From Psococerastis gibbosa (lineage: Eukaryota; Arthropoda; Insecta; Psocodea; Psocidae): a stretch of DNA of 64,000 bases. Below the pieces are notes generated by a model, which did no database searches, was not told the origin of the DNA, and saw only the letters and a program-made list of their open reading frames with translations. Made by a program: the position numbers and the translations under genes. Below, piece after piece: positions 1-64,000 of this stretch (its first letter is position 1; every line of letters begins with the position of its first letter). The DNA lies in the NCBI GenBank assembly GCA_963971405.1, contig OZ020491.1, positions 10,286,855 to 10,350,854 of the forward strand, in the 5' to 3' direction.

Positions 1-668
1 TCATGACCCGTAGTTAACCTGAATTCCGCCACTGACTGGTACCTGAGTAGGTTCTTTGGCCTGTCTTTCTTCTGCACCAATTTTTCCCATGTTTTTCCAG
101 TGGCGTCGGTCCTGTGAGCTGCCCCGCACTTAACCTGAAAGAGTTCTTTGGTGTGCCTCTTACAGTCACTTGCCACTTGTCACAGTCACAGTCATGGGTT
201 TGTCAGGTTGTTTCATACCAGCTCCCTCTCTGACGAGTCTATCCGCTTCCTCATTTCCATGGACATCAGCATGTCCAGGGATCCATTGTAGTACCATGGT
301 GCAGCCAGTGCGAATGAGATTGCTCACGATTTTCCTGCATTGTAGAATATCAAAGTCCTCGTTGTGCTCGTAGCTAGCAATCGACGAGATGGCCGCCTGG
401 GAGTCAACGAAGACGACAACTTTTCTATTTTCCCATCGCAATTCTGTTATTTTCCTCAGAGCCAGCAGAATAGCATGTACAGTACTTCCCCATTATTGTT
501 CGTAGCTAGTTTCCCGACTGGCACAGTTAGGACGAAGAATTTAGAGTACACGCCGGCTCCAGCATTGAATTTCGCCTGCGATGCCGAACCATCTGGGTAA
601 ATGTAAGCCCACTCATCTTCAAGATACCAAGTTGTTATGGTTTCTAGTGCCGTTGCCTTCAGCTCCAT
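1..668 (-). pseudogene. LINE RNase H domain remnant, frameshifted
   Basis: Minus-strand reading gives an RNase HI-like domain as found at the end of non-LTR retrotransposon polyproteins. Visible pieces are a YPDGS/AGAGVYS start (about 600-540), VVVFVDSQAAISSI, and WIPGHADVHGNEEADRLV (about 290-230). A further piece, AEFRLTTGHD, runs off the left edge and matches the usual sequence after RNase H. The pieces sit in different frames, with breaks near 460 and near 168, so the copy is dead. The reverse transcriptase part would lie to the right on this strand but is not seen, so the copy is 5'-truncated or rearranged. Confidence 0.8.
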
Positions 669-941
669 TGTGGGGGTTCCTCCTTGCTGACTGTTCGGCT
701 CTGGTTTTCCCCGAAATTAGAGTATAAAAAAAATCTGGACTTGGCGGCATGTGAAGGCTAGGTACCACTGATCCAGGCCAGGTGTGCTTATTAGCTTTAC
801 TACACAAGTTCTGCCATTCGCTTTGGCGTGCACAGTATAATTTATTATTGGGTCCCCGAAATCAAATTCTTACCATTCTATTGGATTATGGGATTAAATA
901 TACAAGTGAAACGATGCCCTCTCTCTACAAAATGAAGTGTC

Positions 942-1086
942 AGGCGGCGTTTCCATTGACCTCGTTTTGCAGAATGCACATGACGTTGACGTGGTAGCAG
1001 ACATTAAAGACTTATTAATGATGTCTGTGACCACGTCAACGTCATGTGCATTCTGCAAAACGAGGTCAATGGAAACGTCACCTCAC
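942..1086. mobile_element. short palindromic MITE (simple hairpin form)
   Basis: A near-perfect inverted repeat of about 60-bp arms. The ends read AGGCGGCGTTTCCATTGACC and its complement, and the tip contains GTAGCAGACATTAAAGACTT. Both end and tip sequences recur in the larger nested MITEs at 11052, 30332, 47858 and 48713, so this looks like a solo form of that family. It has no coding capacity. Confidence 0.8.
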
Positions 1087-1139
1087 GCCAACACAGGGAG
1101 GCGAAGGCCCACCATTTGGATGTTCCAATAGGAAAGTTC

Positions 1140-1325
1140 TCCATTACCAATCCCTAAGACCGTCCTCTACCATATCTAGGACAGCTTCCCAGCGTAGCCT
1201 AGGTCTACCTAGGCTTCGACGCCCCTCCGACTTTTGCGCTTGGTCCCTTCTCCGCCTCGTCGGATATTTGTCGTACCTCATTGTTAGCCGTAATCCGCGT
1301 CATTGCCCATTTTTCTCACAATGAA
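1140..1325 (-). pseudogene. LINE ORF2 C-terminal remnant
   Basis: On the minus strand a short frame reads SLGRPRLRWEAVLDMVEDGL, ending in RDW and a stop. This resembles the G-R-P-R-x-R-W tail typical of many non-LTR retrotransposon ORF2 proteins. The upstream sequence is frameshifted. The clade cannot be assigned. Confidence 0.5.
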
Positions 1326-2195
1326 CCATGTCTGCAGAACCTTCTATACTAGTTTTACTTGAAAAAACACTCAAAACTTTCCGGGCGACACTCTTGGTAC
1401 TCCTCCAGGTGTCCCCTCCTCGCGTAAATGTCAGAAGAGGGGTCATCCAACTGGCTAAGTTGAATGCAGACGCATTTGTGTTTGTCAGTGCCAACTTGGT
1501 ACAGTTTTCGAGGAACTCCTACCCAGTTGCGGTTGACACCGCCACTGAAAAAAAACGAATAAAATTAAAAAATTTGGCAAGAATCTGTCAGGTTGCAGTC
1601 GCTAATACATTTTCTTCGTAAAAGTAACTCGGATTCCTCTTCCCCCAGTGCTGCAGGCGGATGGATCGGGTATCCATTGCTCTTTGTAAAGAAGAGTACT
1701 TGCTGCATTTTTATGTAAGGAAAGCTTTGTGATGGTCGAAATTTTCGATTTCGGAATTTCAGTGGATTTACACGTTTGGGGGTCCCAGGAACCCTTAAAA
1801 GTGTTATTTACTAAATGTCTGTTCGTCGATTTGTGGGCAAACTACTCAGTAGATTTTGATAAAATTTGTCATGTAGGTTAAGAAGATTTTTTTTTTTTTT
1901 GGGCTAACTCAATTTTGATGGGTTTACCTTCAAAAACTTGAAAAAAGTGGTTAAAAAATTATTTCTCAAAAACGGCTCAAACCATTTCTTTTAAATTCCC
2001 ATACTGTGTATTGTAGTCGTTATTAATGTTAACAAAATACGGTGGGTCGCTTGCCCCTAGATAGTTTGATTCTGAGGACAACAATTTATAAAAAAAACTC
2101 TATTTTCATGAAAAATGACTAAAAAAAATAATTTTTCAGTGGAACCTTTCTATCGATGCTTTCTTACTTTTAAGTATGTTTTAGGAGTTAAATGA

Positions 2196-2270
2196 AATGA
2201 AATGAAATGAAATGAAATGAAATATCGTCTTTATTTTCAGGCGAGCTTTAGCCCCGAAGGGCTACTCTTC
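2196..2270 (-). repeat. (GAAAT)n tract with retroposon 3'-end fragment
   Basis: Read on the minus strand, GGGCTAAAGCTCGCC is followed by AT-rich DNA and then (ATTTC)n, the layout of a retroposon 3' end with a simple-repeat tail. The same unit recurs at 21655-21705 (minus) and 54690-54730 (plus). The GGGCTAAAGCTCGCC box can form a small hairpin. Confidence 0.5.
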
Positions 2271-2349
2271 CAGCTAACCTTAATTAAATAGAGTAACAAA
2301 GACTTGGTTCTGTGCAAAAAAATATTTGTGAAGAAATTATGTGGAGGCG

Positions 2350-2450
2350 CTAGAAATTTAAAGCGGGGGGCCATGGGGGAATGACTTGTTGAGGGGGGGG
2401 GGGGGGTGGTAGGCCCCCTCGGGAACCCCCGTAGCGCCGCCACTGGCTGC
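2350..2450. repeat. G-tract element inside R1
   Basis: G-rich stretch with a run of about 14 G around 2394-2406, ending in TAGCGCCGCCACTGG. Similar short elements with long G or C runs occur at 57303-57512 and 60147-60307. It may be a separate insertion in the R1 copy. Confidence 0.35.
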
Positions 2451-2726
2451 AATACATTGAGTACCCTGTATACATTGAGTAACTGTGTTGTAATGTATTG
2501 CCGTATTGGTCTGCCCGTTCTAGAATATGCAATCATTTCCCATCGATCAATTCAGTACTTTGGGATAGGGGATATCATGGCCATTAACCATCGAGAGATC
2601 CGAAATTAACCACAGGAAAATCATTTGCTATGCAATTGCTCACTATCTACTAATTGATAAATAGGAAAGCATGTTCGAGTAAACTTTTTTATCTTGCTCG
2701 TGTTTTGTACTGTATCAATTATTGTA

Positions 2727-4446
2727 CTGTTCGCCCAGAAAAGTTTGCAAATGTCCATGAAAATATCCCTTAATGCTTTACCAAATCGGGGACAAGCCCC
2801 GCCTCTCCATGTAAATTCCCTATGCTGCATTTTCAAATCAGATAGAACTACTTTGCATGTGTTTGTATACACAAAACTTACGGGGGTTCCATTCCAAATT
2901 TAATGCATTAAGGTCACAAGTGGACATTGCTTATTTTTTTTAGCTAAAACTGTCGATCTGTTGCACTTTTTACGAATTCACGACTGCAATGTCAAAATTA
3001 AAATTAAAATTTTCTGAATGTTAGTTAATTGTCTTCAACTACCGTAGCAACGTTAGTGGAACGGTTTTAGGATCATCATAGAACAAAATCAAAGCAATAT
3101 TTATTGTTATAAATATTATTAGTGATGCGTTTCTTGAATTTGAGAAATTTACAAAATTTTCATCTTACCATACTGTGTTATAAAATGGATCAACATGAAA
3201 GTAGACAGTTAATATCGAAGTTAAGGGCATTCAGACCACAGAAAAGAGTGTTAAGTCTTACCAAAGGAAGCAGGCCTAGTAAGAGGAAGCAACTGAAGCA
3301 ACATTTCCGCATGAACCGTTTGGTAAGGCAAGCAAATTCACTAGGAGGCATGAATGATGATCTTAAACCTTTGCGAACTATTTAAGGAAGTTGAAAGTTA
3401 TATTTAAGATATATATATGTATATACAGAGTCTAGGAGTCCGTCGAGGTATAAAATCAACAAAAATATAAAGGAAAGAAAACGTCAAAAATACTACAATA
3501 ATCTCGACGAATGTGATGAAAGTATGATACGGAACCCCATAATTATGTATATTCATCCTAGGATGATTGCTGTTAAGCCTGGACACCCTGCGACAAGAAA
3601 TATTAGAGCTTGATGGTCGTTACCAAATGCCCAAGGAGAGCCTCCGCGTATTTATCACTAGGCGTCTTCATTTCAGGTAAAATAAAAAACACAACCAGTC
3701 GGTTGAGGAGGCTATTATAAATACACGCATCAGAAGTGCAGCAGAAACAAAGAAGTCACAATTTAAATGCTGTGCAGATTTAAGATGTTTGACAAAATAC
3801 AACGTCTTGGTCGAGTCGCCACGCACGCCCTCTTGGCGTTATATGTATTTACAAGGAATCCGAAACGCCAGGTCTGAAGGAAATCTCATTGTATACCTTG
3901 ACGAGACCCTTATTGGTGTGATACACAGAAACTCTATTCTGTGGCCTGAACGCCCTTAAGTTAACTTTCTACTTTCAAGTTGATCCATTTTATAACACAG
4001 TATGGTAAGATGAAAATTTTATAAATTTCTCAAATTCAAGAAACGCATCACTAATAATATTTATAACAATAAATATTGCTTTGATTTTGTTCTATGATGA
4101 TCCTAAAACCGTTCCACTAACGTTGCTACGGTAGTTGAAGACAATTAACTAACATTCAGAAAATTTTAATTTTAATTTTGACATTGCAGTCGTGAATTCG
4201 TAAAAAGTGCAACAGATCGACAGTTTTAGCTAAAAAAAATAAGCAATGTCCACTTGTGACCTTAATGCATTAAATTTGGAATGGAACCCCCGTAAGTTTT
4301 GTGTATACAAACACATGCAAAGTAGTTCTATCTGATTTGAAAATGCAGCATAGGGAATTTACATGGAGAGGCGGGGCTTGTCCCCGACTTGGTAAAGCAT
4401 TAAGGGATATTTTCATGGACATTTGCAAACTTTTCTGGGCGAACAG
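2727..4446. mobile_element. Tc1/mariner-type foldback transposon with ~0.5-kb inverted repeats
   Basis: The ends read CTGTTCGCCCAGAAAAGTTT and the exact complement, each flanked by TA (2725-2726 and 4447-4448), the target duplication of the Tc1/mariner superfamily. The inverted arms run about 2727-3245 and 3935-4446 and are nearly identical apart from small indels. The 0.7-kb middle carries a broken transposase with a YLDET motif (3750-3959). The element sits in the neuferricin intron, with its right end 56 bp from the splice donor. The high similarity of the arms suggests a recent insertion or arm conversion. Confidence 0.8.
3750..3959 (+). pseudogene. DDE transposase remnant (YLDET motif)
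   Basis: Open stretch of 69 codons reading ...ESPRTPSWRYMYLQGIR, then IVYLDETLIGV and a stop in the right arm. The hydrophobic strand followed by LDET with a preceding aromatic/basic helix is the look of the first catalytic Asp block of DDE_3/Tc1-type transposases. The N-terminal DNA-binding part and the rest of the catalytic core are missing or scrambled, so the element cannot move itself. Confidence 0.6.
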
Positions 4447-4503
4447 TATCTGTATGTTATGTGTATTTGATATTTAATTAATGGCAATACCACGGACGCC
4501 TAC

Positions 4504-5156
4504 CTCTTAAGTGAGCACCACACACGCGACCCATCCGCAGCACTCCATGAAGTGTTACATGGAGGAAACTTCTTCTTATCTTCTTCATTGTTGTTCTTAG
4601 TCTTCAAAGCTTCTAATACCAGAGTATCCAGTCTTCCATGGTAGTCCGTCTTCTCGCCAGTGGGCGTGTAATACCGGCCCACTAGTTTACCCTTATACTC
4701 GTACTGATCCTCATAAAACCTAACCCAGTCTTTTAAGCTTAATAACTCGGAATGAGTAAGATCGATAACATCATCGGAAGCGTTTTCTTCTGCGAAGTCT
4801 CCAGTGACAAAAGCTCTGGAAGCGTCTCTCCCGGTAAAGACGTGGTAGCCACTCCCAGGCTGATAATGTTTCTTGCCTTTTTGCACATCAAAAACTTTTC
4901 CTAGAATAGCAATGTATATTCCTTTACTATCCTCCTGACCCTTGTAATTTGATAGTTCTTCAATTGAAAATAGCAATTCTTTTTGATTTATTGAAGGTGG
5001 CTGCGTTGGCTTCATCATCCTGTGAATATCTGCCATTAGTGGCGAAAGGTACGGGATGTTTCGGGCTAGCTTCATAAAAGGGACCGTGTGGTATTCGTGA
5101 AAATACCATAGTGATATGGATAATACCACTGTTATGTAGAAGAACCGGGAAAACAT
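4504..5156 (-). CDS. CYB5D2: Neuferricin (CYB5D2-like, MAPR family), 5' coding exon
   Basis: This exon encodes the N-terminal 217 residues of neuferricin, a secreted or membrane-anchored heme-binding MAPR protein (cytochrome b5-like fold). ATG at 5156 is chosen: context is GCCATG, and the upstream open frame has no other ATG, only a TTG at 5240. Residues 6-19 are a hydrophobic signal anchor. The cytochrome b5-like domain spans about 62-160 and carries the family hallmark HYQPGSGYHVFTGRDASRAF (97-116). A C-terminal piece FPPCNTSW...GSRVWCSLK matches the conserved region after the domain. The frame breaks in an AG codon at a donor (AAGAG/GTAGGC), the position where the vertebrate protein continues Ser-Gly-Gly-Val. 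The last exon(s) were looked for to the left and not found; the transposon at 2727-4446 fills most of the intron seen. Confidence 0.9.
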
Positions 5157-6353
5157 GGCTGGAATAAACAGAAACCAAGTTGAAACAATTAAGCTGAGGT
5201 TTAGAACTAATGAAACGCTAACAAAGTAAGGAACTCCCAATCTTCACGTTTTTGCGCTTCATACATACTATTTCCCATTAACCGTATGCTTCTGCATAAA
5301 ATTCTGCTGTTATTTAGTTTTTTTAGGTTATAAGGCGGGGTTTCCACATACGTCAATGGTCAATGAGAAATGTGAAATTGACGTTTTAGCAGACATTAAA
5401 GACATACTAAAAATTCTGCTACCACGTCAAAACCATATTTCTCATTGACGCATGTGGAAACCCCGCCTAATGATCTATTTCTAATTTCAGACGCAGTCTA
5501 TCCCACCTAGATAGATTGATTTGAAATAAAATTATTTTTATTAAAATCTTACTTTATAATTTTCCCGTAAATTTGATTGTCAGTGATTGTTATGCCCTTA
5601 CACCGTGGAAACGCTGGTTGACACTTAACAGTTATAATTTAATCCGTGAAAGAGGTCTATTTAAAGTGACAATTTCAGTTGCGATACGTGACTTCCTGAA
5701 GTAGCCCATATCAAATTTGATAAGATAAAATTACATTTCTGTGTCACTCTAGCCTATATCTCAGGGGTCACAAACGTATTGCGAGGATAGCGTAAATTTG
5801 ACAATTTATTCTAACTGTAGCACAAATTTCGCGGTCACGGTGGAGCTACGAGTACGGTATCTAACTTAACCATACGGCATACAACGTATCTATAAGCAAA
5901 TTAAACTTTTGTAGATAACCTAGACATAATATAATATATTATAGTTAGCGGTAAATGCTCAGGTAATGTTTCAAAACTGTAATAAAGTTCTTTGCATCCC
6001 AATTCTCAACCTGGCAATGTGGCAGATTGTCAGGTTTGTAGGTACTGTAGAGTACATACTAAGGTGATATATATTTCTAAAATGGAACGGCTTGGTTACC
6101 TCATCATATTAGGACCATATATGGTAATCCATTGGAAACTGATGAAGCGCTATTATTTGTTTTATTAACAAATAACTGTATAATAAATAAATAAATAATA
6201 TAAATCGTCCAATTTTCAGCGTTAGTAATTTCAATTTTGTTTGACAACAAATATATAGTTGGCACCTTGGCGACGATTCTGTTTGAAGAATTTTGTCGCC
6301 ATTTAAAATTAATTAAAATGCGTCAAATTTCCCTTTCCCAAAGATCCAAAACA
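5157..6353. promoter_or_regulatory. Divergent intergenic region, neuferricin / SMG6
   Basis: About 1.2 kb separates the neuferricin start codon (minus strand) from the proposed SMG6 start codon (plus strand), so both promoters must lie here. The region is AT-rich with no clear CpG cluster. It holds one 140-bp palindromic MITE (5331-5470). No TATA box or initiator can be assigned confidently. Confidence 0.5.
5331..5470. mobile_element. 140-bp palindromic MITE in the divergent promoter
   Basis: The ends are TAAGGCGGGGTTTCCACATA and the complement TATGTGGAAACCCCGCCTAA (written from the plus strand: ATGTGGAAACCCCGCCTAA). The tip contains TAGCAGACATTAAAGACATA and TCTGCTACCACGTC. It belongs to the same end-and-tip family as the elements at 942 and 30332. 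Confidence 0.8.
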
Positions 6354-6405
6354 ATGGCCGATGTCAACACTAAAGAAAATAGAATGTCTGACAATTTTAT
6401 TCCAG
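6354..6405 (+). CDS. SMG6: SMG6 exon 1 (start codon exon)
   Basis: Proposed first coding exon: ATG in a strong context (ACAATGG), 17 codons MADVNTKENRMSDNFIP plus one base, then donor CCAG/GTAAAT. The single base plus the two bases opening exon 2 make GAT (Asp), so the frame is kept into KSRKEDSSQRPST. Upstream in-frame ATGs exist at 6237 and 6318, so a longer start is possible. This is inferred from phase and context; a transcript would settle it. Confidence 0.6.
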
Positions 6406-9400
6406 GTAAATATAATTAGTTATCTAGTCTTTTTCAGAATCCCATAAAATAAATTCCAGTAGCTGTATTTACTTCCGGAGCTAAAATCCTAATTATATCT
6501 ACAGATTGTGCCTAATTCATGTCAATAATTTATTCGAGGATTGTGAACAACAATAGGAACTAGGAAGTGGAAATTCAAAACAAGAATAATGGAAGGTGTT
6601 TTAGGCTTCTTGCTTGCAATAAATATTAGTAATATTGTGAAGTTTCAGTGACATGCGTTGAATTGTTTTAAAGTAGATGTCCAGCATTAACAAAGCATTA
6701 GTTCATCTAGAATATGAGGATTGCGGCACATTGCAGTTGTTGACTAACGTATCCTATCTTGGCTCATGAATTGATTATTGCGCGCAATTGAGCATTACAT
6801 AAGTCGTTTATTTTTTTTCCTTTCCAATTTATACGTAGTATGAGGAAAGCTTTGAGATGGTCGAAATTTTCAATTTCGACATTTTAATGGATTTATACAA
6901 TTTAAGGTCCCTAGAACCCAAAAAAGGGGTTTCTACAAAATGTCTGTCTGTTCCTTGATTTATGGACAATCTACTTGATTGATTTGCCTGAAATTAGACA
7001 TTTAGGCTCACAAAAATCATGCCTCGGGAGTATTTTTTGTTATTTTGGGCTAACTCAATTTGGAGGTGTTTTATCGTCCAAGAACTCATAAAAATGGCTA
7101 AAAAAATTATTTGTCAAAAACAAACACGATTTCATTTACATTCACATATAGGCTATTTCAGTTTATAGTCTTTATTATTATTATATTAGTCTATAAACAA
7201 TTCCAATAGGGTGCTTGCCCAGTGATAGTTTGGTTCCAGAGCAAAAAAACGACTACATCTTCATGAAAAATGACTAAAAAATAATGTTTCTGGGGAACTT
7301 TTCTATCTACGCTTAGGTTATGTGACGCTTTTTAGCTTCATGTATGCTTTTGGTGTTAAATAGAGTAACAACAGGTTGCTTATCCGAGTAAAGTTTTGGT
7401 TTTTAATTAAAACAGTTGTTTTGAAGAAATTATGGATAATTCATTACCCATCGCATACCCTGCCACTATAGGCGTATTTTGTTACACGAATTCGAATTTG
7501 GATTACTGGATTTGGTGCATTTTGTTACCAAAGGGGGCGGAGCGTATTAAATGTTCGATTCTTAACCCGGATTAGAGAACAGGATTAGTATTATGTATTC
7601 AATAATATTTAATCTTGGTCGGGAGGTAGATCAGATATTCATTTTTTTTTTCTGATAAGTTTTTTTTAGCTTTGCCACGATTTTGGCTTACAAAAATTTG
7701 TTTACGCTAGGCTGACATCATGGATTTGCGATGACTATCGTGTTAATGGCTAATATTATGCTGTTGGTGTGACTTTTTATAGGGTTTATTTTTTAAAATG
7801 TAACTGCAAAGGCTTTCGCGGCCAGAGTCATATGAAGAATCAGTAGAAAATGGGCTGATGGTCCATAGTCGATATGAAAGTCAACTTCCATAATCAACTT
7901 TCAAATCAACCACGGCCCATCAGCCCAATTTCTACTGGTTCTTTATTTTTTTAGTTAGTTGTTTTAAGTAATTTTTTATAATGGGTGATGTTGATATCAT
8001 TTATTTTCTTCAAATTTTGGATTGGCGCCTTTAATTTGAATTCATGTCTACTGCTTAGAATATAATATTTGAATATCACAATTTTGTTGCATTTTTTTGC
8101 TTCTTTTCCTCCTGTTCCCTACTTCCCTGATTGGTCCAACTTCTAATACGGATTTGTGTTCAAATGTAAAATATTCGTGTAACAAAATACGCCTTATTTC
8201 TGTGGTGTATTATGTTCGTGTGCCCATTCTTGACTATGCAATCGTCAATTCAGTTTCAAATTTCAATTTCAATTTTCAAATTTACAATCGCTATTCAACA
8301 TTAGGAGTGTACCGCCCGTAGGAAATTGGCAACCCGAAATTTATTACTTTTCATTTTTTATTTAAATAACTAAGCATGTTATTAAAGATTTGGCTCATCA
8401 AAGTTGTAGAAGGCTACTTCATGGATCATATAATAAGGTATTTTTAGTTTTCGAAATTGTAGTTTTTTATAAAATTCCTTTTACGTGAAAATTTATTGTT
8501 TATAAAATATCTGCATGTTTATGAAAAAACTACAATTTCGAAAATTGAAAATATCTTATAATATGATGCATGAAGTAGTCTTCCACAACTTTGATGAGCC
8601 AAATCTTTAATAACATGCATAGTTAATTAAATAAAAAATAAAAAGGAATAAATTTCAGGTTGCCAATTTCCTACGGGCTGTACACTCTTAACAAGAAAAA
8701 AAAATATTCCGCTTTTCCAAGTTTGACCTTCGCCTTATTTGGGGTCTCAACGTTAACATTTCGAGTTAGCGTATTATTATTATAATTTTTAATTCAACAA
8801 CACTTATTTGTCCCATCTTCTATGTTACATTCAACAACATGGCTGTTTTTCTGCACTCCTAAAAGTAGTCAAGAGTGAAGATAGCTTACTCGCCTTTGCT
8901 AATTTGTTTTTCTTCCAGATAAATCAAGAAAAGAAGATTCGTCGCAGCGTCCAAGTACAATGAAGAAGAACGATCGTCAACTCTATCAACCACGTCAAGG
9001 AATGTCCATAAAACGAACGGACCAACCAGGAAGACAATGGAGGGCAGGTCCTGCGGAGAATCGACAGCAAAATCGACAAGTAGATGTAAATGTAGATATA
9101 AGTGACGAAATTACTAGTAAGCTTAAGGATGTAAGAATTGGTAATCGTTTTGACCAAAGGCATGACAATCGGCATCAGAAACAGGCTGTTTTCAAACCGG
9201 TGACTATTAAGACTGATGTCGATGAAGTTGTGGATTTAACAATCAGTCCATTGAGCGGAGATGAAAAGAAAAAACAAAAGAAGCCCGAGCAGCAGATCTA
9301 TGTACCTAAGGCTATGGCGGACCCGAAAGTTGAGAGAATTGACTGGGCTGAGGCTGCAGCCGCTGAATTAGAGATGGAGGAGCAACTGATAATTCCTAAG

Positions 9401-12400
9401 CAGTCAGAAAGAGAAGTGAAGCCGAAGAGTAAGAAAAGCAAGTCGAGAAAGGGAAGTCGTCCTTCGGATATGAATACCATGAATAATTCAAATCAAGTTG
9501 AAAATAGAGAAGTTCGCCAGGCTTCAGAACCACGTACTTTGGTGCCAAGCCGCCCCAACCACAGGGGTGCTAGGGACACCAGAAGTATGGAAAAGCCTCC
9601 CTATGGAAAGAAGTCTGGAGGTCATCAGCAGCCTCATTTTGAGTCAATAGCCCCGCGGTTCAGAAAGAAATTCATGGAGGATAGCGCAACGTCTGTGAAA
9701 GCTCCTGTTACACCTTCTGATGACGATTGGGACGGAGGCAGCGTTTCATTTTCCAGCCATGGACCACCACGGCCACAGTGGAACCAATCTGCGCCAGGCC
9801 CGTTGGGAAGAGGGAGAGGACGAAGACCTGGTCAGGTATGCATAACTTTTTATAGTATTCTAATGTTATTCCCAGTATGCCTACGTGGTAAGGAAAACCA
9901 GTTGGGATCGGTAGCCCATACTGCGAAAGCATGGTTGCAGTAATTTGTTTGGTGTCAAGGAAGAAAAGGTTTTTATTAGAAGCTCTTGTTTGAAAATTAT
10001 GGTAATCGGGAATGTTTGTAAACAAGAGGTTTGAACCTTATACCATATAATACTCTAGACGCGGGCCGCGGCATTCTAGATGCACTGCATGGAAAAGTTG
10101 GGGCACCAACATATGTTTATCTTTTGCTAACGGACGACGTCACAGCCTAGATTTATGCTGGCAAAAGATTTATTTGTTCACCAGTTACCTAGCCACAGGG
10201 ACTTTGTTGCTAGGTAAACTGGTAACCCGATTGCTTTTGCCAGTGTGTGACGTCATTTTATGCTGGTTCCTCGGAAATTTTAACATTGCGCGTCGAGAGT
10301 ATTACATGGTCGAGGGTTTGAAATGTTAGTCAACGTATTTTTAATTTCCAAAATAACTTCAAAATGGCATTAAGACCCGCTACATACGGTTGACTGGCGC
10401 GCAGGTGACTAGATGAGAAATTTCTCATTGTATCAAATGGGTAGTTGCAAAAACCATAGAGTCTGCTTCAGAAGATTTCTGAGACTGGCGTGAAGCCGAC
10501 AGCACGCAGGTGCACGATTACCCCTCGACACGCCCAGGGCACGCCAGCTTATAGAAATCTTCTGAAGTAGACTGTGGGTTTGCACAACTATTCACGTAGC
10601 CCATTCCCTGTAAGGGCAAATTTTTCACTGGCATGCGAATCGTCCGTGCCTATAAAACAACAATTTAATCGGGATTCATTGATTTAGAACCCTGCGGACA
10701 CTAACCGGCGGCGTGGCGATTCACGAGTCCAAGACAACCGCTACGACGACGCGAGCCATCGTTTTCACGACCCTGTAGACAGTCGGTACCATAACGACGA
10801 TGTGAAGCAGCGCCACGAGAATCCAGTGGAGCCTCGTTACCATAATGTCAATGTTAACGTTAACGGGGGCTCCAAATATGACTCTGACTTGTCTGCAAGA
10901 TCTGGAACCTACTCTGACAGTTTCAGCGATGACATTCGCTCATCTGTTGGTAGCAATCCGCTGAGTAGCCATAGGTGTGTATTTGAAGGGTTACCCTCCA
11001 AAATAAATTGCAAGGCACTATTCTTCCATCTTCTCCGTGAGGAGGTTCAGATTAGGTGCCCATTCCATCGACCTGCTAGGGCTGTTTCCAAAAACGGTGA
11101 CGTGTTAGCAGACATTCAAGACTTAGGTGGCGTTTCCACCGACCTCGCATTGCAGAATTGACGGAAATGTTTATTTTCCTCTATGCCATAGTTAAAATTG
11201 ATCAATGATCATACAGTAAAATCATAAACAAACAAACTAAAATTAAAAAATGGCGTAATGGGATATGTTAAGTACAAACATTTTAATAAATTTCTATAAA
11301 AAGATAAATTCTAATTTCCGTCAATGTCATTTGCATTCTGCAATGCGAGATCGGTGGAAGCGCAACCTAAGTCTTGAATGTCTGCTACCACGTCACTGTT
11401 TTTGGAAATAGCCCTAGCCGGTCAATGGAATGGGCGCCTAAGGGATTTTCACGTCTTCGCATCTTAGACCATAACGCATGAGTCAGAAGCTCAGCTACAT
11501 TGAAGACACCCGGGTATTACTTTTCAAGAGAGCTAGAAAACCGATTCTCTCTCAATTCCTTATCCCTCTTAACTCGCAATTAATATGTGAGAGCTATGTT
11601 ATTTATTGTTGGCACGTGATCACAATGGCGGACGCTGATTGGCGGATGTGGAGCTAGCACGTTTTAATCTAAGGAAAGGATGGAGATCTTAAGATTCTTA
11701 AAAATAAGTCTAACTTTAGAGGAGCATGGGAGAATTTTTTTGACGCCCAAGTGTTATGTCTATCGATAGACCGTCAAACAGGGAATCCAATCAATAACTG
11801 ATATTCGAAAAAATGGATATAGACCCATTGGAAAATAGGCAACTCAATTATTACAATACAATACAATATATATTTCCTTTAAATTATACAATACATGTAA
11901 AGTATAAAATGAAATCGTCAGAGTATCGTCAAAATCAGGTAGTTCTGTCATCGTCATTGTGCTAGTGCCTCAGTGACAGTGTGGAAAGCTTTCTCTAGGA
12001 GATGGTTTCTAAGCAATTTAGGGAAGTTAGAAGCATTTCTCGCCGCTCTCAGTTCAATCGGGAGTTTTCTAAGGTAGGCGAAACCTTGTAGTATAGGATC
12101 CAGTCGCTCACACGTGGCTGTGCGTGGCACTGGCTATGCAAGGTCTCCCCGTTTACTCGTGTTGAAGGTGTGAGTGTCCCCGTTTTGTTCCCCACATTAA
12201 ATTAAAAGAAAGCTAGGAAATTGTACTTATGTGCGTTATTTTATGCAGGAGTGGGCGAAGCTTTAGCCCTGAACCGAAGTCTGTCGCGTCTGCACCGATT
12301 GTGTTCACCAATACGTCCACCCCTGGCAAGAAAACAGATTGGACTGAGATGACTGATAAAGATGATATGTCCAGAAGTTCTTCTCAGAGCAGTCTGCACC

Positions 12401-15400
12401 TACATAGCGCTCCAATTCCAAGCCTGATGCCACCCAGGTATGCTACCAATGCATATTGAAAATGAACGATAGTGTAGTTCATTCTCAATGACTCTACATT
12501 ATAATATAGAGTTGGTTCTCTTCGTTGTCAATTAAGTGAAAGTATAAATTTAATAAAAATGAGCCTCATAAAATTTTGTTGGTGTCCGATTTACGATATA
12601 CTTTACGACAACTCCATTTCGTCGGCTAATTTTTGGTCATAAGAGCCGTGTGAATTTTCTGTGTTTTCGTCGGTAGAAAATGTGACCGAAGACTCCTGCC
12701 ATGCTCGTCTTTGCGCGACACTACCAATTTTAAGAATTTATTTTTTTAACTCACTAATAAAGTTTATACCACCTCCTTATGGATGTCGTGCCAGTCATTT
12801 AAAAAAAAAATTGGGTTACTGAACAAGTTAACAAGCTAAAATGCTCCAAAACAAAAGAGCCCAAATATGTATTTAGCGTATTCACAGCATTTCGATCCCC
12901 CTAAGGGAAAGTACGAATAGAACTCCTGTTTTTCTACGGTAGAAAAATAATGCCATAAGGAAATGTATTTCAAAACATTCCCCCACTTTCCCCATCTACT
13001 TGGTTGGGAAAGCGAAAACGCCAAACGGCCATATTTGTTGTTTTGCATTTGAATTTTGGTTTTTATTTTTATTTAATTTTTAAAAAATGACCTCTGCGAC
13101 AGAAATAAATAAAAAAACAACAAAAGGAAACATATGGCAAGAGGTGGACTACAGCAGATGTTCATAAGTTAAGCGAAGGCAAAGAAACTTTGGAAGTAGA
13201 TTAGGTTAGGTCGGGTAAAGTCGAAAACTTACAGATTTTTCATGGCAAATTTTTTTCTACCGTAGAAAAACGATTTCTATTCCTACTTTCCCTTAGGGAA
13301 ATCGAAATGCAGTGAATACCCCTATTAAGTGCATAGAGATCTCCTATAGCCCACACACCAAGCTATAGTATGTGTCTAAACCAGAACGATTGTTCCACTG
13401 CAATTTGGTTTAGGTCAATGAGTGTGGGTACATCTTGTGAGTGTGGGTACATGTTGCTTCTACAACTTAAGTCAGTGTAATGTATTCCAATGAGAGTGAT
13501 CGACTAATACCTATATCTGTCCATCAGGTCCCGTGAGCGTCGTGGTACGTATCGTCGGCACGAGCGGAGTCAAAGTCGCGATTCCGGCGTTGGAGGAGGT
13601 AACGGTTCTGGAGGGGGACCGCCACATAGACGAAGAGATTTGAGCAGGGAGCGGAATAAAGGACACTACCGGTTCCATGCTGGGAACAGCCGAGAGAATT
13701 CAAGGGATAGGAAGGAGTGGCGAAAGGCTGGCAGTCGTGAAAACTCTAGGGAGAGGTAAATAAAATATACAATAGTTACTGTCCTCCGAGTTTGTACGGG
13801 GACCTGAAGAGACTGGCCAAGGACAGAACAGGATGGAAGATCTGGAGAGTGTTGCTGCAAACAAACCTCTAGTGGTTGTTTACCAGAAGAAAACTGTTCT
13901 ACGTAGGGCCATGCAAGGAAAAAAACAAATCTCACGTTGGCTACCTTTCTGTTGCTGCAAACAAACCTCTAGTGTTTGTTCACCAGAAGAAAACTGTTCT
14001 ACGTAGGGCCATGCAAGGAAAAAACAAATCTCACGTTGGCTACCTTTCTAAACATATAAATGCATCCAACGTCAACATATTTATCTTAAAATAGTTAAAA
14101 ATAGTTCATTCAATATGAAATTGTCATGTGGGTACGAAAATAATAATCTGTGCCAGCCACAGGACTTAGTTCTGTTTTTGCTTCGCTATAATCAGGCTAC
14201 TGGCTACTTACGCTCGAAATAAAGTAAAAGTAAATTTTATTTTTTAAAAAAGTAAATTTTATTTTTCGAGGAATACATTCTACATACATTTCATTAGTGG
14301 TTCAGAGGGGCACCTTTGGGAATTCCCGTGAAATATGTCTCAACCTGCGCCAAAAGGCTCAATGTAACAAGTGCACATCTACTGTTGTAGGTGGGATAAC
14401 TTAAAATGTTCCCCTCGTACACCCACAAGGGTTTGCCCCCTTAACACATGACGATGAAGGTTTCTATCCTATTTCTACCACGGACTCACCCACTTTTGGA
14501 TTTTCTCAGGGATTGGCGTCGCAGTAACAGCCGCGAAACATCTCATGAGGCCACAGACTGGAGGAAAGGAAATCGGCGGGAAGAACAGCAAGGCAGTTGG
14601 CGGAATGCGAGTGGAAACTCAACCAGCTCCAACACTCATGCGCCCCTTCCAATGTCCAACACTAGCAGCAGTGTGCATGCGCCAACGCCAGCTCAAGGCT
14701 CCACTCATGCCAGACCTAACTCTGCAAATCCTCAACCACGCGGCTTTATCAATATTCCTCCTGCAGCCCAGTCGGGTGGCTCAAATCAACAACAGGCGCC
14801 CCCTTCAAGGCAACTCTACGATCCTAGTAACCCGGCACGGCCTATTGTTGTGAATGCTTCGAATGCAAGGCCGCCTGTTACGAGGTATGGGCAGGAAACC
14901 GTTGACATTAAATAATAGTAGGGGTCTTCACAGTGTTCGTGTTATCGAGTTATACCTAGTTAATTGTGTTATATCAAATTAAGTTAACATACCGATAACA
15001 AGCTAACCAGCGTACTATCTTAAACGCACTTTCATGTTGGTTAACGTGTTATATAGCTAGCGCTGCGATCGATAGCTCAGGTTTGACCGCCGCCATCTTT
15101 GTTTTTGTCGATTGATTTGAAACACGCGTTTAAAATTTTCTAGTATTTAAATTTATTTGTATTATCTACTATGTCACAAGCAATTACCGTCAATACTAAA
15201 AATTATAATAACCAAAATGAACAAAAAATGTAAACAAGTGTTGCACTAGAATAGAGTTCTGCCACTTTCTTTAAAACCGTGCCACGAACGTCTGACTACT
15301 ACCACGATGTTTACCCTGTTAAATGTTTTCGATATAGCATGATAACTCACTTCCGAGGTCCACTCACGATTGTGTGTTAACTTGGATAGCACATCTAACT

Positions 15401-18400
15401 CGATAACTCCAACACTGTGAAGACCCCTAGTATATAGTGTAATTAACTTAGTGTGGTTCCCGCCAAATAAGAGTAATCGTTTCAGCGATAGCGGAAAGCA
15501 GGAATTTCTGCTTCTGACGCTGGCTGTTATGCTTATTTCCTTTCCTGTTAATACGTTAGTATAATCCTTGTGAGAGTTTCCTTGGTGACTTCGTGGAACT
15601 TGGAGAACATCATGAGTAGAAGAAGAGCGCAATGATCCACTGTGAAATTCTTTAATAGTGACCTGATAAAATCCATCATCAGACTAACAACACATGAAAA
15701 AACGTTGTAATAAAAGTAGACTATTAGACAGGTTAGAAAGCTTGAGATTAGGAAGGCTCGAGGCACGAGGTTCTCACGAACGATATAATGTTTCAAACTG
15801 TATCCCCACTACTCCATTAATGTACTCAACCCCCGCCTCCACCTCCCACTCCCATCCCGTAGTATATAAGCTTGCGTTTTTTCAGTGTTGTTAGTCTGAT
15901 GATGGATTTTATCCGAAACCGGTCACTATTAAAGAATTTCACTGTGGATCATTGCGTTCTTCTTCTACTCATGACGTTAGTATAAGGAAGGTTTTGTAAT
16001 GGTCTTCGAGATTTCAACGGATTTGTAAGTTTTGAGGTCCAAGGACCTAAAAGAGTGTTCCGTCAGACGATTCATCGATTTGTGGACAAACTACTCGATA
16101 GATTTCGAGGAAATTCGGTATGTATAAAAATCATGTCTCGGGAACAATTTTCCTATTTTAGGCTAACTCAATTTTGGGGGCTTCTACCCACAAATAATGG
16201 GTGGTTCTCGTCATATGCCAAGTACAGTCAAGGTTGTAAGACTAAGGATATCAATAATTCTCGTAGTTGTGACCCCAGATTTAAGTGGGCAGAACTTCTG
16301 CGCATCATTTCAGCTGTCATTTTTACATGAGCAGAACATTCCAATCCTGGTCACATATTCCTTCCACGACGATTTACCAACGTTTTTCCCGCTATCGACC
16401 ATTATTAGCTAAGGCGCTTATTCCACCTACCTCTAAGTGCAAAATACACATACGGTGACGTAGTAGCAGATATCATTAATAAAGGCGGGGTTTCCACCGA
16501 CCGACCGACCTCTCATTGCAGAATGCAAATGACATTGAAATTTTTGTTTCACTCTATGCCATAGTTAAAATTGATCAATGATCATAGAGTAAAATCACAA
16601 ACAAACAAACTAAAATTAAAAAATGGCTTTATGGGATATGTTAAGTACAAACATTTTAATAGATTGTGTGATCTATTTCAGCATGCCAAGCAAAGTATCA
16701 AGATCTGCGCCAGCAATGCAACACCAACCTGCTGGGCATCCACTGCAGTCTTCAGCGGTCATGGCTCCACACAATATGCCGCAGGTGTCAATGAGCGAGC
16801 CTACAATGCATGCACATGCGCAGAAGCACCCCATATATTTTGCCATTGCTGAAAGGTAAATTTTTTATTTAACTATATATTATTGGCAGTATTACTCGCA
16901 TGAATCTACGTCCTATAGAAGCATATTACTTACCTACGACACGTTGCTATAAAATGTTGCGGTACTATAGATATATGCAAATACCCGGGTATTGTCATCC
17001 GCCATTTTGTATCATATAATTCCTATATGGTAAGAATTGTAAGAAAGTAAAAGATTGAAAAGAACTAAAACACGGATACAAAATGGCGGATGACAGTACC
17101 TGTCTAGAAAACAGTGATCAGAGGTGACGAGTGTAACAATACTAACTAATATCGAGGTTCTATTTCTATTTTGTTGGCAGCTTCATACTGTCAATTTTTG
17201 TGTTACAGATGCGCGCGCATCTTCAAAATTCACTCTCGTCATTTTTTCATAACGTGGCTAAAGAAGTATAACTTCAAAAACGTTTCTAACGTCATAATAA
17301 TCAGTTGCAGTGTTGACCTCTTCAACCCTACAACTACCACGTTGTGAAGACATTTGTTAAGGCTTATTACATTCCTATTTAATGCGTTAGTCTAAGGAAA
17401 GCTTTGTGATGGTCGAAATTGCCGATTTTGAGATTTCAACGGAGCAGGTTGCTTTCATAAAGAAAGCCCTGGTTCGGCGTTTATTCCGTCATTAGTGCAT
17501 CAATAATTGATGAGATTTTTGTTTTAAGGAGACTATTATGTAGATACTTAACTTATCTATTATAAATTAAGTAATAATATGGTTGAGACTAATTATTGAT
17601 TCATAAATGACGGAATATTGACAAGTGGAATAGCCGTCTTTGGAAGAATTTTTTTAGAAGAGATCATGGGTAGTCGGCGCCCCAATGCATTGTATACCAT
17701 GACATTATTATATGCGTAGTATTAGTCTGCCCATTGCAATTGTCCCATCATCAAACCAGTACTTTTAGGGAAAATAGTTAACTTTAACGTTATAGGATGC
17801 AAAGTAGAATCCGCCCTTAAGAGATATCGGAGGTGGAAAAGCCATATAAGTGTAAAAATCAAATATCTCTTGAAATATCAATCGTCCACACAGGTTGGAT
17901 TAAAAAACTAGTCTCATTATATTTACAAAAATATGGGTAGACGCCCCAATTACAATACTGTGAGCCGATTGGTCCCCCACTCCAGTGCAACCCCAGAGTT
18001 TCAAAAATATCGGGAGAAAAAGGAGAATTTGTTTTTCAACCGTTCAACTTTTATTGATTGGAAAAAATAATTTTCCCGCTTCTAAAAAAATTAAAGGGTT
18101 AAAATAAATTTACTAATGCATTAAAATAGGTTAAAAAATGGTCAAGTAGCCTATTGGCTAATAGTTACTTTTACTTTTACCGCGCCTAATCCTCATGGAG
18201 GGTCGGCGGCACGACAGCAGCGTTTCCACACAGTCCTGTTGTGTGCGTCCTCGGTGGAGAGCCCCAAACTTCTCATATCTCAGGCGATCTTTCTTCCCAG
18301 TGTAACTCTCGGCCTCCCTGGTGGTCTTCTTCCTTGTATCTCCCGGTTCATTACTCTTTTGACTAGGTGGTTTTCGTCTCTACGTAGTACGTTTCCCCAC

Positions 18401-21400
18401 CAGTTCAGCCTCTTTTCTCTGAGTTTCTCCTGTACGTCACGGGTTCTCATCTCTTGCATTATATCTTGGTTTGCACGTTGGTCTCTCAGCGTCAAGCCGC
18501 AGGATCTTCTTAGCATTCTCATTTCTGCTGCGTGGATCATATTTTCTTCACACTGTCGTACAGCCCAAACACTCAGACCCATACAGCATGCACGGGCGAA
18601 CAACTTGCTAATAATAAGCCAAATCTATTGTAAATGTAAAAGGAGCATTTCATAATTTATTAACTATATTTGACGGCTCCCGTGAATTCGATTTTGTACA
18701 AAAACGGGTAGAACTCTTATTTGGTCCTAAACTACTCTACGTTTTTTTAGACATCCTCAGCTTCATGAAACCATGCGACAAATTGAAACTGCTGATGTCG
18801 ATCTGTCGAGATTTATAATGTACATCTACACGCGACAGGCAACGTTTGACGCTCTGTGGGAGAAGATGGAGCGGGCGCGAACTTTTGTCAAGACAACTCT
18901 ACGGGATTTACTATGGCTCGAGTTGAAAGTCTGCAATAACGAAAATTTAGAGCCAATTTTTTGGAAGATTGCCTATCACAACTTGATTGAGGCTCTGAAA
19001 GGTCTCATGGTTGATGAGCCAGAGAGGAAGGACTATTACAGGGAGGCCCTGGTTAATATTTTGGAAGAGGTAAGTCCGATGGCGAGATTTTTATTCGCAT
19101 TTTGTTGTTGTTGTGTTTGTGTTGTGGCTGACCCAGAATTTACTCTTAAACTGGCAATTAAAGTGAAAGAATATATCGCTCATGCACGAGAAAAGTGACA
19201 CATTTAAAAAAATTGCAAAATTGAGTTATTTATACAAAAATGTCTAGGAAAATATAGCGAATTTTATGAATGTAGTGTCACATATCTAGTTTAATTTGTT
19301 TCCATAACATTGCGTTTTGTCACTGATCCATTGTCAAGTTTGACTACTTCGGGTTTGGCAATACTGACATAATTCGGAATGTGCTCCAGGCGTTGACGTG
19401 GTAATTACACTTCTCTTTCAAGTAAACTGTCACATCTCAAAAGTATTAAGTGCTTCGATTGTACTACAAATAAAAACTAAAAAATGTTCAGAACTAAAAT
19501 TTGAATTATCTCAAAAGTCAATATTTAGATATATAAATGTTCTGTTGGTTTGTGTACGCTTCAAAAACTCAAAATGTTCTGCACCGATCGAGCTGAAATT
19601 TTAGCATGATATATAATCCGCATCAAGGATTGTTTTTATCTAATTTTTGCATCAGTCACATATCCGCGACCGCGAAAAAAAGCGAGGTAAACACTCGCTG
19701 ACAACCGCAATAGTAATGGTGCAGTCACATGCGAGCCCCGAATGGGCGAGCTGCCCCCCGCCGCAGGCTCAAGGGACGGACTGCTGCGGAACCGGTTGTC
19801 TCTTATATTTTATAACGTCAATTATTGTTAAGGGGATATATAAAATTTGCACTCCCCAATCCGTTGTTTTTATTGTGTTTTATTATTTTTTCTATTTTTT
19901 TTCTTCTCAATTTCACTTCCAGTGGCCTTACCAAGTTGAATCCACGAGAGCAGAGCTTGTTTCAAACTGCGGCAAATTTGGTAATGTGCACAGCGTTGTC
20001 AGGGGAACATGGTGGGACACGATAACGCGCTGAGACTACCAGTCAGTCTGAGTGCGTGTCGAGTCCTGGTCACCTCCGAATTAATCGTGTGACTTTCCCT
20101 AAGTGGTTCGGAATCCACTGTTATCAGTAGGTCCACCCTGTCAGCTAACTCCCCTTCTCCCCGAGGTAAAGGAGTCTGCCCTTAGGGTGCCTCAAGTTAA
20201 TAAACAGACTCACTCCCCCCGCCAGTCTAACAGGGTTGCTTAAAGCAGAAATGCTGAAAGCAGGTTCGAAATAAGAAGATCTTCTCAATCGTATCGTAAA
20301 ATAATGCAACTTGACATTTTTGTTTTCATTTTAAGGGTTTCCGTTACTATGAAGATCTGATAGAAGGCCTTGAAACGAATTACAATTTCAAACTGGACGA
20401 CTACACGAGCGAGCGTGGCCACGCCGATAAGTCGAAAAACATTGCTTTGGCCATTCTTTCAGCTCAGAAGTTGTTGCTTTCCCTTGGTGACTTGGCTCGG
20501 TACCGTGAGCAGATGTCAGAGTCTGGTGTTTTTGGAAAGTCGAAAATGTAAGTGCTTGTTAGCTATCCGAATCGCTTTCAGATAAGAAGATAAAAATTTG
20601 AGCGGATGTAGGGCTTGCCTGCCGAAAACGGTTAATCCTTCCACCTGTCATCTAAACATGTGACTTTCGTACAATTTGAATATATTTCGTATTTGTCCCC
20701 ATACATTTTCGGAAATAGGGATAATTTAGCGTCCCTATCCTACTTTTGGGGACACCGGGACATGTGCTGAAAAAATGGACGAATGGTCACCTTCGTGCTA
20801 CTGCGCATTTGGTTAATAAAAAATTCAAACGGTGCTGAATATAAGCTATTTTTCGTCCAAAAAACCTTCCTTTTGGAAAGAATCGAAATATCGGAATATT
20901 TAATTATCCCCAATGACAAGTCCTACGAGACATTAGGTCATTCCCTCTGTTCTATTTCCAATTTCAAAGAAATTGCCGATCGTAAAGCTATAAAAAATGG
21001 CCGTCCTGAATTCTTTTCCGAGGTATTTCAGAAGGCCCAAGAATAGTATCCTAAAGCCATACTAGACCGAGTCTCAATTAGCAATTACATAACAGTGTCA
21101 TGCAGTATTTCTTTACCGAGGCTTTGCAAGCGATGGTGGGAATTGCCCTTAATCTGCGGTTGCTATGAAGTTGTAGATAGTGTTGGGTGAGGGAGAGGAA
21201 ATATCGTTCGAGTTAGACACACAGTACTCGATATGAACGTGTATTTTGTAGATATTTATTTAATTATTTATTATTTATTTTATAGTTTCCTTATTGCAGG
21301 TACTATACAAGAGCTCTTTCTCTAAATCCTAAAAGCGGGCGTCCTTACTATCAATTGGGTGTTATTTCGTTTATTTCTGTAAGTATCATTTTGTTCTGTG

Positions 21401-24400
21401 ATTCTTAGACTACATGATTGTCAGGACATGTAGAGTGGTGGAACAGACTCTGACTTTCACCCGAAAGGTTGTTGGTTCGAGTCCTACACTAGTTACATTT
21501 TCTAGGCCATGCTTCGGAGTGCATGTAAAGTAGGCGGTCCCGGGCTTTCCTAGTTGAGTGTAAGAGAGGGTTTTATAGCCCTAACTCCGCTAGGTTGGCT
21601 TAGTAATAAAGCGAAAAAGTCATTATTTAATTTTAATTTAATTGCATCTGTGAAATGAAATGAAAAACGGCTTTATATTAGGCGAGCATTAGCCCCGATG
21701 AACCTATTTTGGGGCTATATTAGTTATTGGCATAAACGTGACTTATTGTTTTCTTTTTCAGAAACGGAAATTCGATGCTGTTTATTACTACATGCGGAGT
21801 TTAATGGTTGCACACCCCCAGCGTTCGGCCAGGGAGAGCTTACTCACGTTATTTGAAGAATTTCGGAAGAAGGTTAGAAAGAAAGACAATTATGAGAATT
21901 ATATAACTTGTGGTAATGCATTGTGTTTAGTCTGTGGTTGTGTTTAGAACCAACTTACTCGTTGCGAGGCGCCGGTGTCCTTGTTCAAGAGACTCACAGG
22001 CTCTGGACAAGGAGGTACCACACCAGCTATCGTCTTCGGCACACACAAAATGCTAAATAAATTCTCAATTGAAAATCATCCTGATCTGATGTTGGGCAAT
22101 ACAAAAATTTCCCTATCTCCCGTTGTTAAAAACCTTGGAGTGATGCTTGACTCCACCCTTTCGTGGCACGAACAAGTATCCAGTATTTGTAGAAAAGCCT
22201 TTTTCAGCCTGCATTCACTACGCTCACTCCAAAGCTTTCTACCCAAAAGACTCAAAATTCGGCTAGTTCAGTCACTTGTATTTCCACATTTCGACTACTG
22301 TGATAGCCTCCTTACTAATCTTTCCGTTGACTTGCAAGCAAGACTGCAACGTGCACAAAACTGCTGTATTCGCTTTTGTTGCAATACCCCCTACAGAGAC
22401 AGGGTCACCCCATTTTATGTTAGTATTCCTTGGCTTAAACTCGAAGGTAGATGGAAGCTGCATCAAGGTACTTTAATATATAAAATCCTCAATGGCTTTG
22501 CTCCTTCATACTTTCGGTCCTTTTTTCAGCCTCTGTCAAACCGTCACTACAACACTCGAAGGGACGATCTTCTCGTTATACCTACTCATTTAACCCAAAC
22601 CTTTCATGCCTCCTTCCTCGTCTCGTCAGTTCTCCTATGGAACTCCCTCCCCACCCACATAAAAGAATCTCCCTCTCTTCCAATTTTCAAAGTTCGCTAT
22701 CGGGAGCATCTAATTAGACTAATACACTAGATTCGCCAAGATCTGATGTGGCTTCGCTCTCCATGTGTGAATGAGTGTTATCATTTTTTGTGTATTGCAA
22801 CTATTTTTGTATTTACAGCTCTGTAACAATAATTAACTAGCCCACTAGTTGAGTGTAAGAAAGGGCCCGAAGGCCCTAACTCCGCTAGGGGAGCCTAGTG
22901 CAATAAAGAAACAATTATTATTATTATTAATTATTATTACCATCGTCAGCTAGAAGTCCCACATGAGGCATATGAGTAGTTGACATAAAAGTAATTTATA
23001 TATTATGTATGTGTATAAACAGGGTAGGACCCAGAATACTACCCTGTGGGACGCCTGTAGTAAGCGGCACCCATTAGATGATTCTACGGAGCCGCCTGAA
23101 TACAATTTCCACTTCTTGCAGTCTGTCCTGGAGATGTAATTTGTCTAACCCTGATGGTCTCTTACATTTTCCTTATAGTACGAATCAGTGAATAGGACTA
23201 AAGTCGCCGAAGAAAAGAATGTCATTGAGAAAGAAAGGAAGGAGTCTGCGCGACTTCGGAGGGAGATTTGGATTCATCCGTGTGCCCGAAGAAGACGTGT
23301 CCATAGAACAACGTCCACGTCGACGGATTCCCGCCGGTTTGATAGCGACGTCGAAGACTTGTCGGCCATGTCACCCGCTGACATCAACAAACAGCTGACT
23401 ACTAGTTATCTTTACGTGCATGGCAAAATATTCTCCAAAGTTGGGTGAGTTTACATTTTTGCATTCCTATTTATATGTTATTATTGGGACAGCTTTGTGA
23501 TCGTCGAAGTTATCGATTCTGAGATTCCAACAGATTTACACGTGTGGTACCAGGAAACTAGAAAAGTTTTTTTGTAAGTAACTCGATTGGAGGCCAAACT
23601 ACTTGTTCCCACAGTTCACACGGAGCCAAACAAGGAAGCAGAGGTCTCCTATGTCACTTATAAAATCGAGCTGCCGTCGTAGCCTGGGTCTTGCTCTGAG
23701 ATGCTCGACTATTTGGCGTATGGTGTATATACACATGTGTCCCATTGATAGGGCTGAGCAGCTGAGGATACTAGTGAGGTCACAGGTGGCGGATAGCGCA
23801 AAGACCACCAGATATGGAATATGACGAATAAGCAGTCCCCGACCAAGCAGCGGTATAGTTGGAGGGTGTGGTGGCAAGTCTGGTAGTGCAGACTTTTCTA
23901 GGAAAAGCCACAGTAGCCCTAGGATGACTAACTATGTGTAAGGGGGCGAATACTTGTCACCCCTAAATAAGCAATCACTACTAGGCTATTATTTTGTCCT
24001 GGGCTGGGAAAACTGGCTCCAAAGGAACTCAATGAAGAGTCAACGGCACAAAGATGCAGAAAGTAGCGGGAAACCACTGCAATTAGAATTCCCTTGTACA
24101 GTCATCATGACTAAGTACATGTGATACTTGGCTTCCTTTGGGGAGTCCGAAGTACGGTATATATACTGTATGTGTTTACAATTGCCATGATGATCGCCAA
24201 TATTCGATAGATTAGGCAATCGAAGAAGAAGAAGAAATACGTCCAAGCAATCTGATAATGCTGTGTCCTTCTTGCTTGATAAGACTTTAAATAATTAATA
24301 AAATCTGGGCTATAATATAAATACTAAGAATGTTCCCTGACGTTTTGCCCCAACTGGGGCTATAATTTCATTAGTGTAAAAGGTTGGGTGGGGGATGTTC

Positions 24401-27400
24401 TGATCGCCCGGTCCCACTAACTCTTGGAATGTTTTCAATAGGATTATTCGATGGCACTGTTATGCATTGAAACTTAGGGGGTGCCGCCTTACTGATAACA
24501 TTGGCGTCATACCGAGCCATTTTTATTAAGTATGGCGGCACCCCTATGATCCAATGCATAGCTGTACCTCCAGTATTACTCACTAAAACATTTCTAAGCG
24601 TGGCGAGCGTGGCCCTATCATTGACTGCAAACAACCGTAACGTCGGCGTTAGTTAGGACACATCTAGACGATAGCGGCTATTAGCAATTTTTCAACAGCA
24701 ACGAACAAAATAATCTCTATTTTTCTTTTCTAAATGGGCATAAAATATAAAATAAAAATCAATCCCAGTGTTGAGCCGCTGACCCATTGTTAAAGTTTTG
24801 TTGCTAAAACTTGTATCCCTCTTAAATGTTAAGACGTAAAAAAATTGGCCCATGGGGGGATCGAACCCACGACCTTCGCGTTATTAGCACGACGCTCTAA
24901 CCAACTGAGCTAATGGGCCACTGCTGGTAGAGTGTTCTATATTCGTCACTTAACATTATCGATTGATGATGCAATGCAAAACTTGATTGAACATTGTGTA
25001 ATTTATCATGTCACATTACTATGATACAGAACATGGCATGCACCGCATATTGAAACTACAAGAGGAATGTACTAGATACTTTACTGTACTTTACTTTTTC
25101 GTGTCCAAGCGCGTCCAAAACTGGGCGAAATTCATAGCCGCCACATTGGCCTCCCACAGGTCTTCAGGTGTGCAGCGGTGGGGGCAAAGGCTGCACAGGA
25201 ACAGATGTTCTAAATCTTGGCGCTGGCCGCATGCGCAGAGGGTGTCATTTTCATCGAGCTGACCCCATCTAGCCCTGTTGGTCTTCGTACGGGCCGCACC
25301 AGAGCGTATTTGGTTTAGGGTCGCCCATGTTCGCCAGTCGAGATTGGTACCTGTCGTTTGAGGCGGCCGTAGAGGGTACCAGGCTGGAGGCTCCAGAGGG
25401 ACATTGCTAAGGAAACCTCTCCTGGACTGGAGACGAAGCTCTTCCTGAGGCACGGCCTCCTGTTCAAACATCACGTGCCTCTCGTCAAACGATTGTTTGA
25501 ATTTTTCATCGCACTCGACTGATTTTCTGCGGAGATTTGGTCTGTCGATTCCCCCGCACCGGTACTAGATAATAGATAGGCTATATGTTATTGTCGCAAC
25601 GGGTTGCTAAGTTGAACTTGGTTGCTATGACATCGTTGCGCAAAAACATGATAAGTAGTGGTACGGGCTCCGACTTTCCCCCGAAAGGTTTTTGGTTCGA
25701 GTCCCACGCTTGCTACATTTTCTAGCTATGCTTCAGTGGGCATGTAAAACAGGCAGGAGTGTAAGAAAGGGCTTTGTAGCCCAAACTCCGCTAAGTTGTC
25801 TTAGTAATAGAACAAAAGGTCATTATTTATTTATTTATACCTTGTTCGTTATTAAGAAATTGAGGCTTTTTAAGTTCGTTATTAAGAGATTAAAAGTTAA
25901 CGAGGCTGATAAATTAAGGAAACGGTAGTACTGCCTACCGTACTTCACTCTCTTAATAATAGATGCAATCTTTCCGTGGTCTTGTTTCGTTTTGGTAGAA
26001 TTTCTTGTCAAGTAGTCTATAAGACCTAACTTAAAATTACTCTATTTTCACATCTTTAAGCCACCCAAATTCACAACTGCTGCATTTTCAGATATTTACA
26101 TTATTTTCAGGGCCTTTGTAAAAAAATTGAGACTAAAATACAGTAACATCTGTTTATTATGACATGGAAGGGAATTGACAAACATTTCATAGTAAGCGGA
26201 TGTCATACAAAGCGTCTTGTGAATTTTTATTTATTTATATAAACATTGAAATATATATGTATTGTATGTATTTTAATAGAGAAACATTGCCGAGGGCGTA
26301 GTCAGTCATTATACCTAATATTTATTCAAAGTGGGACATGTAAGCGAAGTCATTATATCCTACTTTTTTACGAATTTTATATGATAACCAAATTTCCTTG
26401 TGTTGTGTCGTCATAACAGGCGGTTGATCAATATAGGCATAGTCATAGTAAACGGATGCTACTGTACATGAATTGGCTTATATTTCTTAGATAGTCGTAT
26501 ATACCATTAAAAAAAATCCAAAAAATCCATACGCTTTGCTTTCCCCTTCCGTTCCCATTAAACAAAGTGGATTCTTTTTGTTATTTCACTTCTACTGCGC
26601 ATTCCTTTATTTCTATTTCTTAAACGCGTCAATTGGCTTCAAATGCATTTTAAGAATGCGTGAGAGTCTGTTACACTGCAATATCTTTATACAATGTGTA
26701 GCTCTGATGTAGGGCATAAGATATATGGACGTGCTTTAATGTATTGGCACTTGAGAAACTACACAATGTGCATTTTAAACACACCGACGTAAAATACAGT
26801 ATACATAGTGAGAGTGGACATTGCAAGAATGTGTTTAATAATCTTTATATTGGAATTCCTATGCTTGGGGATTGGATCGTGTCATTTAAAAATTAAAAAT
26901 CCCATATAATTCAATGATTGATGACTTACTTGCACGTAACTACAAAAAGTTTCACGGGCTGGGTCAGATGATAATGCAGCAGAATCCGGGCTGATGGGCC
27001 GTGGTCATTCTGAGAGCTTATTTCCCAACGTTTCGTCAACATCTGCTGCAGACATCTTCAGTGGCACTACGTGGACTTCTAAGATTGCATCTCGGAGGCT
27101 TATAGTTGCAACTATTTGCTCTAATATTTATTTATATTTATTTTAAGGGGAGGGGTGGGAGACGAAGGCATCCGGGTTCCTGATTAGCTCGCTGCTAACT
27201 CAGCTTGTTTTCTGGGTGATAACGTCCATAAGCGGATCAAATTTTTTTTTTGGGGGGGGGGGGTGGAGTTTAACTTACCTCTTAATTCTATGTGCATACT
27301 TCTTCTGTGTCCAAAAAAGCTCATTTTAGAGGGGGCGAGGGCTATGTCCGCCAATGTTGATGTCATTATCATTATCGTCGTTTTTTTTTGTACAAGGCTG

Positions 27401-30400
27401 GGGGATACCATATTCGGAAAACTCATAATTTCTATGGCCTCTCTGTGTAGCCGAGGAAAGTACGGAGCACTTGTCGATAGTACTGTAGCTTGCTCAAAAC
27501 GTACTGTATGGCCTGTTTGCGTTAACTGACAGTACTTCCTCTTAGAATCCCTAATTTTCCATGTATATAATGATGATGACTTGCCTTGTCCAGTCCCGAA
27601 AAAAAATGATTTCCTGTGCTGCAAAATGGCGCGGGACGTGCATCATTGCATGTTATTGCACTCTATTGTCATTTTCTCATCTACTGACGCAAAAACAAGT
27701 TCGCCAATAACGCCCCCTGGGTGTTTATGTATTGCCGGTGGTCATAAATCTAAAGGCTAGTTCTTGAGTTAGCCATACCGTTTTTTTTCCTATTTCTATC
27801 GCTCTGGCGCCTCTGGCACAGCGTGGTGTCGCCTAAGAAGCACTTACGGTACCTATTTTCTATACATCACTGTCGGTAAATGCCGTTTGGTCTGGTCTGG
27901 TGTAGTATCAAGTGGGCCTAAGTACTTAGTGTACATTGTATATGACAGTACCGCAAAGGCTGGGTACGAATTGCAGACGTTTAAACAAAGTAACTGCAGC
28001 TCTATATTAAGCCTATGGACAGACGAATACTGTGCATCTCCTGGTGAGATCGTGTCCATATTGCTGAGGTCCGGAGGCCAATGTATACAGAAGCCGAGTT
28101 GCTGCTGACAGTTAAGAAATGGAAACTAACATACTTTGGCCTTGCCTTTCGAAGAATGGCCAGAAAGAAAGTGTGGAACTTGAACCAACAACCTTTCGGG
28201 TGGAAGTCGGAGTCTGTACCACTACCCTACATGTTATGACTCATAATTGTGTTCCATCCCCGTAGGTGCAGATAAGCCGTGGGATGAGATTCTGGGGGGG
28301 GGGGGGGGTTACCCTGGGGCAACTTTTTTTTAGATAACATGTGACCCTATCGGTACATTCACGTTTTTTTTTTGCCTGGAAGGATCCGCTACTGAAGAAG
28401 TCGTGGTTTGATGACATTTGAAAAGTCAAGTTTTTGCATTACAAGCAGTGATAATAATATTGTAGCATGCATTAGGCCCGACTTGGTGAGCTGGCTAAAA
28501 AAATTCCTTTCTACTGAGGTCGAACTCATGATCTTCCTGTTCATAACCTACTTCTGGTACAAGCTTGTATCATATCGGCCTACTAAATTTTAAACAAAGA
28601 GGTGGCCCAGTTTTTTCGTTTCATTAGTCTCAAAACTCATTGCAATTGAATGACGCTACCTTGGCCTTCTAATACGAATTTAATTGCACTTAGAGATAAT
28701 AAAGGAAAGATCCGTTAGTAGTGTGGTCCAAAAACTTGTTTACATTTGCAGATCTCGAATCGAGTCGAGATTCTCGAGCCTAAGCATCATTCCTTTGGCC
28801 CCATTCCTGTTTTTTTTTTTTCCATTTTGTTGATGGAAATTGTTGTATTTCACCTTTGTCTTAATTAATTGCATATGGGTTTATTTCCCATCGCGCCTGC
28901 TGGCTTGGATCGGTCAATTAGGCGAAGTAGGACAGGTTTTTGGCTAAAACTTACTCGGCACCTGTTATGTTATCCAAGTTTATTGTCTGTCGATTTTTTC
29001 CTTCATTTTATATGTCCCGTTAAACTAACCGTTCTTGTGCATTTGTTTTCATCAATTCACTCTTAATGTTTATACCCTTACATTTATTGTTTTGGTTGTA
29101 TTAGATGCAATTTTCCGGTTCGATTACCCCCCTGGCCACCCCCGGATTACCCCAAATAATGTAATGTGTAAATTTAAAAAAAGGTTTGGAGCCGTTTATG
29201 AGAAAATATGTTATAGCATTTTGGAGTTTTTGGGTGGTAGAACCTACCAAAATTGAGTGGTAATTGTAATGTTTTTTGAAAAGCTTTTCATGGCCTACTT
29301 ATGGTCCCATGGGTCCCTTGTCCAATGCCAATGACCCAATAGATTTCGGTTGTTATTGTTGCCGTATGAACTTTTGGCCATTGGCAAACTGGTATACGTT
29401 CTCGTTGTCAACCTACGCCGGCTACAAGCGATAATGGACAAGCTGGGACAAGCTTACCATTGACGCAATCAAACAGGTGAAAGCAGGACTTAACCAAGTA
29501 CAGATACGAGTCAAAAAATTGAGTTAGCCCAACTTGAAAAAAAAATTATCTTATACGATATAATATGAATTTCATCAATCAAATTTCATCCAATCGTTGC
29601 TTGCTCTTATTCGAGGGCATGGCAGGAGGCGCCATATTAAAAACATCCTTGGCTGGAGTGAATATCTTATCTCTCCTATATAGAACTCTGCCTTTAAGCA
29701 TATTAGTAAATAATAAATAAATATTGACTTTTTGTTCTATTACTAAGCCTACCTAGCGGATTTAGTGCTATAAAGCCCTCTCTTACACACAACTAGGAAA
29801 GCCTGCTTTACATGCCCTCCGGAGCATGGCCAGAAAATGTAGCAAGTGTGGGACTCGAACCAACATCCTTTCGGGTGAAAGTCGGAGTCTGTACCACTAC
29901 TCTAAATGTCCAGTCCATGCAGGTATGGGAGCAGCTGTCACATTGTGGCTCTCACAGCCATCCTCGGAAATCTGTGAACCTTGACTTTGATACATAAACC
30001 CATAAATAATATTAACCATTATGAATGCGTGCATTATTGCATGCACGTCCGAGTGCAGTTGCAGTGCTTTCCCAGGCCGGCCCGGCCCTTGTGTCAATCT
30101 GTACCTGGATGCCTTGCATTTTGCATCTTACTCACACCACGCCCCTCTCCGGACAAATGCTACAGTTATATCAACTTAATATTAAAAGTTATGGGTGGCG
30201 CTTACCCGCTCTCTGATGCTCTGGTATGTGGGAATTGTCAGGTAACCATGACCTATCTGGCTATCTGCAGCCCTATTATGGCGATTTGGGATTATTGTAA
30301 CACCGGGGCTTATTTTTTAATATTAAATTAGTAAGGCGCCCATTCCACCGACCGGCTAGGGCTATTTACAAAAACAGTGACGTGGTAGCAGACATTCAAG

Positions 30401-31226
30401 ACTTAGGCGGGGTTTCCACCGACCTCGCATTGCAGAATTGACGGAAATGTTTATTTTCCTCTATGCCATAGTTAAAATTGATCAATGATCTTACGGTAAA
30501 ATCTCAAACAAACAAACTAAAATTAAAAAATGGCGTCATGGGATATGTTAAGTACAAACATTTTAATAGATTTCTATAAAAAGAAAAATTCAAATTTCCG
30601 TCAATGTCATTTTCATTCTGCAATGCGAGGTCGATGGAAACGCCACCTAAGTCTTGAATGTCTGCTACCACGTCACCGTTTTTGTAAATAGCCCTAGCCG
30701 GTCGGTGGAATGGGCGCCTTAGGTATCACGTGACGGTGTTAAAATATGCGGGGGAAATTCAAATTAATTAAATTATTGGAATACAAGAGAATGGTTGCAT
30801 TGTTTTATAATTGAAGGAAATACTAATAAACATTAAAATGTACAGGTAGAATTTTGAAATAATAAAGTATTTTAATTAATGTGTCTACGTCTAAGGGAGA
30901 AAAAAAAATTTAGCGGAGGATTAATTTATCAATTTTGCATTTTGCACTCATTTGTTTAAAACAATTGAATAAACCCCGGTATTATGTTAATCCCAAATCG
31001 CCATAATAGGGCTACAGTACTTTTTCTGACCATCCCAAACTACCAAAGTTATAGTTATACAGATTGTTGTATTGTTACAGTATGGAAACGTTTCAAACCG
31101 CTGGTGTTCAAATGCTCAAGGAGTTTAGGGCCCTACTTTCACAACGGCCCATCCCTGTCACGTGGATGAGAATGCTTCAACTAGCAGCGCTTAATATTTT
31201 CGCAATAGAACATACCAAGCTTAAGG
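6354..31226 (+). CDS. SMG6: SMG6 / EST1A, NMD endonuclease (exons 1-13, C-terminus missing)
   Basis: Thirteen exons join in phase to about 1118 residues. SMG6 cuts mRNAs near premature stop codons in nonsense-mediated decay and binds the exon junction complex and UPF1. Visible parts: an EJC-binding-motif-like segment NDRQLYQPRQG (residues 36-46); a disordered, charged, Arg/Ser/Asn/Gly-rich region (about 50-740) with SRQLYDPSNPARP resembling the vertebrate RRLWDPNNPDQ; then the 14-3-3-like/TPR helical domain from about 741, with SLGDLARYREQ, GRPYYQLGV, KFDAVYYYMRSL, REIWIHP, and METFQ...LKEFRALL...RMLQLAALNIF. Each has a close counterpart in vertebrate SMG6. The last exon seen ends with one base of the next codon, where the family continues Asp-Cys. 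The rest of the helical domain and the PIN nuclease domain (three catalytic Asp) are not found up to 64000. Introns are GT-AG, with one weaker donor (GTTAGA, exon 11). Confidence 0.93.
6818..7475 (+). mobile_element. R1 repeat copy in SMG6 intron 1
   Basis: Starts with the family hairpin CCAATTTATACGTAGTATGA, then GGAAAGCTTTGAGATGGTCG, and keeps the order of the 34305-35133 copy to the block CCCTGCCA. It has no open frame and its right end is lost. Confidence 0.6.
7808..7943. mobile_element. foldback element
   Basis: Inverted arms AAGAATCAGTAGAAAATGGG / CCCAATTTCTACTGGTTCTT enclose a loop with GTCAACTTCCATAATC. The left margin (GGCTTTCGCGGCCAGAGTC) is shared with repeats at 63270, suggesting a larger dispersed family. 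Confidence 0.6.
8301..8690. mobile_element. 390-bp palindromic MITE, family 2
   Basis: Arms start AGGAGTGTACCGCCCGTAGG and close CCTACGGGCTGTACACTCTT. Pairing runs nearly the whole length, with a centre at about 8490-8510. A second copy is at 60875-61268. It sits in SMG6 intron 1, 229 bp before exon 2. Non-coding. Confidence 0.8.
8919..9835 (+). CDS. SMG6: SMG6 exon 2 (EJC-binding motif, disordered region)
   Basis: Acceptor TTCTTCCAG at 8918, donor CAG/GTATGC at 9836. Residues 18-323. NDRQLYQPRQG resembles the repeated vertebrate PDLxIYxPG EJC-binding motifs; only one copy is obvious. It is followed by acidic and Lys-rich low-complexity sequence (DWAEAAAAELEMEEQLI) and a Gly/Arg end (GRGRGRRPGQ). 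It ends in phase 0. Confidence 0.9.
10125..10260. repeat. foldback element in SMG6 intron 2
   Basis: Inverted arms pair GACGTCACAG...ATGCTGGCAAAAG...ACCAGTTACCTAGC with GCTAGGTAAACTGGT...CTTTTGCCAG...GACGTC, with an 18-bp loop near 10195-10210. No copy with the same arms was seen elsewhere in the window. Confidence 0.6.
10425..10610. repeat. foldback element in SMG6 intron 2
   Basis: Inverted arms include GAGTCTGCTTCAGAAGATTT / AAATCTTCTGAAGTAGACT and ATGGGTAGTTGCAAA / TTTGCACAACTATTCACG. The sequence ACTTCAGAAGATTTCTG and CACGCCAGCTT recur in the foldback at 52180-52400, so the two belong to one family. Confidence 0.6.
10688..10974 (+). CDS. SMG6: SMG6 exon 3 (disordered region)
   Basis: Acceptor GATTTAG at 10687, donor AG/GTGTGT. 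Starts in phase 0 with NPADTNRRRGDSR, rich in Arg, Asp, Tyr, His and Asn (YHNVNVNVNGGSKYDSD), and ends ...LSSHR with AG of a split codon. The open frame runs on to 11161 only because it enters the MITE at 11052; that extension is not coding. Confidence 0.8.
11052..11441. mobile_element. nested double-palindrome MITE, family 1
   Basis: The outer palindrome starts TTAGGTGCCCATTCCATCGA and ends in TGGGCGCCTAA. A second palindrome (11123-11370; start TTAGGTGGCGTTTCCACCGA, end CAACCTAA) sits exactly between GACATTCAAGAC and GTCTTGAATGTC of the outer arms, that is, at the outer hairpin tip. Total 390 bp, the same as the copy at 30332. It lies 77 bp after the exon 3 donor. Confidence 0.85.
11852..12195 (-). 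pseudogene. 5'-truncated LINE, ORF2 C-terminal end with (ATTGT)n tail
   Basis: On the minus strand a frame reads QGFAYLRKLPIELRAARNAS, then NFPKLLRNHLLEKAFHTVTE and a stop at 11954. This is like the N-x-L-P-x-E-L-R end of LINE ORF2 proteins. A short 3' UTR and (ATTGT)n at about 11854-11876 follow, the mark of target-primed insertion. It lies antisense in SMG6 intron 3. Confidence 0.65.
12249..12437 (+). CDS. SMG6: SMG6 exon 4 (symmetric phase-2 exon)
   Basis: Acceptor TTATGCAG, donor CCCAG/GTATGC. The first base completes AG/G (Arg): SGRSFSPEPKSVASAP..., ending PSLMPPR. Length 189, a multiple of three, with the same phase on both sides. Ser/Pro-rich and likely disordered. Confidence 0.8.
12862..13337. 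mobile_element. foldback element in SMG6 intron 4
   Basis: Arms of about 90 bp: GTATTCACAGCATTTCGAT...CCCTAAGGGAAAGTA...TTTTTCTACGGTAGAAAAA on the left and the complement on the right (13240-13335). The 290-bp centre shows no coding sequence. Confidence 0.65.
13528..13755 (+). CDS. SMG6: SMG6 exon 5 (Arg/Ser-rich, symmetric phase-2 exon)
   Basis: Acceptor TGTCCATCAG, donor GAGAG/GTAAAT. Codes for SRERRGTYRRHERSQSRDSG, then a GVGGGNGSGGG linker and repeats of SRENSRDRKEW / SRENSRER. Length 228. RS-like composition suggests a phosphorylated, RNA- or protein-binding disordered segment. Confidence 0.85.
13851..14048 (+). repeat. tandem duplication of 99 bp
   Basis: Two adjacent, almost identical units (GTTGCTGCAAACAAACCTCT ... 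CACGTTGGCTACCTTTCT) at 13851-13949 and 13950-14048. The first begins about 95 bp after the exon 5 donor. Open frames across it are only by-products of the duplication. Confidence 0.85.
14510..14884 (+). CDS. SMG6: SMG6 exon 6 (Asn/Ser/Pro-rich, symmetric phase-2 exon)
   Basis: Acceptor GGATTTTCTCAG, donor ACGAG/GTATGG. Starts DWRRSNSRETSHEATDWRKG; the end has SRQLYDPSNPARPIVV, which resembles the short motif before the ordered domain in vertebrate SMG6. Length 375. A 499-bp MITE begins 46 bp after the exon. Confidence 0.88.
14930..15428. mobile_element. 499-bp MITE, family 3
   Basis: Terminal inverted repeats AGGGGTCTTCACAGTGTT... / AACACTGTGAAGACCCCT, with subterminal GTTATCGAGTTA repeated inverted. 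It is flanked by AGT on both sides, a likely 3-bp target duplication. A second copy is at 32631-33138. Non-coding; 46 bp after SMG6 exon 6. Confidence 0.8.
15975..16196 (+). mobile_element. R1 fragment in SMG6 intron 6
   Basis: GTTAGTATAAGGAAGGTTTT, then GATTTCAACGGATTTGTAAG and CTACTCGATAGATTTCGAGG follow the R1 order, truncated on the right. Confidence 0.6.
16410..16665 (+). mobile_element. half copy of nested MITE family 1, abutting SMG6 exon 7
   Basis: Left outer arm (TAAGGCGCTTATTCCACC...GTAGTAGCAGATATC) followed at its tip by the left half of the inner element (AAGGCGGGGTTTCCACCGAC...). The inner half matches the 30403 copy to AACATTTTAATAGATT, then stops 17 bp before the exon 7 boundary. 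Both right halves are gone. Confidence 0.75.
16682..16855 (+). CDS. SMG6: SMG6 exon 7 (Met/His/Gln-rich, symmetric phase-2 exon)
   Basis: Acceptor GATCTATTTCAG, donor GAAAG/GTAAAT. The first base completes AG/C (Ser): MPSKVSRSAPAMQHQPAGH..., ending HPIYFAIAER. Length 174. The acceptor is preceded, 17 bp away, by half a palindromic MITE (16410-16665), so the end of the intron is largely transposon-derived. Confidence 0.8.
16995..17100. repeat. short foldback element
   Basis: TGTCATCCGCCATTTTGTAT at 16996 pairs with ATACAAAATGGCGGATGACA near 17074. The 60-bp loop has no special features. It is in SMG6 intron 7. Confidence 0.6.
17388..17470 (+). mobile_element. R1 fragment with internal deletion
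   Basis: TAAGGAAAGCTTTGTGATGG TCGAAATT joins directly to GCAGGTTGCTTTCATAAAG, a part found about 500 bp further on in the full copy. Confidence 0.5.
17490..17632. repeat. foldback with shared central module
   Basis: The ends CCGTCATTAGTGCATCAATA / AATTATTGATTCATAAATGAC(GG) pair. The centre (TTTAAGGAGACTATTATGTA GATACTTAACTTATC...) is nearly the same as the centre of the different foldback at 43675-43933, so two unlike palindromes share one core. Confidence 0.55.
18165..18610 (-). pseudogene. 5'-truncated LINE ORF2 C-terminus with (AAAAGT)n tail
   Basis: Minus-strand frame of 107 codons with MRMLRRSCGLTLRDQRANQD, then EKRLNWWGNVLRRDENHLVK and GRRPPGRPRVTLG. This is the classic LINE ORF2 C-terminal layout (M-L-R...G-x-x-x-R-D...R-L-x-W-x-G...G-R-P-R). 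A frameshift near 18280 leads to TVWKRCCRAADPP-like sequence and a TAAAAGTAAAAGTAAC tail. The plus-strand open frame here is a shadow. It lies in SMG6 intron 7. Confidence 0.75.
18751..19069 (+). CDS. SMG6: SMG6 exon 8 (start of helical domain)
   Basis: Acceptor GTTTTTTTAG, donor GAAGAG/GTAAGT. RHPQLHETMRQIE..., then LRDLLWLELKVCNNENLEPIFWKIAYHNLIEALKG opens the 14-3-3-like helical array, matching the vertebrate helix pair around the DQILWKNAFYQVIE segment. It ends in phase 0 (NILEE). Confidence 0.93.
19918..20262 (+). repeat. dispersed repeat R4
   Basis: Starts CCTTACCAAGTTGAATCCA, includes GTCCTGGTCACCTCCGAA and GTGTGACTT, and ends ...AAGCAGAAATGCTGAAAG. Other copies: 45648-45935 (minus) and 49853-50070 (plus). 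Copies share order but differ by indels. It has no open frame and the class is not recognised. It is in SMG6 intron 8, ending about 75 bp before exon 9. Confidence 0.6.
20336..20547 (+). CDS. SMG6: SMG6 exon 9 (14-3-3-like domain)
   Basis: Acceptor CATTTTAAG, donor AAAT/GTAAGT. GFRYYEDLIEGLETNYNFKL, then ILSAQKLLLSLGDLARYREQ; the last motif is a signature of the EST1/SMG5-7 family (vertebrate ...GDIARYREQ). It ends in phase 2. Confidence 0.95.
21300..21378 (+). CDS. SMG6: SMG6 exon 10 (TPR-like helix)
   Basis: Acceptor TTATTGCAG, donor TTTCT/GTAAGT. YYTRALSLNPKSGRPYYQLG plus VISFIS matches the vertebrate AxxIAPKNGRPYNQLALLA segment. At 79 nt it is too short to find by open-frame length alone; phase and homology give it. 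Confidence 0.95.
21424..21652 (+). mobile_element. tRNA-derived SINE, full-length copy
   Basis: The head is tRNA-like, with GTAGAGTGGTGGAACAG and a B-box GGTTCGAGTCC at 21474-21484. The body is CATGCTTCGGAGTGCATGTA. The 3' tail AGTTGAGTGTAAGAGAGGG ...AGCCCTAACTCCGCTAGGTTGG ends in AT-rich repeats. The tail matches the LINE end at 22852-22935. Other copies are at 25648, 29704, 35961, 42735, 55000 and 60480. It lies in SMG6 intron 10. Confidence 0.85.
21762..21872 (+). CDS. SMG6: SMG6 exon 11 (YYYMRSL helix)
   Basis: Acceptor CTTTTTCAG, donor AAGAAG/GTTAGA. KRKFDAVYYYMRSLMVAHPQ then RSARESLLTLFEEFRKK, the best conserved block of EST1-type proteins. The donor GTTAGA is weak, but it joins in phase to the next exon. 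Reading through gives only VRKKDNYENY... and a stop at 21945. Confidence 0.9.
22010..22935 (+). pseudogene. 5'-truncated LINE (CR1/L2/jockey-like), ORF2 C-terminus and 3' end
   Basis: Open frame to the stop at 22730 gives about 240 residues of the thumb and C-terminal part of a LINE ORF2: NLGVMLDSTLSWHEQVS, FPHFDYCDSLL, RLQRAQNCCIRF, YKILNGFAPSYF and LLWNSLPTHIKESPSLPIFK, in the order seen in CR1/L2/jockey-type proteins. The 3' UTR of about 200 bp ends with GTTGAGTGTAAGAAAGGGCC ...GGCCCTAACTCCGCTAGG... and (ATT)n. The reverse transcriptase core is lost. The long intact frame suggests a recent insertion. It lies in SMG6 intron 11, sense orientation. Confidence 0.85.
22930..23115 (-). pseudogene. 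LINE reverse transcriptase core remnant
   Basis: On the minus strand GVPQGSILGPTLF is read at about 23060-23022, the conserved palm motif of LINE reverse transcriptases. It is followed, after a gap, by LLADDGNN, a degenerate F/Y-A-D-D box. The frame is interrupted by stops. It directly abuts the (ATT)n tail of the opposite-strand LINE. Confidence 0.7.
23179..23444 (+). CDS. SMG6: SMG6 exon 12
   Basis: Acceptor TTCCTTATAG, donor GTTGG/GTGAGT. YESVNRTKVAEEKNVIEKER is a charged coiled segment; LRREIWIHPC is the conserved IWIHP motif; then LSAMSPADINKQLTTSYLYV with HGKIFSKVG matches the vertebrate SPSDLNKRFILSFLHAHGKL. It ends in phase 2. Confidence 0.94.
24000..24245 (+). pseudogene. LINE 3'-end fragment with (GAA)n tail
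   Basis: AMMIANIR and a stop (24187-24213), followed by GAAGAAGAAGAAGAAA. The same end is read in the antisense copy at 46400-46785. Only the last few dozen codons at most are left. Confidence 0.4.
24470..24560. repeat. GC-rich hairpin
   Basis: AGGGGGTGCCGCCTTACT pairs with AGTATGGCGGCACCCCTA around a 35-bp loop. Outer pairing (ATGCATTGAAAC / ATCCAATGCAT) extends the stem. Isolated in this window; it may be a MITE core. Confidence 0.5.
24846..24919 (-). tRNA. tRNA-Ile(AAU)
   Basis: 74-nt cloverleaf on the minus strand. Acceptor GGCCCAT/ATGGGCC with discriminator A; D-arm GCTCAGTTGGTTAGAGC; anticodon stem TCGTG/CGCGA with loop CTAATAA, anticodon AAT (Ile); T-loop TTCGATC. A-box and B-box (GGTTCGATCCC) are intact. 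A run of seven T follows the 3' end (24844-24838), a Pol III terminator. One T-stem pair (GTGGG/CCCCC) is mismatched. It differs from the common animal Ile gene by a compensated acceptor pair. It is antisense in SMG6 intron 12. Confidence 0.93.
25060..25560 (-). pseudogene. 5'-truncated LINE ORF2 C-terminus with C-x-C zinc-knuckle-like end
   Basis: Minus-strand frame of at least 127 codons: NLDWRTWATLNQIRSGAART, then CACGQRQDLEHLFLCSLC. The W-x-x-L-N-x-x-R-S-G and C-x-C-G...H...C spacing is typical of the C-terminal end of jockey/R1-type LINEs. The open frame continues back to about 25540. After the stop the sequence is AAAGTA-rich. Another clade than the 22010 LINE. Confidence 0.75.
25648..25840 (+). 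mobile_element. tRNA-derived SINE copy
   Basis: B-box GGTTCGAGTCCC, body ATGCTTCAGTGGGCATGTAA with a small deletion, tail GAGTGTAAGAAAGGGCTTTG ...ACTCCGCTAAG, then (ATTT)n. It is in SMG6 intron 12. Confidence 0.8.
26985..27080 (+). repeat. dispersed repeat fragment (CAACGTTTCGTCAACATCTG)
   Basis: GGGCTGATGGGCCGTGGTC followed by CAACGTTTCGTCAAC ATCTGCTGCAGACATCTTC. Related pieces occur at 7808-7943 and 63240-63375, always with the cggctttc.cggc...agtc margin. Class not assigned. Confidence 0.45.
28136..28245 (-). mobile_element. SINE head fragment
   Basis: Complement of the SINE head: the B-box appears as GAACTTGAACC and is degenerate; ACCTTTCGGGTGGAAGTCGG matches other copies. The tail is missing. 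Confidence 0.65.
29285..29512 (-). repeat. dispersed ~220-bp repeat, copy 1
   Basis: Collinear, inverted match to 50905-51110: TGGCCATTGGCAAACTGGTA and CTCGTTGTCAACCTACGCCGG correspond to TACCAGTTTGCCAATGGCCA and CCGGTGTAGGTTGACATCGAG. No recognisable promoter or frame. Confidence 0.6.
29704..29912 (-). mobile_element. tRNA-derived SINE, near full-length
   Basis: All parts in complement: (AAAT)n, CTATTACTAAGCCTACCTAG, AGTGCTATAAAGCCCTCTCT, CATGCCCTCCGGAGCATG, GGACTCGAACC (B-box) and TACCACTACTCTA. It is in SMG6 intron 12. Confidence 0.85.
30332..30721. mobile_element. nested double-palindrome MITE, family 1, best copy
   Basis: Outer ends TAAGGCGCCCATTCCACCGA / TCGGTGGAATGGGCGCCTTA; the TA at both ends may be the target site. 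The inner palindrome at 30403-30650 starts TTAGGCGGGGTTTCCACCGA and ends CGCCACCTAA, placed between GACATTCAAGAC and GTCTTGAATGTC. Total 390 bp and inner 248 bp, identical to the 11052 copy. It lies 360 bp before SMG6 exon 13. Confidence 0.88.
31081..31226 (+). CDS. SMG6: SMG6 exon 13 (last exon recognised)
   Basis: Acceptor ATTGTTACAG, donor AAGG/GTAAGT. The GG left over from exon 12 plus T makes Gly, then METFQTAGVQMLKEFRALLS and WMRMLQLAALNIFAIEHTKL plus K. It matches the vertebrate METFPAV...LKEF...RMLQLMTINMFAV. Intron 12 before it is 7.6 kb. One base of the next codon is left; no continuation exon was recognised downstream. Confidence 0.93.
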
Positions 31227-31738
31227 GTAAGTTTCTTAGCCTTATATGGTGGATGTATTTTTCAGGGCCTTCGCATCGTTGGATTCGGTGTCTTACCTTG
31301 TCTTGAGCGACATTCTTCATGAAATTTACCGGGAGTAGTTGAGTACATCTCAACAAATGACTGATGACATTGCGCCAAGAGCTGCAAGCCGCTCCAGCAC
31401 AGTTATTATTTATAGATTTCCTAAGAATTTGAACATTATCATTATCTCTAATCAACTGTAGTTGCCCAATTGTGCCTTATGAGCCTCATATACTCCTTCC
31501 TGTCCCCCTCTCCTTTTTCCCCTCCTCAACTCTTCCCTGTGCCTCCTCATGTTGTTGGGTACCAACATAAAAAAGAAAATAGTGGCAAATGAAAAACAAA
31601 TGAACAATTTAACAGGCACGCTGCCAACCGAACACGGACGCCGTAAGCTCAGCGTACATGCCCTTTGGTCCCTTGCAATCTAAATATTTTTATACTGACT
31701 TGTTGGACTTATGGCGAGAACGACCCGCTTAGACTAGG

Positions 31739-32193
31739 AAACTACGTTTTGCCGCTTCATGGCATGCATTGGGCATGCCCATCTGACCCGCCTGGCAATA
31801 TCAAATTTTGTCGCATCCCCTATTAGGGCCCCATTTCTTCCGTATGCACCTTTCACTGCGTTCATTAGCGCAGTGGACATCTCCCCCGAGAGATATGTCG
31901 CGGGAGACGTTGACCCAGCTGCTGGGGGTGGTGTGGAGGTCTCTCCATGACCTTCAATTCTTTGGCGCCACAGTTTGCACGTGGATGCGGAAGCCTGATT
32001 GTCCGGTTAGATTGCACGTGGAGGCGAGAGTTTAAAGAGTCCCGTCTTCCAGACTACTGCACACGTGTCTTGTATACCAGTGAATGCGTTTGTTATGGTG
32101 TTTGTTGTGGTGATCCCTGCCATTTTGGCTTTGTGGCACCGGTTTAGTTAAATTTGTAATATTTTTTTTGATAAATACACGCATTATTATTAT
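31739..32193 (+). repeat. possible retroposon 3' end
   Basis: GC-rich block with an open frame, then AT-rich DNA, ATAAATACACGC and (ATT)n near 32180. The layout resembles a retroposon 3' end, but no protein motif is recognised. Confidence 0.3.
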
Positions 32194-32630
32194 TATACAT
32201 GCTTGGGACCCGTCCGAATTTAGTTTAGTAGTTAGTTTAGTTGCGGAATAAGGTTTGTTGTAGGTTTTGTCCGTGGGTAATACTTGTCGTGTTGTTGTTG
32301 AGATTGTTAAGATCCTGATTCTCTGGGCTGCAGCTGATAATGATACATTATTAGCATGGGCGCAAGGGGGATCCTCTATTTTGGGTACATTTGGATGTAG
32401 CCAGAACATTTGGAAGCGCCTACCGTTAGTTGCTAGGCCAGCCAGGGAAATGTATGGTCATATATGTATAACCATGTACCATCACGCACCAGCACAAAAT
32501 CAATATGGTTTGTGGAGAAAATGGCCGACCTGGGCAGGACCGCATTTACCTATGTGCCCATGGGCCTCCATAAAGAAAGTCCTCCACAAGATTTTAAAAA
32601 TTAAAATGTTTACTATGGCATGGAAATACC

Positions 32631-33138
32631 AGGGGTCTTCACAGTGTTCGTGTTATCGAGTTATACCTAGTTAAGTGTGTTACATCAAGTTAACACACAT
32701 GAAATCCGATAACCAAGCTAACCAGCGTGCTATCCTAAACTCACTTCCAGGTTGGTTAACTGTGCTATTTACCTTGCGCTGCGATCGATAGCTCAGGTTT
32801 GATCGCCGCCATCTTTGTTATTGTTGATTGATTTGAAACACGCGTTTAAAATTTTGTAGTATTTAAATTTATTTGTATAATCTATTATCACAAGCAATTA
32901 TCGTTAATACTTAAAATTATAATCACAAAAATAAAAAAAATATAAGCAAATGTGACTAGAATAGAGTTCTGCCACTTTCTTTAAACACGTGCCACGAAAG
33001 TCTAACTACTACCACGTTGTTTACTCTCTTAAATATTTTCGATATGGCATGATAACTCACTCCCGAGGTCCACTCACGATTGTGTGTTAACTTGGATAGC
33101 ACATCTAACTCGATAACACCAACACCGTGAAGACCCCT
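32631..33138. mobile_element. MITE family 3, second copy
   Basis: Collinear with 14930-15428: AGGGGTCTTCACAGTGTTCG at one end, CACCGTGAAGACCCCT at the other, with CGCTGCGATCGATAGCTCAG inside. Flanks ACC and AAT do not match, so the target duplication is not visible here. Confidence 0.8.
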
Positions 33139-34304
33139 AATGTTTTAGAACATTAATTGGCGCCACAATGCTGTTGCCAAGATATCAGCTTATCGAACTT
33201 TGGTCTGATTGGCTTCTTAAGTTGTCTTCCCTGATGTCCTGGTTCCAGGAATAGTCACCGAATTCTGAGAGTTAAAAAATTCCCGATGTCTTCTGAGTTA
33301 CCGATTTTCCGGGTTATTCCGGGACTTCAAATAAAATCTAACCGCTACTTCGAAATTTTATATTTTGGGCACTATTTTATTCGCCAAACGCGCCTTTTCT
33401 AATGATGGGCTTTTCCTTGTTAACTTAAAAGTTAATGTGGCTTTTGAAATTCCGGGACTAAATTTACAAAATATGTGGGAATTGTTTTAGGGGCCGTGGC
33501 AGCCCCGTATTAAGGATAAATGTTATAACTGGTAGGCATCTACACCTCTAAATGCCTGGACCTGGGACGAACTGGAAAACATATAGATCGACTTCGATGG
33601 CCAGGTGGTAACGTGCTTGCACTTGTGCGAGTCTTTAAACGCCATGCAATCGGAGACGTGTCGTACTCATCACGGGTAATATCCTACAGAGGCGACTGAA
33701 AAGGTCAATCGGATATATTCATTAAATTGTTTGTATGCGGTTTATCTTTTTTTTTTAAAATGAAAAGAAAAGAAGAAAGACTTCGGAACCGGTGGGGAGC
33801 AATGTTCTTGTATTGAGATTTTTTTATACTGAGCATTGTCATCCTAATGTTGCTTATCTGTTGCTATATTGCTTATCCGTGGGGATGTGATGGGATGTAG
33901 CATAGGTACTACTAATTCCACTCTATTTAATTTCTTTGATTATGTTGGCCGCCATCTTGTATAAATAAACTAAAAGGATGACATTTTGTTATATTACTTA
34001 GCGCAACCAAACAGACTCGAACACAACTAGGAAGGCATGGGACCGCCTGCATTACATGCCCTCCGAAGCATATATTGTTTTATGTGTCGTTGAATCCGCT
34101 TCACCAGCAGTGTGGATCATTACCACCGCCTATTACATTCCGTTACGGGTTGTGTGAGAATCTCCAGCATTACGCTCGTGGTTTTCATCTATACTACCAC
34201 ATAGTTCAATGTTCGCTCTCATACGATACTTATATATACGTAGCCACAACCAAAATATTCAATCAATTAGCTATTTTCGAAATTTACGCATTTTTTCCAT
34301 TTGT

Positions 34305-35133
34305 TGCTTTCCAATTTATACGTAGTATAAGGAAAGCTTTGTGATGGTCGAAATTTTCGATTCCGAGATTTCAACTGATTTACACGTTTTGAGGTCCCAG
34401 GAACCAAAAAAAGTGGTTTTTACGAAATGTCTGTCTGTCGCTCTGTCGCTCTGTCTGTCTGTCTGTGCGTCGATTTCCGGGCAAACTACTCGGTCGATTT
34501 TGATGAAATTTGGCATGTAGGTTCATAAAAATCATTCCTCGGGATTTTTTTTTTTTTAGGGCTAACTCAATTTGGGGGGTTTTATTTTCAAAATACTCAT
34601 AAAAAACGGCTAAAAAAAATTATTTCTCAAAAACGGCTCCAACGATTTCTTTTAAATTCACATATATTGTAGTCGTTGTTAATTTTGACACAATGCGGGC
34701 TTGCCCCTTGATAGTTTGCTTCTGGGGGTAAAAAAAATAAAAATAACTAAATTTTAATGAAAAATGACTAAAAAATAATTTTTTTGTGAAACCTTTCCAT
34801 CGATGATTTCTACCTTCGGCATGTTTTAGGTGTCAAATTGGATAACGAAACCGGACAAGTTGCTTTCCCAAAAAACTATTTGGTTTTGTGCAAAAAAAAA
34901 TGTTTTTGAAAAAATGATATAGAAAATTCACGGTCAAATGCATTGCGTGCCCTGCCATTATTGCTGTGTGGTAATTTGTTGGTCTGACCTATCTAGAATT
35001 TACCTCACCTCCAGTGACGTCAGGTGGACAACCCCCCCCCCCCCCCAAGATGCCCGAAATTTAACTATAGGAAAATTATTTACCATGAAATTACTCATTT
35101 TTTTCTAGCTACTACTTGATAAATTGGAAAGCA
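34305..35133 (+). mobile_element. R1 repeat, reference copy (829 bp)
   Basis: Starts TGCTTTCCAATTTATACGTA and ends ATAAATTGGAAAGCA, a perfect 15-bp terminal inverted repeat. The first 32 bp also form a local hairpin (GCTTTCC...GGAAAGC). Inside are a (GTCTGTCTGTC) tract, AAACTACTCGGTCGATTTTG ATGAAATTTGGC, and a C-run at 35031-35046. No coding capacity. Other copies: 1701, 6818, 15975, 17388, 23485, 29515(-), 37918(-), 58330 and 63785. Confidence 0.7.
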
Positions 35134-35723
35134 TGTTCGAGTAAACTCGGACCGGTTCTTTTCATATTATGATTACATATTTTGATATCTTTTCTATATG
35201 GGTTTAAGCAGTCTTTCTTATTGTCAGCTACAAAAAACACATAAATATATAATAAACGGGTTTTATATCTGTCAATAAAATACTTCGTACCAGATTAGTT
35301 TAAAGTCTATTAATGTATGTATGCTTTGTGGCTTAGAATGCACCAAATGTTAATTGTAACTTGTACGTAGTCTGCGTTACTGATAAACTAGGAACACCAC
35401 CATTTATCATTATTACGGTTCTAAAATTGGCTCAACCACGACCGTAATTGAATTTGATGCTAAGTTTCGTACATGTGGCCATCTTATTACATCCAAACCC
35501 TGTGCTGTCTGTCTGAACTTGGCGTGAATCGAGTATATACTAACTACTAAAAGTTATTTCTTCTGAAAAAAAAAACATAACCAGGACACTTGTTAATTAG
35601 TGATAACCAATAAAATTAATGAAATTGAGCCTAATTTTCCAGCACCTGGGGGAATCTTCTGGAAAAATGTATCGTGACCTGGTCTAAAAGAAACATATAC
35701 ACTAGTGAGTAGGCTATCTGAAA

Positions 35724-35930
35724 TAGTGATGGAGATTCGATCGGTTTCGGTCCAGGTCCAGGACCGAAGAGAGATGGACCGTACCGAAGACCGGGCCAAA
35801 TGATCCGACGAAATAACCGGACAGAAATTTTTTTGAATTCACTAACTAATCGGTTGGTTCGAACCGAACCGGATCGAAAAAATCAGCGGACCCGAGCGTT
35901 CGGTCCTCGGTGCCGGACCTTTCATCACTA
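35724..35930. mobile_element. TAGTGATG...CATCACTA cassette of self-complementary GGTCC motifs
   Basis: Bounded by an 8-bp inverted repeat TAGTGATG/CATCACTA. The inside is almost wholly made of permuted GGTC/GACC/CCGAA motifs on both strands (CGGTTTCGGTCCAGGTCCAGGA, ACCGAACCGGATCG). No coding sequence. It shares its design with 42460-42608. Confidence 0.6.
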
Positions 35931-35960
35931 ATCTGAAACCCACTAATGTTTTCCAGTCGA

Positions 35961-36160
35961 AATAAATAAATTCCTTTTTGTTCTATTACTAAGCGCAACC
36001 TAGCGGAGTTAGGGCTATAAAGCCCTCTCTTACACTTAACTAGGACTGCCTGCTTTACATTTCCTCCGAAGCATGGACAGAAAATGTAGCAAGTGTAGGA
36101 CTCGAACCAACAACCTATTGGGTGGAAGCCAAAGTCCGTACCACTACTCTACATAGCGTA
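35961..36160 (-). mobile_element. tRNA-derived SINE
   Basis: AATAAATAAATTCC tail, TTAGGGCTATAAAGCCCTCT, GGACTCGAACCAACAACC (B-box) and TACCACTACTCTACA. Only 31 bp from the cassette above. Confidence 0.85.
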
Positions 36161-36626
36161 CTGGAATACAAGTTATCGTACTTGCTAGAAAATACTTTGT
36201 AGTTGTGAGGCCGTTCGTGAAAGCTTACCCATGTCAAAATGTGGTTGGTCTATAATAATCATGCAATTATATTCTCATTTCTTCATTAAATTCCATTTTT
36301 ACGACAAAAATGCCGCCATTAACCTGGCAAAGATATGCGTGTAGCTTTTAAAGTAGGTATTACATATTCCCGCCAGAGAAGTGTCATTTATTAGACTTGG
36401 AGTTGCAATTATAATCAAACATGGTAGTGATTACACTCGTTGATGCGCCTTAATGCTGATGAACCTATGCGGTTACTATGGTGTTAAATAATTATTAGTT
36501 TAATTGAAATCACCTGCGCTAGTTTTATTAGTATACGTTAATTCGGAGGAGTTGCATTGACCTCAGGGTATTTTTACAAGTCTAATTTGTTTAGATGAAT
36601 GGGTAGTTCTTTTTATGGGCAGCGAT

Positions 36627-37251
36627 TTTAACGCATGCTGGTTTCCTCGTGGGCTGATTGTTATTTTTTTTATTTTTTGGTGAATCGTTTCATACCAAGG
36701 GTCACTCACAACGGTTGGTGGTCTTCTTCTTCTGCTGCTGCTTCACCTTCTTCCACTGCTTCTTCTTCGGCTTCTTCTTCTTCCTCTGCTTCTTCTTCTT
36801 CCTCTGCTTCTCCTTCTGTTTCTTCTTCTTTTCCTGTTGCTTCTGCTTCTTCTTCTACTACTACTGCTGCTAGTCTAGGTATCTACCAATTGGAATTAAA
36901 CGATTTTAACGTATGCTGGCTTCCTCGTGGGCTGATTGTTATTTTTTATTTTTTGGTGAATCGTTTCATACCAAGGGTCACTCTCACCACTTGATGGCTA
37001 TCATATTCTTCTGCTTATTCTTCATCTTCTGCTTCTTCTTCATCTTCTGCTTCTTCTTCTACGATTAATACTACTACTACTTACATTTAAACGATTTTAA
37101 TGCATGCAGGTTTCCTCGTGGGCTGATTGTTATTTTTTTATTTTTTGGTAATCTTATCATACCAAGGGTCACTCTCACCACTTGGTGGTTATCACATTCT
37201 TCTGCTTCTTCTAGTTTTCTTCTTCTGCTTCTTCTTCTTCTACTGCTATTG

Positions 37252-37283
<32 letters not shown>

Positions 37284-37305
37284 AGTCAAGGTCTCTATCA
37301 TTAGC
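36627..37305 (+). repeat. three tandem units, each with a long (TTC/TGC)n tract
   Basis: Units start near 36627, 36900 and 37090. Each begins CGATTTTAA(C/T)G(C/T)ATGC, continues TTTCCTCGTGGGCTGATTGT and ATACCAAGGGTCACTC, and ends in pure pyrimidine TTCTTC/TGCTGC repeats and CTACTACT. The Ser-rich open frames on either strand are low-complexity by-products. Confidence 0.85.
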
Positions 37306-37917
37306 AATTAAATCCGTGTCACAATTCATCTACTGCTCTATTGTGTCTACCCTATCCCAAAGCTTAGACAACTTCACGCCTCTTCTGGATCTAGATTGTC
37401 GGAGAAATGTACGGAGTCGTCATAGCAGAAGGTTGGCGTAATAGATGTTAAATGCTTTTATTTAGCAAGATCAAGTTTATACAAGCAATTTCATTTGAAT
37501 CAGCCTCGGGGTGTGCTATGTAAAGACCATAAAGCGGAACCTTTGAGGAATCTTCCTTGTGACAGCTGGATGAATTGAATGAGAAGAAGATACCGATAGA
37601 TATTTATGCTAAGTAGTTAGCTGGATTCATTTATTTTAGTAGTCTGATGGCACAATGGCCGTCCAGTACCGACCTTTCCCTATCCGGAATTTCATCTTGT
37701 GTGGGAGGCAGATTGGGATCGGGAGCGGGCATGTTAAATGGATTGACCATTGGATTTCAGTCTGGACCAGTATTGTTTGTTTTTAATATGACTGTTATAT
37801 AATTTCTTGTGTCTTTAAAAATTAAATGGCCCTTGAATTAGGGGTATCATTGGTCCTGCAATGCCTTGCAAGGGATTTGGACGATGTAGTCACGATTTAG
37901 GAGTAACTAAGCTTACA

Positions 37918-38085
37918 TTAATAACGACTACAATTTTATGAGAATAAAATTTTTTTTATTCGTTTTTTTTGGAGTTAGTCAAAAATTAAAGTGGCCCCGA
38001 GAAATTATTTTTGTAAACCTACTTGCCAAATTTCATTAAAAATCCACCGAGTAGTTTGCCCACAAATTGACGAACAGGCAGACCT
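37918..38085 (-). mobile_element. R1 fragment
   Basis: Complement of the R1 block: AATCCACCGAGTAGTTTGCC and TTGCCAAATTTCATTAAAA, preceded by GGAGTTAGTC (R1 GCTAACTC). Confidence 0.55.
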
Positions 38086-38755
38086 TATACGGGCCCCGCA
38101 CCAACGCCTGTCCATATTTTGCCCATATTAAATCTATAAAAGTTCATTTTGTTTTGTTTTATTTAATACCCTAAACTTGAGGACCGACAGAATTTGCTAC
38201 AGGCCTCACGCTGGCTTAATCTGGCACTGAGTAGACATCTTTGAAAAGGGAAGTCGTGCTCATGCCAAACTACTGCTTCAGGGTGAGAACCACCCAAGAT
38301 AGCAGCAACTCAGTCGAAAATAACCCCAAGAAGTGGTGTATCGTACTCGTAAGTCAGCAACCTCGGACCACTTTTCTTCATGATTGACACAGTCGAGCAG
38401 TGTCGCTGTACGCCAATTTACAAGAAACAACTCTGAGACCAACTAGTCGATAAATAATACTAGATTACCTATGACTGAGTGACTTCTCGCCCTCCTGGTA
38501 TTCTTTTTCTTGGCAATCTTGATGGGTTTCAACGACTATAACTTCGTGTTGAGATTACAGTGCTGTTCGTTGTGTTTTGTATACTGATCAAGCTCGAGGG
38601 TTTATCGTCGGCTGGGTTTTTTTTATGAGTTATTACTAGTCGCAATTGTATAATTTACATTAATCTAGGTGCACATGTGTGTGTGTAAATCCTTAATCTT
38701 CGACTTAATTCATGGGGGGCTTTGGCGTATTTTATTTGCAAGATTGCAACATCTG

Positions 38756-39158
38756 TAATTCTTTAAAATAGCGGTTCTACGTGCGAATACGGCATTTTTC
38801 GTTTTCAGCAGCTATTTACAGGCTAAAATTAATCTCAGTTGTTGATTTAAATTATTAAAAAAAATAAGGGTTCATTTTCAATAGTTTTTGCAATTTGAAG
38901 ACAGTAATTCTTTAAAATAGCGGTTCTACATGCGAATACGGTATTTTTCGTTTTCGGCAGGCTAAAATCAATCCCAGTTTTTATTTAAATTATTTTTTAA
39001 GAAAAGGTTCATTTTCAATAGTTTTTGCAATTTGAAGACATTGTGATTCCTTAAAATATCGGGTCTACATGCCATATTTACCGGCTAAAATCAATCCCAG
39101 TTTTTGATTTAAATTATTTTTAAAAGAAGGGTTCATTTTCAATAGTTTTTGCAATTTT
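38756..39158 (+). repeat. three diverged tandem units of ~115-145 bp
   Basis: Each unit has TTCTTTAAAATAGCGGTTCT, GCGAATACGG.ATTTTTCG, GGCTAAAAT.AATC.CAGTT, then GGTTCATTTTCAATAGTTTT TGCAATTT. The third has lost the middle. Non-coding. Confidence 0.8.
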
Positions 39159-40908
39159 ACGACAAAGGAAAACACATGTGTGTGATCTAACATGAAATGG
39201 CATTTTTAAGTGTTTGATAGGATATTTTATTGTATCTTCCTTCGTGTAACGATACGGGATTGAAAATTGTACATAGCCTTGAATTAATTGCGTACCTTTA
39301 AAATTGAAGGGAATAGAAGTTGAAAAGGATGTTGATAGATTCATTAATCTTCCATTAAGAAATTGAGGAACTGCTGGATGAGAGGGGTACTCAAGGCTTT
39401 ATCTATGAATGTGATGACTATGCAAATAGGCCTATATATGGCACCAGTAGTCCCCAAACGTGAAATACGTGCATGCGATAAAGCTAAAAATAGCCATGAA
39501 CTTGGCCGACCAGGTGGCCTAAACTCCAGCAGACGACGGCCGACTGGAAGCTCGTAATACGAGATCCTAATTAGGCCCTTTTATAACGGAAACACGCTGT
39601 ATTTCTGCATAAAATTATAGGTTAGAGTTCATTAGGCGACAGTGGCGAGGTTAGAGGTTTCGTGCTAGGTTTCCAAGTCGACGGTGATATCTTGAGGACA
39701 TTTGTGCAGCCTAGGTACCGTACCTGGGTCATTATTTAAGGGTTATCTTCAGTGAAAGGGGTCTAATGAAAAATACTTGTGAAATATTTAAAAACCCACT
39801 ACTGTCTATTTCTCACCTGTATTTTTGGCATCCCCGTTCAGGATTCGACTCAAGGAGCATCTAATTTCAAATATAATAGAGGCTAGGATTTATTCGAACC
39901 GCCCCATGTTTGTGTGCGTGTGTGAGTGAGTGCTTATTAAGTTTTAAGGTAATAGCAAGGTACTGTAAATTGTACTACTGTTTTTGTTGCTGACCTGAGT
40001 TGTGTGTAAGAGAGGGCCTTAACTCCGCTAGGGTGTTACCAGCTAAAAATAATGTCATTATTTATTTATTTATTAATTAACAAACTAACAAATATCGCAG
40101 ACCTATGTATTTGTTCTGCTTCGTTATGCCTGAAATTCTAAAAACTGCACGCCCAAATTTCCTTTGAATGATTCCTATTCATGATTTCTATGATTCATAT
40201 TAATTTCATAAGTTATCACGTCAATTTTCACTTAAAAATGATCCATGTCCCCTAAGAAACTCCTGAGAGGTCCTGGCGATAGGCTTTTAGGAATTCCATT
40301 ACAATTAGCCTTTAGGAATTTGCCCAAAGACAAAAATGCAAAGAAGGGAGATCTATTAGACTAGAAACTAGACAAGAAAACTATTTAAAGTTATGCAATG
40401 TCTTTTAAATCGTGTTTCAGCGGGAATTAGCGCTATTAAACGTGTTATTAATTCTCTTGTAGAAATTCGCTGGTTAAATGAAAAATATTGGCCCATTCAT
40501 AGCTTGAGGAACATCTGATATGAGGCTGAAGGTGTCTGGAATTCTTATAAAATTCGACGATTAATAGTTTTTAATGAGTAGCTATCATATTACAGCCAGT
40601 TTTGAGTGTTATCTTGCATGTTACTTTCATTTTTAAACCGTGTAACTTTTAAATTATGAAGAGGGGAGGGAGTAATAAAAATTGCTACTTTGCAACTTCA
40701 TTCTTTCGTTGTTTTTTTAAATAAAATAAATCAAGATGTTATTTCTCACGTCAAAAATCTCTTTTCTTGTGTTTTATCTTATGGTCCATATTCAACTGGT
40801 TGCTAATATATTGCTTACTACTGAAATACATTTGTAAAGCTGTTAATTTTTGTAATTCAAGGAGAAATTGAACAAGTTAAAAAATCGGTCACCTTTTTCA
40901 ACCAGTAT

Positions 40909-41997
40909 TGTATTGTATGAGGCGACAAGCGGGAATGTTTAACATGAAAGCACGTTGCCTAAGAAGGTTTTAAATTCTGAACTACGATTCGAATCCATCC
41001 CTGTCCAGCCTATAGTCTGCTCCTCTGTCTACTGCGGACTGCGTTACCCCAGCTGTCCAGCTATTGACAGACAGTGCTTCCAGAGTGACGCGAGGATCGG
41101 TTTCTTTGCCTAATTGGAAAGTATTGTGTGAGGAGACCGGGAATAGCTAACAAGAAAGCATATGGCTTGAGAAGGTGGTAGATTCTGAGCTTTGCTTCGA
41201 TTCCATAACTCTCAAGCCTGCAGTCTGCTCCTCTGTCTATTGAGTTACCCCAGTTGTCCATAACCTTACCCCTTTTATCGACATACCGTCAGATCACATC
41301 AGCTTCCAGAGTGACGCGAGGATCGGTTTCTTTGCCTAACTGCAAAGTACTGTATGAGGAGATAATCAGGAATGGTTAAAATGAAAGCGTATTGTCTAAG
41401 AAAGTGGTAAATTCTGTTTTTGCTTCGATTCCATAACTCCAAGCCTGTAGTCTGCTCCTCTGTCTATTGAGTTACCCCAGTTGTCCATAACCTTATCCCT
41501 TTTATCGACATACCGTCAGATCACATCAGCTTCCAGAGTGACGCGAGGATCGGTTTCTTTGCCTAACTGCAAAGTACTGTATGAGGAGAAAAGCAGGAAT
41601 GGTTAAAATGAAAGCGTATTGTCTAACAAGGTGGTAAATTCTGTTTTTGCTTCGATTCCATAACTCCAAGCCTGTAGTCTGCTCCTCTGTCTATTGAGTT
41701 ACCCCAGTTGTCCATAACCTTATCCCTTTTATCGACATACCGTCAGATCACATCAGCTTCCAGAGTGACGCGAGGATCGGTTTCTTTGCCTAATTGCAAA
41801 GTACTGTATGAGGAGAAAAGCAGGAATGGTTAACATGAAAGCGTATTGTCTAAGAAAGTGGTAAATTCTGATTTTGCTTCGATTCCATAACTCTCAAGCC
41901 TGTAGTCTGCTCCTCTGTCTATTGAGTTACCCCATCAGTTGTCCATAACCTTACCCCTTTTATCGACATGCCGTCAGATCACATCAGCTTCCAGATT
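40909..41997 (+). repeat. ~227-bp satellite-like array, about 4.5 units
   Basis: CTTCCAGAGTGACGCGAGGA recurs at 41077, 41303, 41530 and 41757 (spacing 226-227 bp); a partial unit follows at about 41987. Units 3-5 are nearly identical; the first is diverged. Each holds GTAGTCTGCTCCTCTGTCTA and TGCTTCGATTCCATAACTC. No coding frame. Confidence 0.88.
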
Positions 41998-42459
41998 TTA
42001 TGGCGCCTCACTCAGTTTGCGTGTCTTTCAGATGTCAGTCTGATTGGATGCCCGTGTATACGAGGAGCCGAGAGGTGTTGCTAAGAGAGCGCGCACTGCC
42101 CCGGGCCTGTCATTACTCATTAGAGTAGTCAGATTGATATGAGAGGAGTGAAAAAAAAATGTGGAAACAGTTAGAGGCGACGCATGGACATACAACCTAG
42201 TTTATTTTCTATTTATAGTTCGAAGCGGGTCGTTCATAGGTATCAATAATATTTCTCTTTTTGCTCACCCGTTGTATGGCATATCGCCAGTATACATATG
42301 TTTTTTTGCAACAGCTGCCACTAATGTATGTCTTTAGGAGTTTTCTAAAGGCGACGCGACGTTTTGCATGGGTACTGGGAATGTCCTATTATTACAAAGA
42401 AATATTTTGAAACTTATAATTTTGGCAGTTGTCGTGTAGCCCGTGTGGGCTGTGGGAAA

Positions 42460-42608
42460 TGGTGTTCACCGGTCTCGGTCTCGAAACGAGACTTTTTTCG
42501 AGACCGAGACTACTTCAAAGTCTCGGTTTCGAGACCGAGACTCGAGACTAATAAAACACGAGCGAGACCGAGGCCCCGTAGTCTCGTCTCGGTCTCGGAC
42601 GAACACTA
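42460..42608. mobile_element. TGGTGTTC...GAACACTA cassette of self-complementary GTCTCG motifs
   Basis: Bounded by T(G/A)GTGTTC / GAACACTA. The inside is built of GTCTCG/CGAGAC repeats that pair with each other (CGGTCTCGGTCTCGAAACGAG, TCGAGACCGAGACTCGAGAC). Same plan as 35724-35930 with a different motif. Confidence 0.65.
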
Positions 42609-42734
42609 GTGGGAAAGGGAAATTTAAGAGTACTTAGTATTTTGACTTCCGTCATCCGTGGTTCTACTCTAAACCAGATACTATTTATATTTTACTAGTG
42701 GACAAAAGTCTTGATACTTTATCATATTAAGGTG

Positions 42735-42920
42735 TAAAGTAAGTAAATAATGACTTTTTGCTCTATTACTAAGTCAACCTATTGGAAACACGGCTGTAAA
42801 GCCCTCTCTTACCCTCAACTAGGGACCACCTGCTTTACATGCGCTATAAAGCATGGCCAGAAAATGTGGGAAGTGTGGGACTCGAACCAACAACCAATCG
42901 AGAGAAAGCTGGAGTAAGGG
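42735..42920 (-). mobile_element. tRNA-derived SINE
   Basis: GCTCTATTACTAAGTCAACC, CTGTAAAGCCCTCTCTTAC and GGACTCGAACCAACAACC with a degenerate end. Confidence 0.8.
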
Positions 42921-43674
42921 GCAACTTACCCCACAATAAAAGCGATTGGGGAACCTGGCTTCAGATCTAAAGCTAAGTTATGAAACGGTTTTAGAAATGC
43001 CCGTAGCATTCTATAAGTAATCCAGAATATACAATGACATGAGCTGTATGCCTATTATAAGAGACTAAACAGCATATTAGATATGAAAAGGCCAAAGTGC
43101 CAAAAGAGTTTATAAAGTAGCCCCCCAAACGTAATAACAAACGTAGACGACAATAAAAAAACCTGTTCATTGAGTAATGACTCGATACCAACCCTGTGTT
43201 TACATCGTAAAACGGTCCAAAAATAAACTATCACAGCAAATATAAATTAAAATTCAATAACCGGGTCTGAAAACGCTTGGTTAAATAAAGATTTGACCGA
43301 TGATTTGAAGGTGCAGATATGCAACAAGTGTAATGAGGATTGATAGGTTGGAGCCTGTGGCTCGAAAAATACCAGTAATTATGGCTGTGAGTAAAAATAC
43401 AATCATTCAAATGGACTGATGCAGTTTTTCGCCGGAGCTGCGTGGACCCCATATTTGGCTTAGAGTGGCCCCTGGCCAGTTTAAAAAAAATAGTTGGGGA
43501 CACGCCTACTAGAGTGGCATTTACTAATAATAAAGATGCGTGTACTCTGGTATGATTGTTGAATGACCATATTTCCGCACCTACAGTTTGTACTTTTTTT
43601 CTTATATTTTGGCTTTTGGGGTACCTTTTTGTTAACAACATTAATGGCCAGATTTGTCTTTTTCACTTTTTGGA

Positions 43675-43933
43675 AAGGCGGCTATTCCACGGGCCGATTT
43701 GCTTCACTAATTTGCTTCACTAATTCACTTGTGTTTTGAGATTTTTTGTTTGTTTTGCTTTAAGGAGACTAATATGTAGATACTTAACTTATCTATTATA
43801 AATTAAGTTTTAATATGGTAGCAGACATCATTAATAAGTATCTACGTTATAGTCTCCTTAAAACAAAACAAACAAAAAATCTCAAAACACAAGTGAATTA
43901 GTGAAGCAAATTAGCCGGTGGAATTGGCACCAA
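43675..43933. mobile_element. palindromic MITE related to family 1
   Basis: Ends AAAGGCGGCTATTCCACGGG / CCGGTGGAATTGGCACC resemble family 1 ends. The arms (TGTTTTGAGATTTTTTGTTTG and complement) are different. The tip holds ATGGTAGCAGACATCATTAA, as in family 1, and a module shared with 17490-17632. Confidence 0.7.
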
Positions 43934-44178
43934 AAGCTTTGTATTAGAGCGTTTTATCCTCCAAAAAACGATTATATCTTTTTTTTTTAAAATAAAAAAC
44001 CCGCCGTATTTTTCATATTCACAAGAACAATAGTATTGTAGCCCTTATTACTGTAAACAAATCCCACTTCATCACAAATCCCTTCCATAGTTAACTTTTT
44101 TATAAATGCTTTCTTACGCCAGGTAAGTTTTAGTTGTTACATAGATTAACAACACCATACAGGTTTTTTTATTTTTAT

Positions 44179-44520
44179 TTTTATTTATTTTTTAGTTGTA
44201 GCTTGCGCAGTATGGTAGGATACCGCTCGCCACTGGAGTTTTCCTGAACAAATTCCCAGCCAAGCTCTCCCAATTTTTTTTTTTGGTTTCGGTCCATCAC
44301 TAGCTTCTGGGCATGACGGCGACCGTTTTTCCTGGAATGATATTTGGTAAATGTTGACACCGGGCTGGAAGGTCGCGACATTGACCGCCTCGGAGGTAGA
44401 AGTGGACCGCGCCGAATCATGCGAAACGGTACCGCAAATTCTTCAGCACCTTCACCGTGATGGTACTCGTGGTGCCAACTAGCCCCCCCGGCACTCTGGT
44501 CCTACTATCACTACTTTCCA
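44179..44520 (-). pseudogene. unidentified open frame with A-rich tail, possible retrocopy
   Basis: Minus-strand frame open from about 44480 to the stop at 44181: ...WHHEYHHGEGAEEFAVPFRM, then RGPLLPPRRSMSRPSSP, QKKKLGELGWEFVQENSSGE and RYPTILRKLQLKNK. After the stop comes a (TAAAA)n tract. Balanced composition suggests a true protein, but the family is not recognised and no clear splice acceptor or start is seen. Confidence 0.3.
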
Positions 44521-44899
44521 AGTTCTATGGTAAAAAAAAAGAGAATTAGAGACGGAGGAAGTAGCCGCCTGGAGCAAAGTTGGGCAAATCTCACCGTAGT
44601 TAAGATTTAAGAAAAAAAAATCAGTACAGGAGTTGAGGGCGTTAGGGGGGGGGGGCGGTCCCCGGGAAAATTAATATGGATCAATACAAGTTGGTTTAAT
44701 ATTTCAAATGGATAGGTTTTTATTAATTCTAGTTACATTAAAGGATTGAAAGAGCATATACAGTAAGTCTGTTTTTTTATTTTCTCACTTGGTGTGAACT
44801 TAAAGCCATTTCTATATGCTGGAGGTTATTGCAATTAACGCACCCAAATGTAAATAAATAAATAAATCCCTTATTCCCGGCCCGTTACTCCCGATATTA

Positions 44900-45180
44900 C
44901 GATATTCGTCGGGTGGTAGATCTTTTCCTGTTTGGGTCTGATTGCTTTTTTATTGGGTGTATTTTCATGTATAGGTTTGTTCGTTTACCTGCAGGGTACA
45001 CTATATATATGTTGCATGCAGGTTCCCCTAAATGAAGTGGCTTTGGTGTTCTTTCATCGGGTGGTAGTTCGTTTTCTGTTTCGTTCTGAGTGTTTTTTTT
45101 ATCAGGTGTATGTTCAAGTAATTTTTATATACCTGTAGGCTATTCTAAATTTGTTGCATGCAAGTGCCCCTATATGAAGA
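44900..45180 (+). repeat. diverged tandem pair, ~145 bp
   Basis: TCGGGTGGTAGATCTTTTCC / TCGGGTGGTAGTTCGTTTTC, then TTTTTTATTGGGTGTAT / TTTTTTATCAGGTGTAT and TTGCATGCAGGTTCCCCTA / TTGCATGCAAGTGCCCCTA. Confidence 0.6.
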
Positions 45181-45647
45181 AGCTCTGGTGGCTGTATGGA
45201 TAATGGTGAGCACATTGTTAAGTGTCGTTGCCCCGTAGTTCGACCTTGCGATCATGATTTCCTAGTTTTATACCGATCCTCAGGTACGCTTTAGGTCTTC
45301 GCAGGTGCATGCTATCTATCCATTAGCCGCATTTCTTCGGGTTATTCGCCATAAAAACGGCCTTCCTGTACGATGTCTGGTGTTATGTATTTTTTTTTTC
45401 AATCTTCTTTTCATTAGTGCCGTTACCTTTTCTCACTCTGGGGTGTGTCTTTGTTTCCTTGAAATCTATTTTCGAAAAGGTATTGTACCAGGGATCCGAT
45501 CCTCGGGGGTTGAGGACGCTTCGCTTATCATAGGTTTAGGTAGCATTTTCTCGTGAAAACAAAGATGGCGGCCGTTGCAAGCGCAATAAAGCTTGGTTCT
45601 TACGATCCTCACACTGGTTGCCTAATAATTGTTTCTTTTTGTTTTCC

Positions 45648-45935
45648 CAATGCCTACTTTCAGCATTCCTGCTTTAAGCAACCCTGTCAACATGGCGGGG
45701 GGAGTGAGTCTGATTATTAACTTGAGGCACCCTAGGAGTTTCACCTCAGGGAGAAAGGGAGTTGACTGACATACATCCTGATTATAGTGGATTACGAACC
45801 ACTTGGGGAACACAGTAAAGTCACATGATTCATTCGGAGGTGACCAGGACTCAACAAACACTGACACTAGCTTACAGTCTCAGCGCGTTATCATGTCCTC
45901 CTGCTAACGCTGTGCACACTACCATGTTTTCTGCA
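45648..45935 (-). repeat. R4 copy
   Basis: Complement of the 19918 copy: TTTCAGCATTCCTGCTTTAA, GCAACCCTGTCAACATGGCG, GGAGGTGACCAGGACTC and CTCAGCGCGTTATC. Confidence 0.65.
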
Positions 45936-46012
45936 GTTTTGAACAGGCTCTGTTTTGGTGTAGTCAACTTTGCATAGCCGTTAACTGTTGTTTAAACATT
46001 GTATATACTACC

Positions 46013-46126
46013 CGACCACGATAGGATGACATTTGGAACACTTATAAAAAAGTCGCATAAAATCGGTGTTCTCGTTATGTAGGTTTTTGAATGAGCAAAG
46101 TGTTCCAAATGTCATCCTAAAGTGGT
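46013..46126. repeat. short foldback element
   Basis: GACCACGATAGGATGACATT TGGAACACTT pairs with AAGTGTTCCAAATGTCATCC TAAAGTGGTCG around a 50-bp loop. Confidence 0.75.
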
Positions 46127-46399
46127 CGCGTAGTAAGTACTGTATCTCAGCTGTTGATAGGTACGCCATGGCTTACACATTTGAACATTACATTGATTTA
46201 GGTTGAAGAGGCAGCCCCATTTGGTCATTATTATCCGAAAAAGGAGTGAAATCCTTGATTTTTTCTTATTAAAAAAAGTTATGTCGGTACCTATCTTAGA
46301 CGTCTGACGCATTGAAGGACTCTGGATTGGTCCTACATGGGCTGTAGCGCCACGGAGCAATGCAATTCTGACTCCTGAACTTGGTCAAACCATGCTTAC

Positions 46400-46785
46400 G
46401 CCTGTTTTTCATTAAATGCTTCTTCTATCGAAGTAGGCGATCATTATGGCGATTTGGACCTTGGAGACTCCTGATCTGAAAAGGGAATTAGTGCTCTTGC
46501 CACTGCCTCAGGTATTTCAACCAGGATGCTCTTCTTCTGCCGGGAGCCCTCTGCCCTTCTTTCTTCCCTGGGATTAATACATGTGATACTTTTAGTTCCT
46601 CATAACATGGCCGAAGTATGTTAGTTTCCGTTTCTTAACCGTAAGCAGCTTCTGTATCCATTCGCCTCAAGACCTCAGCATTAGGGGCACTGTCTCTCCA
46701 GGATATGCCGAGCATTCGTTTGTATTTCAAATGCACTGATTCTGTTCTCCATAGCTAGTAAACCAGAAAATTTCTGATACAGTTC
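46400..46785 (-). pseudogene. LINE ORF2 C-terminal pseudogene
   Basis: Minus-strand pieces in different frames: KRMLGISWRDSAPNAEVLRR, then an FGHV-like segment (46620) and GRRRASWLKYLRQW, ending MIAYFDRR. The order matches LINE C-termini with RMLRISW...EVLRRM...YFGH...GRRRxSWLKxLR. Several stops. Same family end as 24000-24245. Confidence 0.65.
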
Positions 46786-47857
46786 CACTAGGGTGTTCCT
46801 TATAAGAGTCGCAATTTAGTGCATAGTAGTGTATGCACGAGGAAGGCCCATTTTTGGGGAGCACCCGCGGTAAGCTAAGTATGGGTGGCGTATAATTAAT
46901 GGACCATCTTCGGCCAAATTCGTAGCGGTCCGTCTCATTAACATTCTATGCATGGCACGTTCTCAACTCCAATAGCTCGAATTTGTCACACAATAAAGCG
47001 TCAATTTCAACACACTTCTATGGTCAATTTTTAATTTTGGCATTAGAATTTGAAACTAGTTTTGTAAAGATTATCCTTATTTGTTATTGAAGGGCTTCAT
47101 TGGCCCATTGAGTCTTAGTTAAATAAAATAAGCAAAAATAACTTAGTCAAGTAGTACAATAAAAACTTTTAAAAATTAGTGACCATGTTGTTTTGCTTAG
47201 TTAAGTAGTAGTAAGTAGTTTACTATAACGATGGATTACAATGTGAATGTGGAAAATAATACTGAAACCATTGCCCTTGTTTCTCACTTATACTGACGGA
47301 ACTGTTGATTCGAAAAGAACTGCCAACAACAGTTTTTTCTGAACTTGTGAACTGATGACCTGTTAACTGAAGTGACTAGGGTAGGGGCACTCGGGGCAAA
47401 AGGTTTTTCAAAAGTCAATACATGTTGTATTTAGGCCAGCTGATAAAATTATTTTCTTGGGACTTTCGGAGTTTTGTTCTCGTTCATCCAAAAAGGGTTT
47501 AAGAAAAAAAGACCTAATTTGATTAAAGCCTATCTGTTTTTTTTTTTAAAGTCTAGTGAAATAATAATAATACCGGTACAGTGATTACCATTAGGGCCTA
47601 GAGCCATCCCTTACACCTAACTGTACATATCAAGGATAGTTTAATTGAAATATTTGTACCTATATAATAAACTACATTCATACCAAACATAAGCCATACC
47701 TTCTATTCATAAAGGCACTCCCATTAATTCAAATTTGCTATCATTCACATTTATTTCCTCACACATTCACATGCAGCCTTGCCTTGATCAACCGGTGACA
47801 GTGGTTTGCTGTCGTGAAATAATTAATGCAAATCTCACCTAATTCTGAACTTTGTGA

Positions 47858-48215
47858 TTAGGCGCCCATTCCATTGACCGGCTAGGGCTATTTCCAAAAA
47901 CAGTGACGTGGTAGCAGACATTCAAGACTTAGGTTGCGTTTCCACCGCTCTCGCATTGCAGAATGCAAATGACATTGACGGAAATTAGAATTTTTCTTTT
48001 TATTAAATCTATTAAAATGTTTGTACTTAACATATCCCATGACGCCATTTTTTAATTTTAGATTGTTTGTTTGTGATTTTACTGTATGATCATTGATCAA
48101 TTTTAACTATGGCATAGAGGAAAATAAACATTTCCGTCAATTCTGCAATGCGAGGTCGGTGGAAACGCCACCTAAGTCTTGAATGTCTGCTACCACGTCA
48201 CCGTTTTGCACCTTA
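47858..48215. mobile_element. nested double-palindrome MITE, family 1, right arm shortened
   Basis: Outer start TTAGGCGCCCATTCCATTGA; inner 47929-48175. After GTCTTGAATGTCTGCTACCA CGTCACCGTTTT the outer right arm jumps to GCACCTTA, a deletion of about 30 bp. Nested order as at 30332. Confidence 0.8.
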
Positions 48216-48712
48216 CTAAATCTTGTAATTCCTGCGAGTAATACAGGTTATTGAATCACGCTGGTCAAAGAACACGTCTTTTCTTATTCAATTTCAAAGT
48301 GTGTATTGAATAGTCACAAAAAATATTTTTGCCTATAAAAGTAGGAAAACTATGCTAAAACTAAAAGCTACGCACATTTAAACAAGAATGATGAAAATAC
48401 AGAATGAACACTTATCAATAAAAAAACCTACGGTTTATAACATTGGTGATGGAGATAAATTTGTCATGTCTAATATTACTTTGTATTTTGAAAATGTTTA
48501 TGAAATAATCAATGCCAAAGTTCAATGTTAATCTCTATCACCAAAACACAAAACTTAAATTGAGGAACCCTGTTATTTATTAAAAAATGAAACAGTCTTT
48601 GAATTGGTGCCTTCATTTGTAATATTGCAATTGATGTAAATGTTGTTGTTGAATTTGAATATCAAGTTTTGAAATTAATGTTACTAACGGTGTATTTTAA
48701 GGGTCATTCTTA

Positions 48713-49087
48713 TTAGGCGCCCATTCCATTGACCGGCTAGGGCTATTTCCAAAAACGGTGACGTGGTAGCAGATGGCGTTTCCATCGATCTCGCATTGCA
48801 GAATGCAAATGACATTGATGGAAATTAGAATTTTTCTTTTTATAGAAATCTATTAAAATGTTTGTACTTAACATATCCCATGACGCCATTTTTTAATTTT
48901 AGTTTGTTTGTTTGTGATTTTACTGTATGATCATTGATCAATTTTAACTATGGCATAGAGGAAAATAAACATTGCCGTCAATTCTGCAATGCGAGGTCGG
49001 TGGAAACGCCACCTAAGTCTTGAATGTCTGCTACCACGTCACCGTTTTTGGAAATAGCCCTAGCCGGTCAATGGAATGAGCACCTAA
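48713..49087. mobile_element. nested double-palindrome MITE, family 1, tip deletion
   Basis: Outer ends TTAGGCGCCCATTCCATTGA / TCAATGGAATGAGCACCTAA. The left junction lacks about 17 bp (GTAGCAGA joins TGGCGTTTCC), while the right junction keeps CCACCTAAGTCTTGAATGTC. Only about 500 bp from the copy above. Confidence 0.82.
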
Positions 49088-49852
49088 CATACAATAGCTT
49101 TCTGCATTCACAGACAAAATTTAGGTTTCAGTACATCTACTTAGAAATAATTAAGGCACGTAATAAGCACTAATTTGGGAGCAATCACATTTTCAATACT
49201 GCTACTAGAACTGTTATAATACAAATTCAGACGAAATTGAAAACATTGTTTAGGTACGATTGTTATGCCTGAATATTTTCTCAGAACAAACGGGATCGTC
49301 ATTAGGACAATATATCATTTATACATTGCATTAGCGTAGTTAACCATAAAGTTCGTTGTATTATAAAACTGACAATTTTAATAAAATTATGAAAAAACTT
49401 CAGAGTACTTCAGTGTGTTTTTTGAATAATTTATTTTATAATCAGTCAAGTGAAATCTGAGGGACTTCAATTTAATTTAAGGCTGCTTCAATGCTTTGTA
49501 TTTGTTTATTGTTTTTCATGAAGTTCAGTAAATATGAACATCGCTTAATAATAATTAATAATTCATTTCGAATTCGAAAACTAAAATGAATACGAAACAA
49601 AAAAAAAAAAACGAATACTCAAAGGAAAGAAAATAAGAACAAACGGGGAAATCTGAGGAATTTTAAATTAGGTGTAGGCTGCGTTATTGCTTGGGATTTT
49701 AAATATTCATGAGATTCAACAAAAATGAAACACGACATTTGAATTCATTCGAAAAGCATAAATACTACGAATTCTAAAAATTATGAGAATGATAACAAAT
49801 TAATGTATTCTATGCTAATCATACGTTTTACTATCAGTCAGTGAAGCCGGCC

Positions 49853-50070
49853 GCCTTACCAAGTTGAATCCAGCGGACCAGAGCAGGTTCAAAGATGCAG
49901 ATAACTTGGTAGTGTGCACAGTGCCGGTAGGGAAACATGGTAGGACTTGTCCTGGTCACCTCCGAACTAATCGTGTGACTTCACAGTGTTTCCCAAGCGG
50001 TTCGGAATCCACAATAATCAGGAGGTCCACTGGAGTCCTATGGGCCCACACCGTGGCCTGGGACTGTGTC
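49853..50070 (+). repeat. R4 copy
   Basis: GCCTTACCAAGTTGAATCCA, TGTCCTGGTCACCTCCGAAC and GCGGTTCGGAATCCAC as in the 19918 copy; the right part diverges. Confidence 0.65.
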
Positions 50071-50817
50071 CAACCATACTACTACTATCAGTCAGTGAAC
50101 AAATAATGATCGCAAAAAAAATGGGCTGGATAGATTAGCCTATTCTCTGAGAGGCTTGCAATATGTTAAACCAATAAAAGATAATTTGTAAATTTCGGAG
50201 TATAATACATATATTTAGAATCACAAAAGGAGGGGAAGCGACCATATGGTAACGTCAGTAATAATACTAGGGTAGCAGCAATACAATAGTATAAATTACA
50301 ATATATGGGCCCATTGAAAGCGCAATCCTATTTTGCAGGAAATATCAATCGTAAAGCGTAAATGAGATGTCATAAAGTAGATGAAATTTTCCTTTACAGT
50401 TTGATATAATATATGGCAGTTACCCATTGGTCGCAGTTTTGGAACTCCTTCAAAATGTCATCCTCAGTGTCCGTTATTTTTTACAAAACAAGTAATAAAT
50501 AATATAATAATAATAAAATAACTGTGGCCGATCGGTATATATGATGGCCACATAGTTTGCATGAAAATGTGGAGGAACCTTTCTTCTAAGTAATAAGACA
50601 TCTATAATAGATCTACTATTACAATGACGATGTTTCTTGTGATTTTTTCACCCATAAGGTTTTTCCCCCTCCGGTGGCCTAAATCTTAAGCTTATGTTAC
50701 AACTGTTTATGATCTATAGTAAAACTGCGCCGAGTTGAGCCAAACGTCACAGCTGAGGAATCACGGTAAATTGGCTGAGACATACTGTGCAAGCGTTACG
50801 CGATCAACAGTCATCTT

Positions 50818-51110
50818 ACAACTTGCTACATTCTCTGGCGATGCTTCGGAGGGCATGTAAAGCAGGCCCGGGCCTTCCTAGTTGAGTGTAAAAGATTGTA
50901 AGGGACTCGTATCTGTACTTGGTTAAGTCATGTTTTTGCCTGTTTCATTGCGTCAAAGCTTGTCTCAACTTGTACATTATCGCTTGTAGCCGGTGTAGGT
51001 TGACATCGAGAACGTATACCAGTTTGCCAATGGCCAGAAATTCAACGATGCAAATAATGTCTGAAATCCATCGGGTCGTCGGCATTGGACAAGGGCCACG
51101 ATAAGTAGGC
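50818..51110 (+). repeat. SINE body fragment joined to ~220-bp repeat, copy 2
   Basis: 50818-50895 is a SINE body and tail start (TGCTTCGGAGGGCATGTAAA, AGTTGAGTGTAAAAGA). 50905-51110 is the repeat seen inverted at 29285-29512. The unit ends 32 bp before the MADF-BESS stop codon and so probably lies in its 3' UTR or just past it. Confidence 0.6.
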
Positions 51111-51142
51111 CTGGGTCCATAAAAAGTCCTTAAAATAAATAC

Positions 51143-51454
51143 TTATGTTTCGCTTCGGTGGAAGCCCCTCTTCTGAGGCTCCAAAACCCACGGCTTCAGA
51201 CCAATCAGTTCCAGTTCTTGTGCGAGCTGATGTACCTTATTCCGGCACTGGTGCCTCAACGCTGGTTCATCAATTGTCCGCAGCGCTATCAGAATCCTAG
51301 CGGCAGCAGCCTCGTCCGAGTCGACGATGGCAGCCGCCCAGTGATTGCTGTCGCCGCTGTTGTGCGTTTCTAGACGCATTTTTTGCCGCACCGGATACTC
51401 CCCATCTACGGAATTGTTTGAGCTGTTTACGGGACTTTGAGGTTCCAAGAGTAC
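51143..51454 (-). CDS. MADF-BESS gene exon 4 (BESS motif, stop)
   Basis: Acceptor AATTTTTCAG at 51455, stop TAA at 51143. VLLEPQSPVNSSNNS..., SNHWAAAIVDSDEAAAARIL begins the BESS-like helix pair; the end is basic (EPQKRGFHRSET). The open frame upstream of 51454 (MHCLGFHAARQ...) is intron. Confidence 0.85.
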   Translation of the reverse strand, partial: VLLEPQSPVNSSNNSVDGEYPVRQKMRLETHNSGDSNHWAAAIVDSDEAAAARILIALRTIDEPALRHQCRNKVHQLAQELELIGLKPWVLEPQKRGFHRSET

Positions 51455-54400
51455 CTGAAAAATTAGTTTTTCTGTGTTAAAAATAATAGTTGGTGGATTG
51501 GGGTCCAGTTTTAGTTGTCTAGCAGCATGGAAACCTAAGCAGTGCATTTCTACACGCCTTGTGTGGCCTGTGTCTTTGGTTAGCTAATGCTGGAAACCTT
51601 ACTCTCCCTGACAAAGAAAAAAAATGCGACTGCCGGGCATGTTGCTGACTAAAGATAGACGGTCTGGAACCGAAGACCTAGGTAAACCCCGATGCGCAGC
51701 TTGTGGAACTGTATAGTGTTGTGACACCTTTTAATCAAGGAAATTTTCATGCGTCACTTCGATGCTACCAATATTTTGAGTTGTCCACTTTGCTTCTGTA
51801 GGGTCTAATGTTTTCATTGCATGACTCATTACTTAGACTGACTGACAGACACGCGGTGTTAATTGACTGTACTTACTTCTGGGTACGCGATCGGGTTAAG
51901 AGGTGAGTCAGAGCGGGTATCTTCGTCCTCCGGGGACTCGGCGTATTGTGAAGGCATTACTGACAAACTGTCGTTGAGAAGTCCGGGCGAGTCGTACCTG
52001 TATATTTTGGATTTACTGCTCCTGCAACAATAGGAAATTTGGACATGATTCCTCGGTGTACTGGTGGAAAATTGGAATTAGAAAGAAGCAAGTCGTCAAG
52101 AGTGTGTAAGCATAAAGAAGTTGTAGTACCCTCTGCGCTCTCTTCCTATTTTACCTAAGATTTAAACCCGTTACACGCGGACGGTCGCAATTCTGTTGAC
52201 GTCTTTTCCATTGTAGGGCTTGGTGAATGGTTAGTGGCAACCCACCGAGTTTACTTCAGAAGATTTCTGCAATCTGGCTTGTCTAGGGGAAAAACTTGCG
52301 CTTTCATACGGTCGGCTTCACGCCAGCTTCCAAAATCGTCAAGAAATCTTCTGCTAGCCCTATGGCTACAATCGAAAAGACGTCGGTAAATCGCGACTGC
52401 GAGAATCGTCTGTATCTTCCCTAATACGGCAGATGAAGTGAACGAGGCTAACTGTCAATTAAAAAATTACTGTACCATTGTTGTTAATTGGTTCCCACAA
52501 CTTGGTATTTGAAAGTTAGCCTAACATACACTTTTTTCTATTCTTCGTAGAAGTACTCTCAAGTGCTAGATGTTTGGTCTCATTATCCTCTAAAGGCGGG
52601 TGCGGATCCAGCCCATTTTTTTTGGGGGGGGGGGAGTAGTTGGGGGCCAAAATATAAGACACATTATGTAGTTTCGATGATATATAATATATGTAATAAA
52701 TAAATTAACATACAATAGCTTTCCTAAATTTTTAGCTGCCCCCAATGCCAGCATCCCTGTCTGTATCCGTCTATGTCTGAAGGTGGGGTAGTTGAGTAGG
52801 CTGAGTGCTCCCTTTAGATCTATGGATGAATCATGTTCTACTGGAATTTTAAGGGTCCCCCGTATTTAAGTGCACCTTTCCAAATATTCAGAATAGCAGC
52901 TGCCGTAATACTGGTGATACACATAGTACCAGTGCTGGGTTGTTTCTGCGTCAAGGAGCCATGTATTGGGCGTGTTTGAGCGATAGAGTGAATAGAGCTT
53001 CAGTACGCTTTCCCATTGGTTAAGACATCTATATAATATAGGATCTATTGGCATATTAGTAAAGGATGATGACGATGGGACCCACTCCCGAAGCTTTGCC
53101 ATCTTCCCCTGACAACGGGCTCCACCCTAACTGTTCGATGACTAATGAGGCCCCTGCCTCGAGTGACTATAAAAGGCAATTTAACCCTTTGTTAAATCTA
53201 TATATGGTTTCGGGGGGGGGGGGCATTGTGCCATTAGTGAGATACTTACTGTCTGGGCTGTATGTGCGCATCTAGCCAGTTCATATGTTCCATAAGCCAC
53301 CAGGAAGAAGGCCCAAGAGGTATTACTTTTCGTTTTTCTGCCGTGAATCGCTCCCGAAGAACTGTCCATCTTTTCATAACTGCTCCAACAGGTACTAAAA
53401 ATAAATTAATACCATTTGTCAGTTAATTCCATGAATTGGAAGGTCGAAGTTCAACATAATGGGAAACAATTCTCCGCTGGGCGTAGCCTCACCCAAGCTA
53501 AACGGTAACATTACTGATATTTAACATAGGGTTAGTTGGACTTACATTGCCTGCTGTGTTAATAGTCATTAGAGGCAGGGGCTTCACAGCCATTGAACAT
53601 TTAAGGTGCAAAGGCGTGACAATCGACGTAAATAAATCTTTTATATTTCCCTCATTTGTGACTCTAGCTACAATCCCTTTTCTCTTGTTTCTGTGTGTTT
53701 TTTTTTTCTTACGGACGTCGTGGTTTGATTTCCATTGGATTTCGCGAGTGATACAAAAATTGTGTTTTAACTGCGTTAGAAACTGTCATTTTCATTGAAA
53801 TGCCGCATTCCTCGGAGCAGATGGCAGCATTGCATAATTAGAATAGCTAATAAAAATATGCGAGCCATCAATTAGACAACGGGGGCCTGAACCCGTTTGG
53901 GACAACATTTTTAAAGGCGATTAAGTTACGCATCCTATAAGAAGTGATTTAAAACTTGCACGCTTTTACGTGGGTATGGTGATATCCAGTAATAAAATGT
54001 GTTCTGTTATAATGGTGGACACCACGCACTCGATGGGTGAGACATGCAAAATACAACGATAAACTTGTCTACATGGACTTCGCTGCACTCGTGTCTAGTC
54101 TCTATATGCAGAATAGGGTTTTATTATTGTTAATATTGGAATTCCTTGCCAGAAGAAACGACGACAGAGAATAATTTGGGGGGGATTTAGGACAGACTGC
54201 CGTCAGTTTCTGGGGAGTGAAGTGTGAGAGTGAATGAATGAGTGCCTGATTTGTTGCTCTTTTCTTTTGTTGATTTTTTTTTCTGTGGGAAAAAATTGTA
54301 TTTGTAAACCAAAATAGGTTAGCCGTTACAGTAGCCTTCCGGGGCTAAAGCTCGGCGCATATTGAACCCAGCCCACACGCAGCACACACTCAACCCATGC

Positions 54401-57400
54401 CCAGACCATGGGATGGATCTAGTACCGCATATTGAACCTAGTATTCACCCAGGATTCGTGATGTCAGCCATAGTTGGGGGATTGCTGTTCCAGAGGAGTG
54501 GTACCCACGCCCACGAAATCTGTGCGAGAAACACAAACGGTTCCACGCGTGGATCTCTACTGGCTGGGGTAGCCGTGTGCTGGGTCGAATGTGCGGCAAC
54601 TCATTCGATAGTGCGCTTCACAAAATCGGCCATGCGTGGATTGGGCGTGTGCTGCGCGTGGGCTGGGTTCAATATGAGCCGGGCCTAAAGCTCGCCCAGT
54701 ATAAAGACGGTTTTCATTTATTCATTCAATATTTTATTTATACTGGACATTGGAGTATATGTGGTGGACTCATCCCCCCCCCCCCCCGAAATGGGAAATT
54801 ATAATACGAAATTAACTAATGTTAGTTGGTGTAATGCATAATTTGCCAGATCTAATAGATGTTGGGGTCAACAGTGAGAAGTAAGCGGGTTGGTTGGTCG
54901 AATTCAACGTCGTCTGGGGCCTCTGTGCGGCAAAACGTTGATAGCTAGAAGCGATGTTATAGGGTCTGAATTATTTATGTATTTCCTTTTTTATGGAAAG
55001 GTTGCTCTACCAACCAGTATGGTCTGTCTCTTATACTGAACTAGGAAGGCCCGGGTTCGCTTGCTTTACATGACCTATCAAGCTTGAATTTTTTTTTAGT
55101 AAATGTGGGGTTCAAACCAACAACCTTTTGCTTGAAAATAGAGTTTGCCATAATAATCTCGCGGGCAATCTTACTGTGCACTGAAGCACTGAAGTTAGTT
55201 TATAAGAAGACAATGATAATGGCAATCACTAGGCACTGTAGTGAATCAGCTTATGGGTTATGGATTCTAGGATGTAAGTTGTCGTTACTGCCATACTTAC
55301 TGGTTATGAGAAATGGTTTTCTTACAATTAATTTATTCATATTCATTATAATTCAAGTTTGTCCTGGAGTTGTCATGTTCTGACATACCGACCTGTGTAT
55401 TTAGAAAAATAAAACCCTTTTAAACAGTTAGCCTAACATTCGGATTTACTATTCAGCTTTCCCATTGACTATTTTATAGTTCGGCTCATCAAAATTCATG
55501 GCCACAGTTTAAATTTCTGTCTAAAATTCCATCCAAAGAAGCATGAAATTTGAAAAGTTGCTGCATCGTAGATGCGCTCAAATAAGAAATTAATTCACTT
55601 GTGACTGAGTCCAAAGACCCGGGGTCGAATTATGTACATGTATTCAGATGTAAGATGCATTAGCCAACAGGCATTAAATCATTAAAATTAGGGTTCTTTT
55701 TATTTTGATTGCGTTCTTTTTAAGTTTTGCAGCAGATGTTATTTTCATAGATTGTCTGAATTAAATGCCACGTTTATTGCTCTGCTGACCTCGTTGTCGT
55801 TAAAACATATTTTGATAGACGTTTTTGCAATGTATTTATTGACGATGTATATTGTGATGGAACGTGTAGTACTGGTATGGATCTTGCTCCTAGCGCAGAA
55901 ATGTCAAAATAATTTTCAACAACACTCTAATTTCTTTTAACGAAAAAAAAATTATTCTTCATTACACAGTCACATAGAAAGGTCGGAAGAAAATTTCATA
56001 AAAACTACAAGTCTTCTCAAAACATTGTATAAAATCCATATCTATGAGGTTGATGAACGATCTTCAGTTGTTTACAAAATATTTTTAAATCTTAAATTGG
56101 TTTGAGTGCCACAAAATTAAGACTAGGCTTCAGTAATCAGAAGCCATGTAAAACAAGCGTATCCTGATCATTTTGACGGTTTGAAATGCTTTACGCCTAG
56201 CCAATGTTGCGTTGTAGATGTATTATGATACTGATTCACATTTCAAACATAAATGTTGGTTCGAATCCTCCAAATTAAGGCTAGACTTCAGATGCCATTT
56301 AGAACAGGTGTACCCTAGTCACTCAGCAGCGTGGATGGCCCTAGAAGATGTATTTTACGTTGACATTTTGCATCTTGTGTATTCTTGTACCTTATGTCTC
56401 TCCGTCGTTTCTGCACGCTCATCATGAGGGTCTCACCACTAAGAAAATTGCAGCCTTCAATAGTTGTTTCTTGTGGGTCTACCTTATGTAGGTTTTATTC
56501 AAGTATTTTTTACACATAAACTCCATCAGAGAAAGTAACTACAGTAATACAAGTTATTAACACGCATTTAAAAAGTGCCATAATTTCAACAGAAAAAAAA
56601 CTTCTGCAGGGAGAAAACTTTATCAAGAGATAGTTTATTGTGACATCTTTTGGTTAAAATTGTCTCTATATATTTGTCTTGTAACCGAAGGGAATTTTTT
56701 CTGTGTTTACGCAACAAGCAGCTGTACTCCTGTTAATTGAGGCGACCATTTTTGTTCTGCATTCCGTAGTGACACCCTCGCTGTAAGGGTAGTCCTAACT
56801 GTGCTAGGCTGTAGCAGGAAATCCAGTTATTCAACAAAAATCGATCATTTATTTATATATATATTTTAGGCAAAATATTTTAGACGGTATTATAGCCTCA
56901 GTTGTATTAGTATTCACAAAAGAAGGAATTTCATGAGTCTCAGCTGTAGTTATAGCAACAGTATTAGGGCGCCTATCAGCAAAGGGCATGTCTCTATTAT
57001 CCACAGTTAGCTGAACAGTGCTCGCCGAGGCATCAGCAGTGGTAGCTGCAACAGCGCTTGCCCCAACCTCTCCTGTGTCAGATTTGACCTGTGTAGAACT
57101 GAGTATAGGGCCGACTTCAGTATTTCGCCCGCATCATGTTTATGTGCTTTTGGATGAAGAGGGATGACATATTTTTTTGCTCCTAAAAGTCTTAAAATCG
57201 TCATGGATAATAATTTTGGGATAATACCTGGATGGGTGGTTAGTATATTTAACGATAAGTGGTGGGGGAAAGGGGTGAGTTTAGACTTTAAATCCATCGC
57301 AGCCAAGGCCGTGCCCAGGTTTTGATTTCGGGGGGGGGGGGGGTTCCCAAAATGTTGTTTACGTACTTAATGAAAGTCCATTCTATCCAGTGTTGAAACT

Positions 57401-59233
57401 CAAATAAATTTATTCCAATTCTTCAAACAATACAGGTTTACACTTAAAAATTATTTCGGAGGGGGGGGGGGGGTCGGGACCCCTTTGGTCACCCCCCCTG
57501 GGCACCGCCATGATCGCAGCTCTAAAGCAAAAAGGCTTCGAGGATCTTGGCAGTTGGTTTACACAGGTATTGGGGCTGAAATTAATTTTTACTCAATTCG
57601 AAACACCTGGTGCTGGGTGTCAGTAAAAGTAATATACCTCAGTATATAAATTGCAATAGTAAGTTGCCATAATTTTCAGTAAAATACTAGTACAAATAAA
57701 AACGTGCATCGCCATACGTAAAATGGTTAATGTTCAATAATGGCAATGGGAGTTATAAATGTTATAATATTGGTGAGCGGACTCGGTGAATTTTGGGACT
57801 GCGGCAGGTACCCTAATCCCGCAACCTTGAAGTATCCCTTTTAGAGGATTAGGTACAGGCTCTGCGTTGTGCATTGTCCCTGAGCAAACGGCGCAGCTGT
57901 TCTCCATTTTCGTTCTTGGGTACATTTCTTATGCTCTTTGTCTGCTCTCAATATTGCTCAATGCTCATACTGTATTTCAGACGGCCTAGGTTACAGCGAG
58001 GAAAAATATTCCTGTATTGGGGCATCAATGAGGTGATCATTTTATATTTGTAGCCTAATTCGGCTATGGTCGGTTGTTTTATATATTTTTTTTTTTTTAG
58101 CAAGTTTTGATAGGCTTTATGTTATATAAAATATTTAGAGAAACGCATTTGCAGGCTTGCAGTAATTGTTTATGCCAAATACAGTTTCATGTTATTTTAT
58201 AAATTCAGTAACACGGAATAACTGATAACATGATTTTTAAGTACTGTAGGTTGGCTAATTCTCCATGTGTTTAAGCCAGTATTTACTTATAAATTCTGTA
58301 TATTGTAAAATAAAAATATTATTATATTGCTTTCCTATTTATACGCAGTATGAAAGCTTTGTGATGGTCGAATTTTTCGATTACGGGATTTCAGTGGATT
58401 TACATGAGGTCCCAAGAACCCAAAACAATGGCTGTCGGTCTCACTGTCTGTTCGTCGTTTTCTGGGCAAACTACCAGGCGGATTTTGACATGTAGGTTCA
58501 CAAAAATCATACCGCGGGATAATTTGTATTTATTATTTTGAGCTAACTCAATTTTGGGATTTTCACCTTCAAAAAACTCCAAAAAAACGGTTAAATTTTT
58601 TGTAAATTAATTATTTGGCTCGGGTATAAATCCGACGTTTGATGTTGATTATTACAATACCGTATAGCCGGTAATAAACTGTAAATTAATTTTTATCTCT
58701 GCCGAAAAATAGTTGTTTTTTTGGCGGAAAAATTGAGGAGTTTCAGCAAAACCATGAATATGTTTATTTGATTTTATTCTTTTTATTAACGGCCATTTTG
58801 TATTGATGGATAGTCTCCAAAACCGTTGGGAAAACGTTCGGACCATGCGTTCGTAGACAGCCGGAGACTGCATCTGTAAAAAACTTTTTCATTTGCGCGC
58901 CATTTGACCGCATCCATCCATTTGACGTCGCGTCAGCGCGCCGCTTCCGTCTTCTTCAACACGTGGCCATCCCCTCCCCTCTCGGACCGTCCTCATACTC
59001 ACCAATCCGTTCTCCCCGTTCGTCTCGCAACTCGTTCGACTCTCGCCGACAGACTTACCTCTCAGCTTGGCCGCGATTCGCCGCCACTCGAGCTCCTTCA
59101 CACCCGGATTCTTGTGATTCTCATGGGACTTGTCATAAATCTCGGGCCGGTCTCTGACAGCATTGATAATCTCGACGTCGTACTGGCCCTTTCTAATGCC
59201 AGAAAGTCTCTGCTCTAAGCTTGGGTCAGCCAT
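51143..59233 (-). CDS. MADF-BESS domain protein (Adf-1-like regulator), complete, 4 exons
   Basis: Joined exons 59233-59059, 53394-53250, 52021-51877 and 51454-51143 give 777 nt, 258 residues, with all phases matching. Start ATG has a strong context (CGCCATGG). Residues 20-105 are a MADF domain: EIINAVRDRPEIYDKSH, then EWRRIAAKL, then VMKRWTVLRERFTAEKR and SSWWLMEHMNWLDAHI. This Myb-related fold binds DNA in Adf-1-type proteins. The middle is acidic and Ser/Pro-rich (SPEDEDTRSDSP). Residues about 203-237 (AARILIALRTIDEPALRHQC, then RNKVHQLAQELE) are BESS-like, a protein-interaction motif that usually follows MADF. Likely a nuclear transcription regulator. The exact orthologue cannot be named. 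Confidence 0.88.
51877..52021 (-). CDS. MADF-BESS gene exon 3
   Basis: Acceptor TTGTTGCAG, donor CCAGAA/GTAAGT. The first base completes CA/G (Gln): SSKSKIYRYDSPGLLNDSLS, then an acidic stretch, ending PIAYPE. Disordered linker. Confidence 0.82.
52180..52400. repeat. foldback element in MADF-BESS intron 2
   Basis: GACGTCTTTTCCATTGTAGG / CTACAATCGAAAAGACGTC and ACTTCAGAAGATTTCTG / CAAGAAATCTTCTG pair. Same family as 10425-10610. Confidence 0.6.
53066..53215 (+). repeat. repeat arm on one side of MADF exon 2
   Basis: GGGACCCACTCCCGAAGC, TTCCCCTGACAACGGGCTCC, then GATGACTAATGAGGCCCCTG and TTTAACCCTTTGTTAAATC. It matches 61868-62030. A G-run (53211-53222) ends it. Confidence 0.6.
53250..53394 (-). 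CDS. MADF-BESS gene exon 2 (second half of MADF)
   Basis: Acceptor ATTTTTAG, donor GACA/GTAAGT. PVGAVMKRWTVLRERFTAEK supplies the W-x-x-L-R-x-x-F core of MADF. 145 nt. It is bracketed by inverted copies of one repeat (53130-53215 and 53521-53600). Confidence 0.88.
53521..53600 (-). repeat. inverted repeat arm on the other side of MADF exon 2
   Basis: AACATAGGGTTAGTTGGACT TACATTGCC...GTCATTAGAGGCAGGGGCTT is the complement of the arm at 53130-53200, apart from a deletion there. Confidence 0.6.
54310..54730. mobile_element. GC-rich foldback element with retroposon-like end
   Basis: Arms: GGGGCTAAAGCTCGGCGCAT ATTGAACCCAGCCCACACGC on the left and the complement up to GGGCCTAAAGCTCGCC on the right. 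The right end continues into ATAAAGACGGTTTTCATTTATTCATTCA, like the tails at 2196 and 21655. It lies in MADF intron 1. The open frame inside is incidental. Confidence 0.65.
55000..55160 (-). mobile_element. degenerate SINE
   Basis: TCTCTTATACTGAACTAGGA AGGCCCGGG, GGGGTTCAAACCAACAACCT TTT and GAGTTTGCC follow the SINE order in complement with many changes. Confidence 0.6.
57303..57512. mobile_element. G-tract MITE-like element
   Basis: AAGGCCGTGCCCAGG at the left and CCTGGGCACCGCCATG at the right form an imperfect terminal inverted repeat. Two G-runs (12 or more) lie just inside the ends. It lies in MADF intron 1. Confidence 0.5.
58330..58610 (+). mobile_element. R1 fragment
   Basis: TTGCTTTCCTATTTATACGC AGTATGAAAGCTTTGTGATG, then the CTGTTCGTCG and CAAACTACC...GATTTTGAC blocks; truncated on the right. 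It lies in MADF intron 1, near exon 1. Confidence 0.65.
59059..59233 (-). CDS. MADF-BESS gene exon 1
   Basis: 58 codons plus one base: MADPSLEQRLSGIRKGQYDV, then the first MADF helices. Donor AGAG/GTAAGT. Reading through the donor gives an unrelated 114-residue frame to 58889, which is rejected. The left-over G plus TA of exon 2 makes Val. Confidence 0.88.
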
Positions 59234-60146
59234 GGCGTGGTGGCCGTGCAGCTAAAACGTGGTGGATCTGGTCTCAGATGCCAAAGGACTGGACGGGCGC
59301 AAGCGCAGAAATACAAAGTCACGTAACTTAGACGGGAGAGGCATCTAGCGGAGGCTTGTGAAAAAGCCGGGGTCATACGCGGTTAAGTGGCTGGTTGGTG
59401 CGCAGCGGTTGGCTGCTACGGGTTTTTAACAAAGCACTCCTTTGTCCGGACCCCTCCGTGGCCTTCCCTACCATCTAAAGTGACAGCCTTACCAAACTTG
59501 CTAGCATTGTCTGCCGCACACAGAGTAGTTCTTCTACCTGCGTCTACCCATTTGAAACTCTTACTGCCACCCCTCGTATGCTTTCCACCCTTATCTTGTT
59601 TTGCAGTTTAATAATTTTTGCTTCGTATAGTTTACTCACCTTCTCTCACAACAGCTGACAATTTCAGTTTTATTTTTACTGTTGATGCATTGGTTCTTTC
59701 TCACCGTTTTCATTGGCCACCCATAGTTCATCCCACCACAGGCCCTCATTTTGATATTTCTTTTAGGTGAAGGGGGGGGGGAGGTTTTATTTTTTATTTT
59801 TTGAATTTAATGTTCGATGAATAAATGGAAAAGTACCTGTGTTCCATTTTGTGTTTTAAAACTAGGTATTTCAGTTCTTTTTATTATATGCATTTCTCTT
59901 TTTTATTTCCTCCTGCAGCCTGATCGCGGCGATTATTTATTTAATCCCCTGGTATTAAAAATGTAAACAAGATAATTTTATAATGGAAAGTGCTATTCAA
60001 AATTTGTTTGTTTGCTTGGGGAAAACGCGTCTACCGGGCATGTTTTTGACTTATACTGTATAAAGTGAACCAATTCTTGCTGTTTGAGCCGTTCATAGGT
60101 TGCTGCACCGTTTTCTCCTTCAGACTACTGGCTGAATAACGTATGG

Positions 60147-60307
60147 TTGGATGTAGCCAAGGCCGGGTTCATGGGGTTTTTAACCCCCCCCCCCAATTAA
60201 ATAGCTTGATACTATCGGATTTTTAGAGGAAAAATAAAAACTACTATGCAATATCCAATGAAATTTTTGAAACCCCCCGAAAAAAAATCCTGGCTACGGC
60301 CTTGGAT
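60147..60307. mobile_element. C/G-tract MITE-like element (GTAGCCAAGGCC ends)
   Basis: GTAGCCAAGGCCGGG...AACCCCCCCCCC at the left, CCCCCCGAAAAAAAATCCTGGC TACGGCC at the right. About 160 bp, non-coding. Confidence 0.55.
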
Positions 60308-60479
60308 GTAGCAATTTGGGTATTCGCAGCTGTGTTTTATCTAGAGTTACAGGATTTGTAGTGAGGCCTGATTTTGAAAATCAACAAAGAGTATATCCTG
60401 GAAATCCGGTGGCACTGGAGTGGAGCCTGGAGAACGGGGGCAGGGGTCCTTCTGGATAAAATAGAGTGTTCACATGCAC

Positions 60480-60640
60480 ATGGCTACATTTTCAGGCCAT
60501 GCTTCGGAGGGCATGTAAAGCAGGCGGTCCCGGGCCTTCCCAGTTGAGTGTAAGAGAGGGCTTTATAGCCCTAACTCCGCTAGGTTGGCTTAGTAATAGA
60601 AACAATAAAAAGTCCTTATTTATTTATTTATTAGTGCGTT
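60480..60640 (+). mobile_element. SINE lacking the tRNA-like head
   Basis: TGGCTACATTTTCAGGCCAT GCTTCGGAGGGCATGTAAAG, GTTGAGTGTAAGAGAGGGCT, CTCCGCTAGGTTGGCTTAGT and (ATTT)n. The best preserved tail of the family. Confidence 0.8.
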
Positions 60641-60874
60641 TTATAAATAAATTTTTTAGCAGGTAGCAAACATGGAAACCCCATAAAAACTCTATTCCTA
60701 TTTTCTGGCCTTTTCAATATTTGTGTTTCAAAAAGAACAACTAAAAATAGTTTTATTAACTGATTATTAAAGAATTCTGAATCATTAGATGGCGGAAGAT
60801 CAAGTATTGGTCTCTTAAACCAAATTATAGTAAAAAAATTACTTATAATGACAAAGATTTAGTTAACTTTATAA

Positions 60875-61268
60875 CATTAGAATGTCAATTGTAGGAAATT
60901 GGCAGCCCAAAATACAATATTTTTTATTTTTTATTTAATTAACTAAGCAAGTTAGTAAAGATTTGGCTCATTTAAGTTGTAGAAGACTACTTCATGCATT
61001 ATATAATAAGGTATTTTTAGTTTTCGAAATTGTAGTTTTTTTTATAAAATCGATTATACGTGAAAAGTTATTGATTATAAAATATTTGCATGTTTCTGAA
61101 AAAACTACAATTTCGAAAATTAAAAATATCTTATAATATGATGCATGAAGAAGTTCTTCTACAACTTTAATGAGCCAAATCTTTAATGACTTGTTTAGTT
61201 AATTAAATGAAAAATAAGAAGTGTTAAATTTCGTGCAGTCAATTTCCTGCGGGATGTACACTCTTAAA
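60875..61268. mobile_element. MITE family 2, second copy
   Basis: Collinear with 8301-8690: GTAGGAAATTGGCAGCCC...ATTTTTAGTTTTCGAAATTG TAG...GTCAATTTCCTGCGGGATGT ACACTCTT. Confidence 0.8.
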
Positions 61269-61667
61269 CTATTGTAAAGGTTTTTCTTCATTCGTCATTT
61301 TCTTGTTACACATAGCGTTTGGCTCTTGTAATCCACAGCTGAAAACACCATTATTTATCATATTTTTTTTAATATTTTAACTTTTTGCATATAAAAAACA
61401 TATTGTATTATTATTTTAACCTATAAGCTACCTTACCTAGCATATTTTATATGTTTTATTGTTGCATCTGTCAAGTAGCCTATTACTTATAGTCACGAGC
61501 AACATCATAAACAATCCATTGAAACGTTACAACTACCGGCTTTGACGCAAACTACACCCAAGGGCCCCTACGAAGACCATTGGTAAATCAATGGCTGAAG
61601 TGGTTCAGTTAATTATGTATGCTACCCCAAAAGTATTGGATATTTTTTAAATTACCCTTCTATGGGC

Positions 61668-62035
61668 AATTTAACAGTGATGGCTGTAGGTTATGGTATA
61701 GTTTGTTATGGGTGGGATTTTGACCCCGACACAGTATTTAGGAAAGGGTTAGTTGGACTTACATTGCCCGTTGTGTTAAGTAAATCCTCAAGGGGATCGG
61801 ATTTACTTAAAATAATACTTAATAAGAGTAGAATACAAGAGCGACGAGTCAATCGACCAAAAGCATCGTCTGATGATGGGAGTAGCACCCACTCCCGAAA
61901 CGTCGCCTCCTTCCCCTGACAATTGGCTCCGCCCTAATTGTTCGATGACCATGAAGCCCGTGTCTCCAATGACTTATAACACAACAGGCAATGTGAGTCC
62001 TACTAACCCTGTGTTAAATAGTATTACACCATTAA
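61668..62035. mobile_element. foldback repeat (source family of the MADF exon 2 arms)
   Basis: GGGTTAGTTGGACTTACATT GCCCGTTGTGTTA at 61747 pairs with TAACACAACAGGCAATGTGA GTCCTACTAACCC ending near 62015. The loop has the CACCCACTCCCGAAACGTCG motif. Confidence 0.65.
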
Positions 62036-62054
62036 CCTTTACAAATAGATCATG

Positions 62055-62470
62055 GACACTGTCTTCAGTCCGGACTTGGAGGAGTTAATGGTCAGTTGGA
62101 AGTGTCTAGTTTAAAAGATTTAGTCTCAAAGCCTGAGGTTCCAGGTTTGATCAACACATTATGTGACATAAGTCAGAACCTTTGCGAATTAGTCCGATAA
62201 GGCAATAAACCGTCAAGTAAGATTACAGGCTGTTTCTGAATCCATTTCGACCCCCGGACCATGAGCACAGTCAATAGTCCGGAATTGAAGAATTTATTGG
62301 TCAGCAACTTGAGGCCTCAGCTGGAGGGGTTTAGTTCATAAGATTCAGTCTCAGAGCTTGAGCATCGAGGCTTAATCAACACAGTATGTGACATAAGTAA
62401 CAACCTTTACGAATAAGTCCGATAAGGCTTCAAGTAAGATTACATGCTGTTTCTGAATCACAACACTCAA
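62055..62470 (+). repeat. tandem duplication of ~205 bp
   Basis: Two diverged units, each with AGTCCGGA(C/A)TT, GATTTAGTCTCA / GATTCAGTCTCA, ATGTGACATAAGT, AATTAGTCCGATAAGG / AATAAGTCCGATAAGG and GCTGTTTCTGAATC. Confidence 0.75.
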
Positions 62471-62883
62471 TCATGGCAATGTGACTATTATTGGTCAGTT
62501 ATCTTATTGGACGCTTATCTCATACGCATAACAATTCCATGTAGTGATATAGGGCGACTCAGAAAAGCTAACTGACTGTTATATCGGTAGGAACATGTCT
62601 TCTGTTGCATTTTCTGTTGCCTCTATTCATCAGAAACGAGTGTCTGCAAGATTTCCGACTAAAAAAACGAGGTGGTGACACTCAGACACTGACTAATTGT
62701 GTTCGCCGCAACCCCTATTATTCCGACAAGGGGTTCGGAAAGGAATATATCGTTATAAATCCTTCTGCAAAAATTTGATTATGCTTTTTTGGTAGAAATG
62801 TTGAAAACTGTCCTTGTACAAGAATCGATGGTGTTGAGGGTGGCTTCGTGTCTACCGTTACAGAAATGTTCAAACCTTTTGAC

Positions 62884-63600
62884 GATGACTAGAGCTGGAG
62901 CTCTTGAGCTGGTATTTTTTATTTGTTGGTAGAATAGTCCGATCCTGATGGCTGGAGACGAAGCTCTTTAAATGATGGCTCTAAGTAGAGGTAGAAAGAT
63001 CCAAAACTTAGGACGGTGACTAGAGACGAATATCTAGTGGTGTTAGTTGTTCGGAGAAAGGTCCAAAACTGGATGATAGCTTGCTAGAGACGAAGCTCTT
63101 GCTTCTTTTTAGAGGGAGAAAGGTTCCAAAACTGTGGATGATGGCTAGATACGAAACTCTTGTGGCGTTTTTTGTTGGCAGAAAAGTCCAAATTGGATAG
63201 CTGGAGCTGAAACTCCTCTTTCATCGGATCGGTAGAAAGGTCTGTTGGAGATGAATATAATTACAACGGCTTTCACGGCTGGAGTCAGAAAACGGAACAG
63301 GTGAATCCGGACTAAATGTCGTCATGGAAGTGTGTTTCCAAACGTTTTGTAAACAACTGCGGTCGACATCTTCTAAGACACTGAGTAGACGTTGCCTATT
63401 GTTGCAGACTTACAGATGACAGTTTGCGAAAGGTTTGGAACTACTCTTTCCAAGAGGCCCGGATTCCTCTGATCCATCATGTGAAAGATGACTAGAGAAG
63501 AAGCTCTTGTGTCGCTATTTGCCGGTAGAAAGGTCCAAATCTGTGGCCGATGGCCAGAGACGGTGCTGGAGAAGTGTCGGCCTTCGCCGGGGCCAAGGTC
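62884..63600 (+). repeat. ~60-65-bp minisatellite, interrupted
   Basis: GATG.CTAGAGACGAAGCTCT ... TTTGTTGGTAGAAAGGTCCAAA recurs at about 62884, 62948, 63018, 63080, 63137, 63196 and again at 63487. A dispersed repeat (63250-63480) with GGCTTTCACGGCTGGAGTC splits the array. Confidence 0.7.
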
Positions 63601-63784
63601 ATTACACCTGGATCTGTGCAATTACCGGGAAAAAGACAACGCGATGCTTGTCCAGTTCACTTGATCGTGCTCAACGCCTAGGAACGCCTTGTCTATTGTT
63701 TTCGACAATCGATGATGGAGGCTGCAGAATTCAGACTTGGTACAGAGCGGGTTCCAATCCCGTCTGCTATTTTTTTTTTTTTTT

Positions 63785-64000
63785 TTTTTGCTTTCCTATT
63801 TATACGTAGTGTAAGGAAAGCTTTGTGATGGTCGAAATTTTCGATTCCGAGATTTCAACGGATTTACACGTTTTGAGGTACCAGGAACCCAAGAAAGTGG
63901 TTTTTACGAAATGTCTGTTTGTCGCTCTGTCGCTCTGTCTGTGCGTCGATTTCCGGGCAAACTACTCGATCGATTTAGATGAAATTTGGCATGCAGGTTC
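63785..64000 (+). mobile_element. R1 copy running off the right edge
   Basis: GCTTTCCTATTTATACGTAG TGTAAGGAAAGC hairpin start, then the CTGTTTGTCGCTCTGTCGCT and ATGAAATTTGGCATG blocks, close to the 34305 copy. A T-run precedes it. Confidence 0.75.

Follow-up and report, generated by a model that had tools for sequence, protein, structure and literature searches.

The nested MITEs of rice and maize treated by Jiang and Wessler in 2001 are reportedly named Tourist and Stowaway. Later work describes nested MITEs and co-moving MITEs from rice (PMC5907723, PMC10664404, citing Jiang and Wessler 2001), and the elements studied here resemble the rice and maize cases in the presence of a MITE within a MITE, of the same or another family, and in apparent joint movement, but differ in that one very abundant nested unit is involved, which lies at the exact centre of a palindrome and whose tip halves appear to have turned symmetric. 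PIF/Harbinger MITEs such as mPing share with the present elements a 3-bp TTA/TAA duplication (PMC2836001), whereas here the genome is animal-like, the ends have two boxes with GGCG...TTCCAC and no transposase is linked. The MITE-like palindromes M1 and M2 of pithoviruses, of about 140 nucleotides, are likewise often found together and may move together, but they lie next to each other, have a putative TA duplication, and show no central nesting (PMC10664404). Finally, bacterial insertion sequences target REP palindromes, which is comparable in that a mobile element occurs repeatedly in a palindrome; that case consists of repeated specific insertions, whereas the evidence below argues for one event and subsequent spread (PMC1525189). 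No title or abstract opening on nested or palindrome-centred MITEs matched the present case among the matches listed from the open-licence literature, which does not imply absence from print.

The stretch of DNA analysed (64,000 nucleotides; the window) is located on contig C19 of the 409-Mb home genome, and a sample of 200 kb of the same genome (twenty 10-kb stretches on C1, C12, and C13) was also used. The window has a eukaryotic look: it has frames with a cytochrome b5 domain, RNase H, and MADF; apparent introns were noted by eye, and no long bacterial-style gene array was seen in it. The composite at 30332-30721 (Table 1) has outer arms that match in 67 of 68 positions, and its inner element is bounded by GACATTCAAGAC-TTA on the left and TAA-GTCTTGAATGTC on the right. 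Its alignment to the 11052 composite spans 386 positions at 93%. In the genome as a whole (1013 first-look candidates), matches of 97-100% were obtained at 40 scored places, including those in the window. Thus, the nested arrangement is not a matter of chance. The original prediction had placed an inner palindrome at the centre of an outer one at 11052, 30332, 47858, and 48713; the central position was found in all four copies, with an inner element of about 242 bp, but this element is palindromic only in part, consisting of inverted ends of about 50 bp and a non-palindromic interior of about 140 bp. The diverged outer arm predicted to carry the inner element at its tip at 16410 was also found to do so, with a Q tip half and half of the element lost (the inner element is cut at about 16665 and the right arm is gone), and the elements at 942 and 5331 are un-nested, as had been proposed, their tip core being additionally found in the 43674-43933 element. 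In all four B-type copies in the window the inner element lacks 7 or 11 bp (depending on the alignment) at its 5' end, a loss that is absent from the 16410 copy.

Table 1. Positions of the composites, their parts and their relatives (window coordinates unless a locus is named).
Feature	Position	Strand	Remarks
Left outer flank trinucleotide	30332..30334		TAA, candidate duplication; right counterpart TTA, i.e. inverted
Left outer arm, B type	30335..30402	+	Terminal box GGCGCCCATTCCACCGACC, spacer, second box GACGTGGTAGCAGACATT, tip half P CAAGAC
TTA at inner/outer junction	30403..30405		
Inner element, 242 bp	30406..30647	+	A-type ends GGCGGGGTTTCCACCGACC / GGTGGCGTTTCCATCGACC
TAA at other inner/outer junction	30648..30650		
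Right outer arm, B type	30651..30718	-	
Right outer flank trinucleotide	30719..30721		TTA
Second composite, P/P tip	11055..11438	+	Inner 11126-11367; 11052-11441 with flanks; layout as 30332
Third composite	47858..48207	-	Inner 47932-48172 reversed; far outer arm mostly lost after ~48207
Fourth composite	48716..49084 (with flanks 48713-49087)	-	Inner reversed; ~15 bp lost at one junction (GTAGCAGATGGCG)
Fifth copy, half lost	16410..16665	+	Left outer arm diverged (C-like), Q tip half GATATCATTAATAAA, inner 5' part only
Un-nested A-type palindrome	943..1082		Empty tip, Q joined to P; flanks TCA/TCA
Un-nested palindrome	5334..5467		Tip ATTAAAGACATACTAAAAATT; flanks TAA/TAA
Relative with other arms	43674..43933		Same terminal box, tip core GTAGCAGACATCATTAATAA
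Copies of ~430-bp relative	L027:6377-6801; L031:317-751; L037 from about 9660		
Asymmetric Q-inner-P composites	L047, L049, L050, L053, L055, L058		
Nine P/P composites with TTA/TAA flanks	30332-30721, 11052-11441, 48713-49087; L018, L019, L024, L028, L039, L044		
Outer arms, A type	L032, L050, L055		
Outer arms, C type	L047, L048, L053, L058		
Outer arms, B type	Window composites		L046 is between C and B

The palindromes of the window and the sample have two boxes in common, a terminal one (GGCGnnnnTTCCAC) and a second one (GACGTGGTAGCAGACAT). The distance between them was 44-46 bp in 48 of 54 matches to the second box, a number in which many copies of one composite family are included and whose independence is therefore overstated; of the other six, two had no end box found and four lay at 39, 43, 47, and 67 bp. 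The spacer between the boxes varies by family, and the un-nested elements of about 140 bp are scarcely more than two terminal repeats joined at the tip. The inner arm matched the A-type arm at 942 in 39-42 of 50-52 positions, with a local score of 50 against a maximum of 24 in 2000 shuffles. The proposed likeness of inner and outer ends was retained in the short end box but not in the rest of the 30332 B-type outer arm, for which the score was 17 and the shuffle maximum 22, and the reading of inner and outer elements as siblings therefore rests on the A-type copies. In a relative of about 430 bp with 5331-like ends, the interior is related to the inner-element interior (78-81% over 159-167 bp); the arms of this relative also occur at L035:2180-2322, closed there by the tip core. 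The inner interior did not match the 43674 element, despite the tip core of the latter (score 24, shuffle maximum 47), or the 17470-17645 element (score 29, shuffle maximum 36). In the collections searched, the tip pattern gave no match in viral_contigs and one in genome_contigs, judged to be chance; 15 stretches of viral_contigs matched the end pattern, which was put down to chance from an estimate of pattern degeneracy alone; and the inner interior pattern gave 0 matches. Other repeats were observed in the window, namely, a tandem array at 41076-41995 (a 227-bp unit in four copies, 94% matches) and a further long palindrome family at 8301-8691 and 60893-61248 with a common interior and different ends. 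By eye, the broken 16410 element ends, within 16640-16860, just upstream of sequence that resembles a coding exon and its 3' splice site (gtgatctatttcag).

The tip consists of two unlike halves, P (GACATTMAAGACTTA) and Q (GAYATCATTAATAA), which meet around a single TAA in the un-nested elements at 942 and L043. Because the window composites have P on both sides, the insertion is hidden in them, and relatives in which the two halves are still unlike are more informative. A pattern of Q followed by the inner end was found at 596 exact places genome-wide (300 and 296 by strand), whereas the reversed-pattern control gave 0. Reading of 12 such loci gave six asymmetric Q-inner-P composites, three Q/Q composites, one locus with partial copies, and two repeats of others. 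P-inner-Q was not seen among these loci, the search pattern favouring one inner end; for that reason, the constant orientation with Q on the 5' side (6/6) is ascertained and is a weak test. When the inner element, with an extra A included, and 3 bp were removed, L050 and L055 were identical to the un-nested L043:8150-8288 at 123 of 138 positions, and the other four asymmetric composites at 109-112 of 131-138. For four of the six, the tip left by this removal agreed with the empty tip at 28 of 30 positions. The duplication was exactly TAA/TAA in L049, L053, L055, and L058, the trinucleotide on the P side being TTA in L047 and TAG in L050. One extra A stands beside the Q-side TAA in all of them except L050 (5/6). 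Judged by sequence, L043 represents a related empty site, the nested site has a duplication of 3 bp, and the symmetric junction of the window is secondary.

Furthermore, two bases of the tip separate filled from empty halves. When the halves that otherwise matched the motif exactly were counted, of which one composite can give two, the diagnostic base of the P half was C in 54/54 filled and A in 20/20 empty halves (eight of the 20 belonging to one host repeat), and that of the Q half was T in 14/14 filled and C in 6/6 empty halves; the exact parental empty tip would read ATATCATTAATAAGTCTTGAATGTCTG. So perfect a split indicates that independent insertions into ordinary empty tips are an unlikely source of the composites. 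This bears directly on the original prediction, which had left two explanations side by side, that is, one nested unit that spread as a composite and repeated self-targeting of extruded hairpin tips. Under the latter, the transposase would recognise extruded tips or their TTA/TAA, giving many independent inner insertions, and the presence of the inner element at the same tip in at least three outer arm types (A, C, and B), together with the target trinucleotide at the tip, is what such targeting could produce. The diagnostic Q base was also C, the empty type, at one of the 100 Q junctions listed of the 596 and T at the other 99. Nevertheless, every exactly matching filled half had the two filled-type bases and no empty half did, the junction site is constant, and L046 and L049 connect the outer types, so that self-targeting appears very improbable. 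Single insertion with composite spread is much better supported than repeated self-targeting, and the first of the two predicted explanations was thus sustained by the single junction site, the TAA duplication and the two tip bases.

The likeness of the inner and outer end boxes could also arise if there had never been an insertion, namely, if the whole were a single IR/DR-like element of about 390 bp with a long terminal repeat holding two direct copies of the end motif, so that the inner part would never occur separately. In accordance with this, all 17 inner copies in the window and the sample are composite or broken composite. For such an element no empty site would be expected, whereas a related one exists; the likeness between the inner and 942 arms spans about 50 bp, well beyond the end motif; and a pattern made up of the inner 3' end, TWA, and six non-P bases was found at 73 exact places genome-wide (control 0), where the bases that follow are unlike the tip. 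Among the matches listed of the 73, about 24 of 29 ends had the inner-type spacer, the rest belonging to related families or being doubtful, and the 73 ends are probable candidates for solo inner elements. We therefore give the single-element explanation, which had been named beforehand as an outcome that would overturn the prediction, little credence. All 17 inner copies (12 in the 200-kb sample and five in the window) contact a tip half at one end at least. It is similarly hard to credit that there were two nested founders, P/P and Q/Q, in separate outer families. The outer arms do differ, those of the P/P window copies being B type and those of the Q/Q loci C type, and the inner 5' loss of the four B-type window copies is absent from the 16410 copy, but Q-inner-P composites of both A and C type bridge the two series and have the same two diagnostic tip bases.

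Taken together, it is very probable that one inner element inserted once at the tip of a sibling palindrome and that the product then spread as a composite. The elements are non-autonomous DNA transposons (MITEs) whose terminal repeat has two boxes and whose target duplications are 3 bp long and mostly TWA. An inner-type MITE would have inserted once into a palindromic sibling, at its central TAA, giving the order Q half-TAA-inner-TAA-P half, and the outer ends presumably stayed functional, which would allow the nested element to move and spread as one unit. Later, conversion between the arms of the palindrome probably made the tip halves alike in some lineages (P/P in the window, Q/Q in other copies), and the outer ends would have diversified into the A, C, and B types. 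The tip could have served as the insertion site because most TTA/TAA targets lie there and because it is the only part outside the terminal repeat; insertions into the repeat would probably abolish mobility. TTA/TAA occurs within the 942 element at the tip only, and, when the outer parts are joined at one TA, at two places outside the tip in the 30332 composite and one in the 11052 composite. Target sequence and survival thus suffice for insertion at the tip, and hairpin extrusion, although possible, is not needed.

The outer arms were compared with respect to the proposed equalisation. Among P/P composites, arm identity was 0.942 within and 0.922 between elements (2 of 5000 permutations, n=25), and it was 0.945 and 0.917, respectively, when the window and the sample alone were used (27 of 5000 permutations, n=13). 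This small difference agrees with arm-to-arm conversion as the origin of P/P and Q/Q. The outer arms of L049, at about 1440-1870, were observed to be of two types, C on the left and A on the right, which suggests exchange between elements. Extrapolation from the 12 inner copies in the 200-kb sample gives about 24,500 copies genome-wide (12,700-42,900 by Poisson), and the composites would make up about 2% of the genome if the three sampled contigs are typical.

One finding does not follow from a single founder. Each new insertion is expected to give identical flanks, and this was so in 12 of 25 P/P composites, whereas nine paired a TTA flank with a TAA flank, and four were otherwise; nine of the loci behind these counts (L018-L026) were best hits and not random picks. 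In the non-composite rows, by a hand tally that includes two 430-bp elements as well as elements with arms of other types and a small number of uncertain pairings, the flanks were identical in 12/17 (mostly TTA or TAA), TTA against TAA in 0/17, and otherwise in 5/17. The difference in inverted flanks, 12 direct and nine inverted against 12 and 0, gave a Fisher p of 0.012. By a further hand tally, TTA/TAA flanks were present in L047 and L048, two of the nine other composites (L047-L051, L053, L055, L056, and L058). Rows for L017, which is the window itself, and for L052 and L057, the same elements as L051 and L056, were left out, and two rows of L054 scored as 'other' are possibly mis-paired, with an arm identity of 0.60 in one. 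The inverted flanks in nine of 25 P/P composites, a small sample, are thus an unexplained anomaly for the one-founder reading. If the composite folded at each move, the two TWA copies would pair except at the middle base, and mismatch correction would yield TTA/TAA flanks; arm pairing with such correction could account both for the self-complementary tip halves and for the TWA middle base. We regard this as unlikely; short palindromes, which are expected to fold at least as well, do not have inverted flanks.

With respect to classification, the elements have the features of MITEs, being about 390 bp long, bounded by inverted ends and target duplications, high in copy number, and of a length that leaves no room for a transposase. 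The commonest direct flanks were TTA or TAA, and TAT/TAT, AAA/AAA, and TCA/TCA also occurred; the last three, being identical but not TWA, show a duplication of 3 bp instead of TA. The window by itself was initially read as having the 2-bp TA duplication of Tc1/mariner, which was ruled out by the 3-bp direct repeats in the sample copies. The prevalence of TWA flanks and the exact TAA in four of six nested sites suggest PIF/Harbinger, and, as no transposase was linked among the loci read, the duplication is the basis of this assignment. DDE_Tnp_4 transposases are present in the genome (150 scored PF13359 matches of 220 candidates), and the eight loci of the top group (L059-L066) all carry a 5331-type palindromic MITE, at about 2570-2740 or, on the other strand, 766-934. 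This group was rejected as the partner, its GGCG boxes belonging to the MITE inserted in it. A nearby frame in L061 looks YqaJ-like, as in ISL2EU elements.

This analysis indicates that two explanations that look alike from one window can be separated by using asymmetric relatives and diagnostic bases. The composites represent a case of a nested MITE at very high copy number, in which the halves of the palindrome would have become symmetric afterwards, and their inverted TTA/TAA flanks make an odd repair step testable.
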